A stretch of 64,000 nucleotides of DNA. It comes from a virus. Below, piece after piece: positions 1 to 64,000 of the stretch. Location: the IMG/VR virus record IMGVR_UViG_3300009008_000009, positions 62,001-126,000 of that record, one strand, 5' to 3'. Every line of letters starts with the position of its first letter. Positions within the stretch are counted from its first letter, which is position 1. Both the position numbers and the translations under genes were made by a program. The notes beneath the pieces are model-generated. The model had not been told where the DNA came from, did not search any database, and saw only the letters and a list, made by a program, of their open reading frames with translations.

Positions 1-1385
1 GAAGATCGAATTGACGCATCGTCAGTCAGGTTCTGTTTATGACGCCAGTTGAAGTCCGGAACGACCGGCTCTTGCACCTCCGTCCTCACCTTGTGGTCAA
101 GGTCGGCGGACTTTCGTACGTAAAAGTCGTTAGCCAGCGCTGTGGGTAGGAAGACTTTACGCTTGTACACATCTTCCATCATGTTGCGGATCACCAAGTA
201 CCGTGACATCAGCGTCCGAAGTGCAACACTGGCTGTAGCGAAGTTCGGACCTTCCCCGGAAGTCAACGACTTATTCGTAAACAGTCGCGTCATGATCCGT
301 TTGTCAATGGCGTCCAGCTCGGGGTTGATTGGCAGTACCTTACCCGTCGACCCAATCACATCGGTGGAAACAGCGTGGTGGGTTATGATGGTAAACATCG
401 GGTCGTTGTTCGCGGCCAGTAAAAGATCTCGGAAGTTCTGAAGGTCGTTATTAGTCGGCATGTACCCGTCAGGGCCGGGTGTTCCGAGCTTCCACACCCA
501 CTTCGGGGTGATGTGCCCCTGTGCGATTGCGTTCTGGGCCAGCCGGAGGGTATCACCGTAGAGTAAGTCCTTGATGATCCCCAAGATAATCGACGTGCCT
601 CGCAAGTCCCACGGCATTGCGCGGTTAGCGACCAGTTCGGTGGAGAAGGAATCGAGCTCTACGTTGACCCCGCTGTTAACAGCGAACCGCACCTCAGGGT
701 GAATGAGCTCAGCAACCCGACGATCATAGGGGTCGTCCGACTTAACCAAGTTCCGCAGAGGTGCGTCTGGGGCCAGCTCGTAGTGCTCAGCTGGTTCACC
801 ATCGTCAGAGTGAGCAAGATAATGACCAACAACCCGAACGTAGGCTGTATTAATGAAAGTCTGATCTACAAATCGATTATAGTCTTCAGACCACCACGAG
901 TACGGCATCACCTCGCCGAACAACCACCAGCACTTGAGAAAGTTATAGAGGTTGTCAAGCAAGTTCATGTCGTCTGCCATGGTCTCATAGGTGTTCAATA
1001 TCTCCGGGTCTTCAACACCAGTAAGAGAGAATCGTGACAGTGGAAGCTGAGAGTGAATCTCGATAGCGTTACCAACCAGTGGATGAAACTTGAAGTAGTA
1101 TTCAATCCACTCCATTAACACCGGATTCGGATCTCCAACAGTTCCGGGCTGCTGGGGAATGTAAAAGTTGTCAACGTTTAAACGAGGGTCTTTGATTGGT
1201 GGTAGGAGATTCTGAATGTCAGCTGACGCAGTGCTACTCATACCGGCCACAAGACCACCAGCCCCGGGGCGAGACGGTACATGGACTCCGGCTTTATCAA
1301 ACACACCACGAGATGAATCGGCGCCTACCCGGGCATTGCGCTCTATCACATCCTTCTGTGGAAACGGGCGTTTTTCATCACCCAT
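1..1385 (-). CDS. Portal protein, C-terminus cut by the window edge
   Basis: About 460 codons are visible from ATG 1385, which follows a GAGGTG ribosome site; the frame stays open to base 1, so the C-terminus is missing. The portal ring sits at the unique capsid vertex, where DNA enters and the tail attaches. The translation has a phage portal look: a disordered N-terminus, then HPLVGNAIEIHSQLPLSRF, then a stretch ending WWLFGEVMPY, and later a long mixed helical region. It lies downstream of the two terminase genes with three small unknown genes in between, which fits a packaging operon. It is far from the capsid gene in this window. The family call rests on motif recognition only. No unrelated family fits as well. 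Confidence 0.75.
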   Translation of the reverse strand, partial: MGDEKRPFPQKDVIERNARVGADSSRGVFDKAGVHVPSRPGAGGLVAGMSSTASADIQNLLPPIKDPRLNVDNFYIPQQPGTVGDPNPVLMEWIEYYFKFHPLVGNAIEIHSQLPLSRFSLTGVEDPEILNTYETMADDMNLLDNLYNFLKCWWLFGEVMPYSWWSEDYNRFVDQTFINTAYVRVVGHYLAHSDDGEPAEHYELAPDAPLRNLVKSDDPYDRRVAELIHPEVRFAVNSGVNVELDSFSTELVANRAMPWDLRGTSIILGIIKDLLYGDTLRLAQNAIAQGHITPKWVWKLGTPGPDGYMPTNNDLQNFRDLLLAANNDPMFTIITHHAVSTDVIGSTGKVLPINPELDAIDKRIMTRLFTNKSLTSGEGPNFATASVALRTLMSRYLVIRNMMEDVYKRKVFLPTALANDFYVRKSADLDHKVRTEVQEPVVPDFNWRHKQNLTDDASIRS

Positions 1386-1396
1386 AGTCAAGCACC

Positions 1397-1783
1397 TCAG
1401 TTGACCTTATAGGGGTCCATGTGGTCACGAAGATTGGCCTTGCCGAACATCCACTTCCTCACCCCGACTTCAGTGAATCCACGAACTTGACCAATGTTAT
1501 CCTCAAAGAGAGGAGGGGTATACACATGGTCAGCGTCGAAGCGAAGGATAAGAAATGCGTCCTTGGTAAAGTCCATACGAATCGGGCTCACACGAAGTGA
1601 CACATGTATCTCACCAGCAATAGCCACACCGTCCGATGAAAGCTCGCTGATCTTGATTTTCTTAATGTTGAGCTTACCTGTGTGTACAAACTTCCGATGA
1701 GGCTTAAATGCCGCACGGGCAGCCTTCGATGTAAGAAGTAAGGTTTGCTCGTCAATAGCACTGGCTTCAGAAACTCCGGGCAT
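1397..1783 (-). CDS. Conserved-looking protein of unknown function next to portal
   Basis: Encodes 128 residues. I chose ATG 1783 because it lies four bases behind the stop of the preceding gene and has a GAGAGGG ribosome site; a longer reading from 1861 would overlap that gene by 70 bases. The protein is mixed alpha/beta with a lysine-rich centre (KLNIKKIKISEL) and regularly spaced hydrophobic strands, and shows no signal peptide, membrane segment or metal motif. I do not recognise the family. Its place between terminase and portal, in one transcription unit, makes a head or packaging role possible, but this is inference from position only. Confidence 0.6.
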   Translation of the reverse strand: MPGVSEASAIDEQTLLLTSKAARAAFKPHRKFVHTGKLNIKKIKISELSSDGVAIAGEIHVSLRVSPIRMDFTKDAFLILRFDADHVYTPPLFEDNIGQVRGFTEVGVRKWMFGKANLRDHMDPYKVN

Positions 1784-1787
1784 CGCG

Positions 1788-2279
1788 CTATCCCTCTCGA
1801 ATAACTCGCTCGACGTCGGCTGCGTCAAACCCAAACTCCATCGCGACAATCTTAGCAACATGTGAAATGAATTCGTCGTCCTGCCGCCAATCGTCGATCA
1901 AAAGATCTTCTCCACGCAAGTCTGCCTCGGCCTGCGTGACCGCTCGACGGATATGAGAGTCAGATGCGTCCTTGACGATGTCTCGCTTACTGGAAGCTCG
2001 ACCTATCTGGGAGTGACTCACCACTACTGTGTCACCGCGTCGCTGCGCTTCCTTGCCGAATCCAGATAGATCACCGGAAAGGTCGGCCTCTGTGACCCCA
2101 GCGATCAGCTCGTCTGCTTCATCGTCAGACGCTACCCGGACGGTGGTGTTTGCTGCAATGCGCTTGAGCTGCCCACCAACCCGAACAGTCTGGGTTGGAA
2201 CCTCGGCACGTGGGTCGTTACGGTCAAGAAAACCGTCGTCCCCCCTGTCTCCGATGGACTTATTTACAAATGAGGGCAT
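1788..2279 (-). CDS. Unknown acidic protein in the terminase-portal cluster
   Basis: Encodes 163 residues from ATG 2279; a GTG one codon earlier overlaps the preceding stop and cannot be excluded. The N-terminal half is polar and probably flexible (rich in Asp, Arg and Gly), while the C-terminal part, ending in residues like DDWRQDDEFISHVAKI and GFDAADVERVIREG, looks helical. There are no cysteines, no membrane segment and no enzyme motif. Family not recognised. Tight coupling to both neighbours says it is co-expressed with the portal. Confidence 0.6.
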   Translation of the reverse strand: MPSFVNKSIGDRGDDGFLDRNDPRAEVPTQTVRVGGQLKRIAANTTVRVASDDEADELIAGVTEADLSGDLSGFGKEAQRRGDTVVVSHSQIGRASSKRDIVKDASDSHIRRAVTQAEADLRGEDLLIDDWRQDDEFISHVAKIVAMEFGFDAADVERVIREG

Positions 2280-2281
2280 CA

Positions 2282-2815
2282 CTAGCTCCCTTCGTATCGA
2301 ACAACATCCTTAAGAGTGTAGGCACCACTACGGTATAGCTTAATGGCTTCCTGCGACTTACGGATGATGTAAACGTATATCTCAGCGTCAGTCATATCGA
2401 GCTCGTGTCCGACTAAGGGCTGAACATCCTTCATCTCACCGGACTCAAGCAACGAAATGATGTTTGAGTTTGCCGGAGTTCCCTTCGTGAGCTTGACCTT
2501 GAGCTCTTCCAGCCTGAAGTCAAGTTCCCGAAGTGAGGCGGAGACCCAAGAATCGAATGTATCGCTCTGGCTCCACTTCGGGCTACCAGCAAGAATAAAG
2601 TCCCGTTCGGTCTTGTACAGGAGCTCTTTACCCTGCCCCTTTTGAATCGCAGCCAGAAAGTTTTCATGCAATTCAAAGAGATAGGCAAGGTCGTCCCACT
2701 TCTGTGCGGCAGCACGTAAAAGTGGATCTACTGCTTCCGCAGAAATCGACTGCACTTCGGTGGTATCCCCGTTGACACTACTAACTATTCGTTTACCGTC
2801 TGGCCCGTAAAGCAT
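2282..2815 (-). CDS. Unknown helical protein, first gene of the portal block
   Basis: Encodes 177 residues from ATG 2815, preceded by a strong GGAGGT site. Predicted mostly helical with heptad-like stretches (LRELDFRLEELKVKL; IYVYIIRKSQEAIKLY). It is the first gene after the large terminase and has a TATCATT promoter-like element 19 bases in front of the start, so it probably opens a late transcription unit running into the portal. I do not recognise a family. A head or connector role is possible from position. Confidence 0.6.
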   Translation of the reverse strand: MLYGPDGKRIVSSVNGDTTEVQSISAEAVDPLLRAAAQKWDDLAYLFELHENFLAAIQKGQGKELLYKTERDFILAGSPKWSQSDTFDSWVSASLRELDFRLEELKVKLTKGTPANSNIISLLESGEMKDVQPLVGHELDMTDAEIYVYIIRKSQEAIKLYRSGAYTLKDVVRYEGS

Positions 2816-2833
2816 GAACTACCTCCATTACAG

Positions 2834-2843
2834 AATGATAGAC
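2834..2843 (-). promoter_or_regulatory. Putative phage late promoter element (TATCATT)
   Basis: Read on the minus strand the site is GTCTATCATT. It lies in the 57-base gap between the large terminase stop and the next gene, 19 bases before ATG 2815. The same core stands before the genes starting at 42901, 58628 and 61498. No TTGACA-like -35 box lies 17 bases upstream, which suggests an alternative sigma factor. A 7-base inverted repeat (2844-2850 with 2865-2871) sits just upstream. Confidence 0.5.
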
Positions 2844-2872
2844 CTGCTCATTGGTTTCTGTGCCTGAGCAGA

Positions 2873-4912
2873 CTATAGTCTCACCCCACTCGGTAACGCC
2901 GTACCTCCCCCGCCACCTTCCTGTACAGAAGTCCCCTTAGTTATCTGTCGAATGAGGTCAGGTGACGCCATCCGAGGAACAGGACTAGACGCATTACCCG
3001 GGGCCGGTGGTGTTGGACTTGGTCCGGATGGAGTCGCTGCTACGTTCGAGAACGGGGCTGATGGAACTACCATCCCACCTGTAACACCCACCACCCGATT
3101 ATTGTCCTGCATTAGTCCACGGGACGCACGACGATTGGGCTCCTGCCCCACCAGCATCTTGACTACACCAACATGACTATCAGCCGAGTCCTGAAGGTGT
3201 AGTGGCTTCTTGATCGGTTTCTGCTTCGCACTACCCGTCCTGACTAAATTGACTAACTGAGCTGGCCCAATAGTCTCTGCAAGAAAGTCCATCCCACCAA
3301 TGTAGGTCTGTCTCTTTAATAAGTCGTAGTCGTCAAGGTTGATGTTGTGCTTCTCTGCGATGATCCCCTTACGTCGGAAGCGCTCAAGCAGTTCAGCGGA
3401 GTTCCACTGGTCAGCGCCAGCAGCAACCACCTTCACATACCCGGGAATGGTATCAACCATGATAGATTCAATGTTGCTAACAGAAACCTGCACGCCAAAC
3501 TTAGGATCGGGACGCCAAACCAGCTCGTCATCAATCACAACTACGTTAACCGATACAACCTCACCTGAGAATAACTTGATTGTTCGCTGCTCATAATGGG
3601 CGATCACCACCACCGCGTCACAGTACATCTCAGCGTTATCCAGCCACATCACCCGACGCACACTGAATCTTTCGTACTGGGTCTTTGCGGCACACCCGAT
3701 TATGCGCTTGCAAAGGTACTTTGTAACCTTGCCGTCAGGTGTTTGAACGTGGTCAATGTAGTCTTCGGTCCTGAACAACCGAGGTCGGAAGCTCGGGGAA
3801 TTGGGATCAGTAGACGAAATGTGCGAGTAAACGTGGTCCGGGTACTCAATCCAAGCGCCGGATGTCTTCGGTGGAATGCAGAGGTACTTGGTCATCGAGT
3901 CTTCAGGACGTTGTACAAAGTCCTCTCGGTACTCTACCGGAACCTCAATCCCTACGTTGTCAATCCCAAAGAAGGTGTCCAACCGTGGGTGCCGGAAAAC
4001 GAAGGTCTCTCCGGAGTATATGTGCATACCCTTCGACTGCCACGGGTAGGCCAGCGAAGCGACAACTCCAGCCCCTTCAGGAGTTTGAGACAACTTATAC
4101 AGGTCAAGAATTATGTCGCCCTCTTCCTGACGTGGGTAAGAGAACACCAGCCCCATACCTTTAAAGGTCTTAGTCTGTCGGGAAGTTACCGATGTACGGG
4201 CGGTGTTGAAGATGGCCCAGCCCTGCTCCAGCTCCTTGGCGCTGGTAAACCCAGATATCTCATCGAGGTTGAACAGAACCGGGTTGTACCCCTCCCAGCT
4301 TTCGTTCTCCGTCGTTTCCGCTAAGCAGTGAATGTTCTTCGGAAACTTGGCCTCGTCCTGCGTAACGACAACCTTTCCCCGGACCTTATTGCGACGCTTA
4401 ACCTTGCTGTGCCACTGCCCTTTATACGCAATATCAAACCGGTCTCGAAACCAGCGACTTCGCAGCAGCCAGTTACGGAAGTACGTGAAGAAGATCTCCT
4501 GCGCCTGTCGCCCCTTCTTGGCTACATTGATAATGTGAAGGGTAGATGCTGACTTGACGCCGAACAGATACTCCTGAGGAGATCGCATACATAGGAGAAC
4601 GTACACGACATAGAGTGAAATTCGGGAGGCGACCTCGTCCTTACCACCCCCCTTGCCGTACACCATAACCAAGATCGAATTCTCACGGGAAGGATCGAAC
4701 ATCTTCTTTGGATCGTTCCCGATGAGCAGTTCCGCGTCTTGGTACTGTCTGTCCGAAAGAGAGAAGGCGTCCAAGAACGCACCGGACTCACAAAACTCCC
4801 GGAACGTAACTGGGTCTTCCTCCCAGATCATAGAGTCCGCGCCGGTCTCAGCGGCGTGAACATCTGGGAATTGGAGTTGAGTTCGCCGTTCTATTTCTTC
4901 GAGTGCGGCCAT
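2873..4912 (-). CDS. terL: Terminase large subunit (packaging ATPase/nuclease)
   Basis: 679 residues. TerL pumps DNA into the prohead and cuts the concatemer. The ATPase half shows a Walker A loop (YGKGGGKDE, about residues 85-93), Walker B with catalytic acid (LFNLDEIS, about 213-220) and a coupling segment ending in SYPR. The second half looks like the RNase H-fold nuclease, with the typical run ADQWNSAELLERFRRKGI near residue 500. I could not assign the first catalytic aspartate of the nuclease with certainty. The last 70 residues are a Pro/Ser/Gly-rich tail ending in a Gly-rich run, unusual for TerL. The start overlaps the stop of the preceding gene by one base. Confidence 0.85.
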   Translation of the reverse strand: MAALEEIERRTQLQFPDVHAAETGADSMIWEEDPVTFREFCESGAFLDAFSLSDRQYQDAELLIGNDPKKMFDPSRENSILVMVYGKGGGKDEVASRISLYVVYVLLCMRSPQEYLFGVKSASTLHIINVAKKGRQAQEIFFTYFRNWLLRSRWFRDRFDIAYKGQWHSKVKRRNKVRGKVVVTQDEAKFPKNIHCLAETTENESWEGYNPVLFNLDEISGFTSAKELEQGWAIFNTARTSVTSRQTKTFKGMGLVFSYPRQEEGDIILDLYKLSQTPEGAGVVASLAYPWQSKGMHIYSGETFVFRHPRLDTFFGIDNVGIEVPVEYREDFVQRPEDSMTKYLCIPPKTSGAWIEYPDHVYSHISSTDPNSPSFRPRLFRTEDYIDHVQTPDGKVTKYLCKRIIGCAAKTQYERFSVRRVMWLDNAEMYCDAVVVIAHYEQRTIKLFSGEVVSVNVVVIDDELVWRPDPKFGVQVSVSNIESIMVDTIPGYVKVVAAGADQWNSAELLERFRRKGIIAEKHNINLDDYDLLKRQTYIGGMDFLAETIGPAQLVNLVRTGSAKQKPIKKPLHLQDSADSHVGVVKMLVGQEPNRRASRGLMQDNNRVVGVTGGMVVPSAPFSNVAATPSGPSPTPPAPGNASSPVPRMASPDLIRQITKGTSVQEGGGGGTALPSGVRL

Positions 4913-5598
4913 TAGGTTATCTTAGTAGTTGGAACACCAAAGTCGTGACCGATCTTCTTCCAGCCGTCTTTAAACCCCTGCAAAACACGCTGCTTATCCT
5001 CGTCGCGCAGGGCCGGGGTGAACTCTGAATATACTAACTCTACCACGGCCTGTAGCAAGTCACCCATACGTTCGCCGAAGTCGTGGGCCTTCTGGTACTC
5101 CTCAACATGCTCCCGGTACGCCCGAATCTCCTTAGTGAACTGGGTGATCTTCGGAGATAGACTGACCATTTGACGTGAAAGAACGATCCTGAGTTCTGGT
5201 TCGATATCCTCTGATGCCGCATCCTTCTTAAGACCTACCATCATCTCATCGAGTCCCTTCAAGTGGGACTCAAGGAGACGAATCATCTGGTTATTGTACT
5301 CAAGAGAATCGGCAACCTTACCAAATAACTCGGTGTCGTAAATGCCGGAAAGAACACCACCTTCCCCCTCCTGAGTTGTTTTCTCAATTGCCTGCCGTAC
5401 AATCTCAGGGTAGTAGTTCTGCATCCACGAACGAATTGTAGGGATCGAAAATGTAGCTTCTTTGCCAAAGCGAGAGATCAGCCGTTTCTGAATTTTACCG
5501 GGGGACATGCGTGGGTCACCAGAAAGCCAAATGGTAATGACCCCTGCGTGCCCAGAGTTTTGTATAGCTGCTCCATGCAGTTGCTTTGGACGTGGCAT
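4912..5598 (-). CDS. terS: Probable terminase small subunit
   Basis: 228 residues, directly upstream of and overlapping terL by one base, the usual terS position. An N-terminal region (residues about 18-70, with PGKIQKRLISRFG and IPTIRSWMQNYYP) reads as a helix-turn-helix that would bind the packaging site. The middle is long helical coiled coil, as in TerS oligomers. A short C-terminal part could contact TerL. The call depends on gene order plus this architecture; the sequence itself is not distinctive. Two bases separate it from the Rad50 C-terminal gene. Confidence 0.55.
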   Translation of the reverse strand: MPRPKQLHGAAIQNSGHAGVITIWLSGDPRMSPGKIQKRLISRFGKEATFSIPTIRSWMQNYYPEIVRQAIEKTTQEGEGGVLSGIYDTELFGKVADSLEYNNQMIRLLESHLKGLDEMMVGLKKDAASEDIEPELRIVLSRQMVSLSPKITQFTKEIRAYREHVEEYQKAHDFGERMGDLLQAVVELVYSEFTPALRDEDKQRVLQGFKDGWKKIGHDFGVPTTKIT

Positions 5599-5600
5599 TA

Positions 5601-6227
5601 TTAGTCTCGGTTTACAACGATGCCTCGTGACTTGAACTCCAGTACGTTATCCGCACTGTCGGCCAGTGGAGGTTCGTGAGATACGATGATCAGCTGGTCC
5701 AGCATGTCATTCGACAAACGCCGGGCCAGCTCGGCAGCACGGGGAAGATCCTCCGTGGCCACCTGACTGAATGGTTCGTCGAGTACAATTGGGCCTTGAA
5801 TGTCAAGCATCCGGAACAGGCAAACTCGTAATAGAAATGCGGCAATATCTACCATACCGCCGCCGATGGATTCAAACACTGGTCCGGGGGCGGGGTTACT
5901 ACCGTACATGAAGGCAAAGTGGACCTCGATACGGTCGCCCCGACGTTCGAACTCGGTCTGGAATCCAAGATTACCATCATCAAACACAGTCTGAAGTCCG
6001 GTCGTCACAATCTTATCTATCTGCTCTCGGACCATTTCACGAGCCTGTGTGGAAAGAGACTCGAGAATGACCAGTGCCATCTCGTCGACCTTGATCGACT
6101 TCTCGTACCCATCGCGACGGCTTTCAAGGTCATGGAGTTTTCTCACCCGTTCCTTGTGAGCACCAAGGTCAGTTAAATACCGGTCCCGGCTGTTCCTGTA
6201 GCTCCTGAGAATTGAGTCATGACTCAT
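5601..6227 (-). CDS. Rad50/SbcC C-terminal half (signature, Walker B, H-switch)
   Basis: 208 residues. It starts as coiled coil and then carries the C-lobe of an SMC/Rad50 ATPase: ABC signature region FESIGGGMVDIAAF (about residues 119-132), Walker B with catalytic Glu (GPIVLDEPFSQVA, about 144-156) and H-switch IIVSHE. There is no Walker A loop, so it cannot be an ATPase alone. The Walker A lobe is encoded at 7460-8593, with the Mre11-like gene between. It should pair with that lobe to form the head of a DNA-end-processing nuclease complex. It overlaps the 85-residue coiled-coil gene by 11 bases in another frame. GAGGAG lies 10 bases before ATG 6227. Confidence 0.8.
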   Translation of the reverse strand: MSHDSILRSYRNSRDRYLTDLGAHKERVRKLHDLESRRDGYEKSIKVDEMALVILESLSTQAREMVREQIDKIVTTGLQTVFDDGNLGFQTEFERRGDRIEVHFAFMYGSNPAPGPVFESIGGGMVDIAAFLLRVCLFRMLDIQGPIVLDEPFSQVATEDLPRAAELARRLSNDMLDQLIIVSHEPPLADSADNVLEFKSRGIVVNRD

Positions 6228-6474
6228 CGGAGCGGTACTCCTCTGGGATCTCAGCCTCGATTTCGTTCAGTAGTCGCTCGGCTTCACTCTCAGCGTTCTC
6301 AATAGCGGCTGGGAGATCTTTCACATTCGTAACTCCGAGCTTCTTAGCATCTTCGACCTTAACCTTCCTCTGCTCACGCAAAGTCCGAACGCGCTCTTCG
6401 GCGGCTGCGGTGTCTTTAGTAAGCTGGTCCCGTGTCTCCTTGAGATCTGCCAGCTTTTTGTCTGCTCCGTTCAT
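6217..6474 (-). CDS. Small coiled-coil protein, likely Rad50 descending-arm fragment
   Basis: 85 residues, almost entirely heptad-type charged coiled coil (KKLADLKETRDQL; AAAEERVRTLREQ; ENAESEAERLLNEIEAEI). It sits between the Mre11-like gene (ATGA overlap) and the Rad50 C-terminal half (11-base overlap, other frame). In a continuous Rad50 the zinc hook is followed by a descending coil; this piece and the first third of the next gene together would supply that coil. Whether it is made as a separate peptide, or joined to the next frame by ribosomal frameshifting or hidden by a sequencing indel, cannot be told here. Confidence 0.65.
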   Translation of the reverse strand: MNGADKKLADLKETRDQLTKDTAAAEERVRTLREQRKVKVEDAKKLGVTNVKDLPAAIENAESEAERLLNEIEAEIPEEYRSDES

Positions 6475-7463
6475 TGCGTCCCCTGTACACTTTGGATAAC
6501 CTTGGCAGCCCGAGAACGACCAGCCTCAAATAGATCTGGATCGTTGTCTCCATGTGGGAGCTGGGCGAGCATGTCCACCGGATCAAACTTCACACCTTGT
6601 TCAGTCTCGTTCTTGATGAAGTCCACCAACCTTCCTATCTGGTTCTCGTCGGGGGGCACGGGGGCTGCGTCATCGAAGAGATCCGATCCCGGAACAGCAA
6701 CGGGGCACTTCACAATGTCAATCCGAGGTGCTATGTCTCTACCATAGATCTCGATGTACGCTACTGATGGAATCCGACTCCGACTGTCCTTCGTACCCTT
6801 CAGCCGGGCCAGCGACCCGGGGTTACAAAATACAACTCCATCCCCCCGCGTGTAAACCCCGTACCCGGGGTGGTAATCACCTGAAAGAACGAGGTCTGCG
6901 TTGACATCAGCTTCTTCAAGTAACGTGTGGTCGAACCCATCTGGAAGCGAGTGTTCAACCAATGTCCCATGGGCAAGTACGATGTCATACGCTGCGTCGT
7001 CCTCGTGATCGATGAAGTACCGGCCACGGCCACCATCAAGCCCCGGTGAATGAGGAATGGAAGTTATACGAATATCGTCACCCACCCGGATGGACTCACC
7101 CCGACGAAGAATGATAGCTGTTTCCGACGCCATTAAAGAACCAAGCGCAGATCTCTGTAGGGTGGCTTCCTGATACCCATGTATATCGTGAGACCCAAAG
7201 GTACCAATAAGTGGAGTGTGCGCTGCAGTAAGCGGACGATATATCTGAAGCACGGCATTCACCATACCGTGTCCAACATCGTATGAGTCGAAGTGGTCCC
7301 CACCATGAAGTACAGCGTCAACCGCAAGCTCCGCCGCAAGTTCAACAACCCACCTCTGCTTAGCGAGAATTGTCTGGGGGAAGTTGTCCTTACGCCCAGA
7401 TGGTGATGACCCCCGGTTGTGGGTATCAGTAACAAATAGGGCACGGAGAATTGGATCGCTCAT
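6471..7463 (-). CDS. sbcD: SbcD/Mre11-like nuclease
   Basis: 330 residues from ATG 7463, chosen because it forms an ATGA overlap with the upstream stop and follows GGAGG. Calcineurin-like metallophosphoesterase motifs are in order: DTH (13-15), GGDHFDS (54-60), GSHD (90-93; the usual Asn is Ser), AHG, then SGDYHPGYG. The C-terminal part is the accessory domain that contacts Rad50 arms. With the split Rad50 genes on both sides it forms an Mre11-Rad50/SbcCD or T4 gp47/gp46-type complex that resects DNA ends and opens hairpins for recombination-dependent replication. It lies between the two halves of its partner. Confidence 0.85.
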   Translation of the reverse strand: MSDPILRALFVTDTHNRGSSPSGRKDNFPQTILAKQRWVVELAAELAVDAVLHGGDHFDSYDVGHGMVNAVLQIYRPLTAAHTPLIGTFGSHDIHGYQEATLQRSALGSLMASETAIILRRGESIRVGDDIRITSIPHSPGLDGGRGRYFIDHEDDAAYDIVLAHGTLVEHSLPDGFDHTLLEEADVNADLVLSGDYHPGYGVYTRGDGVVFCNPGSLARLKGTKDSRSRIPSVAYIEIYGRDIAPRIDIVKCPVAVPGSDLFDDAAPVPPDENQIGRLVDFIKNETEQGVKFDPVDMLAQLPHGDNDPDLFEAGRSRAAKVIQSVQGTQ

Positions 7464-8593
7464 TTTACCTCCGATCCGCAGTAGGGACAAGCTCCAAGTT
7501 CATGGAGAAGATCATCGTACTCTTCTTCGGCCTCGGAAAGCTCACTCCGAAGTCGGTCTACCTGTTTGTCAGCCTGCTTGATATCACTATCAACATCCGC
7601 AATCGCGGAAAGAGCAGTTAATTGATCTAACACGGTGATGGCCTGATCAACGAGATCAGCCTGAACTTCCATGTTAGACAACTTCAACTTCGTCTCTCGA
7701 ATGGAGTCGTTGATGTCTGAAAGGGAGTCGGACACCGCCGTGAGATCGATTACCTGTTGGATTGCCTCCTCAGCCTCGCCCCATGGAAGGTCAGAAACGG
7801 AGTGCAGCTCCTCCATCCGGGTCTTGGCTATCCGGCCATCGCGGTTAATGCGAGTCAGGTCTTCCCTGACCGACGTCAGTGACTTCACCCGGGATCGGAG
7901 ATCTCGAACCGCCGACACCTTAGAGTCTAGGACAGCAAACGTCTGCTTGAGCTCCAAGACCGGAAAGCGGTCAACCTGCTCACTGAGCTCCAGTGCCCCG
8001 GCGTTCAGGGTCTTCAAGTCCCGGTTCGTGTTAACCCGGTCCTTCGAAATCTGACGCATAGATTCAAGTACAGAGTCCAGTGAGATAGCAATGGAAAATA
8101 CCCGAGCAGCAACTGACCCCGGGCGGCTCATCAGGAACCCCTTATGGTTCTGCTGGTGCCCGAAGTTCATGTCAATGACGTCGTCCCGACCGGCCCCGAA
8201 AGACAGCACTGGACTGATGCCAATAACATCCATAACCTCAGCCGGAATGGTATTCCCAAACTTGGAAAACACCTGCTTATTGTCCGGGTCTTTTGAGGTT
8301 CGAACTATGTACTTATTCGACTTCAGCCGAGGCTTATCACCACTCGTACGCTCAACGACGCGAGTAACCTTGCCCCGTTTGGTAATAAGCATCACTCGGG
8401 TCTTTGTCTGCCCGTTTGCAATGTAGAACGTACCGGTGAATTCGTCACGGCACACAAGACGCAGAGCTCGAGTCAGTGCTGACTTACCATACCCATTACG
8501 CCCAATAACAACGTTCAACCCCGGAGTAAACCTCAGGGTGGCCTTTCGTATGGACTGGTAGTTCTCAATGACCGCCTTGCGAATGATTGTCAT
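7460..8593 (-). CDS. sbcC: Rad50/SbcC N-terminal half ending in the zinc hook
   Basis: 377 residues. N-terminal Rad50 lobe with AVIENYQSIRKATLRF and Walker A GRNGYGKS at 31-38, a Q-loop-like region near GHQQNHKGFLM, then about 200 residues of ascending coiled coil. It stops five residues after ACPYCG (Cys 369 and 372), the CxxC zinc hook that joins two Rad50 arms. The signature and Walker B half is missing here and is encoded at 5601-6227. The stop overlaps the Mre11-like start (ATGA). The exact end at the hook argues for real gene fission, not random truncation. Confidence 0.85.
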   Translation of the reverse strand: MTIIRKAVIENYQSIRKATLRFTPGLNVVIGRNGYGKSALTRALRLVCRDEFTGTFYIANGQTKTRVMLITKRGKVTRVVERTSGDKPRLKSNKYIVRTSKDPDNKQVFSKFGNTIPAEVMDVIGISPVLSFGAGRDDVIDMNFGHQQNHKGFLMSRPGSVAARVFSIAISLDSVLESMRQISKDRVNTNRDLKTLNAGALELSEQVDRFPVLELKQTFAVLDSKVSAVRDLRSRVKSLTSVREDLTRINRDGRIAKTRMEELHSVSDLPWGEAEEAIQQVIDLTAVSDSLSDINDSIRETKLKLSNMEVQADLVDQAITVLDQLTALSAIADVDSDIKQADKQVDRLRSELSEAEEEYDDLLHELGACPYCGSEVK

Positions 8594-9069
8594 AAGGTAT
8601 CCCCACGGAGAAGGGCCTCTCTGACACAGTGAAAGTGGTAAAGCCCGATAAAGAATGCGTCCTGCACGTGCTCGGTGACGTCCTTGCGCTTTCTTGCCTG
8701 CTTCGCAAACGCAATGGAAATAGAGTCGCGGGACGGGTCACCATGTCCAACTGCCCACTTACGTACAACCTGAATGCCGTAAGGGAAAAGACGAATGTTC
8801 AAGTTATTCATCTCTTGCTTTATGGCACCAGTATTCTCGTGCAGATTGGTTCCACCCTTACCACCCGCTGCATATGCATAGTCTTCGAACGCTACCTCCT
8901 TCACGTCGAAGACAGCGGCAATCGTGCCAATGACCCCGGCGTTGTAGGCAATGCGCTTCACAGGGTGAGTAAGGCCAGCGGGCGGAGACACCGTGGTCCA
9001 GTAGACCAACTCGTCCTCCGCCCGAAACACGCACACTCCGGTGTTGCGAAGTGCTATGTCAAGGCTCAT
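8590..9069 (-). CDS. RuvC-like Holliday junction resolvase
   Basis: 159 residues from ATG 9069; an in-frame TTG three codons upstream is an alternative. RNase H-fold resolvase pattern: SLDIALRNTG (Asp 4), VAFEDYAYAAGG (Glu 62), and DVTEHVQDAFFIGLYH with Asp 130 and Asp 137. These acids would bind two magnesium ions and cut branched DNA, resolving recombination intermediates before packaging. It sits between the SSB-like gene and the Rad50 genes in one operon, overlapping the Rad50 start by four bases. It is closer to phage and poxvirus-type short resolvases than to cellular RuvC. Confidence 0.75.
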   Translation of the reverse strand: MSLDIALRNTGVCVFRAEDELVYWTTVSPPAGLTHPVKRIAYNAGVIGTIAAVFDVKEVAFEDYAYAAGGKGGTNLHENTGAIKQEMNNLNIRLFPYGIQVVRKWAVGHGDPSRDSISIAFAKQARKRKDVTEHVQDAFFIGLYHFHCVREALLRGDTL

Positions 9070-9081
9070 GACGATCAAGGA

Positions 9082-9780
9082 TCAATCTTCATCATCGAAG
9101 TCGTCATCATCCTCGAACATGTCATCGTCATCGTCCTCATCGTCGTCCTCAACGGGCTTCGATTTGGACTTCTTCTTGGACGTTGACTTCTTCTTGGACG
9201 ACTTCTTCTTCGGAGCTGGCTCGTCATCATCATCGTCATCGTCGAAGTCATCATCATCGTCATCGAAGTCGTCATCATCCTCTTCCTCGTCCCGCTTACT
9301 GCGCTTCGACTTGGAGGCTGTCGACTTCTTCTTGGACGTGGACTTCTTCGACTTCTTTTTCTTCTTCGGAGCCGGTTCGTCGTCCTCGTCGTCCTCGTCG
9401 TACTCTTCGATACGTTCGATGTTGGCGTACTCCTTTTCCCCGTCCTTCTTACCGAGGGTGTGGATATAAACCACGGTGCCAATCATCTCATCGATATCGT
9501 AGTCGTCACCGATGTCGACTTCTTCGCCGTTGAGGATATTCAAGTTCTCGGTGTTCTTACCGGAGACGCCACCGTCCTCGGTGATCCAGACCACCATATT
9601 GATCTTCTGCCCGGCAAGAGCATCCTCGTACTTGCCGTTCGGCGATTCGAGAACTTCAAAGGTCAGCTCAAGGCATGGAAACTTCTTCGCGCCCTTGGTC
9701 GTCTCTTTGTAGTCCACCAACTCTGCCAGAAACTTTCCCGTGTCTTTGAGAAAGTTACCAGCCCTACGCTGGAGTTTCAT
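9082..9780 (-). CDS. ssb: Probable single-stranded DNA-binding protein with long Lys/Asp-block tail
   Basis: 232 residues from ATG 9780, which follows AGGAGG; an earlier in-frame ATG at 9843 overlaps the preceding gene. The first 130 residues look like a beta-rich OB-type domain. The remainder is low complexity: alternating lysine/serine blocks and pure acidic runs, ending MFEDDDDFDDED. SSB proteins use an acidic tail to recruit partners; two extra Lys/Ser blocks here are unusual and could contact DNA. The codons for the acidic runs form GAT/GAC microsatellites. It lies between recombination genes. The SSB call is inferred from architecture and context, not from a clear family motif. Confidence 0.5.
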   Translation of the reverse strand: MKLQRRAGNFLKDTGKFLAELVDYKETTKGAKKFPCLELTFEVLESPNGKYEDALAGQKINMVVWITEDGGVSGKNTENLNILNGEEVDIGDDYDIDEMIGTVVYIHTLGKKDGEKEYANIERIEEYDEDDEDDEPAPKKKKKSKKSTSKKKSTASKSKRSKRDEEEDDDDFDDDDDDFDDDDDDDEPAPKKKSSKKKSTSKKKSKSKPVEDDDEDDDDDMFEDDDDFDDED

Positions 9781-9793
9781 GGGTACTGCCTCC

Positions 9794-10432
9794 TCAGTCT
9801 TGGTTTTCAGGTGTGAATTCACCAATTCGAGCTTGTATGTCAATAATCGATGTCTGGACCTTGATGGACGTCAGTGCAACGTCGAGTGTGCCGCTCTTGA
9901 TCCTGCACACTTCAAGAAAGTCCTGACACCGGAGAATAGCCTGATCGATCTTGTCGCCGACACGTGAGATATCAGCCGTCGCATCTGCGATGTACGTGTC
10001 TCGCTCATCCTTATTCTTCTTCTCTTTGTAGTCCTTCTTCCGCATGGCAGCGGCCTTTGCATCTGAAAGGACTCGGTTGAAGTCGACACGGAGCGACTGC
10101 CACTCAGATCGAATGGCAATGGCCTCAGACCGACGAGCAGTGAGTACTTGCTTATGTCCAAGGATTGAGGCTGCGACTGCCTTCGTGTAGTTCAACCCGG
10201 CCACGGCTGGGTCTTCTGGAATATCAACGTCAAGCCGGATGACATCGTTTTGAATGGCAGAGAAGTCTGGAATTCCTGCGGCGTCCACTGCGTCCTTAAT
10301 TGCGGGAAAGTCCTCGAAAGGAGTGAAGGACATTGGAGTCAAACTCTGGGTATTCGAATCACCACCACCACGTGCAATAGGTCCGTGGTTCAATGAAACG
10401 GGCGATGAGTCTCGCCGACGATTCAGCTTCAC
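9794..10432 (-). CDS. Unknown coiled-coil protein beside SSB
   Basis: 212 residues. After a polar 50-residue start it is mostly long helix (residues about 85-190) with many Lys, Arg and Asp, ending ARIGEFTPENQD. There is no zinc motif, P-loop or membrane segment. It forms an ATGA overlap with the gene upstream and is 13 bases ahead of the SSB-like gene. The position between recA and ssb resembles recombination mediator genes such as T4 uvsY, but I see no sequence proof of that; family not recognised. Confidence 0.55.
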   Translation of the reverse strand: MKLNRRRDSSPVSLNHGPIARGGGDSNTQSLTPMSFTPFEDFPAIKDAVDAAGIPDFSAIQNDVIRLDVDIPEDPAVAGLNYTKAVAASILGHKQVLTARRSEAIAIRSEWQSLRVDFNRVLSDAKAAAMRKKDYKEKKNKDERDTYIADATADISRVGDKIDQAILRCQDFLEVCRIKSGTLDVALTSIKVQTSIIDIQARIGEFTPENQD

Positions 10433-10692
10433 TTCTTGCTCCTTTTCTCTCTATCGAGAAGACGTTCATACCGCTTTTTGATCTCAGGTTTACTGTGCCG
10501 GAAAGCCAAGTCGATCAGCCTGTCACTCTTCCGGCAAACACGAACCTGATGGCGCATAGACGGGCGTACTGTTTCTTCGAAGATCCGCTGCGCTGCTTCC
10601 AGCGCCTCCTCCTCGGTTCCGGGCGGGTCAAGTTCAGCCTCTGCTGCCGCGCCGACTCCCAGCCGCTGTTCCCCAATGAAGTTGTAGTCCAT
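10429..10692 (-). CDS. Small unknown protein between RecA and SSB genes
   Basis: 87 residues from ATG 10692. A TTG start at 10764 would give 111 residues but overlaps the recA coding end by 38 bases and has no ribosome site, so I prefer the shorter form. Acidic middle (PPGTEEEALEAAQRIFEE) and a basic helical end (KPEIKKRYERLLDREKRSKK) suggest a small nucleic-acid or protein-binding factor. Family not recognised. The stop overlaps the next start as ATGA. Confidence 0.5.
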   Translation of the reverse strand: MDYNFIGEQRLGVGAAAEAELDPPGTEEEALEAAQRIFEETVRPSMRHQVRVCRKSDRLIDLAFRHSKPEIKKRYERLLDREKRSKK

Positions 10693-10726
10693 CGAAGCCC
10701 ATACCTTAACAGATTTTACTCTGACT

Positions 10727-12043
10727 TCACTTGCCACGTCGCGCCGCCACACTTGTTCGTTCAATCATCATCTGGTATATCGACATGTAGAATTGTCTGT
10801 CTTCCTGTAAGGATGCCTTGGCCTCCTTGACATTCTTGAACTCACGGCCATCTGGGAAGATGAGTTTTCTACCGTCCATCTCAATAAGTTGGGACTTGAC
10901 CCCCTCTTCAATGATCGGGGATACAGAGTCCGCACCCTCATAATAGGAAAGTTGGAATTTGAACTTACGACCACGGGGGGCCAGCCGGTTCTTGTCCACA
11001 ATGCCGGAAACAGAGTGAGCGATCATTTCCTTCATGCCGCCAGTTTCACTCCACACAACCCCACTTGGTGCATCGAACTGAATGGACTGCTGGGTGTAAA
11101 ACTCAACCGCGTCGGCTGCCCCCTGCTTGGCCTCACCACCCCGAGAGTATGTCCCGGCGATTGGGTCGTGAGTTCCGTAAGTTTGTGAGGTCTTGCGGCG
11201 GGGCTGCACAATCATAATAACAGCAGTTGATGTTCGACGGAGATTGGGCATTAATGCCTCAAGGAACCGAGTCTGCATCCGTGCCTTATCGCCCAACCGT
11301 GGATCTTTCTGAAGTGACCTCTCCAGCTCACCCTTGGAAACCGACGCGGTGATGGAATCATAACCTACAATACCAAACTCACCGCTACCAGCCCGGGCCA
11401 AGGTCTCATCGAATGCCTCGTCACCCGCACCGGGTTCGAAGATCTCCAACGCACCGGCTTCATACATCTGCTCGGCACCGGGCAGGTTGAAGAACCTTTG
11501 CTCTTCGAACGCGTCCTCTGCGTCCACAATAAGTGACTTCTTCCCAAACGCATAATACGTATAGATCATCAAGATGTAGAGCAGATAGGACTTGGAAGAT
11601 TGTGACGGACCCCAGAAACGATGGGCTTTCCCACCCGCAAGTCCACCAACACCAAGCGCCATGTCAACTGGAAGAATCCCGGTCGGGTAAATGATGAGTG
11701 GCTTGCGCTTGAGTCTATAGGTACCCTTGGGAACCGACAACTTCGGAGTGTTGATATCAATGAGGTCAGCGTCGCGAAGAGTTGGAATATCAAATACATC
11801 TCGCTCAAGAATCGCTGCTGCGTTCTTGGCGACGATGATAACCTCAGCGTTCTGGTGAATGGATCTCTTGGTTGCCGCAACGCAAACACGCGTGGGGCCA
11901 ATTTCCATCATGCCTTTCTTATCATCCCAAGGCTCAACAACACGACCGTTGAACTTCTTCCTGATAAGATTGAATGCTTCCTCGGCAGAAACCTTTGTCA
12001 CCTTCTTCGCATTCCGCTTCTTCAGCACCTTTACCTCCGTCAA
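10727..12043 (-). CDS. RecA/UvsX-type recombinase with N-terminal extension
   Basis: 438 residues. A RecA core begins near residue 118. The P-loop at 145-152 reads GPSQSSKS, where the usual glycine before lysine is serine. Then come a Walker B-like strand GIVGYDSITA (Asp 228), a MIVQPRRKTSQTYG segment at the loop-1 position, and KNRLAPRGRKFKFQLSYYEG near the C-terminus, like the RecA KN(K/R)xAPP region. It would coat single strands and drive strand exchange. About 100 residues before the core do not resemble the short RecA N-terminal domain and may be a fused domain. Downstream of polymerase and upstream of SSB, it fits a recombination-dependent replication module. Confidence 0.8.
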   Translation of the reverse strand: MTEVKVLKKRNAKKVTKVSAEEAFNLIRKKFNGRVVEPWDDKKGMMEIGPTRVCVAATKRSIHQNAEVIIVAKNAAAILERDVFDIPTLRDADLIDINTPKLSVPKGTYRLKRKPLIIYPTGILPVDMALGVGGLAGGKAHRFWGPSQSSKSYLLYILMIYTYYAFGKKSLIVDAEDAFEEQRFFNLPGAEQMYEAGALEIFEPGAGDEAFDETLARAGSGEFGIVGYDSITASVSKGELERSLQKDPRLGDKARMQTRFLEALMPNLRRTSTAVIMIVQPRRKTSQTYGTHDPIAGTYSRGGEAKQGAADAVEFYTQQSIQFDAPSGVVWSETGGMKEMIAHSVSGIVDKNRLAPRGRKFKFQLSYYEGADSVSPIIEEGVKSQLIEMDGRKLIFPDGREFKNVKEAKASLQEDRQFYMSIYQMMIERTSVAARRGK

Positions 12044-12084
12044 CGATCAGAAGTTTAAGTTAATAACCTGCACAACGCAAGGGC

Positions 12085-14643
12085 TCACGCAGCAATTTTG
12101 TACTTCTCAAACTCACCCCATCGATACCCAACTTCCATGTCGATCTTTAACTTGACATTGAAATCGGCAAATGGTGGAGCCAGTGCGATGTCGTTAACCA
12201 GTATGGCAACTTCATGGAGATGTTCTTCTGCGACCTCAACGATAACACTATCATGCACGGTAAGCACTGGCATTGATCCGAGCATTGATCTAGTGGCTCG
12301 GTCGTAGGGCTTAAGATACCCCTCACGTTCAAGTGCTGCCATGATCTGGTAGATCTTCATGTTGGTGATGTGTGCAGCCGCACCCTGAATCGGTGAGTTG
12401 ACTGCCTGCCTGTGCGCACGCCCGACCAGCCCCTTCTCACCCGCGTAAGGAATACGGCGTGGGCGACCAAACATAGAGAATACGATCTTGTTCTCGTCGG
12501 CTGTCTCTTGGGTAAGCTCAATCCACTGTGCTGCCTTCTTGAACTTCTCGAAGTACTTAGTCTGAAAGTCCTTCATGAGCTCAATCGGCAAGTGGTACAT
12601 CTTAGCTGCGGCCTCAGCACTTCCACCGTAAATCACAAGGAAGGTCACCGACTTAGCTGCTGTACGGAGATCAACTACCTCCTCAACCTCGTCCAGATAC
12701 TTCCGAAGAGTGTCATCGTAGTCAAGCTCAAACACCTGAACGGCGGTACTGAGATGGACATCCTCTGAGTCGCAGGCATAGGCCAGTGCGTCGTCCTGCG
12801 AGTCGTAGGCAAGGGTACGGACTTCCATCTGACTGAAGTCAAAGTACAGGAGTACGTAGCCCTTCTTCGCAATGAATACTCCCTTGACCTTCTTACCCCA
12901 GTACTTCTGAGCTTCGCTTTTCTTACCACCACCCCCGGGGATGTTCTGGAGGTTCGGGTTTGCGCTGGCCAGACGCCAAGTAACCGTCCGGGCCTGCATG
13001 TACGACCCGTGAATACGACCGTCCACCTGCCCACGATAGATGGGGGTGGCGTAGGTCGACAGCAGCTTGGACACCGTGCGCAGGGAAAGTACGAGAGACG
13101 CAACCCGTGAAGTGTCTGTGATAACCTCTAGATGATTCTTGTCCGTCTTGTACTTGGGACGGCCACGGGCGTCGGTCACAACGTTCCCGTTGAAGTCCTC
13201 CTCGTGCAGCAACTCCATGTCAACACCCTCCTCACGGAGGGCGTCAATGATCTCCTGCTTGCTGTCCGGATTTACTGTCCGACCGAACTCGCGTCGCATC
13301 TGCAACGTCAGCTTCTCTTCCTCAGCCTCTAGATCTTTGATCAACTGTGGGAGGAGACTGACATCAACCTCGGCACCCCGGATTTCCATCTTGGTGAGTG
13401 CGTCGTTGAGCAGCATGTCATGGCGTCGTAGCTTCTTGTACTCAGGAACAGTTCGAGATAGGTATCGGTCGTGCAACCGGGCGATCCGGTGCGTTGTGTC
13501 GGTGTCTGTACTCGCGTACTCAGAGATAACCGGAAGTGGGTGGGCTGCCATGTCACGGTACCCCTCACCCTCCCCTTTAATCATCTTCTTGAATCCACGG
13601 AACTGTGGAAGGTACAGGTCAACCTGAGCATCAAGTGCGTGGGACTTCTGATTCTCGTCTCTGAGGTGTGCTGCGATCAACGTATCCATCTTAATGTTCT
13701 TGATCTGGATACCGTAATCGAACCACAAGATCTCAGCGTCATATTTGATGTTCTGGTTGATCTTGGGAATGGAACTCTCGCAAAGCTCGCGGAGCAGCTC
13801 AAGTATGTAATCCTGATCCTTCTTCCAGAAGTCACGCAGCTTACGAGACATGACCGGACGGATGCGAAGTGGTAGATAGGCTGCCCGACCCTCCTTCCAG
13901 CTGAACGAGATGCCGAGAATCTTGTCCTTGAGGACGTTCGGTCGATCTGCGTTTGGATCGTGGTTCTGAGCTTCGACATCGAGAACCAGTCGCTTGGCCT
14001 TCTTGATACCCCTGAAAAACTTCACTGCCTTTTTCTTAGTGTCAAGGGTATAGTACTTTCGATCTATGAGTCGTTCGCCGGTAGCCAAGCGCTTACCCAT
14101 ACGAAAGTCCTCAACCATTCGTTGGCGGTTCGCTGGGTTTCTACCGGGGAGACAGCCTGCTGGGTGGTAAGTTGGAATAACAATGAACTCGTGCCCATCA
14201 ATTTCACACTTGATCGGAGTACCGCGCATCTCCTTGACCGCCCGGGACTTCCCGGTCAGCATCTTGATGGCGGTAAACCCCATCGCTACCACAACCTTCG
14301 GTTTGAGTCGAGCTATCTCCGGAAAAAGGAACTCGTCCGGGCAGATGCTCAGTGCTTCAACCGCGTCAGGGTGCTTGATCTTGTTGTTCGGTGGGCGACA
14401 TCGGAGTACATTGAGAACTGTTGCCTTGCGACGTGGGATACCAATCTCATCCAGCGCTGGGTCGAATACAGTGGTGCCCGCAGCCCCAACAAATGGGATG
14501 CCTTTTTTATCCTCATCCTTTCCGGGGGCTTCCCCAACAAAGATGAGATCAACGAGATGTGGTTTGCGCGGACCTGATCCTACAACGACCTGCGTAACCT
14601 GATCAGCAAGGGGGCAGTTGTCACATGGATTTGTTCTGCTCAT
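12085..14643 (-). CDS. polA: Uracil-DNA glycosylase / family A DNA polymerase fusion
   Basis: 852 residues. Residues 1-180 form a family 4-type uracil-DNA glycosylase: iron-sulfur cysteines 7, 10, 82 and 101, motif GEAPGKDEDKKGIPFVG (37-53) and HPAG (160-163). A DEDDy-type 3'-5' exonuclease follows, with DVE (222-224), NIKYD (298-302) and YASTD (376-380). The polymerase domain has motif A DFSQMEVR (Asp 602), motif B RTAAK...IYGG (660-674) and motif C VHDSV (His 797, Asp 798). It is the replicative polymerase. N-terminal UDG-like domains on phage PolA enzymes are known, for example in SPO1-type phages. The glycosylase cysteines and active motif look intact, so uracil recognition may be functional. 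Confidence 0.92.
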   Translation of the reverse strand: MSRTNPCDNCPLADQVTQVVVGSGPRKPHLVDLIFVGEAPGKDEDKKGIPFVGAAGTTVFDPALDEIGIPRRKATVLNVLRCRPPNNKIKHPDAVEALSICPDEFLFPEIARLKPKVVVAMGFTAIKMLTGKSRAVKEMRGTPIKCEIDGHEFIVIPTYHPAGCLPGRNPANRQRMVEDFRMGKRLATGERLIDRKYYTLDTKKKAVKFFRGIKKAKRLVLDVEAQNHDPNADRPNVLKDKILGISFSWKEGRAAYLPLRIRPVMSRKLRDFWKKDQDYILELLRELCESSIPKINQNIKYDAEILWFDYGIQIKNIKMDTLIAAHLRDENQKSHALDAQVDLYLPQFRGFKKMIKGEGEGYRDMAAHPLPVISEYASTDTDTTHRIARLHDRYLSRTVPEYKKLRRHDMLLNDALTKMEIRGAEVDVSLLPQLIKDLEAEEEKLTLQMRREFGRTVNPDSKQEIIDALREEGVDMELLHEEDFNGNVVTDARGRPKYKTDKNHLEVITDTSRVASLVLSLRTVSKLLSTYATPIYRGQVDGRIHGSYMQARTVTWRLASANPNLQNIPGGGGKKSEAQKYWGKKVKGVFIAKKGYVLLYFDFSQMEVRTLAYDSQDDALAYACDSEDVHLSTAVQVFELDYDDTLRKYLDEVEEVVDLRTAAKSVTFLVIYGGSAEAAAKMYHLPIELMKDFQTKYFEKFKKAAQWIELTQETADENKIVFSMFGRPRRIPYAGEKGLVGRAHRQAVNSPIQGAAAHITNMKIYQIMAALEREGYLKPYDRATRSMLGSMPVLTVHDSVIVEVAEEHLHEVAILVNDIALAPPFADFNVKLKIDMEVGYRWGEFEKYKIAA

Positions 14644-15041
14644 GACTCACGGCGTTTGAGACGTAGCTTTCTCTTTGGTTTATCCAACGAGACAGCCTTC
14701 GGTTCTTCTGAATCGGGAACACGGCGCAGCTTGAAAGACTCGCGCTTAATCAGGGTGCGCGTTCCCCGGTGGTCGTCGATTGGGTGGTCTTCTACGTCTT
14801 CACCAATATCATCGTCATCGGCGTCAGGAACAACCTCCTCTTGAAGGTCAACTACGTCAGGGGGAGTCGGCGCACCACGCAACGACATGTAGTGATCAAG
14901 AACCACACGACGTAAGTCCTTGTCGCTGATCTCTGGATCGTGAACAATCGCGAACTCCTCGCAGATCTGCCGGAGACTTTTCCGGGAGATAAACTGGAGC
15001 ATCGCGGCCACGATCACCTGTGTTTTTCCTGCGGCGCTCAC
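14640..15041 (-). CDS. Unknown small protein between clamp and polymerase
   Basis: 133 residues. The first 60 look helical with an HTH-like run (SRKSLRQICEEFAIVHD). The middle is strongly acidic (DADDDDIGEDVEDH), and the C-terminus is basic (KPKRKLRLKRRES). It overlaps both the sliding clamp stop and the polymerase start by four bases, so it is translationally coupled to both. It could be a replisome accessory factor. Family not recognised. Confidence 0.55.
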   Translation of the reverse strand: MSAAGKTQVIVAAMLQFISRKSLRQICEEFAIVHDPEISDKDLRRVVLDHYMSLRGAPTPPDVVDLQEEVVPDADDDDIGEDVEDHPIDDHRGTRTLIKRESFKLRRVPDSEEPKAVSLDKPKRKLRLKRRES

Positions 15042-16183
15042 TCCTTGATATCCTCCCGTGGTAGCAACATTACCTGAGTACCCAACTCTTCAGATTCAGA
15101 GCAGGCTGGGGACTCGCCATCGGTCAGCCGGAGCTCGAAGCTCTCGTCGTACAGGTCCGTGAGAACGGCGAGTGATGAGTAGTCGAATCGAATTGACATA
15201 CCATCGACGTCACCTTCGGTCAGTTCATATGAAATGACCTCTTGAATACGGTTACTGGTACTGTCTGACTCACCTGTGATTACCAGCCGCTTACCCTTAA
15301 AGTTCAGCCGACATACGACCGACTCACCAAAGAACCCGTGGATGGCCTTGAGGGCTGTGTTGAACTCAGCGGCGTCGATGGTAATCGAACACTCTGCTTC
15401 TTCAAACACCGCCTCCCGGGCGTCCTGAATCTCAGAGTGTGGAAAGTTACTATCTTCCACAGTGTACACACAAGCGTACATGCTGGAGTCCACATCCTTG
15501 ATCCAAAGCGCACCGTCGCTCCAGTAGAAGTAAAGTACGTCACCGGGGATGAGCTTGAGCACCGCAAAGAGGTCGGCGGGAAGAACAGTCCTGAATCCAA
15601 ACTTATGCTCCGTGTTCTGGAACATGGCCCGGAAGGTATCGGTGGCGATGAACTTGCCGTCACCATTGGTCCAGATACCGTTCAGGTGCCGCTGCTTTGG
15701 GTCAGCGCAGGACAAAACGATCTGAGACATAACCCGGAAGGTATCCATCCCCTTCACCTTGGTAAACATGTCGTCGTCAGGAACGTCAGTCGGGTTGTCA
15801 ACGTACTGCTCGTACGCGTCGCCGTCCATGTAATCAATCTCAGCTCGCTTGCGCTTGCCGGACGCAACCATGAGCATGCTTCCCTTTGGATTCATGGAAA
15901 GTCGTACGGTGTCGTCCTTCGACCCACGGGCAAACTTAGTGATCTTCGTGAGATCGGCGGCGCAGGTTTGGAATGTACCTGTCGCACACTTGATATCCCG
16001 GAAGATGATCGTGGTCGTTTCGTTGGTTGCGCACAGGGAAACTGCGTCGTTACCACATCGCTCGACGAAGAGCATCCTTCGGAACTCAGCGTCCTTCGCT
16101 TTCGGACGGCATGCAGATGAAATCCGCTCAACAGCGTCTGCAAAAACCTCCCGGTTCACAGACAGTGGGGTTGGCTTCGCCAT
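15038..16183 (-). CDS. dnaN: DNA polymerase III beta-type sliding clamp
   Basis: 381 residues, close to bacterial DnaN (about 370), with three repeats of a strand-rich fold. Recognisable parts are LNGIWTNGDGKFIATDTFRAMF, typical of the second domain, and the ring-type C-terminal domain ending with a strand before VMLLPRE. The clamp encircles DNA and tethers the polymerase. The gene lies between the clamp loader and the polymerase, as expected for a functional unit. Many phages borrow host clamps or use a PCNA-like one; a bacterial-type clamp of its own suggests a large genome and host independence. The start ATG 16183 follows a GGAGTG site. Confidence 0.85.
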   Translation of the reverse strand: MAKPTPLSVNREVFADAVERISSACRPKAKDAEFRRMLFVERCGNDAVSLCATNETTTIIFRDIKCATGTFQTCAADLTKITKFARGSKDDTVRLSMNPKGSMLMVASGKRKRAEIDYMDGDAYEQYVDNPTDVPDDDMFTKVKGMDTFRVMSQIVLSCADPKQRHLNGIWTNGDGKFIATDTFRAMFQNTEHKFGFRTVLPADLFAVLKLIPGDVLYFYWSDGALWIKDVDSSMYACVYTVEDSNFPHSEIQDAREAVFEEAECSITIDAAEFNTALKAIHGFFGESVVCRLNFKGKRLVITGESDSTSNRIQEVISYELTEGDVDGMSIRFDYSSLAVLTDLYDESFELRLTDGESPACSESEELGTQVMLLPREDIKE

Positions 16184-16205
16184 TTCACACTCCTAGATCT
16201 GTATC

Positions 16206-17603
16206 TTATGTTTTCTTCTTCACTATGATACCATCGTCAACCAGCGCCTTTGCAGAAAAAGCGTCGTCCGAGTCAACAACACCCTGCAGCTTCTTGAGTG
16301 GTAGTAGGTAAGATGCATCGACGTCCTTGACCTTGGTAACGGCCAGCCTCGCCTGCTTTCTACCGATCAAGATAATACAGTACTTACCATTCCACTCGTC
16401 CTGCACCTCAAAGGGCGCACGGTCCTTCTCCAGCTTCTCGATAAACGCTGCGACAAGGTCGGCGTCAGGGTCGGAATCCGACTTCTTTTTCTTCGTGGTC
16501 TTCTTCGCACTGGTAGTTTTCTTGCCAGTCTTCTTCGCTGGTGCTTCCGAAACCTCAGCCGTGTTGTGTATGGCGTCGAACATGGCAAACAGTAGAAGAT
16601 CACGGTTAACCGATTCATGGAACGTGGGCTTGTACTCTGTAATCGCCCGGATGAGAAGTACTGCGTTCCTACGGTCAATGGACTTCATACCACCAGACCG
16701 GGGGAGAATCACCGAGAATAGATACTTGAGAACGGTGCTGGCGGTCTGGGAGTTGTAAACATCCCGCATCAGCTTACCGGCGTGGTCAAGGTTACCTGAA
16801 ATGATAGCCTTGATCATAACCTCAACGTCGGATGAGGTTGCGCGGCCTGACACGTCACGGATCGTTTCCTCGGTAATACCATCGCCGTGGTCCAGAACAG
16901 CCTCAAGGATGCTCAACGACTCGCGGACGCTGCCGTCAGCCAGCTCAACAATCGTTCGAAGGCCGACGTCAGTGTAGGAAACTGCGTCCTCGTCGTACCG
17001 TTCCTCCTCCATCAAGTCCTCAATGATCGTCTTCATGTAGCTTGAGAGAACCTTGATGGCGACGTGCCTGAACTCATACGAGGCACACCGGGACCGGATA
17101 GTCGATGGAACCTTCTGGGGCTCAGATGTACAGATGACCCACACAACATTTCGGTTCGGTTCCTCGAGCGACTTGAGGATGGATGTCTTGGCTTGGTTGG
17201 ACGCGAGGTGAAATTCGTCGAGAATGAAGATGCGGAACTTCTTACCAGACCCAAGCTGCGCCTTATCGGTAAGGGATCGCATGTCGTCGACGCTGCCGTG
17301 AGTCCCGCAGTCAACCTCGGTCACAAACATGCTGTGGCCACTGAACACAGAATTGCAGGTTTCACATTCCCCGCACGGATTCGGGTCACCGTCTTCCCGG
17401 TTGGGGCAGTTCAGTACAGCTGAGATCAGCCGGGCCGTGGTTGTTTTCCCCAGCCCCTTGTCCCCGGTAAACATGTACCCGTTCTTCACACGCTCATCAG
17501 CAAGCGACCGGGAAAGCCCACGAACAACATGATTCTGTCCAATAACTTCATCCCAGCTCCGTGGTCGGAGACTGCGGATAAGAGGAAGATACCGATCATC
17601 CAT
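16206..17603 (-). CDS. dnaX: Clamp loader ATPase, DnaX (gamma/tau)-like
   Basis: 465 residues from ATG 17603 (AGGAG site); a TTG two codons upstream is less likely. AAA+ motifs: Walker A GDKGLGKT (47-54), zinc cysteines 66, 77, 80 and 83 as in DnaX, Walker B ILDEFH (127-132), sensor 1 VICTSEP and arginine-finger SRC. The C-terminal third holds a Lys/Thr-rich linker and a small separate domain (about residues 385-465), comparable to tau. It opens the sliding clamp encoded next door and loads it on primed DNA. No delta-type loader subunit is seen in this window. Confidence 0.88.
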   Translation of the reverse strand: MDDRYLPLIRSLRPRSWDEVIGQNHVVRGLSRSLADERVKNGYMFTGDKGLGKTTTARLISAVLNCPNREDGDPNPCGECETCNSVFSGHSMFVTEVDCGTHGSVDDMRSLTDKAQLGSGKKFRIFILDEFHLASNQAKTSILKSLEEPNRNVVWVICTSEPQKVPSTIRSRCASYEFRHVAIKVLSSYMKTIIEDLMEEERYDEDAVSYTDVGLRTIVELADGSVRESLSILEAVLDHGDGITEETIRDVSGRATSSDVEVMIKAIISGNLDHAGKLMRDVYNSQTASTVLKYLFSVILPRSGGMKSIDRRNAVLLIRAITEYKPTFHESVNRDLLLFAMFDAIHNTAEVSEAPAKKTGKKTTSAKKTTKKKKSDSDPDADLVAAFIEKLEKDRAPFEVQDEWNGKYCIILIGRKQARLAVTKVKDVDASYLLPLKKLQGVVDSDDAFSAKALVDDGIIVKKKT

Positions 17604-17973
17604 GAGCAACTCCTGCGCTTACGTCGCGGAGACCGAGTGCGTCCTGAGTCTCCATTGCAATTACAGTCTTGATATCACTTTTTGAGAACGGGGTGACGTC
17701 AACAAGAGACTCGACTGTAACTTCTGACTCCTGTAGAAGTCTATTGAACAGTCGAGTCTTGCGAGTTTCAATCATCTGTGAATCGTCTCCGATTACAATG
17801 TCTGAGGACTCGGCCTTGATCGTAACTGGCGTGTCCCCGGAGAGTAGAATCTCATGACCACTCGATTCTGATCGAACTACAACATCACCATCTTCTCGAT
17901 CTCGAATGAAGGTCAGGAGAAATCCCTGCTCCGTGACATACTGACTTCCGGGTAATCCATCTGACAATTTCAT
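17596..17973 (-). CDS. Unknown small protein upstream of the clamp loader
   Basis: 125 residues. The first 60 are strand-rich (FLLTFIRDREDGDVVVRSE; HEILLSGDTPVTIKAES). The rest is helical, with FSKSDIKTVIAMETQDALGL at the end. Its stop lies eight bases inside the clamp-loader gene, so the two are coupled. A Shine-Dalgarno-like GTTGAGG precedes ATG 17973. Function and family not recognised. Confidence 0.55.
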   Translation of the reverse strand: MKLSDGLPGSQYVTEQGFLLTFIRDREDGDVVVRSESSGHEILLSGDTPVTIKAESSDIVIGDDSQMIETRKTRLFNRLLQESEVTVESLVDVTPFSKSDIKTVIAMETQDALGLRDVSAGVAHG

Positions 17974-17996
17974 CTTGACCTCAACCTAACTCATCA

Positions 17997-18803
17997 TCAT
18001 GATAAAGTCAACCTTTTAGCAGCCTCCTCACTGACAACTGCGCTGGTAGCAAATGGAAGAAGCTGTGCTTCCGTACCCCACGCGGGGAGCCTAAGTTGGA
18101 CAACTTCCGATGGGATTTCAACTCCAAGACCAATGTGCCTCGGGGATAGAACCACTCGGCACGGAAGTATCCCCACCCGAGAAATGAAGGCAAGTAGATC
18201 GTCTACCTGCTCAGCAATAGAATCTACATCGATATCGTCTTGTACCATCTCGAGCTCACCGTGCAGATAGTCCACCCACTCCCACGCAGTGTAGAGATCG
18301 GTACTCGGAGTGTAGCGCGTCGCAGCCTCAAGGTCACCACCGTCACCCAGTTCAACTAATAAAGATCTATGTGAGTCTGGATACACGAATGTGAGTGCAA
18401 CACTGATCTGAGTCAGCATTCCTCGCACAGACTCTTGCCCATGCATCTGCTGCACACGGTTACGAGCTGCGGCCAGCTTAGCGCGTAAGTCGTCTGGTTT
18501 GATCGACCGTGGTCGTTCTCCTCGCAAGTAGTCAAGGGCGTGGTCACGGTCAACGTGAAGCGACCGCATGGTAAGATCTACAGCACCCCCCGACGCCCCA
18601 CAAGAAAAGCACTTATACCCAGCTCCGTTCAAACTAATTCGCATGTTTGGGTTGGTGCCATCGTCGTGGAACACGCACCACGCGGTGATCCAACCACCCT
18701 CCACCCCCTTCGTTTGAATACCAAGATCTCGGACGAGCTGGCGAACGTCCAGTCGGTCAAAGCGAATGGGCTTCTTTTTGTCCTCTTTGCGAACTAGTAG
18801 CAT
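17997..18803 (-). CDS. DnaG-type zinc-binding domain protein (primase fragment or partner)
   Basis: 268 residues. Residues 35-80 are a clear DnaG/CHC2-type zinc-binding domain: WCVFHDDGTNPNMRISLNG then YKCFSCGASGGAVD, with Cys 43, His 46, Cys 65 and Cys 68. This domain recognises template sequence during primer synthesis. The remaining 190 residues show no Toprim acids (no EGxxD or DxD block), so the catalytic primase core is missing or too diverged to see. The helicase gene upstream overlaps it (TAATG), matching the usual primase-helicase pairing. It may act with a separate catalytic subunit encoded elsewhere, or be a helicase-interacting regulator. Confidence 0.65.
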   Translation of the reverse strand: MLLVRKEDKKKPIRFDRLDVRQLVRDLGIQTKGVEGGWITAWCVFHDDGTNPNMRISLNGAGYKCFSCGASGGAVDLTMRSLHVDRDHALDYLRGERPRSIKPDDLRAKLAAARNRVQQMHGQESVRGMLTQISVALTFVYPDSHRSLLVELGDGGDLEAATRYTPSTDLYTAWEWVDYLHGELEMVQDDIDVDSIAEQVDDLLAFISRVGILPCRVVLSPRHIGLGVEIPSEVVQLRLPAWGTEAQLLPFATSAVVSEEAAKRLTLS

Positions 18804-20176
18804 TACTCAAGCTCGTAGTCACCGGCAGCGTCGAAGTCCCGTTCGCCGATGAAGTTAAATTCAGGAGCTACAAAAAGCATCTCCTCAAAGGTCGGACCGT
18901 AGCGATTCTTTTTAGCACGAATCCACATACGGTTCTGGGCCTTGTCCTCGGGGGTTGCATCCACGTGCCAGAGCTGGTGAACGTGATAAACAATCGCCTG
19001 TGATAGGCCAACATGCTCCTGATCAATAGTTTCACGTTCCTTGTTCAACGACCCGATACGGGACTCGCGAACAGCGGTCACCATTGGAATGCGGAAGCTC
19101 TTACAAATACCAAGTAGCTCCAAAAAGATACGGTCGTACTTTTCCGACTCGTAACTGTACTGCCCGACCGGTTCGATCAGGTTTGCGTAGTCAAGATAGA
19201 TCACGTCCGGGTACTCAAGGTTCTCGGACTTGAACATCTCGATTTCGTACATGATATCAGCAGTGGTAATAATATCCGGGCACTCAACGATCCACATCGG
19301 GTACTTGCGCTTCTTGTAAACCGTCAGCAAGAGATCTTTGTACCTCTTCTGCTTGCGCTTTGACAGGTAGGCTTGCTCAAGTAGTCCGTACTCCAACCGG
19401 GCGGTGCCCCCCTTCATGTCAGGGATCAATGATTCACGTGAGTCGAGAAGCATACCGATGCGGTCCCGCGCCATCTCACGGGAAATCACCATCACTTTCT
19501 TACCGGCTACAGCCTGATTCCACCCGAGATTCAACATCAAGCGAGACTTGAACGCACCAGACTTACCAAAAATGGCAACGATGTCGGCTTCGGTCTTGAA
19601 CTTGTGAAGACCCCCATTTGTGTGTTTATCGAGGCATGGTATCCCAAATGGAATACCTGCCAGAACCTCGGGGTTGCTTGATATCTCCTCAAATCGGTTC
19701 CAGCGATCTGGCGCTTCTTTCCAGTAGTATTCTCGAGATCGAGTTGCCCGCTCTGAAACACTTATCTGTAACTCGGTCAGCGCCCGGGTAACCGTCTGCA
19801 ACAGCTCTGTGTGCCGTTCCTTGCCAATAACGTCGGGGATCTCGGACGCGACCTCCAGCATAGCGCGACCTACGCGCATCTCGCGTAGCATCTTGGCGTG
19901 AACCCGGAACGCACTGGGCTTCGGGACCGACTTGCGCATGATAGCGTTGAATTGCTGCAGCAACTCCTGATCCCGGCACCACACTGGAAACGTGTCTGCG
20001 TCCGGAATGGCGTGCTCCTCGGTGTAGAACGCAGAAAGCTCAGCGACAAGGCCCCGGTACTTTTCAAAGGCCCCCTCACCAAGCCCCAAGATGTCTGGGA
20101 AGCGTGCAGGGTCTTCAAGCCCCATACGAAGAACGCCAACCTCGGCCCGGGTGGATGACAGCTGATAATCACCCAT
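18803..20176 (-). CDS. dnaB: Replicative DNA helicase, DnaB-like
   Basis: 457 residues from ATG 20176; TTG 20191 in frame is an alternative. The N-terminal helical domain is followed by a RecA-like motor: GIPFGIPCLDKHTNGGLHKF leading to the P-loop GKSGAFKS (where the normal glycine before Lys is Phe), Walker B VIYLDYANLI, and a late VRESRIGS plus RAKKNRYGP segment as in DnaB families. As a hexamer it would unwind the fork. It is flanked by its probable loader (upstream) and the primase-like protein (downstream). The changed P-loop glycine is unusual but lies in an otherwise good motor. Confidence 0.8.
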   Translation of the reverse strand: MGDYQLSSTRAEVGVLRMGLEDPARFPDILGLGEGAFEKYRGLVAELSAFYTEEHAIPDADTFPVWCRDQELLQQFNAIMRKSVPKPSAFRVHAKMLREMRVGRAMLEVASEIPDVIGKERHTELLQTVTRALTELQISVSERATRSREYYWKEAPDRWNRFEEISSNPEVLAGIPFGIPCLDKHTNGGLHKFKTEADIVAIFGKSGAFKSRLMLNLGWNQAVAGKKVMVISREMARDRIGMLLDSRESLIPDMKGGTARLEYGLLEQAYLSKRKQKRYKDLLLTVYKKRKYPMWIVECPDIITTADIMYEIEMFKSENLEYPDVIYLDYANLIEPVGQYSYESEKYDRIFLELLGICKSFRIPMVTAVRESRIGSLNKERETIDQEHVGLSQAIVYHVHQLWHVDATPEDKAQNRMWIRAKKNRYGPTFEEMLFVAPEFNFIGERDFDAAGDYELE

Positions 20177-20936
20177 CGGTATTATCCACAAGTCTCTGCA
20201 TCATAGATCTCTTTCTTCGGTATTTGATCCCGGAGAATTCAACTTGGTCCCACTCCCCAATCCGGTCAATCACTGCGGAAGGAAGTACATCGCTTTCTTC
20301 CATCCCTTCAATCGATCTGTTTCCAGTGGCAATGACCGCAGTCGTTTCCCGATAAATCCTATCGAAGAATTCACAGGCAAAGCTACGAGTCATCCTTGGG
20401 TCAGAGTCCTCTTCCTTCGGAAGGTAGATTTTATCAATCTCATCGATGATCACAAGATCTGCATGTTCCACCCGCTCCAAGACAGGCGACGGTTCACGTC
20501 GGGCACGGGAAAGGAACACGTCGAACAGGTCGGTTCCCCACACCCACGCGACCTGACTTTCCAACCGCATGGCTTCCTTAGCCAGCACGGCAGCGAGGGC
20601 TGTCTTTGCGGCACCGTGGTCCTTGGACCAGAGCAGTAACCCAGCGCCCTCTGAAATCACATCCGGGAGAGACTTAAGCCAAAGACGGATCTGGCCGACC
20701 GCCACCGAGTTCTTCTTCTTGTACTCGGAAGTTAACATGGAGAAGTCGAAGTCCCAGAAACGGGGAGGAACGCCGACCTCGAGAAGCGCCATAAAAGACT
20801 TGAGCTTCTTCATGCACTCGCAGTCAGAGAATCGTCCCTTCTCCCCACTGAAGGAGACTTGGTAACCTCTCCCCTCGCACAGGTCGCAGGACTCAACTAT
20901 CTCCTTGCGAAGTTCATCTACGGTCGGTAGTGGCAT
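20169..20936 (-). CDS. dnaC: DnaC-like helicase loader (AAA+)
   Basis: 255 residues. An N-terminal zinc site (Cys 17, 20, 39, 41: CDLCEGRG...CECM) precedes an AAA+ core with P-loop-like SKDHGAAKT, Walker B LVIIDEIDK, and ATGNRS at sensor 1. This is the DnaC/DnaI or IstB-like layout, in which a zinc domain binds the helicase and the ATPase opens its ring. The gene directly precedes the DnaB-like helicase, overlapping by eight bases. The P-loop deviates from GxxxxGK(T/S): the glycine is alanine. Confidence 0.8.
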   Translation of the reverse strand: MPLPTVDELRKEIVESCDLCEGRGYQVSFSGEKGRFSDCECMKKLKSFMALLEVGVPPRFWDFDFSMLTSEYKKKNSVAVGQIRLWLKSLPDVISEGAGLLLWSKDHGAAKTALAAVLAKEAMRLESQVAWVWGTDLFDVFLSRARREPSPVLERVEHADLVIIDEIDKIYLPKEEDSDPRMTRSFACEFFDRIYRETTAVIATGNRSIEGMEESDVLPSAVIDRIGEWDQVEFSGIKYRRKRSMMQRLVDNTDG

Positions 20937-21084
20937 CTAGTCCTTTCTGCGCTTCAGTAATGGCCCGCATTAATGGCTCCCTATAACATAACTAATTCAG
21001 TACACCATATAGCCATTGAATTTTTCATTGCATGTACATTTTGAATTGTGAATAGTTGCGTAGCAGTCACCAGCTAGGACATGT
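20937..21084. other. AT-rich intergenic gap, possible promoter region
   Basis: 148 bases, the longest gene-free stretch in the window. It is more AT-rich than its surroundings and contains repeated ATTCAA/TTGAAT elements and the run TTCAAAATGTACATGCAAT. A position for a promoter in front of the helicase-loader operon is likely, but I cannot fix -35 and -10 boxes at good spacing. I see no terminator with a T tract, no tRNA and no long inverted repeat. Confidence 0.4.
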
Positions 21085-21624
21085 TCAGTTACCCATCCCC
21101 ATTCTGCTGAGTTTATCTTGTGTATCTTGATCTATTGATATACCCTTAACTTCAGTTTTCTTCTGACGACGTTTACCCTTACCTGACCTCATGTCTCTAC
21201 GGCATAAGTTGAACATGCTAATGTTCCAAAGATACTTAATCTCCGGAACCCGTCCAGACTTAAAAAGAGGATCATCTGTGAAAAGATAGAATACGTAATC
21301 TCGCATCGCCTCAGGTGCCAGCTCGTTGTTGTTCATGAACATTGTAATCTTACCAGCAACGTACGTCCTGTTCCTGAACTGAGATTCGTACGTTTCATGC
21401 AGATGCTCCTTGTACAGACTTTCGAAGTAGGTTATAAACTCACTACCCTTCCACCCGGACACGTCAGCTGCTGTTGACACGGCTTCCTTCTTAGCCGTCT
21501 CCTTCGCTGCCTTACTCTGTAGATCTTCAACTTGCTGTTCAAGCTCGATCACGTATCCAACAAGATCAATAACAAATGGATCAATACCACGATATCGCTC
21601 TCGAATAAGATCTTCGTTAGCCAC
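21085..21624 (-). CDS. Unknown protein between helicase and helicase-loader genes
   Basis: 179 residues. A coiled-coil N-terminal part (YVIELEQQVEDLQSKAAKETAKK) leads into a helical aromatic-rich domain (FITYFESLYKEHLHETYES; LFTDDPLFKSGRVPEIKYLWN) and a short basic stretch GKGKRRQKK. It could be a DNA-binding or replication organiser protein, but the family is not recognised. It overlaps the SF2 helicase stop by eight bases and is the last gene before the AT-rich gap. Confidence 0.55.
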   Translation of the reverse strand: MANEDLIRERYRGIDPFVIDLVGYVIELEQQVEDLQSKAAKETAKKEAVSTAADVSGWKGSEFITYFESLYKEHLHETYESQFRNRTYVAGKITMFMNNNELAPEAMRDYVFYLFTDDPLFKSGRVPEIKYLWNISMFNLCRRDMRSGKGKRRQKKTEVKGISIDQDTQDKLSRMGMGN

Positions 21625-23134
21625 TTAGTGCCACCAAGTTTCTGAACCGAACAATCAAACGGGTTCGGAAGTCCCTGATCTGGACGTTGAACATCGGCTC
21701 CGCATTATAAAATTCTAGTCTCCGCTTCGAATGCTTACTAAGATGTTTCTCTTCATGTATAAAGTCAACGAAGGTGCCTCTCGTCTTTCCCGGGGCAGGA
21801 GTCATCATCCGCATCCTCTGAAAGATACGTCTGGAGTCCTGTCCGCCGTCAGCGTTGATACCAACATCAAGGGTTGGAATGTCAATCCCCTCGTTGATCA
21901 CGTTGCTGACTATGCACATAAGACGCTTCTCTGCCAGCCTTTTATAGGCGTTCTGGCGGATTGCTCCGCGCTCGCTCCCGGTTATCGCCACAGCCCCGTG
22001 AATCCGCTTTGCCAGCTCACGTGTGTGCTGGACCTGCGTCGTCATAATTGCGACGCTACGGCCCCGCTTAATACTGGCTCGAGCAAAGCCAACGATCATG
22101 TACGTCTTAATAGGGTTGTTAGCAACGGCGGCGGAATAGATACTAGTGTAGTGCCCGGCGTAACAGAATATACGAGGTAACTTATACATTATGATATCAA
22201 CTGGAAGCAGGTGCCCTCGTTTGATCATCCACGAGTACCGCTTCCGGTAAATGATAGGCCCGACAACCTCTTCAAGTAGTAGATCTGAGTTATCATCGGT
22301 CCATGGAGTACCTGAAAGACCCATGACACAGAACGCTTTTCGCATCTGGCGAGCGGCCTTACGATAACTCGCTGCCGTCCCATGATGAATTTCATCCCAG
22401 ATCACAACCTGAGCGCTGGATAGTAGTTTAACAACTGACGCCTTCCGCGCCAGTGACTTCTCAATCTTATCCCAGCGATCACGTTTCTCGTATTTGATCC
22501 GGTAAGCAGCACTGACCGACTGAATAGTCAGGACAGTGATACCCTGTATATTAGTTTCGCCGTCACCGACAATACCAATCTCCTCGTCCAGCACCTCTTC
22601 AAGTGCATCCCGTGTCTGCCGAGCCAGATCAATACGTTCTACAATAAACACGGCGGGACGGAACTCGTAAAGCTGGTCGAGTAGCCCTGCGGCGATTCGA
22701 GTCTTGCCGGTCCTTGGGGGGAGGTGAATGATGCCACGTGGGAATGGAATGCCTAACTCTTGATGAGTAAGTAGTGCCCGGATGGCTTCCTGCTGGTAGT
22801 CACGTAGATCACCCCAAGTTGGTCGTCCGTCGTCAAGCTGGTAGTACGGCAAGTCGCGGACGTCGGTGACTTCAAAGTCGGTGGAGTTTCGAATTGCAGA
22901 CGAAGTTCTGGAGAGAAGACCAAGGCGGAAAGAGTGGTTCTTCGACATGAGATTGGTAAACCCATCCCATTTCTTAGATTGATAAGCGCTGGAGAACCAG
23001 AACGAGCTCCGGCGAAAAGCGAGAGACTTCTTTACAAGGCGGAGGATAGCTTTCTCATCCTTGGTGAAGTTCTCGTTACTTCCGTCGTCAGCGGTTACCT
23101 TTACTACGTCTCGTCCGACTATGACCTTGGCCAT
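21617..23134 (-). CDS. Superfamily 2 DNA helicase, UvsW-like
   Basis: 505 residues from ATG 23134, directly behind the sigma factor stop (TGACATG). Helicase motifs: Q/DYQQEAI, motif I LPPRTGKT, Ia FIVERIDLARQ, II VIWDEIHHG (DEIH), III LSGTPW, IV-V region with SNVINEGIDIPTLD, and VI RRIFQRMRM. An N-terminal region of about 110 residues with SAYQSKKWDGF is like UvsW-type phage helicases. The likely role is to unwind R-loops and branched recombination intermediates and to switch origin use. It is encoded with the sigma factor at the head of the replication half. Confidence 0.82.
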   Translation of the reverse strand: MAKVIVGRDVVKVTADDGSNENFTKDEKAILRLVKKSLAFRRSSFWFSSAYQSKKWDGFTNLMSKNHSFRLGLLSRTSSAIRNSTDFEVTDVRDLPYYQLDDGRPTWGDLRDYQQEAIRALLTHQELGIPFPRGIIHLPPRTGKTRIAAGLLDQLYEFRPAVFIVERIDLARQTRDALEEVLDEEIGIVGDGETNIQGITVLTIQSVSAAYRIKYEKRDRWDKIEKSLARKASVVKLLSSAQVVIWDEIHHGTAASYRKAARQMRKAFCVMGLSGTPWTDDNSDLLLEEVVGPIIYRKRYSWMIKRGHLLPVDIIMYKLPRIFCYAGHYTSIYSAAVANNPIKTYMIVGFARASIKRGRSVAIMTTQVQHTRELAKRIHGAVAITGSERGAIRQNAYKRLAEKRLMCIVSNVINEGIDIPTLDVGINADGGQDSRRIFQRMRMMTPAPGKTRGTFVDFIHEEKHLSKHSKRRLEFYNAEPMFNVQIRDFRTRLIVRFRNLVALSG

Positions 23135-23135
23135 G

Positions 23136-23798
23136 TCAAACCCAATCCTCCACAGGTCCAACCGTCTCTTTTAACGACACAAGTGCCTTTCTCTTCAGGC
23201 GAGCCACCCAGTTAGATGTACATCCTAAATCGTCTGCGATCTCCTGCGTGGAACGTTCATCCGCATTATACATCTGGCGGAGAACCTCCTTCTGCTTTGG
23301 ACTGATGTCGCCATTGGTCATGGACAGCATAACCTCGAGGACATCCTTCTCTTGGAGTGCTTTCGCAATGAGAGTGTCGTGCTGGGAAAAGTAGGGAGAA
23401 TCATCTGGTAAGTCAAGGTCGCTCATAGATCTCCGCGACCACGTCTCCTCTCGCTTCCACAAGCTCGCCATGGCGTCTCGAATCCACCAGTACCCGTATG
23501 ACATGTAACGAACACCGTGGCCGAGATCGAATCGGTCGATTCCAACTATGTCACCAAAGACCCCCTCTTGCACGAGGTCGGAAAGGAGTGGGTGGTTGTA
23601 ACTAGTTTGCTTAATCGCTATTTGTACGATGAGGGGGTAGTGCAGGGTAATCAGTTTATTTCGTGATTCAATGTTCCCCCGCTTGGCCCCCCAAATCAAA
23701 AGGTGCTCGTGAATCGGACGAGGGGGAGTTATGTTAATCCCGCTCAACAGCGTGGAAGACTGATTCCATAGATGCCCGTTTTTCCGACCAGAAAGCAC
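23136..23798 (-). CDS. RNA polymerase sigma-70-family factor
   Basis: 220 residues. Region 2 is clear (residues about 45-112): RNKLITLHYPLIVQIA, DLVQEGVFGDIVGIDRFD, then VRYMSYGYWWIRDAM for -10 recognition. Region 4 follows near the C-terminus with SPKQKEVLRQMYN and TQEIADDLGCTSNWVARLKRKAL, a helix-turn-helix for -35 contact. Region 1.1 and most of region 3 are absent, as in compact alternative sigma factors. It lies between tail genes and the UvsW-like helicase, and probably redirects host RNA polymerase to phage promoters such as the TATCATT sites in this window. Confidence 0.85.
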   Translation of the reverse strand: MLSGRKNGHLWNQSSTLLSGINITPPRPIHEHLLIWGAKRGNIESRNKLITLHYPLIVQIAIKQTSYNHPLLSDLVQEGVFGDIVGIDRFDLGHGVRYMSYGYWWIRDAMASLWKREETWSRRSMSDLDLPDDSPYFSQHDTLIAKALQEKDVLEVMLSMTNGDISPKQKEVLRQMYNADERSTQEIADDLGCTSNWVARLKRKALVSLKETVGPVEDWV

Positions 23799-23809
23799 AG
23801 ACTTCTCCG

Positions 23810-24118
23810 CTAACTTGGTATGTAAAGTGCTTGAACAACATCACCTGCCTTCGTGTACCCGGTCATGATGATCGAAGTAGAATCGAGAGTGTACTCTAGA
23901 CTACAGTGAAAGATACCATTCCGGAAAACAGTCATGGAGTCTGGGTTGGGGGCGTACGTAAGTACGAAGGTCTCACCAGTTGTTGCTCCAGTTGCTGTAA
24001 AGAACTGGCGCTGGGGGAGCTTCAGTGGGCCTTCTGCGGTTGCAGTGGCGGCGCGGGCTTGTTCATCAAGTCTGAGTTTTGTCTCCGCCACTGTAGTCCT
24101 CGTTGCTTGGTAACCCAA
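23810..24118 (-). CDS. Small virion-type protein with fibre-end motif
   Basis: 102 residues. A helical N-terminus (AETKLRLDEQARAATATAE) is followed by a beta domain of the kind often found at the end of phage tail or fibre proteins: TVFRNGIFHCSLEYTLDSTS then AGDVVQALYIPS. The following tail gene has a similar final domain. It is the last gene of the tail block before the sigma factor. The exact role is unknown; a tail tip or fibre-associated part is the best guess. Confidence 0.5.
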   Translation of the reverse strand: MGYQATRTTVAETKLRLDEQARAATATAEGPLKLPQRQFFTATGATTGETFVLTYAPNPDSMTVFRNGIFHCSLEYTLDSTSIIMTGYTKAGDVVQALYIPS

Positions 24119-24151
24119 ATCCGTAACTACTCACGGCAAATATACCAAGCA

Positions 24152-24176
24152 ATTATAACTAAATGCACATTATCAA
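24152..24176 (-). promoter_or_regulatory. Weak sigma-70-like promoter candidate
   Basis: On the minus strand a perfect TATAAT lies at 24157-24152, 34 bases before ATG 24118, with TTGATA at 24176-24171. The spacing is only 13 bases, too short for a standard promoter, so this is weak. The AT-rich gap before the genes for the small tail protein and the sigma factor is a sensible place for a promoter. Confidence 0.25.
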
Positions 24177-24862
24177 GAAGCGTAGTAATCGATAACCACC
24201 GCCTCATTTTCATCGATGGTTCTAACGAATGTTATTGTTTTGTCACCATCAAAGGTAAAGTCACCCGGGGGTCTTACCCTTAATCCATTCACATGAACAC
24301 GGAGAGTTGATTCTCTAGCAGTTTGAGAAAGAACAAAGTCTTTCTGACCGCCAGAAGCGATATTACCGGTAAAATCTTGGCTGTATTCCGTGTTCGCAGT
24401 CGATGATTGGAGTGTGTAAGAAGCTGCATAGGGAGATATTGCACTAAACTCCCAGTACATTACACCTAACGATCTAGCTGTACCATCAGTCCCGATTGGA
24501 TTGATTAGGTACCAGTACCGTTGTGTGTATCCAGTTGCGCCTGCGTCATAGCAGGTTCCTGTGGATGTGGCTGCGCCAAAGTAGGGAGAGAATGGCTGTG
24601 CTGGTACGGTCTTTATGTACGTCCAAAGACCTGATCCGGAAGCTGGAATTGTGGCTGGGTCGCCTGTACTCTGCGCTGCTCGGTAAACGTCAAAGGCAAC
24701 GGGTGCGGACTCAACACCACCAGACGTAGTCCACGACCAGTCAACCCGAACAGCCTCAAGCTCCCCGAATGCGGCCAGTGTGTCAAATGACCCGAGAGGC
24801 TCGGAGTACCCGATCTTCTTGGCGTAGTACTGCTTACCACCTGTTCGTCTGGTAGTTAACAT
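24173..24862 (-). CDS. Tail/fibre-associated structural protein
   Basis: 229 residues. Residues 30-140 resemble an Fn3/Ig-like beta domain (AVRVDWSWTTSGG; VAFDVYRAAQSTGD; YWYLINPIGTDG). The end is a separate domain with LRVHVNGLRVRPPGDFTFDG and ENEAVVIDYYAS, the same type as in the neighbour at 23810. Such domains decorate phage tails and fibres and can bind host glycans. It is the fourth gene after the large fibre gene in the same direction. There is no enzyme motif. Confidence 0.55.
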   Translation of the reverse strand: MLTTRRTGGKQYYAKKIGYSEPLGSFDTLAAFGELEAVRVDWSWTTSGGVESAPVAFDVYRAAQSTGDPATIPASGSGLWTYIKTVPAQPFSPYFGAATSTGTCYDAGATGYTQRYWYLINPIGTDGTARSLGVMYWEFSAISPYAASYTLQSSTANTEYSQDFTGNIASGGQKDFVLSQTARESTLRVHVNGLRVRPPGDFTFDGDKTITFVRTIDENEAVVIDYYAS

Positions 24863-25705
24863 CTATTCTACCTTCAAGTACAATCCGTACCCTGAACACC
24901 AGCTTTCGTTATCAGCCCACAACCTAGAGTATATGATATTGTCCTCAAGGTTGAGCACAGAGAATACTTTGCTGGTATCTTCAAACGTGTCGAAGAAACC
25001 GATACGCGCCCATTTGAGCGATTCAAGCTGGATGGTATAAAGTGCCCGCTCCTCCTGATTCACAACGGCGCTGAACTTCTTATCGAGAATCGTGCTTGGA
25101 ACCCCTGCAATGTAGTTCTGTATGATCTCCTTACCAGACTTAACCACATAGCTTCCGGGCGGTAAGTAGGTCTCCCAAACCCCACGACTGTCGCTGTAAG
25201 CCGACGAGACAAGCCGGTCAGTGACGATATTATGGAAGTCAATTCTACGACCAGAGAGACCTCGCCCTACAGTTGGGACTCGACCCGGAAACACATACAG
25301 CCTATCCCTGTAGCTAACAATCCGCCCGGCAAAGTACTCCACGTCCTCGTTTCCAAGTGCAAGAACACGCTCACCAGCAAAGGTCATCCTGACGACCATG
25401 ATATTGGTTGAGCCAGTTACCTGTACAATTGTGTTCAGAAGATCAACCGCCGTATCCTGATCGTAAACGGTCGTCCACGTTGTTCCACTGTCGGCTGAAA
25501 CCTCAATGGTGAAGTTCTTCGATGCGTCGTTAAAGAAGTAAGACGACATCAGGAACGCGGTCACGGTATTCCACTCGTCATCGTTCCCTGACGCGTGGTC
25601 TTCATCGACATTGAAATTATACGGCGCAGAGATGTATACCAGCCCACTTGAATTGATGACTGGTATTGTGTACCGATCAGATCTTGCTCGGAGTGGTGCG
25701 GCCAT
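24863..25705 (-). CDS. Tail-associated protein with Ig/transthyretin-like domain
   Basis: 280 residues, beta-rich. The first 120 resemble a structural jelly-roll or Ig module (FTIEVSADSGTTWTTVYDQD). The centre (about 125-190) reads like a carboxypeptidase-regulatory/transthyretin-like domain: GRIVSYRDRLYVFPG, SGRRIDFHN, SRGVWETYLPPGSYVVK. It directly abuts its neighbours in the fibre cluster. The likely role is virion decoration or host contact. Specific family not recognised. Confidence 0.5.
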   Translation of the reverse strand: MAAPLRARSDRYTIPVINSSGLVYISAPYNFNVDEDHASGNDDEWNTVTAFLMSSYFFNDASKNFTIEVSADSGTTWTTVYDQDTAVDLLNTIVQVTGSTNIMVVRMTFAGERVLALGNEDVEYFAGRIVSYRDRLYVFPGRVPTVGRGLSGRRIDFHNIVTDRLVSSAYSDSRGVWETYLPPGSYVVKSGKEIIQNYIAGVPSTILDKKFSAVVNQEERALYTIQLESLKWARIGFFDTFEDTSKVFSVLNLEDNIIYSRLWADNESWCSGYGLYLKVE

Positions 25706-26499
25706 TAGATAGTACCAACCATGTGAACCGAGGCTCGAACGTCAATCTGGGTATTTTCATTCTTGAACTCAGCCAAGAGACCAGCTGGGCGGACCTGACT
25801 TGGGGGCCGACCTACAAACACGCTGTCGCTGTTAACTAAGTTCTCAGTGATTCCAGTGTCATCGTCTCCGAATAGGAAGTACCGCCCGTCGACGCTAGCA
25901 CCTGTCGGCGCACGTACAGACATCTCAACGTTTTCAAGGGTCGGTGCCGAAAACTGAATGCCACCGTTCTCTGCCTCCGACACAACAACAGGACTGGTGG
26001 GATCGATTACAAGAATCGCGCTCTGGATATCCGCGATAAGGTTGACAACGGATCGACTCGTCCCAGACGGGACGGTGAGGTCTGTCAGTAGAGAATAGCC
26101 TGTACCAGTTATACCAAACCAAAAGATCAGTGGTGCTGTAATATCAAGCACTCGATTATCATAGACATAGTAATTGAAGTACTCGTCGTTGACGACCGTG
26201 GTCCCAGACGCGGAGAGTGTGAGTTTTGGCGCGGTTGCCATCGAGCTAGATCGGTTCTCCTTGGTGATTACCCACATCATGGTAATCGTCTTCTCACCAT
26301 CTTTCCCTGCCCGAACGGACTCGGTGTTTGATGTAGATGCCCCCGTTGGGGATGGAACAAATACATCCACTGACTTATAAAACGTGGTGCCACTGAGACG
26401 ACTCTCAGTAGATGCAATGAACTCACCAACCTTGTCGCCACCGTCAAACGAGGTACTGGACAGCACATTTGTAGCCATGTTCGTTTTAATCGTCAGCAT
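25705..26499 (-). CDS. Tail-associated structural protein, unknown family
   Basis: 264 residues from ATG 26499 (GAGGA site). Serine/threonine-rich and beta-rich, with no enzyme or metal motif; for example KTITMMWVITKENRSSS and GGIQFSAPTLENVEMSVRAP. It sits between two other small fibre-cluster genes. It is likely a virion component such as a fibre cap or adaptor, by context. The composition is like its neighbours, with no sign of separate origin. Confidence 0.5.
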   Translation of the reverse strand: MLTIKTNMATNVLSSTSFDGGDKVGEFIASTESRLSGTTFYKSVDVFVPSPTGASTSNTESVRAGKDGEKTITMMWVITKENRSSSMATAPKLTLSASGTTVVNDEYFNYYVYDNRVLDITAPLIFWFGITGTGYSLLTDLTVPSGTSRSVVNLIADIQSAILVIDPTSPVVVSEAENGGIQFSAPTLENVEMSVRAPTGASVDGRYFLFGDDDTGITENLVNSDSVFVGRPPSQVRPAGLLAEFKNENTQIDVRASVHMVGTI

Positions 26500-26508
26500 A
26501 CGATCCTC

Positions 26509-26946
26509 TTACGCCGGAACGTTCTTACCAATAATCAAGATCTCAACATCAATGGTCTGATCTTCATCGTTTGATATCTTGAGATACCAGTTTGCGTTCG
26601 TTGTACTGTTGAACAGAAAGTCGGAGTTGCTTTGAGGACTCCAATCCCCAACAATGGAAAACGAAGTCCCGAATGCACTCCAGAACTGCCCATCGTCTTT
26701 ATCATCAAATACACGAAACTTAGCTCGAGACGAACAGTAGACGATCACTGCCCACGTATAGTCAAAGATCTCCGCGAACTCGATGTTGACCGAGTCCCCC
26801 GAAGGAAGTGCCAAGCGCGGAGTCTGATGACTGTACTGAAGCCCGTATCGATTACTGGCCGTGACCTTAAAGTCGTCAATGGTGTCGCCAGTTGCGTTCA
26901 GCGCGTAGGTCTTCAGGGAATGTGTTATGAATAATCTCTTATCCAT
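26509..26946 (-). CDS. Small structural protein next to the tail fibre
   Basis: 145 residues, beta-rich (YGLQYSHQTPRLALPSGDSVNIEF; WAVIVYCSSRAKFRVFDD; NWYLKISNDEDQTIDVEILIIG). It follows the large fibre gene by three bases. It could be a fibre-binding or tip protein. No family recognised. Confidence 0.5.
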   Translation of the reverse strand: MDKRLFITHSLKTYALNATGDTIDDFKVTASNRYGLQYSHQTPRLALPSGDSVNIEFAEIFDYTWAVIVYCSSRAKFRVFDDKDDGQFWSAFGTSFSIVGDWSPQSNSDFLFNSTTNANWYLKISNDEDQTIDVEILIIGKNVPA

Positions 26947-26949
26947 CTA

Positions 26950-29673
26950 TTACTGGCTCCCCTCTCCAGATGTGTATTCTTGCGATTGGTTTACAACCGC
27001 AATGATCTGTGGGTTAACCCCGGCGATCTGGTTCTCGGCTATGTTCGGCGGCGTCACGTCGTTCTGCTCGTACCATGCAACCGCAAATAGTTTCAGTGTC
27101 TTGCTGGCTGTCGCCGCTGTACCGTCTATGCGAAGAGTCGCACCACCGTCGGCCTGAATGCTAAGGGTACCGGCCTGCCTGACCATCGCCCCGAGCATTG
27201 ATTGATCCCATGCAATAGCGATGTGGTCCTCAGCGTCCGGAGCACCAATCGGATGAATCTTGAAGTCAATGGTGTCCCCGGTCGGAAGGTCAGATGAATA
27301 TACAAGAATTGTCATGTACCGAACGGTGAATGAGAATGGGAAGTCGATGAGATATTCTGTCAGACCGTCGTCGGCAGGGGTCGTCCCAGTCTCGTAGGTG
27401 ATTGGGCCTAAGTTGTAAGCTGACAATCCATAGTACCCAGTGGGAACCCCAACCTCGACCAACTTGGACTGCTCGTTGCTGGAAATCTGTCCGGCCCTGT
27501 CCACCGCCCTGATCTTGGCGGAAAGAACGTCACCAGCTTGTACCGGAATTGTAAGCCGTGGTGGGACAGTGTACATCTGATATGACTCATCGTCGTCAAA
27601 TCCCGGTGTGCTGCCGTCCAGTGTATAAGCTATCTCGTAGCCAACCGCCCGAGAGAGGTTCCTCCACTTGAGGAACACGCGACCTGCGGCGATGCGATGC
27701 TGGACTTCCGGCATCACAAGTTGGTCGTTGATTCCAGCCACAATAATACGCTGAGTGCAGTAATCACTGGTCTGCCCTCTGGTGCCTACAGCTCGTACCT
27801 TAACTCCGTAGGTCACTCCCATGAGCACCGGGTTCAGCATATAGTACATTCGAGTCGGCGATTGCTGTTGGCGGACCACAGCTTCAAACGACATCTCTTT
27901 CCCAGTCCATGGGTCGGTCACAATGGGTAGCTTGTTTCCGGGGTCGGAGATGATCAGCCCACCCTGCCCGGGAAGGGTTACCAAGTTCGGAGTGCTGAGT
28001 ACATCAATAATCACCTCGTAGGATTTTGCCCCGGGGGTGACGTAGAACGTTCCTGAGTGATCTTCTCCGTCGTAGTCATAGTCAGATTGTGGTGCGCAGT
28101 AAACTGTAGACGCGGTGTTACCCGTGATCTCGTGCCAGTACACCTCAGCTGATAGACTCTCGAAGACCAAGTACCACCCAGCCAGATCCTCCGTTGTGCC
28201 GCTGTCGTTTGTCAGCGACATACTAACCGGAACTTCAAATGTCCGAGTGTCCCCGGTGGTGCTCGTCCACTGGCCACCAGCACCTTCCCAACCCCACGTG
28301 GCGGCAAGGAATGGTCCGCTGGGCTGCTGGAACGCTGGATTAGCAGACATGCGTTCCCGGGCCGTGCGAGACGTAATCAAGTTATCGTCGATGCTTTTCG
28401 GAGTGTGTTGCATGTAACCGGAGTACAACTTGAGGTTCCGTGGAATTGCAGGAGCAACTGGACCTGTATACGTTACTGCGAACACACGCTCATTGCTTGT
28501 GACCTGCCCAGCCCCGTCAACCCCGCGAACTCTGATGTACCACTTCTCGCCAACCTCGGCAAAGATCTGACTGCGGCCAGAGTAACCTGACCATTGGAGG
28601 TATGAGTAGTTTGGTGTTCCCCCAGTGATGGTAGAAGACTTATCTGCGAATACCTCGTAACGTGTGATTCCGGTTGCACTGGAATCAGTGATATCCCATG
28701 TGAGTTCAATACCCCAGTGCAGCTGGTTTGAATCCACTGACGGCATCGTTGACGTACTCACCGCCCCAGCTGTTATTGTAGACGACGTGCGTCCGCTGCC
28801 CACAATGGGGACAGGACCAGCACTGACCGCATGAACCTCAGCCTCCCACTTCGTACCCGGCTGTAGCCCGTAGAAAGTGGTGCCGTTGAGCGCACTGGAC
28901 CCTCGGATGAACTGGGTCTGGGTGGTGCCTGAGGGTGATGACGCGCCGTTAGTGTCATATTCATTCAACTTGACAAAGTACCCAAAAACACCGTCCTCGT
29001 GCCACGAGTTAGGCCAAGTCACAGTGACGTACGCCGTCGACACCCCGTTACCAGTCGCCTTGTCAAATGAGTACAGAATGTTCTCGGAGTCGAGACCCGT
29101 AACAAGAGTGGCATAGGCTGGCCTTGTTGGTATCTCGGTATTCGACATGCTGAGAATGCGACGACCCGTGGACTGGTCGGTTAGGCTATCAATGGTAATA
29201 TTATCACCAGCATCAATTTCTTTGATCGCACCAAGAACAACCTCGGTCAAAACCCCTGTCGAGTTGGAAAGAGCAAAGGCAGTACTTCCGGACGCAGTCC
29301 CCCGACGCGTTGCATGATCTTCACCGGTGATTTGATGGGTTCGTGTACTCGAGTCAACGACAACCTTCTGCATCACAATGTATGTCGTACCGGTTGCGAA
29401 CATGGACGCCGTAGTCAAACCAGTAATTGACCCACCTGTGCTGTATAGGTAGTCTCCACCCGGGGTGTAAGCACCCCCAGCAGATATGTCAATGGTTCCG
29501 GCAACAGTCGACGTCGGCTTCAAAACATCGTCTGAAACGGTGTCGGCAACAATTCCCGGTTCGCGGTAAGTTTGATTCCAACGACGGAGAATATCATCGT
29601 TCAGATATTCCTGAAGGGTAGTAAGATCGTCAGAATAAAACTCCACTCCGTCTGGAAAAAGTACCTTATTCAT
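26950..29673 (-). CDS. Large tail fibre protein with fibronectin type III repeats
   Basis: 907 residues. The N-terminal 200 residues form a baseplate-attachment type region (MNKVLFPDGVEFYSDDLTTLQ, GGAYTPGGDYLYSTGG). From about 200 come two or more Fn3-like repeats, marked by VTWPNSW...YFVKLNEYD, LQPGTKWEAEVHAVS, LTWDITDSSATGITRYEVF, KWYIRVRGVDGAGQ and, further on, FLKWRNLSRAVGYEIAYTLDG. The C-terminal 150 residues are another beta domain. It is the likely receptor-binding or side fibre. It overlaps its upstream neighbour by four bases, and a TATCATT-like element lies 33 bases ahead of the start. Confidence 0.75.
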   Translation of the reverse strand: MNKVLFPDGVEFYSDDLTTLQEYLNDDILRRWNQTYREPGIVADTVSDDVLKPTSTVAGTIDISAGGAYTPGGDYLYSTGGSITGLTTASMFATGTTYIVMQKVVVDSSTRTHQITGEDHATRRGTASGSTAFALSNSTGVLTEVVLGAIKEIDAGDNITIDSLTDQSTGRRILSMSNTEIPTRPAYATLVTGLDSENILYSFDKATGNGVSTAYVTVTWPNSWHEDGVFGYFVKLNEYDTNGASSPSGTTQTQFIRGSSALNGTTFYGLQPGTKWEAEVHAVSAGPVPIVGSGRTSSTITAGAVSTSTMPSVDSNQLHWGIELTWDITDSSATGITRYEVFADKSSTITGGTPNYSYLQWSGYSGRSQIFAEVGEKWYIRVRGVDGAGQVTSNERVFAVTYTGPVAPAIPRNLKLYSGYMQHTPKSIDDNLITSRTARERMSANPAFQQPSGPFLAATWGWEGAGGQWTSTTGDTRTFEVPVSMSLTNDSGTTEDLAGWYLVFESLSAEVYWHEITGNTASTVYCAPQSDYDYDGEDHSGTFYVTPGAKSYEVIIDVLSTPNLVTLPGQGGLIISDPGNKLPIVTDPWTGKEMSFEAVVRQQQSPTRMYYMLNPVLMGVTYGVKVRAVGTRGQTSDYCTQRIIVAGINDQLVMPEVQHRIAAGRVFLKWRNLSRAVGYEIAYTLDGSTPGFDDDESYQMYTVPPRLTIPVQAGDVLSAKIRAVDRAGQISSNEQSKLVEVGVPTGYYGLSAYNLGPITYETGTTPADDGLTEYLIDFPFSFTVRYMTILVYSSDLPTGDTIDFKIHPIGAPDAEDHIAIAWDQSMLGAMVRQAGTLSIQADGGATLRIDGTAATASKTLKLFAVAWYEQNDVTPPNIAENQIAGVNPQIIAVVNQSQEYTSGEGSQ

Positions 29674-31244
29674 TCTATGACTCCGTTGTACCCGTACCCA
29701 TACAAATGATAGACATCAGGACTTGGGTCCGTGCCCTGATTTGATAGAAGGAGGTAACCTTTTCCTTGCATGGGTATTACGTTTGGAATGAAGGTCAACA
29801 TCCACGCAATTTCCTCAGCCGTAAATGGAGTGATTCTCTTCACGAACAAGTCAAAGTCGTGTGCTGCGTTGTATCGGCTGACGTTCCACGCCCCGTGCCC
29901 CGGGGATATTGTACTTGTTATCTCAGAGATATCTTTCATGATACCCCCGGGCGCGTACAGCTCAATGTCAATACGAGCGAGTGGGAAGACCCCCCGGTTC
30001 GCTGCGGTGTAGCTAACCGTGACCCCCGAGCCTGCCGGGTCAAAGACGGTCGCGTCCAACCGGGTACCGAGATCAACGATAGCTGTAGATCTGAGATCGG
30101 AGTCCTGTACAATCCGACTCGACCCAAGCAGATCGTAGAACAGATTGTTGTATCCATCGTAAGAAATGATCTCGTCAATACTGGTCGGGATCTGCTCAAG
30201 GATCACGTACTTCCCGCCCACAATTCCAGTTATAGATCCGTCGGTGTCGGTCTGAATCGTGCGGATAGTTTGTGAGTACTGCATAGTCGGAGTTGTAATT
30301 TCAGCGGAGTTGAATATCGTATCCCCGGTTCGAAACGTTCCGTCCAGCTGAATGTCCGGACTACTAACTGGTGCACCACCGGGGTTCAAGTACGCCCATG
30401 TCACCCCGGTTGAGACCACCAAGTAGAATAGAGTCGCTGCTGTTCTGACATTGACTTCTGCGTACTGTACATTGTACAACCTATTCTGAATTCGAACCTT
30501 ACCGGCGTTGACGATAACTGTAGTCGTGTCGGCTGTTGGTGCTGTCCGTGAGCACTGCATAAACGGAACGGCGACAGATCCCGGGTAGTGCCAAGCATAC
30601 CCACGTGGAATGGCCTGTGAATCGTCAGCGGCGAGCGCGTAACCAGAGTCATCAATGCTCTTTGTTACCGCACCCTGCTGGTAAATACCAAGGGCCGTGC
30701 GTAGGAGAGTAATGTATTGATCTACTGTGTACCCTGAGATTCGAGAGACGTTGAGCCAGTCGCCCCACGTCTCCGATATAGCGTTTGGGGACGGTGATTG
30801 GTATCCACCATAGTTATCTGGGACTGTTCCACCGTTCTTGAGATATCCATTTGCCCACGCCTCGTAAGTCTTATCAGCGTACGTGCGCAGCACCTCCGTC
30901 ATTGGAGCCACTACAGCATAGACAAGGTCGGCAACAAAGGCAACCTCAGCATTCTCAACTCCATTTACCACTTGAATGTTATTGAACCCAGCTACAGGCA
31001 CCAGTGTAAAGCTGAATGTCGTCTGGCCGGAGCGGGTCATGTAAACTTCAGAGTTATGGTAGACCGTGGTCGTGTTACCACTGGTGGCCCCACTCACTGT
31101 AAGCGTAACACCTGACGTGGACAACGGAAGAGTACTTACACCAGTGTCGTAGATAAACTTATCCATCTGCTCCTTGTACTTACGGAGCGTGCGGTCATCG
31201 TCTGAACGCAACGGGACGGATGTCATGCTGACGGTTAGAGCCAT
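29670..31244 (-). CDS. Baseplate-fibre connecting tail protein
   Basis: 524 residues, encoded between the gpJ-like baseplate gene and the fibre, where P2 gpI-type or fibre-adaptor proteins stand. Residues about 145-200 (ETWGDWLNVSRISGYT, DQYITLLRTALGIYQQGAV) resemble the helical segment of such proteins. The rest is beta-rich with repeated Thr/Ser strands. It would join the wedge to the fibre. It overlaps the baseplate gene by 10 bases and the fibre by four. Assignment is from context plus weak motif likeness. Confidence 0.5.
   Translation of the reverse strand: MALTVSMTSVPLRSDDDRTLRKYKEQMDKFIYDTGVSTLPLSTSGVTLTVSGATSGNTTTVYHNSEVYMTRSGQTTFSFTLVPVAGFNNIQVVNGVENAEVAFVADLVYAVVAPMTEVLRTYADKTYEAWANGYLKNGGTVPDNYGGYQSPSPNAISETWGDWLNVSRISGYTVDQYITLLRTALGIYQQGAVTKSIDDSGYALAADDSQAIPRGYAWHYPGSVAVPFMQCSRTAPTADTTTVIVNAGKVRIQNRLYNVQYAEVNVRTAATLFYLVVSTGVTWAYLNPGGAPVSSPDIQLDGTFRTGDTIFNSAEITTPTMQYSQTIRTIQTDTDGSITGIVGGKYVILEQIPTSIDEIISYDGYNNLFYDLLGSSRIVQDSDLRSTAIVDLGTRLDATVFDPAGSGVTVSYTAANRGVFPLARIDIELYAPGGIMKDISEITSTISPGHGAWNVSRYNAAHDFDLFVKRITPFTAEEIAWMLTFIPNVIPMQGKGYLLLSNQGTDPSPDVYHLYGYGYNGVIE
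29706..29715 (-). promoter_or_regulatory. Possible TATCATT promoter element before the fibre gene
   Basis: Minus-strand GTCTATCATT identical in its core to the late promoter candidates at 2834 and 42933, 33 bases before ATG 29673. It lies inside the coding end of the upstream gene, so chance is a real alternative; the same eight-base core occurs twice inside other genes (7110-7117 and 16800-16807). Confidence 0.3.
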
Positions 31245-32779
31245 GTTACCGTACCAATTCGAATGGTCTCAGAGTTCTTCGGTTGGAAACTCGAAGTTAT
31301 CTCTGTTGAGTCAATTTCCAGAGTCCACGTGTCCATCCGGTCGACCCCGGCGACCTCAAGAGCAATGAGCAGAGTGTCGGTCCGATCCAGTCGCTCACCA
31401 AGTTTATGGTCATCGTACTTTCGACCCACTGATGTCTTTCCACCGGAGAGCATCTTCGTTATATCAGACTCAATCACGGTCTGAACCGCTGCCTTGGTAT
31501 ACTCAGAGAACACCGCAACGTCCCCGGTGATGTTCAAGTACAGAACATCGGCCTTTCTGATGTTGACATCGGCGGTGAGCAACTCATAGTCGGGTGAGTC
31601 CATTGTATTCTGCAGCGAAAGAATCCGGGAGTCGAAGGTGTACTCTACAATCAGATCTTCATCTTCAGTGGTTCCTACCTTCACCGTAACATCTACTGAT
31701 GATCGAGACTCAGTCGAACCAGAAACGGAAGAGGTAGAATCTAAGTTCGCGGTGTACGACAGTACACCGATAGACGAGCCAGAAACCCCGTTCACACTGA
31801 TTACAGGCTGTCTGGTCATGATGTAGTTGAACGGAGACCCGGTGGTGCCCGGATAGGGTCGAGCGCTTGACAAGGACGTCTGGAGGTTCGCGATGGCTTG
31901 CGCGTCCTTCATCTTCACCCGGTCAGTAACGGTTTCTGGCTGACTTGACACTGACACAAAGACATCAACAGGGGGTGGATCAGATCCCCGTGTGTTCAAC
32001 ACGTCTGTTTGCTTGGCAACGTATGCGTCCAGCACCCCCGGTTGTTTCATCAGGAAGCTGCGCAGGCCGGGCTTTGTGTCAAGTGACCATGCGGTCCACG
32101 CCAGCCGGGCGCGTGCGATAAGAGACTCGTCACTCTCTTCCGCCGTCCCATTTGAAATTGGGATAGGGTTAGAACATCCAACTGCCCCGACGATGTTATC
32201 TACAATGACAACAACCCGGTCGGTGGCCACGTTTCCAGAAGACCCAGCAACTACGGCCTCGCACATGATCTCGTAGTAGTACAGCCCCCTTACTGAGTCA
32301 AACTGAGGGTTAGTCCCAATTACGTCAGAAAGCGTCGAGTACACTATGGGGCTGGTGCCTCGGGTGGAAACACGAGTACCAGCGTCAATGTCCGTACCAC
32401 CACTACTCGGGAAGTAAACACGAACAGGGCCACGCGACTGCGTTGCTGCGTTACGGGTGATGTCCCAGTTACCAACAAGGTCGTCCAGCAGGGACGAGAT
32501 CAGATCTTCAACTTGCGCCACACTCGTGTACTGGAACAGAACCCTGATCTTTTCCTTGTATGACTCGTCGCTCAGGATATTTTCAATACCGGTCAGCGAC
32601 CGGGTCCGGTTTACAAAGTCGGCTAAGAGGAAAAGGTCCGCCCCGATCACACTCGCCGGGAATAGAGACAGATCATAAGTGACAGAGTGGTCCGCGAGGT
32701 TCAGATTCGAATTCAGATCTTGAACACTGGACCGGAGGTCACTTAGAATTGTGTCTCTGTCTTTTACTGGAATGGACAT
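31235..32779 (-). CDS. Baseplate wedge protein, gpJ/gp6-like
   Basis: 514 residues. Baseplate J-type features: an N-terminal helical part, RGPVRVYFPSSGGTDIDAGTRVST (strand with an effector-like threshold), VVAGSSGNVATDRVVVI and GTAEESDESLIARARLAWTAWS, the classic region of this family, then a C-terminal domain with LYLNITGDVAVF. These proteins build the wedge ring around the hub in contractile tails. The gene order spike, gp25-like, gpJ, fibre adaptor, fibre matches P2- and Mu-like baseplate clusters. Confidence 0.78.
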   Translation of the reverse strand: MSIPVKDRDTILSDLRSSVQDLNSNLNLADHSVTYDLSLFPASVIGADLFLLADFVNRTRSLTGIENILSDESYKEKIRVLFQYTSVAQVEDLISSLLDDLVGNWDITRNAATQSRGPVRVYFPSSGGTDIDAGTRVSTRGTSPIVYSTLSDVIGTNPQFDSVRGLYYYEIMCEAVVAGSSGNVATDRVVVIVDNIVGAVGCSNPIPISNGTAEESDESLIARARLAWTAWSLDTKPGLRSFLMKQPGVLDAYVAKQTDVLNTRGSDPPPVDVFVSVSSQPETVTDRVKMKDAQAIANLQTSLSSARPYPGTTGSPFNYIMTRQPVISVNGVSGSSIGVLSYTANLDSTSSVSGSTESRSSVDVTVKVGTTEDEDLIVEYTFDSRILSLQNTMDSPDYELLTADVNIRKADVLYLNITGDVAVFSEYTKAAVQTVIESDITKMLSGGKTSVGRKYDDHKLGERLDRTDTLLIALEVAGVDRMDTWTLEIDSTEITSSFQPKNSETIRIGTVTWL

Positions 32780-32781
32780 CT

Positions 32782-33240
32782 CTACCTCACATTCTTCAGC
32801 GCGGCTACCGACTGTGTTACCTCAGAGTTCTGGGTTACAAACCCCAGTTCAACTGAAGTTCTGGTCTGGCTGACACGACGTACATGCGCAATATGTAAAT
32901 CGGTGATAACCCGTGATCCCTTAAAGATCTTCGGGAAGTTTCGGTGCTGGGCGGCGTGAATCTGCACCAGTCTCCGAATCGACTGCATCACCGTGTACGG
33001 AATCATGGATCGAACAACCGCAGTACTCTTACTCCCTACAATTCGACGTATGAGAGTTCCATAACCATCAGACGTACGAGACGCAAACATTGCCTTGAGC
33101 ACGTCCTGCTCAGCGGCTTCATTCTCTGAGATGGTGACCGGGTCTCCCCCGGGATTAAGCTCCAGCGTCATCGCCCCATTTGTAAATGGGTCTCCGCTGA
33201 CCTCGCGGGGGACCAGCTTTGGATCAATCATCTGTGCCAT
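32782..33240 (-). CDS. Baseplate wedge protein, possibly gp25-like
   Basis: 152 residues. The central helices (VLKAMFASRTSDGYGTLIRRIVG; YTVMQSIRRLVQIHAAQHRNFPKIF) and the final strands (TSVELGFVTQ) fit a gp25/lysozyme-like baseplate wedge component in length and layout. It lies directly in front of the gpJ-like gene, where gp25 homologs usually are. The sequence is too diverged to be sure. An alternative is an unrelated baseplate adaptor. Confidence 0.42.
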   Translation of the reverse strand: MAQMIDPKLVPREVSGDPFTNGAMTLELNPGGDPVTISENEAAEQDVLKAMFASRTSDGYGTLIRRIVGSKSTAVVRSMIPYTVMQSIRRLVQIHAAQHRNFPKIFKGSRVITDLHIAHVRRVSQTRTSVELGFVTQNSEVTQSVAALKNVR

Positions 33241-33560
33241 TAAAGTACCTCACCTGTAACAACGACGGGGTTTGGTGGCCCCAACTGTGAGATCTGCCCC
33301 GGCACAATCGTTACCTGTACAAGTCCAGACTTGATGTATGTTTCAGTTACCGCAGCAATTGCCTGAGCTATACCAAGTGTAAACTGGTCTGCGCGTGCGT
33401 TAGCTGCGTCAATTGCGTCTTGGTGTGCCCCGGGGTTGGGATCTCCCTCAGCACTTCCTACAAATGACTGTGCGTTAATCCCTTCGCCGCTGTAGGTACG
33501 AACTGGCTGGCGCAGAGCCTCAACAAGTGCGTCTTGATAAGCAGTAGTTTCTAATGGCAT
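33240..33560 (-). CDS. Small baseplate-cluster protein, unknown
   Basis: 106 residues. A helical middle (DAIDAANARADQFTLGIAQAIAAVTE) and a strand-rich, proline-containing end (LVQVTIVPGQISQLGPPNPVVVTGEVL). It is coupled to both neighbours (one-base overlap downstream, three-base gap upstream) between spike and gp25-like genes. A spike-tip or hub accessory role is conceivable. Family not recognised. Confidence 0.5.
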   Translation of the reverse strand: MPLETTAYQDALVEALRQPVRTYSGEGINAQSFVGSAEGDPNPGAHQDAIDAANARADQFTLGIAQAIAAVTETYIKSGLVQVTIVPGQISQLGPPNPVVVTGEVL

Positions 33561-33563
33561 AAC

Positions 33564-34643
33564 TCACTCCACCTTCGATGTTCCGGACAACACTTCATCC
33601 AAACTACGCTGCAGCTGGCGAAGGCTGGCTGTGTTCATTGGTGGTCCACTCGTCGGCCCGGCACCTGCAACCGGCTGTCGCATTCCAATGATCAGATCAA
33701 TGAGACTCTCCAGCTTAGCGACCAGCGTATCGCCCATAACCGCCCACTCTTCTGCGGCCCGACCAAGGTATATCTCCGCCGCGTCGATGATGATCTTACC
33801 AGCTTCAACATCGACTTCCACCGTCGTTACAGGCTCAGCCCCTTCCCCGGGAGCTCTACCGAACCACCCCTTCTTAAACTGTAGGGCTATCTTTCCCGAC
33901 TGTGTGATGTTGATCAGGGTAACTGGGTCCGATTCCTCGTCTGGGGCCACGTGAACCTGAACAACTACGTAGTCACCCGCACCGGCCCCTGCGTCAATAT
34001 CGTTGAAGTCATTAACAGCATCATCTTCGTCGTTCGCCGGGTTTCCAAAGGTCATCCGAGTGAAGGCACCGTTACCATCACGATAGTGCCTCGACTCAAT
34101 GATCAGTCGTCCCTTATAATCATAGTAGACACGGGCACCCTTTCCGGACTCCTTGTTCCACTCTCCAACACCATGCCACGTCATCGGGTCAGATCGAATT
34201 GACGACTGGTTCAGAACCTCCCCGGGTCGAAGCTCAGGTAAAATCCCAGCCTCAATCAGCCGTCGAATACTCCGCCATCGTGTAAATCCACCAACCACGA
34301 GTGGGGCAAGGTCCACTCCGACGTAAACAACCAGCGCCATCTGATTAACCATTGGAATCGATCCTGAGAACCCGAAATGGTTAATCGCCGAGAACAGGTA
34401 TGGAACGTTTCTCAGTGTCCCTTCCCGGGTCATCAAAAGTACTTCTACAGTAAACGATGTCCCTGACGCCACAGCGTCGAACTCCGTCGACTCTTCGCCC
34501 TTCTCGTCGATACCGGGATCAACATCGACCACGCGCTCGACCTTGGTAATAACACCCCAGTCGAACGTCGACTTGCCCGGCATCAGCCCGGCATTCCGCT
34601 TAGTAAGCGGGAGTTTAAGTGGTGATCCGGAAGGAATAGTCAT
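33564..34643 (-). CDS. Baseplate central spike protein (OB-fold, gpV/gp5-like)
   Basis: 359 residues from ATG 34643, in ATGA overlap with the hub gene. Residues about 35-140 read as the OB domain of spike proteins: FDWGVITKVERVVDVD, PYLFSAINHFGFSGSIP, MALVVYVGVDLAPLVVGGFT. The later part, with GKIALQFKKGWFGRAP and VEVDVEAGKIIIDAAEIYLGR, looks like a beta-helical shaft. There is no lysozyme domain, unlike T4 gp5. The spike pierces the outer layer when the tail contracts. Confidence 0.65.
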   Translation of the reverse strand: MTIPSGSPLKLPLTKRNAGLMPGKSTFDWGVITKVERVVDVDPGIDEKGEESTEFDAVASGTSFTVEVLLMTREGTLRNVPYLFSAINHFGFSGSIPMVNQMALVVYVGVDLAPLVVGGFTRWRSIRRLIEAGILPELRPGEVLNQSSIRSDPMTWHGVGEWNKESGKGARVYYDYKGRLIIESRHYRDGNGAFTRMTFGNPANDEDDAVNDFNDIDAGAGAGDYVVVQVHVAPDEESDPVTLINITQSGKIALQFKKGWFGRAPGEGAEPVTTVEVDVEAGKIIIDAAEIYLGRAAEEWAVMGDTLVAKLESLIDLIIGMRQPVAGAGPTSGPPMNTASLRQLQRSLDEVLSGTSKVE

Positions 34644-36238
34644 GCAGCCAGAATCTCCTCCCATGGATAAACCAACTCTTCACCAACACTATGTGCATAA
34701 CGGCACGTAATAGTTGTTGATGTTCCATTTGATGGTGTTGTGGTCTGTCCGATATCAGTAATCAACCCCACCTGCGCTCGTGGAATATATACGAAGTTCC
34801 GATTGAGCCGCAGGTCCGGTCTATTCTCCAGTGACACTGAAAACGCGTGGGCCTGCGCGTTCATTTGAGTCCGTGCGGCCTTGGCAAACGCGTCGAGAAC
34901 AGTCAGATCTGATGAGAGATCGTACTCCATTAGAAGGTTAGGAAGATTGACTTCTCGCAGCCCCAAGTGCAGCAACTCCCGTTCGTCGGCGACGTCGATC
35001 CCAGTCCGATTCAATAGGGTGAGATCGTTATTCAGATCTAGCGCTGGGTTATGCATTGACTGCTGCACAGTCAGTCGAGTCGAAGCGATCTGGGACTCAT
35101 CAAACGTGTACTTGAACTCTTTATATGACGCATCCCTGTTACTGAGATAGTAGTTCAAGCCGTGGTCCCATGTACCATCCAACCCCTGCACCAGACCATC
35201 TTTATCAGCTGATGGGAACCCGCCGTACCGTGGATACTCATGGCGAAGGGTACCTACCTGATCCACATAGATAAGTGACATCGTTGTTTGTGCGATTCGA
35301 TTCAAGATGGACAGGGCGGGCTCTGAGTCGACCTTATACAGTTCGAATCTGCTCCTGAGGATGAGCTGGTAAACCCGCCCCGTATCCGTGAAGATGTCGT
35401 CGTAGTAGGCCCGGAACAGGGGATTGTTGTAGAACGCACTCCATGGTGGGCTGTCCTGCGAACGATTCTCTTGCCATCCTTCTAAAATATGCCTGTCGTC
35501 GTTACGGGAGTCGTACATCTTGAACAAGTCAAGCTCCACCGCAACGTTATGATTACCGTCTGGATTTACGTAAGACCAGAATGGACTAGTACTTTCACCG
35601 CCAATGTTCAAGACGGTATTCATCTTCTCTACGATAGCCTTGTACAGGTTCGCGGGGTTGGACGTTGCGAAGATGTTATCGTAGGCAAGCGACTGATCCT
35701 GAGTTCTTGTGAGCAGGGTGTCATAGCGGTCGCGCTCGGACAGGTTGCGAAGGCCAATAACAATCGGAGCAAACTGCATCACCCGCCTGAAGTCCTTTGC
35801 AGAAATCACAAGGGCTGGGTCCATGCCCGGTCGGTCAGTGTCAGTGTATCCTGTAACAATACCTGAGAACCCGGGGTACCAAACTCCGTCCCTCCCCTTG
35901 TAATCCACCCAAATGAAGTCCATCGCATAGGTGAATGGAAACAGGATACTGTCAGACAGATCGTCGTAGCTATCGGGGGTCTTCATTAACGCAATAGCAC
36001 GCTTCAACTCAGCGATCTGGTCTGACTCAACTGACTCAGACGCAGCCCGTTGTATTCCCTTGAAATAAATGAAGTTCTTGTTCTTGAGAATCACAGTGGC
36101 GCTGCCCGTCCCAGATACAGATACACTTGACGTGACGCTTTCGTAAGCGCCAACGTGGATGATCTCCTTCCGGGTAAAGTCCGACCGGTCGGTTACAACC
36201 AGTGTGATCCGGGCCTCAGCGCGAGAGTCAAGCACCAT
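34640..36238 (-). CDS. Baseplate hub protein (gp27/gpD-like)
   Basis: 532 residues from ATG 36238, which has a strong GAGGAGG site six bases ahead; an earlier in-frame start overlaps the previous gene more. The pattern of beta domains separated by helical inserts (YPGFSGIVTGYTDTDRPG; LVISAKDFRRVMQF; a late VGLITDIGQTTT segment) fits the trimeric tail hub on which the spike sits. Order tape measure, hub partner, hub, spike supports this. Sequence likeness is weak, so the call is mainly positional. Confidence 0.55.
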   Translation of the reverse strand: MVLDSRAEARITLVVTDRSDFTRKEIIHVGAYESVTSSVSVSGTGSATVILKNKNFIYFKGIQRAASESVESDQIAELKRAIALMKTPDSYDDLSDSILFPFTYAMDFIWVDYKGRDGVWYPGFSGIVTGYTDTDRPGMDPALVISAKDFRRVMQFAPIVIGLRNLSERDRYDTLLTRTQDQSLAYDNIFATSNPANLYKAIVEKMNTVLNIGGESTSPFWSYVNPDGNHNVAVELDLFKMYDSRNDDRHILEGWQENRSQDSPPWSAFYNNPLFRAYYDDIFTDTGRVYQLILRSRFELYKVDSEPALSILNRIAQTTMSLIYVDQVGTLRHEYPRYGGFPSADKDGLVQGLDGTWDHGLNYYLSNRDASYKEFKYTFDESQIASTRLTVQQSMHNPALDLNNDLTLLNRTGIDVADERELLHLGLREVNLPNLLMEYDLSSDLTVLDAFAKAARTQMNAQAHAFSVSLENRPDLRLNRNFVYIPRAQVGLITDIGQTTTPSNGTSTTITCRYAHSVGEELVYPWEEILAA

Positions 36239-37043
36239 GCACCTCCTCAAAAACATCGATGCTTGTCAGCTGCGGAAGAGTTGGTACGTTCAACACAATA
36301 TCGGTTACTGGTCGGATTTCCTCAAATGCCTTTACTACCCACCCGTCCATAATAGACCATTTCATATTCGGGTACATTGAGGTCTGGAACTGGTAGTTGA
36401 TCAGCCATGGGTTGTTGGCGTCCATGCTGTAGGAAAAGCTATCCAGCCTCCCAACAAACGTGTCGTACTCGAACACGAAAAGTAGATCTCCGTCCTGCTC
36501 AAGAAAGAATCTCTCGAACATTGCAAGGGCGTGCCACGCCACGGAAAGCTGCGGTGCTCGAATAAGATCAATTCCCGGGGTAGAGAACGGTGGATACATG
36601 TTACCCATCGTACCGGAATACGAGAACGTGGTGAGCTGGTTTCCATGGGTCTGCTGGACGTTTCCCCTACCAGTCAGCTTATTATCACGGATCTTCCCGA
36701 ACTTCTTATCCAGTTTCGACGGGTTAATTCTGAAGGTATAGTACTTGTCTATGTCATTTGCAATCTGCTGCTGAACAAGAAGCTGTGCAGCCTGAAAGAG
36801 CGTAGCTTCAATTTCGGCAGCGGCGTTTGTATTAGCAGATCCGATAACGCCGTGCTGCTGTAGTATATTTTTAAACTCCTCTGCGAACAGCACCCCCGCA
36901 CGAGCGAGAGTCGACTTGACAATCGCATACACTATCTCTGACGCCAACTCGAACGCCCGTGGGTTGATTACGGTCATTGTTGTAGCAGTACCAAGGCTAC
37001 TGGCAGCCTGCCCAAGTACACCACCTAGTGAAAGGTTAGGCAT
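36228..37043 (-). CDS. Tail hub-associated structural protein
   Basis: 271 residues. An N-terminal helical, alanine-rich part is followed by a beta domain starting YYTFRINPSKLDKKFG and continuing VQQTHGNQLTTFSYSGTMGNM, a layout common in phage proteins encoded just after the tape measure that cap the tail end and join it to the hub. The gene follows the tape measure with a one-base overlap and itself overlaps the hub by 11 bases. It probably belongs to the tail-tip complex. Confidence 0.5.
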   Translation of the reverse strand: MPNLSLGGVLGQAASSLGTATTMTVINPRAFELASEIVYAIVKSTLARAGVLFAEEFKNILQQHGVIGSANTNAAAEIEATLFQAAQLLVQQQIANDIDKYYTFRINPSKLDKKFGKIRDNKLTGRGNVQQTHGNQLTTFSYSGTMGNMYPPFSTPGIDLIRAPQLSVAWHALAMFERFFLEQDGDLLFVFEYDTFVGRLDSFSYSMDANNPWLINYQFQTSMYPNMKWSIMDGWVVKAFEEIRPVTDIVLNVPTLPQLTSIDVFEEVHGA

Positions 37044-39670
37044 TATCGACTCCCGTTATCAAAGTACCCGGTCTCATGCAACTGATTAATAACGTCAGCA
37101 ACGACGCCTTGAAAGTGTGCCCCGAGCTCTTCCTCTATCCTATCCCGAGTAAGTAATGGTGTACCTTGCTCATTTCTAATGCTCACACTGGTATCGCCAA
37201 CTTGAATCTGAACCCCGGGTCGACTGGGATCTACGTCTAGAATGGGTTGGTTCATCAGTGAGTCTAAGATACTGGTAATCACCTCTGGCCCAGCAAGGTT
37301 ATACGATTCAGATAGAGCACGTTGTCGATTTAACATGGCTACGTACTGCGGCCCGGTTGTAAAAGCACCCGTCCCCTCTTCCCACACTGTGTCAGGCCGG
37401 TGACGGATCTGCGCAAGATCTATGAATCTTCCGATCTCATCAGACGAAAGTTCTGTACGACCTTCTTCAATTAGATAGTCACCGTAGATTTGTATCAACT
37501 GTCGAATTCGGTCGGGTCGGATTGTTTCATTCTGCATAGCCTCTGCAATACCGGCAAATAGACTAGATGTGGGAACCATCGTCGGATCAGCACCGGGAGC
37601 CCTGTTCTCTACAAGTGGAATAGTGCTGCCAAGCCCGTATTGCAGTGAACCAAATACCTGACTACCAGCCATTGTCCGACCGAGACTCGCTATTTCACTT
37701 TCACCCTCATTAAATGCTCGAGCAAAGCTGACCGCAACTTGATCAACACTATCCCGCCAAAAGGCACTTATACCATCTTTAACTCTGGACGCCATAGACT
37801 GATTCATTTCCAACATGGCTTCTGCTGTTTTCTTTACCTCTTCGTACGTTGACGTCGGCTGCGCAGCTTCAGCTGCCTTGTCCGCTGATATTCCGTCGCG
37901 AGCTTCTTCAAACCGACCCTGCTCAATGGCACGAATCATCTCGTTCTGGGTCGCCAAGGTTCGACCAAGGTCGATGCCAAACATACTCTGCATCACCTCG
38001 ACCACCATCTGCCCACCAGCTGCGCCAAGTCCCATCTCACCAAGAATCTCACGCGAGATGGCAAGTGCGCCCTGCATAAGCTGGCTGTTCAGACCTTCGA
38101 ATTGCTCACGGAGCGCACCAGAAGATAGGTCGAAGTAACGTCCAAGAATCTGACGCTGTTGCCCCGTTGCCCCACGAATGGACTCAGTCGATATTTCCCC
38201 TGACTGAATACCGCGCAGCAACGTTTCCTGTTGAAGTGGGTCACCAAACGAAGCCACGTCCTGACGGAACCCAGCATCCACCCCACCCATCTGTGGTAGA
38301 TATGTTGACAGAGCCAGTCGCTGAGACTGGTTGGCCTCCGCCAGTGAGGTCTGAAGCCTGACCAAGTCCCCGATGGCAAGCACACCACTCTGCAGCTCCC
38401 GCGCAAACTCAGTGACGAGTCGACGGGAGTCTTCCAGTTCATAACCGTAGATACGTGTCTGTTCCTGAAGCTGAAACGTCCACTTGGTGAGATCTTGGAA
38501 TGAAACTCGGACTTCATGGGCGGCGTCAACAAGGTCAAGAACTGCGTCGTTGAGAAGCTCCTGACGGACTTCGAAGTCACGGAACAGCTTAACGTACACC
38601 TGTGCTATTTCTGCCGGGCTTACACCTGTGCCCACGCCGGTGAATATAGCTTCTTCTGTTATTCCTGCGATGTCACGCTGTGAAAAGCCACCGGGGGCAA
38701 GTGCCCGGGCAACGGTGGGTACAATCCGCTGGTCGAGCGCATCGCCGAAGTTGCGAAGCATCTCGTTATGCAGCTGAACAAGCTGTCCAGTCCCCTGACC
38801 TACAATAACACCCGGGGCAAGATCGCCCATACTGGCAGCGATATCGAGGAAGTTAGCCCGAATGGCCCGGAGTTCTTCATTAGCCTGAACGAGCCTTTCG
38901 ACTACATGCCCAAGTGAAAAGGCAATACCACCCACACCTAAAATACGAAGAAGAGACTTCGATGCTCCTTTAAATTGAGAACCGGCCATCACCCACAGTT
39001 GTGCAACCTCCGCACCACCACCAGCTGCCTGTGCGGCCACGCCAGTTCCTTCAGCAGTAGATTTACCAGCCTGCGCTAAGTTACGAAGAGTCTCAAGTCT
39101 GTCCTTGTTTGAGTCAGATTCCTCGTTCCACGCCTCCCGTTGAATTTCAATCAAGCGTTGCCGCCCTTCTTGAATCCGAGATTCTGCTACCTCACGTGCT
39201 TGACTAATTTCCTGCTCACGAGCGGCAATCTTGTCGATGTCACCTTCTCGACTTCCTCCGTCAGCAGCCGCACGGGCCTGCGCAACTTCATCTTCCTGTC
39301 GCTTGAGTTCTTCGAGTTCCTGAAGGTTCTGGCTATGCTTAGCTGTGACTTCCTTGGCCTCTTCCTTGAGCATTTGGATCTTACGCTCGTGGACGGCCTG
39401 ACGCTCAGCAAACTCCATCGCAATGCGCTCACGCTCTTCCCGACCAACGTCCTCCTGCTTTATACGAAGAGAGTCCAGTAACCGCTCCTGCGCCTCGATC
39501 TGCTTTTGATACTCGTCAACAGACATATGAGCAAGGTCGCGAGCCATGGTCATGGACTTCTGCATTTCCTTGGCACGGAGCTCGTCCATCGGACGGATAA
39601 GCTGCTCTTCTACAGACTGAGCAGCACCGTCAGCATCAATGGATATTCGTGTCCGCAGCTCGCTGGGCAT
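37043..39670 (-). CDS. Tail tape measure protein
   Basis: 875 residues. The first 200 are charged coiled coil (many Glu, Arg, Gln). A glycine-rich hydrophobic segment follows near 215-260 (VAAQAAGGGAEVAQLW; LRILGVGGIAFSLGHVV), then long helices. This is the tape measure layout, with position directly behind the tail chaperone genes. It sets tail length and is ejected ahead of the DNA. At about 1.5 angstrom per residue the size would fit a tail near 130 nm, a rough rule only. No peptidase or lysozyme domain is visible. ATG 39670 has a GAGGA site and lies 35 bases inside the preceding reading frame. Confidence 0.8.
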   Translation of the reverse strand: MPSELRTRISIDADGAAQSVEEQLIRPMDELRAKEMQKSMTMARDLAHMSVDEYQKQIEAQERLLDSLRIKQEDVGREERERIAMEFAERQAVHERKIQMLKEEAKEVTAKHSQNLQELEELKRQEDEVAQARAAADGGSREGDIDKIAAREQEISQAREVAESRIQEGRQRLIEIQREAWNEESDSNKDRLETLRNLAQAGKSTAEGTGVAAQAAGGGAEVAQLWVMAGSQFKGASKSLLRILGVGGIAFSLGHVVERLVQANEELRAIRANFLDIAASMGDLAPGVIVGQGTGQLVQLHNEMLRNFGDALDQRIVPTVARALAPGGFSQRDIAGITEEAIFTGVGTGVSPAEIAQVYVKLFRDFEVRQELLNDAVLDLVDAAHEVRVSFQDLTKWTFQLQEQTRIYGYELEDSRRLVTEFARELQSGVLAIGDLVRLQTSLAEANQSQRLALSTYLPQMGGVDAGFRQDVASFGDPLQQETLLRGIQSGEISTESIRGATGQQRQILGRYFDLSSGALREQFEGLNSQLMQGALAISREILGEMGLGAAGGQMVVEVMQSMFGIDLGRTLATQNEMIRAIEQGRFEEARDGISADKAAEAAQPTSTYEEVKKTAEAMLEMNQSMASRVKDGISAFWRDSVDQVAVSFARAFNEGESEIASLGRTMAGSQVFGSLQYGLGSTIPLVENRAPGADPTMVPTSSLFAGIAEAMQNETIRPDRIRQLIQIYGDYLIEEGRTELSSDEIGRFIDLAQIRHRPDTVWEEGTGAFTTGPQYVAMLNRQRALSESYNLAGPEVITSILDSLMNQPILDVDPSRPGVQIQVGDTSVSIRNEQGTPLLTRDRIEEELGAHFQGVVADVINQLHETGYFDNGSR

Positions 39671-40118
39671 CGCTTTCCTCTAACCCACCGGGAATAACAT
39701 CGTCAAACCCGGTATTTGGCTTATTTTCCTTGAGCTTTGCTAGAATCTCAGGGCCGTAGTCCTCTGGTTTCTTTGGAGTTTCGTTCTCACGGCCTGTGAC
39801 CTGCTGCCTTGTTACACCCTCACCAAACCGCGCATCTTGCATCTTCTTCCACCCCTCTGGGTTGGTAAATGCACAAATGCGGTCAGTTGCGTTATCAATG
39901 AGATCATGCTTTTCAATGCGATCCCATGATGCATTGTTTGCAAACCACAATGACAGCACAGGATGGTCAAGTAGCCCAGACATACTCTGTTGATGCGAAC
40001 GCCCGAACATGGTGGAGCCGGTCTGGATTAGCTCCCACCATCCTCGCCAGACGTAGAACTTGAGGGGGTATGGATATCCTCCTCTGGAAGATCTGGCTCT
40101 TCCTGCGTCCGCGAAGAT
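39636..40118 (-). CDS. Tail assembly chaperone, -1 frameshift extension (gpT-like)
   Basis: This frame has no convincing own start. It is open from the slippery site at 40124-40118 to a stop at 39636, giving 160 residues after the shift (first residues IFADAGRARSSRGGY, last DAQRAADTNIH). Joined to the first 142 residues of the upstream frame, it makes a 302-residue fusion, the counterpart of lambda gpGT. Such fusions bind tape measure and tail tube subunits during assembly. An internal ATG at 40010 exists but lacks a ribosome site. The stop lies inside the tape measure gene start. Confidence 0.75.
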   Translation of the reverse strand: MFADAGRARSSRGGYPYPLKFYVWRGWWELIQTGSTMFGRSHQQSMSGLLDHPVLSLWFANNASWDRIEKHDLIDNATDRICAFTNPEGWKKMQDARFGEGVTRQQVTGRENETPKKPEDYGPEILAKLKENKPNTGFDDVIPGGLEESDAQRAADTNIH

Positions 40119-40543
40119 TTTTTTATCTCATCGATCCTCGCATCGTAGTCCCGGTCACGTTTGCTCTCAATCTTTAGATACTCATCGTACAGATAACTGA
40201 CCAACCGAGGCTGCTTTGATAGAATCCGACGCAGATGAGCACGTCGTGCCCGGTGCTCTGCCTCGTCGGACGAGACCATTGTCTTCCAGTCGTCAATACT
40301 AACAACAGCCCGGACAACCGTCTCAAATCTGGTCTCAAGCTCTCGGGCCACATAGTCGTTTGGGGAAATACGTCGTCCGATCTCAATCTGCATCAGACGA
40401 GTCTCATCCTCCCAAAGCAAGCCAAGGGTCACACGATGTGTGCGACCCTCATGACCCGGCACCTCGACCGTGGTTTCGTACTGAAAACCCCGGATCATAT
40501 CTTCAATCTCCGGGGGTGGACTTACATGTTCCTGCTCATTCAT
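40028..40543 (-). CDS. Tail assembly chaperone, short form (gpG-like)
   Basis: 171 residues from ATG 40543 with a GAGGTG site. It lies between tail tube and tape measure, the universal position of tail chaperones. A beta start (YETTVEVPGHEGRTHRVTLG) leads to a helical domain and then a flexible acidic/Ser-rich end (EEPDLPEEDIHTPSSSTS). The slippery heptamer occurs at codons 140-142 (end of ATA, then AAA AAA). Most ribosomes would stop at 40028; a fraction would shift -1 and make the long form. Confidence 0.75.
   Translation of the reverse strand: MNEQEHVSPPPEIEDMIRGFQYETTVEVPGHEGRTHRVTLGLLWEDETRLMQIEIGRRISPNDYVARELETRFETVVRAVVSIDDWKTMVSSDEAEHRARRAHLRRILSKQPRLVSYLYDEYLKIESKRDRDYDARIDEIKKSSRTQEEPDLPEEDIHTPSSSTSGEDGGS
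40118..40124 (-). promoter_or_regulatory. Programmed -1 ribosomal frameshift site
   Basis: Minus-strand heptamer A AAA AAA, in the correct phase for simultaneous P- and A-site slippage (X XXY YYZ) of the tail chaperone frame. After a -1 shift reading continues with ATC TTC GCG and stays open for 160 codons. I did not find an obvious strong downstream hairpin, but GC-rich sequence follows. Confidence 0.75.
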
Positions 40544-40605
40544 TGGCGCACCTCGCGCACGTGTGAGTCTATGTTGCCGCCACCTTGGCGATTCTCAGTG
40601 TGGAA

Positions 40606-41112
40606 TTAGTCAACCCAGCCCGGTGTAATGTTACACGATTCAACGATGGTCGCCGTACCGATGTTAACCGGCTTCGACCGTGACGTCAGCCAGCACTCAT
40701 GATAGACTGTTTGAGTTACTTCCTGCGTCGCTGGGTGGGTTTCCTTCACAATGAGACTGAACGGAATCTTCTGTTCCTCAAGCGTACGCATCTTCTTAGC
40801 AGTCGTTTCACCGCCGATACGCTGAACAACCGATCCATCGTTCTGTTTGTTGTAGATCGCAAACCCATTCACACTGAGTGTAAGGTTTCCGGGCTGCGGA
40901 GCCTGCTCAACAATTCGACCGGCGTCTTCAGAGTTCAAGTGGCGAACCGGCTGTGTTGGTCGATTCTCACTCTGGTTGATTGACTGGACGTAACCGATCT
41001 GGTTACCACTGTCATCAACAACATCAATCGACGTTGAGATTACGGTCCGGTGGGCTTCTGGAAGCCCGACGCCCGCATCGGGGTTCTGTGCGTTTTCAAC
41101 TAATCCGGCCAT
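40606..41112 (-). CDS. Tail tube protein
   Basis: 168 residues directly after the sheath gene and before the chaperone, the standard tube position in myophages. Mixed beta protein with an N-terminal extension; the segments VISTSIDVVDDSGNQIGYVQSI, NLTLSVNGFAIYNKQ and VYHECWLTSRSKPVNIGTATIVES form the strands of a tube barrel. The final residues WVD are exposed. It would polymerise around the tape measure as the inner tube. A 62-base gap with a short inverted repeat separates it from the chaperone gene. The call is mainly from order and size. Confidence 0.7.
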   Translation of the reverse strand: MAGLVENAQNPDAGVGLPEAHRTVISTSIDVVDDSGNQIGYVQSINQSENRPTQPVRHLNSEDAGRIVEQAPQPGNLTLSVNGFAIYNKQNDGSVVQRIGGETTAKKMRTLEEQKIPFSLIVKETHPATQEVTQTVYHECWLTSRSKPVNIGTATIVESCNITPGWVD

Positions 41113-41136
41113 GTGACTAGCTCCTTATTCAGCATC

Positions 41137-41162
41137 CGGCTGGTCATTCAAGCGACCAGCCG
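41137..41162 (-). other. Hairpin between sheath and tube genes
   Basis: Perfect 9-base inverted repeat CGGCTGGTC (41137-41145) and GACCAGCCG (41154-41162) with an 8-base loop, in the 64-base gap between the sheath stop and the tube ribosome site. No T tract follows on the minus strand, so it is more likely an mRNA processing or stability element than a terminator. Confidence 0.5.
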
Positions 41163-41176
41163 CTCACCATTGTTTC

Positions 41177-42901
41177 TTACGCCGCTGCGCTGAGCGGTGC
41201 CACCGAGAATCCGTAGTTGAACTCGATGATGTTCATCGGGTAGATCGGGGCGTAGTTGAATCTCACCCAGATCTTAGTTGGGTTACTGGCGTCCTGAGTG
41301 ACTTCAATATCACCGTAGCTCTCGATGATACCCTCTTTGACAAGGGTTGCGAGAACCTGCTGCGTCCGGTTGGCAATGGCCTGAAGTCGGTTCAGGGTGA
41401 TCTTGCGGTCCCTGCCCCGGAAGGTGCTCATGGCGGTTCGGAGCTGGTAACGCATCTCGTCTTCGGCGTCGACTACGCTGATCTCCTGATCTTCCACCGA
41501 AGTAGTGTTGCAGGTGATGCCGTGGTAAATGACGTGCGTTCCGCTTTCTTCCTTGACGTAGGTTCCGCCTGCGGCCTCAATGATATCCTGATACTCGACG
41601 TCAACCCAAAGCTCGACCGTGGCCGCCCATGTGAACCCGTTAATCACGGCGTTCGTAAGTGGTGTCGCTGGGTCTGGCCGTGAGCAAAGAGCTCCCGCTA
41701 CTGCCGCCGCATAGAAGTGGGCGTCAACCGCCACTGGGCCTTCGACAAAGTTACCGTCCGTCCCCTGCTTCAGGTTAGCGTAGTACACCGACTTGTTTGG
41801 AACCAAGCCGATCATCCGCTTCGAACCCTGCATGGAGTTGAGCCAGTACAGAATGGAACCTGCGGTGGAAACGTCCCCAAGAACCGCACCCGAGGTTACA
41901 GCAACCACCCCGTTTCGTTCCATGCCGTAGTTGTCGCCAGAGTACTTCTCGCAATGCGCTCGCAGATACTGCTCAATGGCGGTTCCGCCCTTCAATACTG
42001 AGATGAAGGAGACTCGAACCGTCGCAAGAGTGTCCAGTGCCGTCTGGTAATGTGCTGAGGTCGTACCAGACGGTGCGACAACGTAGGCTTCAGTCGCTCC
42101 GTTGTCCTTGAATGCGTATCTGGCTGCGTTCGTGATATCCGATCCCACACCGTGGTCATCAAGAATGTCACCGAAGTTGGTGTACAATGACTTCGTGTAG
42201 GTAAACACGGCGTAGTAGTAGGTAATGTAGTAAGCGCTTGCTGCTCCGGGCCGACGCTTTGCGGTGTTGGACGACGGTGGCGATGTTGCCGTCGTGGTCC
42301 CACCAGTCGCGCTGTACGAAGTGGTGTCGCCGTCAGCGATGGTAACAAGAAGCTCGTAGGTGCTACCCGTTGCAAGGTAGATCTTGTATCCACCCGCAAA
42401 TGGAACCTTGGCCCACGTCAGGGCAACAACGTCGCCCGATGCTGAAACAGCGGCTGTAACCGCGTCGCTCGGGGTGGTCTCACCCGTACCTTCCTGATCG
42501 GTTGCGGTGATCTTGAACCCGAATGTACCGGTCACGGCCCAAGTCCCCGCTCCGGCGCTTACAGTCGGGGTGTCAACGGTCGGAGGCAGTATATTTCCTG
42601 CGGATGTCCAATCAACATCGCCGCTGGAATTGAGGGTAAAGTCAATGCCCTCGGTGTAAACCTCCTGTGTGTTCCCGGTGGAATTGGCAACCCGAACAAC
42701 AGATCGAACGTCGTTGTTCGCCAGTGCATCAATGTACTGGCTTCCGGTTGTTCCGGAGGTGCCACCGGCAGTAACGGACTCATTTGAGACCAGAGTGTTC
42801 TTGCCCCGCGAAGCACCGACAAGACCCATCCGGCGTGCAGCAATGTTAACGGGGACGGAGCCCCCGGCTCCCGTTCTGCGTGCGATCACTTTGACTGGCA
42901 T
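41177..42901 (-). CDS. Tail sheath protein with inserted Fn3-like domain
   Basis: 574 residues. The C-terminal part carries the conserved contractile sheath core: GFTWAATVELWVDVEYQDII, YHGITCNTTSVEDQEISVVD, RGRDRKITLNRLQAIANRTQQVLATL and IWVRFNYAPIYPMNIIEFNYGF. Residues about 105-205 are an extra module, PPTVDTPTVSAGAGTW...TPSDAVTAA...LTWAKVPFAGGYKIYLATG, like an Fn3 domain, which would protrude from the sheath surface. Its presence proves a contractile tail. A TATCATT promoter element lies 32 bases before ATG 42901. Confidence 0.85.
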   Translation of the reverse strand: MPVKVIARRTGAGGSVPVNIAARRMGLVGASRGKNTLVSNESVTAGGTSGTTGSQYIDALANNDVRSVVRVANSTGNTQEVYTEGIDFTLNSSGDVDWTSAGNILPPTVDTPTVSAGAGTWAVTGTFGFKITATDQEGTGETTPSDAVTAAVSASGDVVALTWAKVPFAGGYKIYLATGSTYELLVTIADGDTTSYSATGGTTTATSPPSSNTAKRRPGAASAYYITYYYAVFTYTKSLYTNFGDILDDHGVGSDITNAARYAFKDNGATEAYVVAPSGTTSAHYQTALDTLATVRVSFISVLKGGTAIEQYLRAHCEKYSGDNYGMERNGVVAVTSGAVLGDVSTAGSILYWLNSMQGSKRMIGLVPNKSVYYANLKQGTDGNFVEGPVAVDAHFYAAAVAGALCSRPDPATPLTNAVINGFTWAATVELWVDVEYQDIIEAAGGTYVKEESGTHVIYHGITCNTTSVEDQEISVVDAEDEMRYQLRTAMSTFRGRDRKITLNRLQAIANRTQQVLATLVKEGIIESYGDIEVTQDASNPTKIWVRFNYAPIYPMNIIEFNYGFSVAPLSAAA

Positions 42902-42932
42902 TGGACGTCTCCCGACATGTAACTCTTCGATT

Positions 42933-42942
42933 AATGATAGAC
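42933..42942 (-). promoter_or_regulatory. Putative phage late promoter element before the sheath gene
   Basis: Minus-strand GTCTATCATT in the 75-base gap upstream of the sheath gene, preceded by AGACC-ATA-GGTCT, a short inverted repeat. It lies 32 bases before the start and shares the core with sites at 2834, 58661 and 61523. No -35-like TTGACA lies at 17-base spacing. Confidence 0.55.
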
Positions 42943-42976
42943 CTATGGTCTCGCCCGTGGGACTTCAGAGAGCTGG

Positions 42977-43660
42977 TCAACCATTAATGCTGAGTGGGTT
43001 TTCCACAGTTATGTCATATCCTATCGAATCAATGGTTGGTCCGATTTGCTTGTACATCCGTGCCCACGGAAGTCGAATGCCGGTAACAGTCGCGGTCAGG
43101 ATGAAAACACTGGCCTTGTCTGCTTTCGGATTCGTCTGAGGTACCGGCTTACCTGAAAAACGAAGACCAGCCTGTGGTATCTTAAAGTTGGCCTTCGAAA
43201 AAACATCTATGTATGGATCAAATAACGCAACCATAACGCGGTCGGCCATTGCCCCGACACCTAACCGTGATGTCGCTCGGCAGTAGATATCAACCTGAAA
43301 TGACGCTTCCCCGGAAATCACCAAGTATGTCTCAACACGGGTGGCGTCGTCCGGGTCCGGCTGGTACTCTACTTCCTGAGCGTTGTTACTGAGTCCAGTG
43401 GCGTCAAGCGTTGTCATCCCAGCTTCAGCAACAATGGAAAAGTCCTGCCTATCTCCCACATGGTAAGCAGGGAGTAGCTTTGGGATGGCGTCGTCATTAA
43501 TTTCATTCTGCGCACGGGACGCTTCATACCACTTTTTGATCTGGTTGATAAATAGATCTTCAAGTTCAACAATCGTATGATAAATAAACTGCGAGTCAGA
43601 CCACGCTTGGATAATTGCAGCCCCCTGATCACCATATATTTTTTCAGGGATAGTGATCAT
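42977..43660 (-). CDS. Neck or tail terminator-like protein
   Basis: 227 residues. It ends just upstream of the sheath gene, where tail terminator or neck proteins (T4 gp3/gp15 type) are found. The pattern VETYLVISGEASFQVDIYCRATSRLGVGAMADRVMVALFD, a pair of strands followed by a helix, resembles terminators that cap the tail tube. The C-terminal LPWARMYKQIGPTIDSIGYDITVEN is beta. The call is mostly positional, and a head-tail joining protein is the alternative. Confidence 0.45.
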   Translation of the reverse strand: MITIPEKIYGDQGAAIIQAWSDSQFIYHTIVELEDLFINQIKKWYEASRAQNEINDDAIPKLLPAYHVGDRQDFSIVAEAGMTTLDATGLSNNAQEVEYQPDPDDATRVETYLVISGEASFQVDIYCRATSRLGVGAMADRVMVALFDPYIDVFSKANFKIPQAGLRFSGKPVPQTNPKADKASVFILTATVTGIRLPWARMYKQIGPTIDSIGYDITVENPLSING

Positions 43661-44064
43661 GACGGTTCCGTTGTTGTGGTTTGGACGTTTCCGTCACCAT
43701 CGATATACAGGTAATGAGTCCCACCTGTTGAATTGGTCAGCTGGAAATAGTCTGGTTCACTTCGAATCAACGGACCAACCTCAATCCGTGAGTATGTTGT
43801 TGGAATCTGGGGAAGTACGCCTGCACCTGAAATAACAAGAGCGTAGACCCCGGGTTTGATATCAGTCAGGGTCGCATAACCGTAAACATCGGTGGTTCCG
43901 GTAATACCAGTCCCGGAACCAAATGGAGTCGCGGTCGTTCCGCTGGGGGCGTTGTCAATGATCTGTACCCCGTACTCGTAGAGAGTGACGGTCAGATTGT
44001 TGCGGCCACGGTCGGTGTTCGAATCGATCAACCGAACTTCAAGCGTATGTCCTGATACTGCCAT
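43657..44064 (-). CDS. Small Ig/transthyretin-like virion protein
   Basis: 135 residues. It reads as one carboxypeptidase-regulatory-like beta sandwich: LEVRLIDSNTDRGRNNLTVTLYE, TTDVYGYATLTDIKPGVYALVISG, ending in a second strand pair THYLYIDGDGNVQTT. Such domains decorate capsids, necks or tails. It overlaps its downstream neighbour by four bases and follows the homing endonuclease with a one-base overlap. Confidence 0.5.
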   Translation of the reverse strand: MAVSGHTLEVRLIDSNTDRGRNNLTVTLYEYGVQIIDNAPSGTTATPFGSGTGITGTTDVYGYATLTDIKPGVYALVISGAGVLPQIPTTYSRIEVGPLIRSEPDYFQLTNSTGGTHYLYIDGDGNVQTTTTEPS

Positions 44065-44873
44065 TATGCAGCCCTCCGAATTCCGTAGCTACTGTCAAGA
44101 TCAGATATAATAGATCGAGCTTGGTTATACTTACGTTGCATCGAGATGGATTTATCGGACTCTTGGTATATCATTTTCATAACTTCCAGTCCAATTCTCC
44201 CACGAATATGTAGCTGATAAATTGAAGCGTGTGGGTATACTTGGCCTCTGTAATGTGGGAAGCTGGTCACCACAAAGTCTCTGAATGAGTCAACTATGGC
44301 GTACGTTCCACTGAGATTTATAAACGGAACACCTCGGTCGTCCACCCACATCCCACCGTCTCCGTCTATAACTCCACGCCAGAAGTGACGATTGGACTCG
44401 AGACTGGGGTGAACAGTAGCCGTATGAGTTTTATTTGGTGTGACATCGAATCTTATAAGATCTTTAACTACCCACCTTGATGTAATACACACTTCCGCCA
44501 TATCTCCATAAACATTTGGAGACGTGTCAACTTCCATAAAGTCAATGAATCTTTTTATGCTCTCTACATCCTTGCGGTGAAGAGCTAGTTTTAATGATCC
44601 CTTACTATAAACACATCCATCGGCCAGCATAAATCCTAACCAGTATGATGATTCGTCGGTTATAGTTGAAAAAGCTCGATGATTGCATTCACGTGTATTT
44701 GTAAATCTGGCACTATGAATAATACCACCACTGCGTCTTACGATATTTCGGATGGTTGCACCAGTCACATTGAATACCTTCCCAATCTCTGGCGAACTCA
44801 TCCCGGAAGCATAAAGATCACATGCCTTCTGCTCATTCAAAGATGAAAGCGAATGTTTGTATTTCTTTCTCAT
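44064..44873 (-). CDS. LAGLIDADG homing endonuclease
   Basis: 269 residues. An N-terminal helix-turn-helix (SLNEQKACDLYASGMSSPEIGKVFNVTGATIRNIV, residues 10-45) is followed by two LAGLIDADG helices: YWLGFMLADGCVY (about 77-89) and HFWRGVIDGDGGMW (163-176), each with the catalytic acid and each opening a beta saddle. It cuts a long specific target and spreads itself into phages lacking it. The gene is inserted between neck genes but is perfectly coupled to them (ATGA with the upstream gene, one base with the downstream one), so expression follows the late operon. Composition is more AT-rich than its neighbours, a sign of separate origin. Confidence 0.85.
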   Translation of the reverse strand: MRKKYKHSLSSLNEQKACDLYASGMSSPEIGKVFNVTGATIRNIVRRSGGIIHSARFTNTRECNHRAFSTITDESSYWLGFMLADGCVYSKGSLKLALHRKDVESIKRFIDFMEVDTSPNVYGDMAEVCITSRWVVKDLIRFDVTPNKTHTATVHPSLESNRHFWRGVIDGDGGMWVDDRGVPFINLSGTYAIVDSFRDFVVTSFPHYRGQVYPHASIYQLHIRGRIGLEVMKMIYQESDKSISMQRKYNQARSIISDLDSSYGIRRAA

Positions 44874-45739
44874 CGGTTTACACTGAACTCCGTCATCTGG
44901 CTTTCAAGATCATCCAACATGTCCTGATATTCTTGTGTGAAATGTGAACTATCTCCTGAAAATTCAGTCCCGAGTTCGGGCTCAAACGCCGATCCAGCCA
45001 CTTGAAACCCAAGCCCTTCTAAGTTATTTGACGCGTCCTCTAACCCGTAAATGACACCATCACGAAAGAAATGTTTCCCCGAGTAACCGGGATGATACCA
45101 ACTCAACCCAGTCGGATTATACTTAGACGGACGTCCAATTGACGCCTCGGTAATAGTCCTGTAAAAGATCTCGTCGCCGACTACCTCGGAAGTCCTGCCG
45201 CCACTCGTCTTCCGTGTCGACTTGCCCGGGTCCGTCACAAAGGGTGTGGCTGCACTCTGCCCTTTTGCTCCTCCGGCGTACGGTGTTCCGGGGCCTGCAA
45301 ACTTAACCCGGGACACACCATGAATAACACGCCCGGTCCGTGGGTTTACTCGCTGACCTTGAACCTTGATCAGCGGTATAGTCTTTCCAACCAGCCACTT
45401 CATCGGCTGGGTCTTTACCCCGTACTCCTGATAGACCAAGTACGCCGCTTCCTCATCGACATAAATATCTACATGCTTGTCAAGGGCCTGAAACTGCACG
45501 TTCTGTGCGCCGCGTCCCGTCTGGTGGATGAACTCAATGTTCCTACCGTCGCGTCCGGGCTGCGCTCCTGCCATAATTGCCCGAATGTTCTTCTGGCATA
45601 CAAGTCCGATCCGGTACAGCAACTTCCTAATCGCCTCGTCCCACTGGGCTTGATCGGAAAGCCGCAGCCATGTGTCGGGGAGTGAAACAATCTTGATCTG
45701 TACCCCGTACTCTGGAAGTGGTACGGACGGGGTAAACAT
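44870..45739 (-). CDS. Neck/minor tail protein (HK97 gp10-like)
   Basis: 289 residues. Features of the HK97 gp10-like head-tail family: an N-terminal helix with RIGLVCQKNIRAIMAG, AAYLVYQEYGVKTQPMKWLVGKTIP, and later WYHPGYSGKHFFRDGV followed by a helical end. A family core of about 130 residues is enlarged by a loop-rich middle. It would act where the tail joins the head. It starts with a TGATG overlap behind the giant modular gene. Confidence 0.5.
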   Translation of the reverse strand: MFTPSVPLPEYGVQIKIVSLPDTWLRLSDQAQWDEAIRKLLYRIGLVCQKNIRAIMAGAQPGRDGRNIEFIHQTGRGAQNVQFQALDKHVDIYVDEEAAYLVYQEYGVKTQPMKWLVGKTIPLIKVQGQRVNPRTGRVIHGVSRVKFAGPGTPYAGGAKGQSAATPFVTDPGKSTRKTSGGRTSEVVGDEIFYRTITEASIGRPSKYNPTGLSWYHPGYSGKHFFRDGVIYGLEDASNNLEGLGFQVAGSAFEPELGTEFSGDSSHFTQEYQDMLDDLESQMTEFSVNR

Positions 45740-48700
45740 CAGTATTCATCCCCTCGAATCACCTCATTTGCGTAGTTCTTCAAGTCGCTCAGTACATCTG
45801 CACTCAATTCGTCTGAGTACGAGGGGCTTGAAATCTTGGCCCCACCGTCGTCCAAGAGTTCAACCTCGACCGGTGTTTGCTCGTCCCAGTCGGTGAAGGT
45901 ACCGCCGCTGTTGAGTGCGTCGAGGAATGTCTCTAGTGAAGAATAGTCGTTCCTCTCCCACCCGGCTGTCATGGTGTATGACGGAGTCTGGACTTTTATA
46001 ATGCCGCCCCAGTCATATGGCTCAAAGGCTACTTCCGTGTTCGCTGTTGCCTCTAACTGCGCATCCTTACTAATCTTGAACATCATCACTGTTGAAGTTC
46101 CGTCCATTAGCGTCCCGGGAACATAGGGCTGGTCTTCATCTTCAAGGATGAGCCCAAGATCCGCTCCAATGTCTCGTGCAGTCTGCGCGTGGTCGTTGTC
46201 AATGGTAAGATCTACGTAGCCGGGTTTGTCGGACATCTCAACCACCACCTGCTGAACACCAGCTGACTCAAGCTCAGACTCAAAGTCCTCGGCAATGGAA
46301 GCTCGCCGCTTGTGAGCAACGCTCAGGAACCCACTCCCATCGTCGTTGACCAGTCCTTGGCTTACCGCCTCTGAAACTGCTTTGTCAATCTCGGCCTGAT
46401 CGGTAAAGTCCGCGTCGAAGAAGGTGTAAAGGGACGCCGGGGCGACTGTGGCACCACCGCCCTCGTTCTCATTCAAGATTCGGACGGCGTTGGCAATGCC
46501 CTCCGGAGAGATGGTGGGGAAGTCCATGTCGCTTGGATCGCCACCGACACCAAGTTCAGCTACATTACCCGCATCCTTCAGTAGGAAGTATGTCTCTCCG
46601 GGTCCGTCAGTGAATGGGGCTGAGAAAAGGACACCACCTCCGGCCACACCGACTTCAGTATATCCCTCCTGATCTAACCAGCTCTCGGCTTCTTCAGCAG
46701 ACGCAAAGTCTTGATATGGATTAGAGGCTAATTGGTCGCCGTTTTCGTTGGATTCCCAAATATTAACAGACGCCTGAGATTCAGTCGATCCCATCACCGT
46801 GGTACGCTTGTACTCTTCCCAGAATGCTGTTCCGCGTGGAGACCCGGTTTCATTTGCGTCGGCCTTTTTACTGGAGGTGTACTCATCCCAACCTGAGTCA
46901 ATGTCAATCATCGTGTCAGTTCCGATGCTGGCGGTAGGAAAAAGTACCCATTCGGTAGCAGTAAAATACTGAACCTCGGTGTCTAGAGCGTACCCACCCA
47001 TGTCATTAGAATTAAGCCAGTCTTCCATAGTGGCTAAACTCGACTTGGGCATGGAAACGGTGTAAATCAGATTACCGTGGTCGTCGGTTTCTTTCACCCC
47101 ACTCTGAGTATTAACCTCTGGAATTGCAGATTCAATAGCCTGCACTACGTTTGCAAATGCAGTTTCTCGGTCCTGAAGATACTGAGTGTCGGATATCTCA
47201 TCTTCATCGGGATGGTCCTCTTCCCAGTCATGCTCTGCAAAGAGGATAGTGAAGCCTACCGCAACTTCATCCCCGTCCTGAGCACGTCGTACCCGTGTTG
47301 CCCGCATCTGCTTCCGAGTCCGGGAGATGGTAATCATCTCCATACCACCATGATCGTCCTGTATCCACACATTCGGGTAGAACTGGTCGTTCTCCATGTG
47401 GTGCTTGATGGCCTCATCTCGATCTTCGAAGATGCGTCCGTCCGACTTAACGCGGAACCCGGTCTCAACTCGTGTCAGCCGGGGGATGATGTTCTCTTCT
47501 TCCCACCGGGTCCACTCATCCATGCTCATGCTCAAGTCATCGGTGTCAGTTCCGGTCGCTTCCCCGTAAAGTTCGGTCTCGTGCTCTACCGCATCAACTT
47601 TGTCATTGTGACCAGAGTACTGAGTCCCGTCGCTGGTGATCCATGCACCGTCATAGGTCTCCTCAATGACGATGTCGCCTTTCTGGTAAGCATCAGTTCC
47701 GTCAAAGACAATGTCATCCGGCTCGGCTTCGACTACATCCTCGCCGTCGTAGGCCCGCTTGCTCTTGCTACTGAGAAAAGGGTCGGTTACCAGACCTCCG
47801 GCCTGTTCCATTATACTGTCCATAACTCGAACAACATCGTCATCATACTCGTCACGAACCCAGAGGGTTGTTATATCCCCAGATTCCTCAAAGTAAAAGT
47901 TCTCAGACCCAACACCCGCTTCCTGTAAAGCCTGAGAAACAGTGTCTTGTCCAATATCTGTGCTGAAATCATAACCAGTTTCTGCACCCGGGTACATGCC
48001 AGCACGTTTGGTCCGACGATTCCTACGGCTCAGAAAAGGAGGGTCGGTTACCTGACCTCCACCGCTACCTTCCATGAAAATGTCAAGTAGGTCTGTTACC
48101 CTTTCAACATCCTCATCTTGAATCCAAAGCGTCATACTGGCAGCGTCGCCCTCAAGTGAATAGTCACTATCAGGAATACCAGCACCGGTCAGTACCTGTG
48201 CAAGGTCCGCAATGTCCGTGTCGGGGCTGAGACTGAAGCTAGTCTGCCCAGCACGTTTGGTCCGACGATTCCTACGGCTCAGAAAAGGACCGTTATCTTG
48301 TACCTGTACTGATCCGTATAGCTGCTGGAGTTCGTTCTCAGCTTCCTCTTCCGAGTCATATGGACCTACCCAGTCAGTTTGATCCATGTACCCGGGTGCA
48401 GAAAGCTGGGCGCACCACCCCTCTTTAAAGTAAATCTCATCTTCGTAGATGTCGTCACCCTCAACGTAGTCCCGAATACTGTCCAGCCACGTTTGGAACT
48501 CTTCGCTTTCCGGGTCTTTATTGGTGGGAAGACCTGTCAACTCGGACGGTAGAACAAAGCCACCACTATAAGCGTAACCCACCACCCACGTATCATACAT
48601 AGTAACGGGTTCCATAAAGTCTGCGTTCTTGTGCTGTTCTTCCCCGTCTGCCGACGCAATCCAAATACGAGGCCCAACCATGTCAGCCAGTTTCTTGCCG

Positions 48701-51700
48701 TGCTTCTTGCCGTAGTAACTGACCGGCGAGCAGCAGTCATAGTAATCGTAATAGTCTGACGGTCCCCACCATGAAGCGAATGATCCGAAGTTGTCTTGGA
48801 TGTCGGCGTAGCTCCAACCTGCTGTCTTGTCGAGCAGATGGAGAACTGTGCTTGCGGCCACGGTACCCTTGAGCCTGAAGTACATGTAGACCCGGTTTGT
48901 GCTGCTGACCGCTTTGTCGGCCTCGGCCTCGGGCTTCAGCAGGTCGTTAACCGCCTGATCTCCCTCGTCCCAGCCACCTGTAATGCGGCGGATGATGTTG
49001 CTGATCGTGTACCAGTCAAGCTCGCATAGCATCTCTGCGCCAACCGACAGAATGTTGAGTTCAGAACCGGCCAGCGATTCAAGCGCCTGCTGGCGTCCGG
49101 CCTCGCTCAGGTGAGTCCACCATTCCCATGCGTCCCACGAGTAGTAAATGCTCTCGGTCGACTCCTTGGACTCTGCGTCCTCGACCCGAGCAAGCAGCTC
49201 CTCCGGGAATACGGTGTTCAAGTCGGTCGGTGGGTTACCGTTCGCAAGGTATGAGCCCTCGAGCCGGATGTGGTAAGTTACGTCATCGTCACCTGCGGCC
49301 TCCTCGGGTCCGTAACTGGCAACCCGCACAGTGCTCGATGTTCTCGATGCGTAGGGTTCAACATCCTTCATGGCTGTAAGGACGGCCTCAATGTCGTCGA
49401 GGCTGTCAGTGGAAATGGCAGATTCGAGCTTTGATGTCCATTCATCTTCCATGACCGTGGTCAGGAAGTTGGAAAGTGTACGATCCAGCTCGTCCCTTGC
49501 CGTCCCGTCCTCATCGTCTCGCGCCCTTTGAATCAGCGCAAGAATCTCGGTTGGGTTTTCGGTAACGAGGTCGGTGGCCTCATGTGTGCTTGCCATCATT
49601 GTTGGTTCAGTTCCGTAGGCCAGCATATGAAGTTCTTCAAATGTAAGATTGTGCCTTTCGGCAACATCTTTCATTTTTTCATCGTGGTCTACAACATTCC
49701 CAACAGAGTCTTCTACAATCTTAACCCACTCGCGCATTGCCGCACGTTCATCGTCAGTTTCTGGAACTGGAGCCCACTCATACGAGGTCTTCGCAGCCGT
49801 GGTAGCACCCCTTGACGAATAGTGTAGTACTCTTGATGCGTACGGTTCAACGGTCTGCATGTCCGTGAGAACAGCTGCAATCTCGTCAAGATTATCGGTG
49901 GAGATGGCGGCTTCGAGCTTTGCCGTCCAGTCGTCCTCCATAACCGTGGTCAGGAAGTTGGCAAGTACCTGATCCAGATCTCCCTTTAATGACCCATCTT
50001 CATCTTCTCGCGTCTCCTGAATCAGCGCAAGAATCTCGGTTGGGTTTTCGGTGAAGGGGTCGCTGGGTACATGTGTATTTGCCGTGGTCTGAACGTACTT
50101 GAGAATTGCCTCGATCCGGTCAAGGTCACGGTCAAGTAGTGCACTTTCCATCTTATCCCATGACTCTTCGGTCAGGGCAGATCCAAATTCACCATGTCCC
50201 ATCGCATCGCTGACGTTCTGAAGAAGAGCATCGACGTACATACTGTCTGTAAGTGCCTTATCAAGGTCGGCGAGAAGGGAAGTGATTGTGCTGGCCGCAT
50301 CGGCTTTCTTCCGACGTGAAGATCGAAATTCCGTTGTGTCATAACTGTCAAGGAATTCATCCCACCCGAATTTAACTTCCTCGTCGTCTTTGTCCATCTT
50401 AACCGTAAATTCTGACCCGGTGTTCTCGGTAACAACACCTGTGTCTCCAACAGCATAAATTTGCTCTGGGTTGGCAGTCATACTGAATGCAGTGATAGTT
50501 TCAACCTTGGTGCCAACTGGAAAGTACTCATCAGTAATTTCCTTGAGCGGTACACCACCCGGTTTCCGTTCCTCAGCGATCTGCAACCATGTGTCAGCGC
50601 TGGCACCACGCTTCCGTGAGGTTATGAGCTTTACATCCTTCAGGGCGTCAACGTCCATGTACACTTCATATACTTCTTCAGCCTCAATATCGTCCGCAGC
50701 CTGTCGAGCGTCTTCAATGGCTGTCTCAACACTGGCGTACTCTTTCATGACCATCTGGTCACCAGCTCCGTTCGCCAGAATGAGCTTGGACTTGGTTCCG
50801 TACAAGGTGATGAGATCATCGCCCCAAGACGCCAGAACCTTGGCGTTCTTGATTTCACCTGCCCGTGACCCACTTGCCACTAGGTCAGCGGCAAGAACCG
50901 CAAGTTCAATGTCACCATCGAGAACCTGAACCGTTGGATAAGCATAGCTCACAACCGTCAACTTGGTCTTTGCTGCGATGATACCAAGGTTATCTTGTGA
51001 GCTGCGGGAAGTAGAATACCATTGCGGTCGTCCTGAAACTAACAGAAAGTGGACAGGACCACGGGCGTCCCGACCAGCACCGTTGTCTTCCACCATATAT
51101 CCAGCGTCCTCAAGGATATTCGTGGCCTCCGTAGACTTATTGGGGTCAATAGATACATCCACAAAGCCAAGCCCACTACCTTGATCTGAAACATCAAAGT
51201 CATCTGTAATTGACTCTAGCAGTTGCGTGACTTCAGATACATCAGCACTCGTAGCCACCAACGACGCAATAACGTCCCGGGAGAGAACGTAGGTATCGCC
51301 GGGGAAGATGCGTGACCCCATACCGGTGACTGGGGCTCCGTTGTCAACGCAGATGTGGTCTGTCTCGCCGTTCAAGTAATCGGGACAGGCCAACACACGC
51401 TGCTTCCCGAGCTTGGACTCACGGGCTGTCTTACCACATGTGTCACACACCGGGTAAATGGGTGGGAACACCTGCATCATGCCGCCGTTCCGGGAAAGAG
51501 TCACGGTCCGACCTGTCGACCGGGCAATACGAAGGGCGCTGACATAAGCCTGCGCGTCACTGCCATAGAAGGTAGCGATAATCTCACGTCCGTCCGCAGT
51601 GTCGAACATATCAGTTGCACCGATGTGGCGCTGGACAGAAGCTGCAACCTTCGCAGCTAAGTGTGATTCAACGCCAACGACGGCAACTCGGATGGATCTG

Positions 51701-52020
51701 GTATCGTCGTTTGCATCGATGTCCAAGAAGCTGCTGGCACGCTTCCGTGCGGCCTTCTTGCTGGTTCGGGGGTTACCGCCAATCTCGACAGTCCGACCAC
51801 CACGATGTGCAAATCTGGCTTTCATAGTCCTTCTCCCGGTGAGGGGGAATAGCTCCACCCCTGTTACCTCTGCTATCAACTCCCGAAATGCCGCCTCGTC
51901 AATTGGGTCTTGCTCGAGAATAGCATCCATACGGGCAACTTGATCTTCGTCTGCGTCCCGAAAGAACTGGGCCATTTCCATTACCCCAAGATTTCCCGGG
52001 TATGAAAGCCCACGTCTCAC
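45739..52020 (-). CDS. Giant modular protein (2093 residues), candidate virion polyprotein
   Basis: Starts with GTG 52020 (AGAGGTG site, GTGA overlap). I recognise no family over the length. Visible features: a Cys4 zinc site (192, 195, 212, 224); three related helical modules (about 595-646, 656-730, 819-893; the last two nearly identical); and alpha/beta modules with ADLAQVLTGAGI and MTLWIQDEDVERV repeated as VSQALQEAGV and TTLWVRDEYDDDVVRV. Between modules stand recurring basic-basic-Ala junctions ending near residues 95, 573, 1257, 1340, 1423, 1580, 1720 and 1907, plus RKRGA near 473; several follow FLS. The protein is very acidic otherwise. The repeated junctions suggest proteolytic separation into small internal proteins. 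It lies in the head-completion cluster, so it is probably part of the virion. Other reading: one long flexible structural protein. Confidence 0.7.
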   Translation of the reverse strand: MRRGLSYPGNLGVMEMAQFFRDADEDQVARMDAILEQDPIDEAAFRELIAEVTGVELFPLTGRRTMKARFAHRGGRTVEIGGNPRTSKKAARKRASSFLDIDANDDTRSIRVAVVGVESHLAAKVAASVQRHIGATDMFDTADGREIIATFYGSDAQAYVSALRIARSTGRTVTLSRNGGMMQVFPPIYPVCDTCGKTARESKLGKQRVLACPDYLNGETDHICVDNGAPVTGMGSRIFPGDTYVLSRDVIASLVATSADVSEVTQLLESITDDFDVSDQGSGLGFVDVSIDPNKSTEATNILEDAGYMVEDNGAGRDARGPVHFLLVSGRPQWYSTSRSSQDNLGIIAAKTKLTVVSYAYPTVQVLDGDIELAVLAADLVASGSRAGEIKNAKVLASWGDDLITLYGTKSKLILANGAGDQMVMKEYASVETAIEDARQAADDIEAEEVYEVYMDVDALKDVKLITSRKRGASADTWLQIAEERKPGGVPLKEITDEYFPVGTKVETITAFSMTANPEQIYAVGDTGVVTENTGSEFTVKMDKDDEEVKFGWDEFLDSYDTTEFRSSRRKKADAASTITSLLADLDKALTDSMYVDALLQNVSDAMGHGEFGSALTEESWDKMESALLDRDLDRIEAILKYVQTTANTHVPSDPFTENPTEILALIQETREDEDGSLKGDLDQVLANFLTTVMEDDWTAKLEAAISTDNLDEIAAVLTDMQTVEPYASRVLHYSSRGATTAAKTSYEWAPVPETDDERAAMREWVKIVEDSVGNVVDHDEKMKDVAERHNLTFEELHMLAYGTEPTMMASTHEATDLVTENPTEILALIQRARDDEDGTARDELDRTLSNFLTTVMEDEWTSKLESAISTDSLDDIEAVLTAMKDVEPYASRTSSTVRVASYGPEEAAGDDDVTYHIRLEGSYLANGNPPTDLNTVFPEELLARVEDAESKESTESIYYSWDAWEWWTHLSEAGRQQALESLAGSELNILSVGAEMLCELDWYTISNIIRRITGGWDEGDQAVNDLLKPEAEADKAVSSTNRVYMYFRLKGTVAASTVLHLLDKTAGWSYADIQDNFGSFASWWGPSDYYDYYDCCSPVSYYGKKHGKKLADMVGPRIWIASADGEEQHKNADFMEPVTMYDTWVVGYAYSGGFVLPSELTGLPTNKDPESEEFQTWLDSIRDYVEGDDIYEDEIYFKEGWCAQLSAPGYMDQTDWVGPYDSEEEAENELQQLYGSVQVQDNGPFLSRRNRRTKRAGQTSFSLSPDTDIADLAQVLTGAGIPDSDYSLEGDAASMTLWIQDEDVERVTDLLDIFMEGSGGGQVTDPPFLSRRNRRTKRAGMYPGAETGYDFSTDIGQDTVSQALQEAGVGSENFYFEESGDITTLWVRDEYDDDVVRVMDSIMEQAGGLVTDPFLSSKSKRAYDGEDVVEAEPDDIVFDGTDAYQKGDIVIEETYDGAWITSDGTQYSGHNDKVDAVEHETELYGEATGTDTDDLSMSMDEWTRWEEENIIPRLTRVETGFRVKSDGRIFEDRDEAIKHHMENDQFYPNVWIQDDHGGMEMITISRTRKQMRATRVRRAQDGDEVAVGFTILFAEHDWEEDHPDEDEISDTQYLQDRETAFANVVQAIESAIPEVNTQSGVKETDDHGNLIYTVSMPKSSLATMEDWLNSNDMGGYALDTEVQYFTATEWVLFPTASIGTDTMIDIDSGWDEYTSSKKADANETGSPRGTAFWEEYKRTTVMGSTESQASVNIWESNENGDQLASNPYQDFASAEEAESWLDQEGYTEVGVAGGGVLFSAPFTDGPGETYFLLKDAGNVAELGVGGDPSDMDFPTISPEGIANAVRILNENEGGGATVAPASLYTFFDADFTDQAEIDKAVSEAVSQGLVNDDGSGFLSVAHKRRASIAEDFESELESAGVQQVVVEMSDKPGYVDLTIDNDHAQTARDIGADLGLILEDEDQPYVPGTLMDGTSTVMMFKISKDAQLEATANTEVAFEPYDWGGIIKVQTPSYTMTAGWERNDYSSLETFLDALNSGGTFTDWDEQTPVEVELLDDGGAKISSPSYSDELSADVLSDLKNYANEVIRGDEY
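47999..48040. repeat. 42-bp perfect direct repeat, copy 1 (in the giant gene)
   Basis: Identical to 48248-48289, offset 249 bases, which is exactly 83 codons. It encodes FLSRRNRRTKRAG, the junction between two modules. A diverged third version stands another 249 bases away near 47751-47790 (FLSSKSKRAYDG). Confidence 0.9.
48248..48289. repeat. 42-bp perfect direct repeat, copy 2 (in the giant gene)
   Basis: Second copy of the repeat at 47999-48040. Base identity, not only residue identity, points to recent tandem duplication or gene conversion of the 83-codon module. Confidence 0.9.
49342..49566. repeat. 75-codon helical module, copy B
   Basis: Residues 819-893 of the giant protein (TENPTEILALIQ to DVEPYASR). 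Nearly the same as copy A at 49831-50055; a run of over 30 bases around the codons for TENPTEILALIQ is identical between the two. Confidence 0.85.
49831..50055. repeat. 75-codon helical module, copy A
   Basis: Residues 656-730 of the giant protein (TENPTEILALIQ to TVEPYASR), 163 codons before copy B. A more diverged relative (SWDKMESALLDRDLDRIEAIL) precedes it at residues about 595-646. Confidence 0.85.
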
Positions 52021-52772
52021 AGGTTCACCTCTTGTAAATAGTGCCCCGGCTCAAGCTGATCAATCGTACAGACCTGCAGCGTGATGTAACCTTGAATCTC
52101 ACGCCGTCTGACGTTCTTGATTGAGAAACGCTCGCCGTTCGGGCGCACTATAAAATCTCCAATTTCCATGATCGGATATGGAGGTACAAAAGCAATTCTA
52201 CTCTCGCCCAGCCGATAACCTTCCGGCAACATCTCAATGACTTCTTGGGCATTTCTAATTCGAATGACCTCATCAGAGAGCTTTACAAAGCCCCCGGTGA
52301 TCCCTGTGTTATAGCAGGTCAGGCATATTCTATTCTCGTGCTCGTTGCGGTAACCGTCACCGCTTATGCGACCACACTCTGAACATGGTTCTCCAGCCTG
52401 CCGCATCAAGTAAAGGTCGCACGACTCGCCGGAAAACTTATCAAACATCAAGTTGTGCCGTCGAACGATCTCCAATGCTGCCCACTTGGTCGGTCCAAAC
52501 AAAGTAGCCAAGTATGGAGCTGATCCTGCATGAGCCTGTTCACCCTCTGATGTAACCGCAACAACCTTCCAGTAAGCTCGACGTTCTGAGGTGAGCTTGA
52601 AGTCAGTGTCTTGGTACATCAACACCGCCAGCTGCGTGTCGTTGAGCTTGGTCCACGGCCCGCCCGGACTCGGACTCCGGTAGACATTGTATCCTAACGG
52701 GTGCGCAGCCACATAAGCATTCCACGCAAGAATAGGAGTCTGGGCGGTATATGTAATTGCAAGGGAACCCAT
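52017..52772 (-). CDS. Head-tail adaptor-like protein with zinc finger
   Basis: 251 residues from ATG 52772 (TAATG overlap). The N-terminal part is a small Fn3/Ig-like domain (AHPLGYNVYRSPSPGGPWTK to AYWKVVAVTSEGE). A Cys-rich zinc motif follows (PCSECGRISG...RICLTCYNTGITGGF), then a strand-rich end with IGDFIVRPNGERFSIKNVRRR and a final LEPGHYLQEV. The last domain and zinc motif resemble proteins at the head-tail junction of other phages. It lies between the neck-like gene and the giant gene. Confidence 0.5.
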   Translation of the reverse strand: MGSLAITYTAQTPILAWNAYVAAHPLGYNVYRSPSPGGPWTKLNDTQLAVLMYQDTDFKLTSERRAYWKVVAVTSEGEQAHAGSAPYLATLFGPTKWAALEIVRRHNLMFDKFSGESCDLYLMRQAGEPCSECGRISGDGYRNEHENRICLTCYNTGITGGFVKLSDEVIRIRNAQEVIEMLPEGYRLGESRIAFVPPYPIMEIGDFIVRPNGERFSIKNVRRREIQGYITLQVCTIDQLEPGHYLQEVNL

Positions 52773-53626
52773 TATGCGATCACCCCGGAAACCCCAGACA
52801 GTACCGATTGCATGTTCGGGTGGAAGCTGAAGGACCGGATGATGGTGTAAGGCAGTCGGGTTTGTCCCATACCAATAGCACCCGCCCGGCTGTAAGCGTA
52901 ATTCCGTTTGACCCGTCCCACCATCTGCAACCACTGTGTATAAAGAGCTTGTGCCATCGTCAGGTACTTCTGGCTCCTGTCGATAGCAAAACTAATCTCG
53001 TCGTTATAGTTAAGCGTGTTCGCCACCTCCAGCAGCCCACGCTGGTGCAGAGCGTAAAATACAGCCCCGTCTACAAGCAGCCCCGGCCACGGCATGTTTC
53101 CAATGCTCCAAGTGTAATCACTTGGTGGCGTGTGGTTGATAAAGTTCAGCGAACGTGTGATTGCATCGTAGAGTTGTCCATCTTCCCACTTGTATTTCTC
53201 TGGGTCATCGATCTGGTATAGCGCCGGTATGCGGTCCGACACCGACTGCCGTACGAGGTCGATGTAGTACTGCGCGGTGGGAGCACTTCGAATCTGAAAC
53301 GTCCCAGTGATCTGAACTGTGTCGCCAGTCGCACTGGGATAATTGCCAGACATGGTTATGTTATAAGTACCATCGTCCAACCACGAAGAACTGGCAAGGA
53401 AGGTGATGTGAAATAGCCCTGTTTCCTCACCATGCTTGGTAAAGGGTACGAGGAGGTTAGCGTCCGGGACAGTAACGTCAGTCCCCCCAGTCGTCGCCAT
53501 CGAGAACTGAGGGGACAGAACGTTTATCGCCGTTCCACCTGAAGTGAAGGTGCAGAAAAGCTCGACATGTTCTCCGTTAGAATTTACGGAGACAACACCC
53601 GATCCAATTTCCTGAACAACGGACAC
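52772..53626 (-). CDS. Head-completion protein with N-terminal Ig-like domain
   Basis: 284 residues. Residues 1-115 are a beta sandwich (VSVNSNGEHVELFCTF; LFHITFLASSSWLDDGTYNITMSG; TVQITGTFQIRS). The rest is helical with IDLVRQSVSDRIPALYQID, LYDAITRSLNFINHTPP and FAIDRSQKYLTMAQALYTQWLQ, reminiscent of head-tail connector proteins that stack under the portal. It is placed three bases after the upstream gene in the capsid-to-neck series. Assignment is by fold impression and order. Confidence 0.45.
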   Translation of the reverse strand: MSVVQEIGSGVVSVNSNGEHVELFCTFTSGGTAINVLSPQFSMATTGGTDVTVPDANLLVPFTKHGEETGLFHITFLASSSWLDDGTYNITMSGNYPSATGDTVQITGTFQIRSAPTAQYYIDLVRQSVSDRIPALYQIDDPEKYKWEDGQLYDAITRSLNFINHTPPSDYTWSIGNMPWPGLLVDGAVFYALHQRGLLEVANTLNYNDEISFAIDRSQKYLTMAQALYTQWLQMVGRVKRNYAYSRAGAIGMGQTRLPYTIIRSFSFHPNMQSVLSGVSGVIA

Positions 53627-53629
53627 ACC

Positions 53630-54136
53630 TTACTCCTCCATGTAGTCTTTGATAGCTTGCACGATCTCAGGGCTCTTCTTCATACGTGCAAGTGCGTGGT
53701 CACGGTCGTCAAACCGCCAGTTACCCTTCCCGTTTGGTTTGGGAAGAGTCAAACGCCCTGATTCAGCCTCGCTGACGATCTCAAGGGTAACGGCAGTGTC
53801 AAAGAGAACAGCGTTCGGATCGGCCTCTTGGTCTTCCTCAGCCTCATCTTCGACCTCATCCTCTTCTGCGTCAGCTTCTGGTTCCGGAGTTGGTTCCGGT
53901 TCCACTGGCTTTGGTTTCGGCGTGGCCTTCGGAGGTGCAGGTGGATCAACAAGATCTACCCATCCCATACGAATGGCGTTCGACAGGGAAACAGCGGCAT
54001 CCACTGCATCCTTTCCGTACTGTGCCACCAAGTCGTACTGACCCCCCGGCGTCAAGGTGATCCCCAACTCCGGTATAAAAAGGTTGCCTACTTCTTTGTT
54101 GGCTACCTTCCCGGGGTTTATCATGTACCGCTTCAT
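53630..54136 (-). CDS. Head-associated protein with acidic Pro/Glu linker
   Basis: 168 residues: a folded start (FIPELGITLTPGGQYDLVAQYG, DAVDAAVSLSNAIRMGWV), a linker with PKPKPVEPEPTPEPEADAEEDE, then a small C-terminal unit ending WRFDDRDHALARMKKSPEIVQAIKDYMEE. Two small domains on a long acidic tether are typical of capsid-bound or assembly accessory proteins. Function unknown. It sits between capsid-proximal genes with strong coupling. Confidence 0.5.
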   Translation of the reverse strand: MKRYMINPGKVANKEVGNLFIPELGITLTPGGQYDLVAQYGKDAVDAAVSLSNAIRMGWVDLVDPPAPPKATPKPKPVEPEPTPEPEADAEEDEVEDEAEEDQEADPNAVLFDTAVTLEIVSEAESGRLTLPKPNGKGNWRFDDRDHALARMKKSPEIVQAIKDYMEE

Positions 54137-54141
54137 AGCTA

Positions 54142-54945
54142 CTACCTCCCGAGAGTGGATGAGCCGCGACCACTCTGTGTGGTACGGCGCTGCGCGAGCT
54201 TGTTTTTCTTCAGCTTGTCGTTACGCTCTTCTTCCTTGCGCAGGTCTTCTGCGAGCTTGTCGTCATACTCATTTGGCTCGTCTTCAAACCGGTCTCCCGG
54301 CTTGTGCTTCTCAACCAGCGGCTTCACAATCGCGCCTTCTGGTAATGGATCATCGAGACTTTCAATCTCAACCAGCAGCGATAGATTGTTGTTCGTGCTC
54401 GTCTTCTTCATCGCACGAACAAGACCAACTGACTTGTTGATTTCCCGTGCTTCGAACAGTTGAAGTAGGTCAATCTTTTCACCGGGCTGAAGTGCCAGTC
54501 CCTCCCCGTCCTGCCCGGCAGATCGAAGGTCAGGGATAATCAAAAGGCCCCCAGAGGTGTTCGCCACGAAACGAACACGTGGTCGTTTGGACCCCGCAAG
54601 CGCTGCAGGATCAGCGGCGTCGTCGCCAAGTCCCGGCATCAAGTAGTCGACCGGGATTTCGACCGGGTTGGGGATGTTGTCAAGTTTCACATGTGCGAAC
54701 CCCTTCTCGAGGTGCACTCGGTAAATCTTACCCTTCATCCCACGGAAGGCTTCGGACTTCTCATCACCACCCAGAACAACAATGTCATCACCATCGTTCA
54801 AGCTGGTCGGTACTGTGGTCGCTGCCAAGCGATCCTCGGTTTTGGAAGCGGAAGTCTCCACGCTTTCCACGGCCTCATCCGTCGTTTCAACGGTCTGAGT
54901 CTGATCGTCTTTACCCTGCAATGGCCTATCTCCTTTTGAACGCAT
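54142..54945 (-). CDS. Head-associated protein with KOW/SH3-like segment
   Basis: Up to 267 residues from ATG 54945. That ATG lies just behind the terminator hairpin without a ribosome site, whereas TTG 54921 has AAAGGAG eight bases ahead, so the true start may be there (259 residues). A disordered acidic start leads to FRGMKGKIYRVHLEKGFAHVKLDNIPNPVEIPVDYL, an SH3/KOW-like barrel, then a beta region with LIIPDLRS and a very charged helical C-terminus (KLAEDLRKEEERNDKLKKNKLAQRR). It is the first gene after the capsid gene. Function unknown. Confidence 0.55.
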   Translation of the reverse strand: MRSKGDRPLQGKDDQTQTVETTDEAVESVETSASKTEDRLAATTVPTSLNDGDDIVVLGGDEKSEAFRGMKGKIYRVHLEKGFAHVKLDNIPNPVEIPVDYLMPGLGDDAADPAALAGSKRPRVRFVANTSGGLLIIPDLRSAGQDGEGLALQPGEKIDLLQLFEAREINKSVGLVRAMKKTSTNNNLSLLVEIESLDDPLPEGAIVKPLVEKHKPGDRFEDEPNEYDDKLAEDLRKEEERNDKLKKNKLAQRRTTQSGRGSSTLGR

Positions 54946-54951
54946 TATGAG

Positions 54952-54992
54952 AAAAAGTGGGTCGGGCCTGCGTTCAACAACCCGACCCACTT
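54952..54992 (-). terminator. Rho-independent terminator behind the capsid gene
   Basis: Perfect 12-base inverted repeat: AAGTGGGTCGGG (54955-54966) against CCCGACCCACTT (54981-54992), 14-base loop, followed on the minus strand by a run of five T. It stands between the capsid stop (55027) and the next gene. It should end most transcripts, so that capsid mRNA exceeds downstream mRNA, with read-through feeding the neck and tail genes. Confidence 0.85.
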
Positions 54993-55026
54993 AACTGAGT
55001 TCACAATGGAACCAATACCAGCCTGC

Positions 55027-55983
55027 TTACGCAGTGCTGTCGAAGGTACCCTTGTTGACACCACGGGCGTTGATGATCGCCATGCCAAGATACTCGTACC
55101 CGGTGAAGCCGAGCAGGAGGTTGTCAGGATCATCAGCCGGGATGGCTTCGAAGTCCTTACGGATCGGCATCCATGCCAGCCATTCCGGCCCAGCAGTCGG
55201 ATAGAACGTACCAGCGGTGAGCTGGTCGCTGATCCAGAGCTTCGCGCCCCAGATGGAACCGATGTAACCGGTCTGGCGAACTTCCTGACGTGCCACTTCG
55301 TCGAGATCAAGATAGCTCCAGCGGCGAATGCCCTGAATACCGTATGCGGTCATCAGAACGTTCTCGACCACCAGACGGTTGGCCTCAATCGGAGTGAACG
55401 CCATTGCCAGCGCGTCCTTCGTGAGCTTCGTGGCTACGGATGTCGCCGTGTAGTAGGTGCTGTATGCGCTTTCGAAGAGCCCGAACATGTAGAGGTCTTC
55501 GCGGAGCATCATGGACTGTTCCAGACGATCCTTGGTGCGCTTCATCACCTGATACAGACGACTGTAGAGTTCCGAGTACGGAATCTTCGGACGTGCCACA
55601 ATCTCAAACGGTTCCAGCGTTACGCGGTCGACTTCGATCTCGATGAATCGAGTGGTACCGTTGTGGCCAATGATGGCTGCCGTGAACTCTTCGACATCGC
55701 TGTCGTAGATCATTGGCATTCCATCCGCCCACGGTTCAACCACGGCGAACTTACGTCCAATACCCTCATAGTCCAACTTCTGACGGACCGGGCTGGACAG
55801 GTTTGCGGCGATCTTTGCCAGACCTGCTGAGGTCGACATGGCCGCTCGAAGGGTCTGCTCCTTCTTCGCAATCTTCTGCAGTGTGGCTTCACGGGACATG
55901 TGGCCTCCGCGAGCTGGCTGCTGAATGTTGCGAGTCGTACGGGAGGCAGCACCCTTGTTCTGCTTGTTCAGCTTATCGAACAC
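55027..55983 (-). CDS. Major capsid protein (HK97-fold)
   Basis: 318 residues. A basic N-arm (about 1-60) is followed by FAVVEPWADGMPMIYDSD, a long helix with RTKDRLEQSMMLREDLYMFGLFESA, and a C-terminal part with LWISDQLTAGTFYPTAGPEWLAWMPIR and GYEYLGMAIINARGV. This matches the layout of HK97-type major capsid proteins in phages with short N-arms and no large scaffold fused. Position supports it: after scaffold-like and decoration-like genes and before a strong terminator. RBS GGGAGG precedes the start. It contains no long inserted domain. Confidence 0.78.
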   Translation of the reverse strand: MFDKLNKQNKGAASRTTRNIQQPARGGHMSREATLQKIAKKEQTLRAAMSTSAGLAKIAANLSSPVRQKLDYEGIGRKFAVVEPWADGMPMIYDSDVEEFTAAIIGHNGTTRFIEIEVDRVTLEPFEIVARPKIPYSELYSRLYQVMKRTKDRLEQSMMLREDLYMFGLFESAYSTYYTATSVATKLTKDALAMAFTPIEANRLVVENVLMTAYGIQGIRRWSYLDLDEVARQEVRQTGYIGSIWGAKLWISDQLTAGTFYPTAGPEWLAWMPIRKDFEAIPADDPDNLLLGFTGYEYLGMAIINARGVNKGTFDSTA

Positions 55984-55998
55984 GGTGAATTACCTCCC

Positions 55999-56457
55999 TC
56001 AGTAGAACAGTACCGTCAGGTACGTGGTACCGACCTCGAGGACAGTGCCTCGTACGATACCCGAACCCGGGTCTGTTAGTGTCCATTTGCCAGTGGCCGC
56101 AACGTACAATGGGGAACCAACCGCCCACGAATCACCTGCCGTGTAGGGAAGTGCGTCCGCGTAGGTTGTCTGTGCAGAACTCGTCGTACCTGACGTGAAC
56201 TGACAGATGAGTGTTCCGGAGTAGAACGTTGCCTTGTGAGTTGCTGCAGTCCTCCCGGCGAAGTCGCGAAGCTTGGAGTTCGCGAAAATGCCGACGTAGG
56301 CGCTCGGTGTACCGGTGGAAAGGTCGCTGGTGCAAAGGTCCAGCGTGCCGCCAGTGGTCATCTTGGCGGGGGAACCACCGTAATACTCGGTTACGCCCGA
56401 GGAGACAGTGAACTCACCATTTTTCAGGCCACCGATTTCAAGTGCTCGTCCCAGCAT
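55999..56457 (-). CDS. Capsid decoration-like protein
   Basis: 152 residues, beta-rich and low in charge, with many Thr, Gly and Tyr (FTVSSGVTEYYGGSPAKM; WTLTDPGSGIVRGTVLEVGTTYLTVLFY). The closing residues form strands typical of small capsid-stabilising proteins of the head decoration type. It directly precedes the major capsid gene in the order scaffold, decoration, capsid. Sequence likeness to a named family is weak. Confidence 0.55.
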   Translation of the reverse strand: MLGRALEIGGLKNGEFTVSSGVTEYYGGSPAKMTTGGTLDLCTSDLSTGTPSAYVGIFANSKLRDFAGRTAATHKATFYSGTLICQFTSGTTSSAQTTYADALPYTAGDSWAVGSPLYVAATGKWTLTDPGSGIVRGTVLEVGTTYLTVLFY

Positions 56458-56504
56458 CGGTGTGAGTCTCCGTTACAAGTGAAAGTTAAACTCTCTGCTG
56501 CCGA

Positions 56505-58628
56505 TCAGTCGAAGAATTCTGGGCTGTCCAGTGAGCAGTCGTCTGGCTGGCTGCCTCTGAACGTTGATTCCCGAGCCCTCAGGCCCCGATTTGCCTGTTC
56601 CTTGTTGGCCCGGCTGACCATACGCGACTGTCGCCTGTGCTCGCCATCAGTTGCTCGAGCTCCGCTGTAGTTCGGCGCGTTGTCAACCATGTTCTTCGCA
56701 TTCTTGAAAGTAGTCTCGTCCATCTCGACTAGTGCCTTGAGCTCGGCAGCTTTCTTGCTCGGATGAATTAGACCTTTACGTAGCTGAGTGGCAACAACCT
56801 TCTCAGCTTCAAGTTTTCTCAGTTTCGAGTCCTTGACCTTACCTTCCTTCTCAAGGTCGCTCACCTTGGAGGAAAGCCCGGCCAGCTTGCGCTTGGACTC
56901 AGTGGTACCGGCTTTGCCGCGTTTCTTCGGTGCGGCGGTCCCGTTGCCGTTCTGACGTGACTGATGGAGACGACCGAGACGACGAAGTCGAGCTGCGCGT
57001 GACTTCTTTTCGTCATCGTCATCTTCCTTCTTGCCGTCGTCCTTCTTGGCATCCTCGTCATCTGCTGCCTTACGCTTCTGCGGTGTTGGCAGCTTTCCAT
57101 TGGTCGCTGACTTGGATGCTTCCCGGGTTGGGCGGGTGCCGTAGATTGCGTATACACCGTCGCCGTCAAACACACGGAATCCAGCTTCTTCCAGTTTGGC
57201 AGTGATGCCATTGACGATGTCGTTGGAAACCTCTCCACGTTTTTCATCGTCGTACTCACCCCACTGCGCCAGCACCCCAGTGACGTCAATGCCGTACGAC
57301 GCAGCTTCCGCCATGATCACAGATGTGAACTCTGGGGTATCGTGAAGCGATGACATCAGGTACGTGGTCGGTTCCGCACCCTCAGGTGGCATACCTGAAT
57401 CGTCCCATTCCCAGTCCGCAGTTGCGATCTTCGGTTTCGGATGGCGAACTGCGCTCACGCGACGTTCCTTCTTCAACCCCATCACCGGATTATCGTTGAC
57501 GTCGTCCGTGCCCTTCTGGAGCTTCGCTTCATCGTCAGCGGCGTGCGGGGGATCAGACTTACCAAGATCGGAACCGTCGGCCTTGCCTTCTTGCGCGTTC
57601 GTGGGCTCGGCGTCCTTGTTCTTACCACCTAGGTCGCCCTCTTGACCAGCGTCCGGCTTGGCGTCTGTGTTTCCACCACCAAGTGGGCCGTCCTGAGTGT
57701 CTTCCGGCTTGTCAGCGGCCTGCCGCTTACGCAACTTCAGCGGCTTTTTCGATGCCTTCTTGCCGTCATCGTCATCATCGTCATCATCGTCATCATCATC
57801 AGACGCGGCTGTAGTTTCATCCCAGTCATCGTCGTCGGTGAAGTTGAAGTCATCGTCGCTGCGCGTTTCATCTGCGGCTTTCTTAGACGCGGTCAGTGCA
57901 TTCTTAATGTCGTCGTCGGTAAGCCCAGCGCCATGCATTCCTGTGCTCCAAATCCAGATGAGTGATGGGTCGTTGTCATCGTATTCAACCCAGCCACCCT
58001 TGACACCAATCTCACGAAGTCGCTTCTTGATCTCCGACTTCGACGTCAGAGTCGTGTTGTACCCGTTGGCACTTGCCATTCTACGGACCTTCATCTTGCT
58101 GCTCCTCGACGTGGCATGGCCTCCATCGGCCTGCGCAGTGAATGGAAGAGAATTTTCACTAATATCCGATATATCGATGCCAAGCTGAGAAGCGGCTTCC
58201 TGCCTCGCTTCGTCGTATGTATAACCTTGGCCCATCAGTTCTGTTATCTTGTTAATGACTTCGGCAGCGTCCGCGCTGGTCTTCCTCCCATTGGCGGCGT
58301 CAGCGTCAATCACATCTTCATCAATATCATCGTCTTCGCTTGCCCCATCTGGGGTTGGACCACCTGTATCTTCTGAGTCCTCGCGGAATTCATCGATGGC
58401 GTTTTCAACGTCTGGTGGGGCTTCGCCAATGGTCGGGAGCTTTTCAATCCCTGTGCGAAGAATGGACTCACCAAGAGACGCTACCTTGTGCCGGTTAGCA
58501 GCGGAGGTGTCTTTGGCGTCGATGGAGGAGTCGATGGCGGTAACGTGGTCACGGAGCTTATTGGCAACGGATGCCTTCCGTGGTCCCTTCACCAACTTGT
58601 CTGCAACTAAGTCAAAAACGTCCTGCAT
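56505..58628 (-). CDS. Scaffold / prohead core-like protein (charged, multi-domain)
   Basis: 707 residues, extremely charged. The C-terminal 120 residues have a scaffold-type pattern (KDSKLRKLEAEKVVATQLRKG, KKAAELKALVEMDETTFKNAKNMV). Before that lie acidic low-complexity blocks (a run of 12 Asp near residue 285), a domain around 195-250 with RLREIGVKGGWVEYDD and an acidic domain with VTGVLAQWGEYDDEKRG. Basic-basic-x-Ala junctions recur (RRMASANG, SKKAADET, RKRQAADK, KRKAADDE), like those in the giant protein. It is likely the inner core around which the shell forms, cut by the protease during maturation. A TATCATT element lies 33 bases upstream of the start. Confidence 0.6.
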   Translation of the reverse strand: MQDVFDLVADKLVKGPRKASVANKLRDHVTAIDSSIDAKDTSAANRHKVASLGESILRTGIEKLPTIGEAPPDVENAIDEFREDSEDTGGPTPDGASEDDDIDEDVIDADAANGRKTSADAAEVINKITELMGQGYTYDEARQEAASQLGIDISDISENSLPFTAQADGGHATSRSSKMKVRRMASANGYNTTLTSKSEIKKRLREIGVKGGWVEYDDNDPSLIWIWSTGMHGAGLTDDDIKNALTASKKAADETRSDDDFNFTDDDDWDETTAASDDDDDDDDDDDDGKKASKKPLKLRKRQAADKPEDTQDGPLGGGNTDAKPDAGQEGDLGGKNKDAEPTNAQEGKADGSDLGKSDPPHAADDEAKLQKGTDDVNDNPVMGLKKERRVSAVRHPKPKIATADWEWDDSGMPPEGAEPTTYLMSSLHDTPEFTSVIMAEAASYGIDVTGVLAQWGEYDDEKRGEVSNDIVNGITAKLEEAGFRVFDGDGVYAIYGTRPTREASKSATNGKLPTPQKRKAADDEDAKKDDGKKEDDDDEKKSRAARLRRLGRLHQSRQNGNGTAAPKKRGKAGTTESKRKLAGLSSKVSDLEKEGKVKDSKLRKLEAEKVVATQLRKGLIHPSKKAAELKALVEMDETTFKNAKNMVDNAPNYSGARATDGEHRRQSRMVSRANKEQANRGLRARESTFRGSQPDDCSLDSPEFFD

Positions 58629-58660
58629 GAGAACAGCTCCTCTCTGTGGTCCTCTAACTC

Positions 58661-58670
58661 AATGATAGGA
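58661..58670 (-). promoter_or_regulatory. Putative phage late promoter element before the scaffold gene
   Basis: Minus-strand ATCCTATCATT core, 33 bases upstream of ATG 58628 in a 117-base gap. CTCAAT-cctatc-ATTGAG forms an inverted repeat over the site. It shares TATCATT with 2834, 42933 and 61523 and lacks a -35 hexamer at 17-base spacing. Confidence 0.55.
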
Positions 58671-58745
58671 TTGAGCTACGGTCATGAGGACTCAGATGAA
58701 GAGCTGCATCTTACTTCAAGTGGAGATGTAGTTATTGAATATCTC

Positions 58746-58997
58746 TTACTCTACAAGTACAACCATAAGGTCGCGTTCGTTGAAGTCGGACTTCAACAAC
58801 TCCAAGAACTGCGGATCGGATGGGTCATCAATATGTGCCGTGGCAACAAAGCCAGACGTCCCACGCCGGTTGTACAGAATATCGTACCCGTCACTTGAAT
58901 GGAACCTGACCACGTAGTCGGGTTCTATCCCATCAATCGTAATCGAGTCAGCGGTCCGGTCATCCTCGGACTTGAGTACTGCACATACCCTCTGCAT
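58746..58997 (-). CDS. Small unknown protein
   Basis: 83 residues from ATG 58997, which has GAGGGG three bases ahead; longer reading from 59090 would overlap the upstream gene by 130 bases. Strand-rich with DYVVRFHSSDGYDILYNRRGTSG and a charged helical end. Family not recognised. It lies just before the late promoter of the scaffold gene, so it ends the preceding operon. Confidence 0.5.
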   Translation of the reverse strand: MQRVCAVLKSEDDRTADSITIDGIEPDYVVRFHSSDGYDILYNRRGTSGFVATAHIDDPSDPQFLELLKSDFNERDLMVVLVE

Positions 58998-59256
58998 AGG
59001 CCCCTCGTTGCTGCGTAGTGAATAGTTGGTCTGTGACCACCTTAACATCATCTTCCTGAAACGGCTGAGGGTACACTCCCTCACCGTCAAATTGAATCCA
59101 TAGTAAAGTCACTGACCTCTTTCGAATCCGAATCTTCTTTGAGTCCACAACAAAGCCCTCGGCCCCGTTTCGAACTTCGAAGCTCACCCCACTATCAGTC
59201 ACCGATCTTCGGTTACCGACCCGGGATTGAAATTGTACTCGGTCTCCGTCAGCCAT
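58960..59256 (-). CDS. Small beta-rich protein, possible SH3-like
   Basis: 98 residues: GDRVQFQSRVGNRRSV, VSFEVRNGAEGFVVDSKK and SVTLLWIQFDGEGVYPQPFQEDDVKVV read as a strand barrel of SH3/KOW type. It overlaps the next gene by 38 bases and the upstream gene by one. Function not recognised; a nucleic acid-binding factor is possible. Confidence 0.5.
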   Translation of the reverse strand: MADGDRVQFQSRVGNRRSVTDSGVSFEVRNGAEGFVVDSKKIRIRKRSVTLLWIQFDGEGVYPQPFQEDDVKVVTDQLFTTQQRGAYAEGMCSTQVRG

Positions 59257-60044
59257 TATATGAGATCTCGGCGTTTAAGTGCCTCGTTGACCTTCCTACC
59301 AATGTACTCTTTCATCTTCTGTTCCCAACACTCCTTGAGGCTGGCTGGCCCGGGGAAGGCGTAGGGCGTAGGCTTTGCGTCACACCAGTAACGCCACGCA
59401 GTGCGTCGGCGCTCGCTGTCGGACGGTTCGCGGTGCTGCATCCCGTGAGCTTCATGAGTCGGGTCGTTACGAATACGCCAGTACTCGTCCTTGATATCGG
59501 TGTAAGCCTTCTGCTGCGCAGCGTTCGGTATCGGATGGTCCTTCCGCCACTTGTTCTCCAGTCGACTCCAAGCCCGGACAGCCACCAACGCGGTCTCCAT
59601 CGGCCACCCCTTCTCATCCATCACACGCTGGACCCGCTTTACCTCCTGTGGGTTAACGTACGCACGCTTGGCCAGCGTCCAACGATCTTGATCTTCTGGG
59701 GCAAGGGCGAGGGAATGGTTCTCGTAACATTCACAACCAACAACCATCAGTATGTTGCATTTGTCATGCTGAATGTAGTAGTGGTTTTTAATACGTGCGC
59801 CGCAGAGCTGGCATGCTTCTTCACCAATCCCAAATCGGGTGCTTACGGGCTTGTACCCCTTGGGAATCTTCCAGCAGATGGTTGGAGGATCACCTACACT
59901 CATATAGAAGCTGCATGGTGTCCATTCCGATGAGGACGTGTTGAGCTCGGAGAAAGTATCGCCCTGTCGACGTTGATACGCCGATCCCTGCTTCTTCTTA
60001 ACGCCCGGTATTGTTAGCTGTTGTCCTGTGTCTATCAATTCCAT
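59256..60044 (-). CDS. Zinc-ribbon protein of unknown function
   Basis: 262 residues. The centre holds a zinc ribbon: FGIGEEACQLCGARIKNHYYI, then NILMVVGCECYENH, giving two Cys pairs about 25 residues apart (four ligands). The rest is helical and basic/aromatic (LENKWRKDHPIPNAAQQ; RTAWRYWCDAKPTP). It may bind nucleic acid or act in gene regulation. A good sigma-70 promoter (TTGACT, 17 bases, TATCAT) stands 33 bases ahead of ATG 60044, so it can be expressed apart from the late genes. Confidence 0.55.
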   Translation of the reverse strand: MELIDTGQQLTIPGVKKKQGSAYQRRQGDTFSELNTSSSEWTPCSFYMSVGDPPTICWKIPKGYKPVSTRFGIGEEACQLCGARIKNHYYIQHDKCNILMVVGCECYENHSLALAPEDQDRWTLAKRAYVNPQEVKRVQRVMDEKGWPMETALVAVRAWSRLENKWRKDHPIPNAAQQKAYTDIKDEYWRIRNDPTHEAHGMQHREPSDSERRRTAWRYWCDAKPTPYAFPGPASLKECWEQKMKEYIGRKVNEALKRRDLI

Positions 60045-60077
60045 CTCACCAATCCTCGTCTAACTACGCACAGGTAC

Positions 60078-60106
60078 ATGATAACAATAACTTATACAGG
60101 AGTCAA
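60078..60106 (-). promoter_or_regulatory. Sigma-70-type promoter
   Basis: Minus strand: TTGACT (60106-60101), exactly 17 bases, then TATCAT (60083-60078), 33 bases upstream of ATG 60044. This is close to the host consensus TTGACA-17-TATAAT and lies in the 58-base gap behind the zinc-finger gene. It would let host polymerase transcribe the zinc-ribbon gene early. Confidence 0.7.
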
Positions 60107-60369
60107 GACTTATCCGAGTCCGGGGGTTCTCTCCACCTCTTCCCGGTTCGGTAGTCTCGCCCCACCTCTTCCTCGGCGATCATTCGAATCTTTCCGTGCG
60201 GATAAACCATAGTTGACGACCGGTTTACCCGTTGGATATGATTAATAACCTGTTGAATGTGGGCTTCATGACGTTCAGCTGGGTGTCGGCCTTCACACAC
60301 CTTTCGATGGGATACGGTACCAAACCCGTGAGTTTGCATCCCGCAAAATAGGCACTTGAACGCTGTCAT
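60103..60369 (-). CDS. Small C2H2-like zinc-finger protein
   Basis: 88 residues from ATG 60369 (GAGAGGGAG site). It begins with a zinc finger: FKCLFCGMQTHGFGTVSHRKVCEGRH, with Cys, Cys and late His/Cys/His ligands. The remainder is helical and basic (HIQQVINHIQRVNRSS; GRDYRTGKRWREPP). Likely a small DNA- or RNA-binding regulator. Family not recognised. It lies upstream of the sigma-70-type promoter. Confidence 0.6.
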   Translation of the reverse strand: MTAFKCLFCGMQTHGFGTVSHRKVCEGRHPAERHEAHIQQVINHIQRVNRSSTMVYPHGKIRMIAEEEVGRDYRTGKRWREPPDSDKS

Positions 60370-60408
60370 CTCCCTCTCCAATCTGCTCCGGTAATACAAC
60401 ATCTACAG

Positions 60409-60558
60409 CTACTCAAACTGTACGACGGTCTCTTTTGGTTGGACGTAGGATGTGTGCGTAACCTCTGCGGATGTTGCACACTGTACAATAACAAAGATAC
60501 CGACTGCGACTACGAGTACCAAGAACCCCTTACCACCATTCGACCAGTGGATCTTCAT
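60409..60558 (-). CDS. Small membrane protein
   Basis: 49 residues from ATG 60558 (GAGGAG site), overlapping the protease gene end by 11 bases in the order of translation. A basic start (MKIHWSNGGK) is followed by a 17-residue hydrophobic helix (FLVLVVAVGIFVIVQC) and a polar tail outside. The residues before Cys are not a proper lipobox. It could be a small spanin- or superinfection-type membrane protein; function unknown. Confidence 0.6.
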   Translation of the reverse strand: MKIHWSNGGKGFLVLVVAVGIFVIVQCATSAEVTHTSYVQPKETVVQFE

Positions 60559-60568
60559 GTTGATCTCC

Positions 60569-61498
60569 TCAGATCGACTCGAGTATACGAACAAACTCGG
60601 CCTTGTCCTTCTTGGACGTTATGCTCGAGTGAATTGCCCGGAGTGTTGACGCAAGACGTCTGGAGTCCTGACGTCCAATGCGGCTGGCCACTACCTGAAG
60701 AATCTTAGCACTGACATCCGCACCCTGCGACCCGGGATAGCCATTCCACTCTTCGGGCATAATGAGACTGTCCTCAAAGAAGGCCAAGCCAAAGCAACGC
60801 TCAAAGGACCGTACCTTTCCACCAGACACCGGGTGATCAAACTCGACGCCCTTGTTAATGCCGAACGCACCGATGTGCTCGCAGTACGGGGTTACGTCTG
60901 GGTCAGTTGTCTGGTGACCGCACACGTTACATTCAGAGAACTGGATCATCGTCCCCATTGACGTGTCGGTAATCCCACCGTCAAGGATGGCTTCGACGGC
61001 GTTTGGATAAAGACCGTCCAGCGCTTCCTTCTCAATGGCCCATACATTTTCGACCCAGTTACCAACAACCTGATCTCCTTCATCGAGACTGGTAAGCCCC
61101 GTGAACGGTGTCAGCACTGGTGACTCGGACCCTTTCTTGGAGGCCAGTTCTCGAGCAGCCTTTGAAATCACAGCTGATGGAATGTAGGCAGAGTCTACAA
61201 CCATCCCAATATCCAAACTTGGGTCGTGGTCGATGTCAATCATCTGCCCGGGGAAGGTACTGTGAGAACGTAGGAGTTCCACACCTGGGAAACCGTCAAA
61301 GTTCTGGTTCGGTCCCCACAGCTCTTCGGCACTGATCGATCTGTTTCTGACGTACAAGTACTGGTCAGGGTTCAGCTTAATCCCGCGAGACGACGCGAGA
61401 CGTTTCTGTACCGACTCTGTTGTGCGACCGGCGAGAACAATCTTCTCGGGGTTCCGCGCAACCTGAACCATCTTTGATACGCCGTGCTTAACAAACAT
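60569..61498 (-). CDS. Probable prohead maturation protease
   Basis: 309 residues from ATG 61498 (GAGGAG site). Features of capsid maturation serine proteases: a beta core with IDIDHDPSLDIGMVVDSAY (His 91), a helix, and ITDTSMGTMIQFS (Ser 180) on the expected second strand. After the serine a zinc site follows, CNVCG...PYCEHIG (Cys 190, 193, 206, His 208), and GLAFFEDSLIMPEE. These features recur in phage prohead proteases, but I base the call on pattern memory only. It would cut scaffold and capsid-associated precursors. A TATCATT element lies 25 bases before the start. Confidence 0.6.
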   Translation of the reverse strand: MFVKHGVSKMVQVARNPEKIVLAGRTTESVQKRLASSRGIKLNPDQYLYVRNRSISAEELWGPNQNFDGFPGVELLRSHSTFPGQMIDIDHDPSLDIGMVVDSAYIPSAVISKAARELASKKGSESPVLTPFTGLTSLDEGDQVVGNWVENVWAIEKEALDGLYPNAVEAILDGGITDTSMGTMIQFSECNVCGHQTTDPDVTPYCEHIGAFGINKGVEFDHPVSGGKVRSFERCFGLAFFEDSLIMPEEWNGYPGSQGADVSAKILQVVASRIGRQDSRRLASTLRAIHSSITSKKDKAEFVRILESI

Positions 61499-61522
61499 GA
61501 GTTAATCTCCTCGTAGTCATGG

Positions 61523-61532
61523 AATGATAGGA
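61523..61532 (-). promoter_or_regulatory. Putative phage late promoter element before the protease gene
   Basis: Minus-strand GATCCTATCATT, 25 bases before ATG 61498, in the gap behind the methyltransferase gene. Same core as the sites at 2834, 42933 and 58661; no -35 hexamer at 17-base spacing. Confidence 0.5.
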
Positions 61533-62213
61533 TCACCCCACCCTACGGTAGACCGATACAATCCAATCGATTTGAACTGTCGGAATCACCGATGGAGCCC
61601 GGGAAATATCACGAGCAAGCTCAAAGTTTCCAACTTCAGACATGAGATCGAGAAGTAAATCCCCGGACCCATTAGCATCTTCAATACGAAGACCGTCTTC
61701 AGTCACGACGAAGTTCCATTGATGCAGACCATTGTATTCAACTCGCTTACCCTCGTTCTCGTGGTGAATTAGAACAAGGTATCCGCAACTACACACCCGG
61801 GAAGCACACGCCTTAATCGCAGCGGGGGCGTCCTCAGCGTGGTCCAGTGCGTTACGTGAGTGAACAATGTGGTAGTTATCAAACGGAAGTTGTGCGGTGA
61901 GAAGATCTTCGGCACGAAGTGGTAGCATTGCTATACGACTCGGAATGTCATGGCGAGCCAGTAATTGTTGGTACTTTTCAGCCAGTGGGTCGATACCAAC
62001 AACAGCGACAGGTTCGTTCTTGTGCCGGTTGGGGACAATTGAAATAGGACCACACCCAACATCCAAAATACGAGCCTGATGGATACAATCTTCCCGAATA
62101 CCAAGTGAAGCGGTGAGTAACTTATCCATCCGAAAATATGTAGACAGATCACGGCCCGAGGTCATACGCATCTCGTAGTCAACCTTGGCCCAGTCACGGC
62201 GACCAACCCGCAT
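61533..62213 (-). CDS. SAM-dependent methyltransferase
   Basis: 226 residues from ATG 62213. Class I Rossmann motifs: ARILDVGCGPISIVPN (about 47-62), VVGIDPLAE (motif II) and YHIVHSRNALDHAEDAPAAI (motif IV-V region). The substrate is not evident; no DNA-methylase DPPY/NPPY motif is present, so it is more like small-molecule or sugar methyltransferases. The frame is open further upstream to 62264 and reads SEELIADELAFWDEW just before ATG 62213, which resembles the usual start of this enzyme group, so translation may begin at a rare codon such as ATT (see findings). It lies between RNase HI and the protease gene. Confidence 0.75.
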   Translation of the reverse strand: MRVGRRDWAKVDYEMRMTSGRDLSTYFRMDKLLTASLGIREDCIHQARILDVGCGPISIVPNRHKNEPVAVVGIDPLAEKYQQLLARHDIPSRIAMLPLRAEDLLTAQLPFDNYHIVHSRNALDHAEDAPAAIKACASRVCSCGYLVLIHHENEGKRVEYNGLHQWNFVVTEDGLRIEDANGSGDLLLDLMSEVGNFELARDISRAPSVIPTVQIDWIVSVYRRVG

Positions 62214-62253
62214 CCATTCATCCCAGAACGCGAGCTCGTCTGCAATTAGTTCT

Positions 62254-62772
62254 TCACTCCACTTCGTCTAGTGTCTCCCTTGGGAACTTAAATCTGGCAT
62301 CCTTCTTGGCCTGCACCGCCGCCTTGTCCGCCATTTCATTACCGGTTATACCTCGGTGGCCACGGACATGAGTCCACCTCACGTCTGGACCATCTAAGTC
62401 AAACAGCTCATGCCAGAGATCGAGATTCTTTACATCCTCGTCGGAGGTTGTTTTCCACCCACACTCCTTCCAGACATAAATCCAGTCCGTAATGCCAAGC
62501 ACAACGTACTTACTGTCTGAGATGACTTCAATGACCCCGGAGGACACCAGAGACCGTGCTTTGCGAAGACCTTCAATGGCTGCTGTCATCTCAGCCGTTT
62601 GATTCGTGGCCGGGTACATCGGTCCGGATAAAACTTGTGGAGCTTTCTGGGGCTGAAAAACTACGGCACCCCACCCCCCGTACCCAACTTTGTCATTTGC
62701 CCCGTCAACATAAACTCGAATGCACGGCTTCCCTTTGAGTCTTTTTCTGGGGCCGAGCTTACGTAGTAGCAT
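62254..62772 (-). CDS. rnhA: Ribonuclease HI
   Basis: 172 residues from ATG 62772; a longer upstream reading overlaps the previous gene. Catalytic acids are in place: VYVDGAND (Asp 23), TAEMTAAIEGL (Glu 61), VISDSKYVV (Asp 86), and RGHRGITGNEMAD (His 139, Asp 149). It cuts RNA in RNA-DNA hybrids, removing primers and R-loops. About 155 residues match the normal enzyme length. Its presence fits a phage with its own primer handling. Confidence 0.85.
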   Translation of the reverse strand: MLLRKLGPRKRLKGKPCIRVYVDGANDKVGYGGWGAVVFQPQKAPQVLSGPMYPATNQTAEMTAAIEGLRKARSLVSSGVIEVISDSKYVVLGITDWIYVWKECGWKTTSDEDVKNLDLWHELFDLDGPDVRWTHVRGHRGITGNEMADKAAVQAKKDARFKFPRETLDEVE

Positions 62773-63103
62773 CAGGCAGTTCCGGAACGTCAAGGTTAAC
62801 CAACGCAGCTCGAAGTGCCGACGCCAGCTTAACATCATCAGCTGATGACTCCAGAAACCCGCTTACATCTAGTGGGTCGACGACGACGATCTCCACATGG
62901 ACACCGTCAAGTTTACCGTCGTTCACTACAATGGCGTCGTTATCATCCGTAACCGGACTGATGATCACGTCGCCACCACACTCGTTCACAAGCCGCTCAA
63001 AGAGTTCGTGCCACTTCCCACGATGCACCCCAGCCGTTCGATTTAACACCAACAACGATTCATGATACCGTTGTGAACTGAAATACTCCTCGCGCTCCGT
63101 CAT
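62759..63103 (-). CDS. Unknown small protein upstream of RNase HI
   Basis: 114 residues from ATG 63103, with GGAGGAG ahead (a TTG one codon earlier is not needed). Mixed alpha/beta: HELFERLVNECGGDVIISP, VHVEIVVVDPLDVSGF, and a final helix with LASALRAALVNLDVPELPD. No known motif. It overlaps the RNase HI start by 14 bases. Family not recognised. Confidence 0.55.
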   Translation of the reverse strand: MTEREEYFSSQRYHESLLVLNRTAGVHRGKWHELFERLVNECGGDVIISPVTDDNDAIVVNDGKLDGVHVEIVVVDPLDVSGFLESSADDVKLASALRAALVNLDVPELPDATT

Positions 63104-63143
63104 CAACTCCTCCGTTTACGGATTTTAGAATAAGGTGAGTAAG

Positions 63144-63560
63144 TCACCCTCGCAACTTCCGCTGCTGGATGATATCCTCTTCGGTTGGAAAGTTAATCTC
63201 CTTCCGCTCTTCGGCGGTCAGATACCGAGCACCGAGCCAGCGGCACACATAGTCAACAATACTCGTGGCTATCGGAATCTCGCCTTGATTGTCGGTCATT
63301 CCCTGTGGTTCAAATCGAGAGAACAGCCCCTTTGAAATAATCGCCTTGAGTGGAACACCATACTGCAAAGATATGGAAAGCACAGTCGCCCACGAGTCAT
63401 AAGCACCTGACAGCGCGGTCCCCTCCTTGTCAATGTGAATGAATACCTCACCGAGACTACCGTCTTCATAAAGACCAGCAACGATAGACCCGGCAACACC
63501 ACCAATATTAAACTCGTGCTTTACAGATTCACGAGTATCCGGTAAGCGACGCCGGTTCAT
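63144..63560 (-). CDS. Free-standing C-terminal (TSCPD) domain of B12-dependent ribonucleotide reductase
   Basis: 138 residues from ATG 63560 (GGGAGG site, ATGA overlap). The sequence fits the last 120 residues of class II (NrdJ, adenosylcobalamin) ribonucleotide reductases: RRLPDTRESVKHEFNIGG, GLYEDGSLGEVFIHIDKEGTALSG, ATVLSISLQYGVPLKAII, RFEPQG, and IPIATSIVDYVCRWLGARYL. The catalytic barrel is not encoded in this window. The role of a free domain is unclear: it could partner with a reductase encoded elsewhere in this phage or in the host. It is followed by an unknown gene in the same unit. Confidence 0.8.
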   Translation of the reverse strand: MNRRRLPDTRESVKHEFNIGGVAGSIVAGLYEDGSLGEVFIHIDKEGTALSGAYDSWATVLSISLQYGVPLKAIISKGLFSRFEPQGMTDNQGEIPIATSIVDYVCRWLGARYLTAEERKEINFPTEEDIIQQRKLRG

Positions 63561-64000
63561 GCAACTTCCTCCCAACCGTAAGACATCACAAAGTCAAGCC
63601 GGTCGGTTCCCCGCTGACGTCGGCGAACGTCAGTGCCCTCACGAGAGCCCGCTGCATTCGTATTACCTTCGATAGTGGTAACAACACCAGACTCAATGAA
63701 TTCTTCCACGAATCCAATATGAGTCCAGTCTTCACCACTACGATGAACCATAAACAATGACCCCGAAACCTGCTCAGGGATCTGAGGAAGATCGGCAAAC
63801 GCACCTCGAGTCTTTGCCCATTTTGCAATTTCGTCAACCGACCACCCGGGAAGATCCCACAGTGAGTTACCAAACTTCCGCGTTCCGGTAAGATTGTACA
63901 GAGCTTGGCGAGTACAGAAAGTCACAAACCCAGCACACCATGGAAAGTCCTTACCTGTATGTCCATCCATGTAAAGCGCCACCCACGGACCAGTGTTGTT
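63557..64000 (-). CDS. CHAP-like peptidoglycan hydrolase, N-terminus cut by the window edge
   Basis: 147 residues visible; the frame is open at the right edge, so the true start lies outside. Pattern of a CHAP/NlpC-type amidase: NTGPWVALYMDGHTGKDFPWCAGFVTF with the catalytic Cys, then WTHIGFVEEF with the His, then VVTTIEGNTN and EGTDVRRRQRGTDRLDFVMSYGW. It should cut cell-wall peptides, either as endolysin or as a virion-associated hydrolase. The visible part has no signal peptide or cell-wall binding repeat; it may lie further upstream. Confidence 0.65.
   Translation of the reverse strand, partial: NNTGPWVALYMDGHTGKDFPWCAGFVTFCTRQALYNLTGTRKFGNSLWDLPGWSVDEIAKWAKTRGAFADLPQIPEQVSGSLFMVHRSGEDWTHIGFVEEFIESGVVTTIEGNTNAAGSREGTDVRRRQRGTDRLDFVMSYGWEEVA

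Follow-up and report, generated by a model that had tools for sequence, protein, structure and literature searches.

In the textbook picture Rad50 is a single chain that extends along one arm to a hook and comes back along a second, and to our knowledge it has always been described as one long chain. Fusions of Mre11 with Rad50 have been reported in viruses and Firmicutes (PMC3175470), in a paper from which the word "split" is absent. PMC7824862 describes single-chain gp46/gp47 proteins and the near-universal presence of SbcC and SbcD in jumbo phages; the passages located in it report splits of other enzymes, none of them of SbcC. No description of a split Rad50 was found in the open-access literature, subscription papers being outside the scope of that search.

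The DNA analysed here, hereafter the window, is a stretch of 64,000 nucleotides from a 127.7-kb viral record of IMG/VR (IMGVR_UViG_3300009008_000009); it has a GC content of 52% and no tRNA genes. Four coupled genes in it, all on the minus strand (Table 1), encode the two halves of a Rad50/SbcC protein, an Mre11/SbcD-like nuclease and a small helical protein. It is likely, in our judgement, that the set is a naturally split Mre11-Rad50 complex of the SbcCD/gp46-gp47 type, used for DNA-end processing and recombination. Split Rad50 is a widespread family, undescribed in the open-access literature searched.

The four-gene locus and its motifs

The original prediction described a Rad50 divided just behind its hook, and its account of the layout was accurate throughout. 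The N-half does stop five residues past CPYC (residues 369-372, then GSEVK and the stop codon), the C-half is a separate gene starting about 1.2 kb beyond the N-half end, the Mre11-like gene and the 85-residue gene lie between them, and the starts are coupled, through ATGA overlaps at three junctions (RuvC-like/N-half, N-half/Mre11 and Mre11/small protein) and an 11-nt overlap between small protein and C-half. For the Mre11-like ORF, a listed TTG start at 7490 gives a longer frame than the ATG start. The locus is flanked on one side by the RuvC-like resolvase and a UvsX/RecA-like recombinase and on the other by a gene pair that includes the terminase large subunit. HMMs made from bacterial relatives alone matched exactly these four of the 394 window ORFs (E-values of 2e-53 for the N-half, 5e-59 for Mre11, 4e-9 for the small protein and 2e-35 for the C-half), and in the whole 127.7-kb record the N-half gene was the sole match to AAA_23, the Rad50-type Walker A family.

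Table 1. Positions of the genes discussed, in the window and in related loci
Feature	Source	Position	Strand	Properties
RuvC-like Holliday junction resolvase, start of coupled run	window	8590..9078	(-)	phrog_159 3.2e-16
Rad50/SbcC N-half	window	8593-7460	(-)	377 aa; Walker A GRNGYGKS; AAA_23 1.5e-11
Mre11/SbcD-like nuclease	window	7463-6471	(-)	330 aa from ATG; Metallophos 4e-8
Small helical-hairpin (coiled-coil) protein	window	6474-6217	(-)	85 aa; bacterial HMM 3.8e-9
Rad50/SbcC C-half	window	6227-5601	(-)	208 aa; phrog_15167 3e-23
UDG domain fused to N-terminus of family A DNA polymerase that also has a 3'-5' exonuclease	window	12085-14643	(-)	Pfam UDG 1.2e-22, DNA_pol_A 1.1e-67
Terminase large subunit	window	2876-4912	(-)	~24% identity to best matches
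Mre11-lobe I-lobe II fusion	L118 (G058:C6:150000-159000)	4652-6754	(-)	700 aa; without arm or hook
N-half relative	L037	9989-11074		no CxxC at end
Arm and hook-bearing piece	L099	7974-9098 and 9095-9433		hook-bearing piece 112 aa; 4-nt overlap
AP2-domain gene (gp33)	L002, Bacillus phage vB_BboS-125	6416-6988		between N-half and small protein

Elsewhere in the window, a uracil-DNA glycosylase-type (UDG) domain is joined to a DNA polymerase, and the best matches of the terminase large subunit are in Streptomyces phages, with Gordonia phages the next largest group.

The N-half comprises ABC lobe I with its Walker A motif and Q-loop, an arm, and the CPYC zinc hook at a C-terminus that reads ...GACPYCGSEVK. 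Across an alignment of 43 N-half sequences G31, G36, K37, C369 and C372 are invariant and Q147 is nearly so. The profile of these 43 sequences matched Rad50 in the PDB (3e-16), and its C-terminal end matched the P. furiosus zinc-hook fragment (6zff; 1.5e-4); for the N-half of the window, AF2 gave a model (pLDDT 79) whose top Foldseek match was Rad50. Zinc binding by the terminal CxxC is inferred from the sequences. The C-half has a coil of ~48 residues, a signature-like motif (SIGGG), a Walker B motif (IVLDEP), the D-loop and the H-loop (SHE); D150 and E151 are invariant and H184 is present in most relatives. A scan with the window C-half sequence alone gave no matches; the profile of 27 C-halves matched the Rad50 lobe II chain 3qkr_B in the PDB at 2.2e-18, and in several Rad50 chains the match takes in the coil just ahead of lobe II. 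Throughout the family the signature reads xGGG, compared with LSGGE for canonical SbcC in the same comparison. A 440-aa C-half frame at L052 was considered as a fusion and rejected, its first 230 residues being an arginine/glycine-rich read-through with no Pfam match.

The Mre11 partner, whose gene is a neighbour of the Rad50 halves in the window, as at most loci, was recognised through a profile of 30 sequences that matched P. furiosus Mre11 in the PDB at 1.2e-16. Within the five phosphoesterase motifs, residues D13, H15, D56, H92, D93, H165 and H198 are retained. The window protein has GSHD in place of GNHD and GDYH in place of GHxH and may therefore differ in metal chemistry; the D also occurs in several relatives.

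The two halves could instead be separate proteins of ATPase descent that have taken on new roles, such as that of a clamp or a recombinase accessory, and no longer form a joint ABC head. Such an origin would suit the atypical signature, the separate names that the halves carry in PHROGs, and the distance between them in the phages Magritte and Tunturi_5. We hold it to be very improbable, as the motifs needed for one composite site are all kept across the two chains (the N-half contributes Walker A and the Q-loop, the C-half the signature, Walker B and the H-loop), both halves co-occur with Mre11, and genomes with the split set tend to be without single-chain SbcC.

Distribution and phylogeny of split loci

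The arrangement is not unique to this phage: an N-half scan gave 52 loci in IMG/VR and 44 in bacterial genomes, with all four genes together at 26 viral and 36 cellular loci. Almost all complete N-halves end in CxxC; at the 83 tabulated N-half loci the motif is separated from the C-terminus by 2-36 residues, with a median of 13. N-halves at L031 and L036 also end in CxxC, and an N-half relative at L037 does not. For viral loci at which an N-half alone was seen, a search of the full record brought up the C-half and, in most cases, the small protein too. In all records that are complete enough, the C-half has a gene of its own, sometimes tens of kb off and usually accompanied by the small protein; the records without it are one 9-kb fragment and one in which the N-half lies near the contig end. 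A DNA-level search of phages found no relatives.

The window's gene order was looked for in other phages and found, for example in Microcystis phage Mvi-JY20. Viral loci mostly have the order NTD-MRE-CC-CTD, which is the commonest and is also that of L031, or NTD-CC-CTD-MRE, whereas bacteria have MRE-NTD-CC-CTD at 34 of their 36 loci. In Bacillus phage vB_BboS-125 the N-half is gp32, ending in CPLC..., gp34 and gp35 follow, and Mre11 lies unannotated downstream; the AP2-domain gene gp33 of this phage is possibly a mobile-gene-like insertion. Microbacterium phage Magritte has its N-half at 93.8 kb, its small protein at 127.2 kb and its C-half at 0.3 kb. Its gp4 and gp247, annotated as ASCE ATPase, were tried as the N-half and rejected; the pair is a clamp loader and a sliding clamp, the latter identified by reading the sequence. 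Tunturiibacter phage Tunturi_5 likewise has both N-half and C-half, far apart, with no small protein detected, and both halves also occur in an uncultured phage of 485 kb. Split sets also occur in contigs labelled Ignavibacteriales (L088) and Planctomycetaceae (L105), which are probably phage because both branch among viral sequences.

In a tree of concatenated lobes, 61 split members and the armless fusion L118 formed one clade (SH-aLRT 100), with the window in a ten-member viral subclade (96) and L118 nested inside the bacterial split clade. The single-chain set comprised eight sequences (four SbcC, T4 gp46 and three single-chain phage proteins), which is thin sampling; the tree also has long branches and came from a quick search, and its split members had been collected by searching with split queries. 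The L118 gene adjoins an addB-like gene.

A chromosomal version of the operon is found in Finegoldia, Peptoniphilus, Caloramator and Alkalihalobacillus, set in housekeeping DNA. Its neighbours, named by reading translated sequences, include pgsA and, in several genomes, cinA/recA on the upstream side and an rny-like gene on the downstream side. The bacterial split operon is under purifying selection, with dN/dS of 0.03-0.32 across all four genes in bacterial pairs.

None of 14 split-operon genomes had an SbcC above the TIGR00618 cut-off, a weak test alone, which only 1 of 14 control genomes passed; PF13558 matches 12 of the 14 controls. Strong PF13558 matches in split genomes were weighed as canonical SbcC and rejected, as they read as JetC-like or as 1350-aa TIGR02680-like proteins; the two found in the 14 genomes are 1350-1400-aa proteins of another kind. 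A broader count used 299 genomes from the phylum of the Finegoldia genome, in which split carriers were defined by a C-half at E < 1e-45 (n=47). Single-chain SbcC was present in 2-3 of the 47 split genomes vs 81-131 of the 252 others (Fisher p 2.5e-5 or smaller, without correction for phylogeny), the PF13558 class boundaries having been chosen before representatives were checked. By this count the split set tends to take the place of single-chain SbcC in Bacillota.

These comparisons bear on whether the break could have arisen from a single-chain Rad50 gene by decay, frameshift or faulty assembly. Broken N-half frames do occur in the draft genomes L080 and L099, but what separates the halves is another gene, be it Mre11, an AP2-domain gene or a clamp, or a distance of tens of kb; the break falls at the same point in independent records, the starts are coupled and the genes are under purifying selection. 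The chance that this reading is right seems to us negligible, and at the level of the family the sequence comparisons refute it. At L099 the arm and the hook-bearing piece are in separate overlapping frames, which reflects either an additional split or a frameshift in the draft genome. That the locus encodes a working split complex, as originally proposed, gains comparative though not biochemical support from the recurrent break behind the hook in divergent phages and bacterial chromosomes, the retained catalytic motifs, the low dN/dS in bacterial pairs and the single clade.

Arm, small protein and proposed assembly

It had been expected that a hook at a chain end would leave the descending arm as a separate polypeptide, an expectation that the sizes of the chains do not support. 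The hook lies at residue 287 to 509 across N-halves, and the arms range from ~120 to 340 residues. The small protein is 77-94 aa across the family and shows no growth with arm length (rho -0.27), the C-half is near-constant in size with only slight change as the arm lengthens, and small protein and C-half coil together amount to ~130 residues, nearly constant. Because these sizes hardly change and the arm varies by more than 200 residues, it is unlikely that the small protein is no more than the missing descending arm.

The three chains might still rebuild a classical Rad50, small protein and C-half coil forming a descending strand along the N-half arm. The small protein is helical, its gene adjoins that of the C-half in most loci, the shortest arms (~120 residues) are close in length to small protein plus C-half coil, and where the arm is missing, in the genome of the armless and hookless L118 fusion, no small protein was detected. 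This arrangement is nonetheless hard to reconcile with a small protein whose length does not follow the hook position, with an AF2 model of the 85-aa protein (pLDDT 87) that is a hairpin (helices 3-45 and 51-75), not a single long helix, and with a profile that found no match to the descending arms of single-chain SbcC or T4 gp46. The small protein also evolves like the heads and unlike the arm: its conservation (0.74) is at the level of lobe I (0.78), lobe II (0.80) and Mre11 and well above that of the arm (0.42-0.55) and the C-half coil. The dN/dS of the small protein is 0.025-0.07 in bacterial pairs. Length covariation, profile search and conservation thus disfavour a detached piece of descending arm, and we regard the rebuilt classical form as unlikely; a place for the small protein in a short descending strand remains possible, above all in the shortest members. 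It had no match above family cut-off among named families. Its head-like conservation suggests a head or neck subunit, a placement inferred also from its constant size and its absence with the armless L118 fusion.

The Bacillota N-half arm is a tandem 47-residue repeat (self-HMM alignment 4e-17). Its hydrophobic autocorrelation is 0.74, 0.69 and 0.67 at lags of 47, 94 and 141, where canonical SbcC controls are near zero, and hook positions rise by about one repeat (414, 460, 508). The repeat is found in Bacillota and some phages; in the window's own arm the period is weak or absent, not clear.

We propose that N-half and C-half would pair in trans to give one ABC ATPase head, that two composite heads with two Mre11 would form the nuclease module, and that zinc at the terminal hooks would join two N-half arms. 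The arm would be made by the N-half alone, from the 47-residue repeats in Bacillota, and the chain may be able to end at the hook because such an arm needs no matching descending strand. The small protein would most likely sit at the heads or neck, tying the two half-ATPases together where no peptide links them. Structure prediction covered single chains only, no complex, and there are no biochemical data: we infer the assembly, the binding of zinc, a nuclease driven by ATP, the site of the small protein and self-pairing of the arm, and likewise ATP-dependent endo/exonuclease activity and end tethering by the split set.

One variant of this proposal, not exclusive with it, has the arms of two N-halves pairing with each other in the dimer as a homotypic rod, not folding on themselves. 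It would explain the partner-free variation in length equally well, and AF2 predicts long helices in the window arm (211-266 and 296-366), although confidence in the mid-arm is low and the 20+27 sub-period of the Bacillota repeat fits a two-helix unit; we treat the rod as possible but doubtful. For the family as a whole we lean, with only slight preference, towards an ancient three-chain Rad50 that takes the place of SbcCD as the main Mre11-Rad50 in many Bacillota and also circulates in phages, with half-ATPases acting in trans, a self-supporting arm of 47-residue repeats that has a zinc hook at its end, and a small head subunit of its own.

A hook at a chain end lets the need for a descending arm, signalling from hook to ATPase and the pairing of half-ATPases be asked about separately. 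Genomes scored as lacking SbcC may hold an overlooked equivalent beside recA.

Comparison with known systems

In PHROGs the N-half of vB_BboS-125 belongs to phrog_16465 ("exonuclease"), its C-half to phrog_15167 ("ATPase") and its small protein to phrog_18563 (unknown), without recognition that these are pieces of one Rad50; the phage proteins named "exonuclease" and "ATPase" would be two halves of one enzyme. Lobe I, lobe II, the CxxC hook and an Mre11 recognisable by profile are shared with Mre11-Rad50/SbcCD, which has one chain with the hook in mid-chain, whereas the split set has two halves, a third protein and a terminal hook. It also differs from Rad50 in its xGGG signature and in an arm whose length is unmatched by a descending strand. 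SMC, JetC and TIGR02680-type ATPases have a hinge and other partners, in contrast to the hook CxxC and Mre11 partner of the split set; in some genomes that carry it, JetC-like and 1350-aa relatives are encoded by genes of their own.

Among phage proteins, T4 gp46 is a chain of 560 aa with CxxC at 288, and those of PMBT3, SHOU24 and L061 are likewise single chains with a central CxxC, all outside the split clade. With T4 gp46/gp47 the split set shares a role in phage recombination and, in LR745208, Magritte and Tunturi_5, a location near genes for a sliding clamp or a clamp loader, as T4 has. Mre11-Rad50 fusions of the Mimivirus R555 type rearrange the same two enzymes by the opposite event, fusion (PMC3175470). 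A precedent is the engineered catalytic domain of P. furiosus Rad50 (1f2t, 1ii8, 3qkr), which was crystallised with its N and C segments as two chains that form one ABC head; unlike the split set it is man-made and without the hook, the long arm or a third protein.
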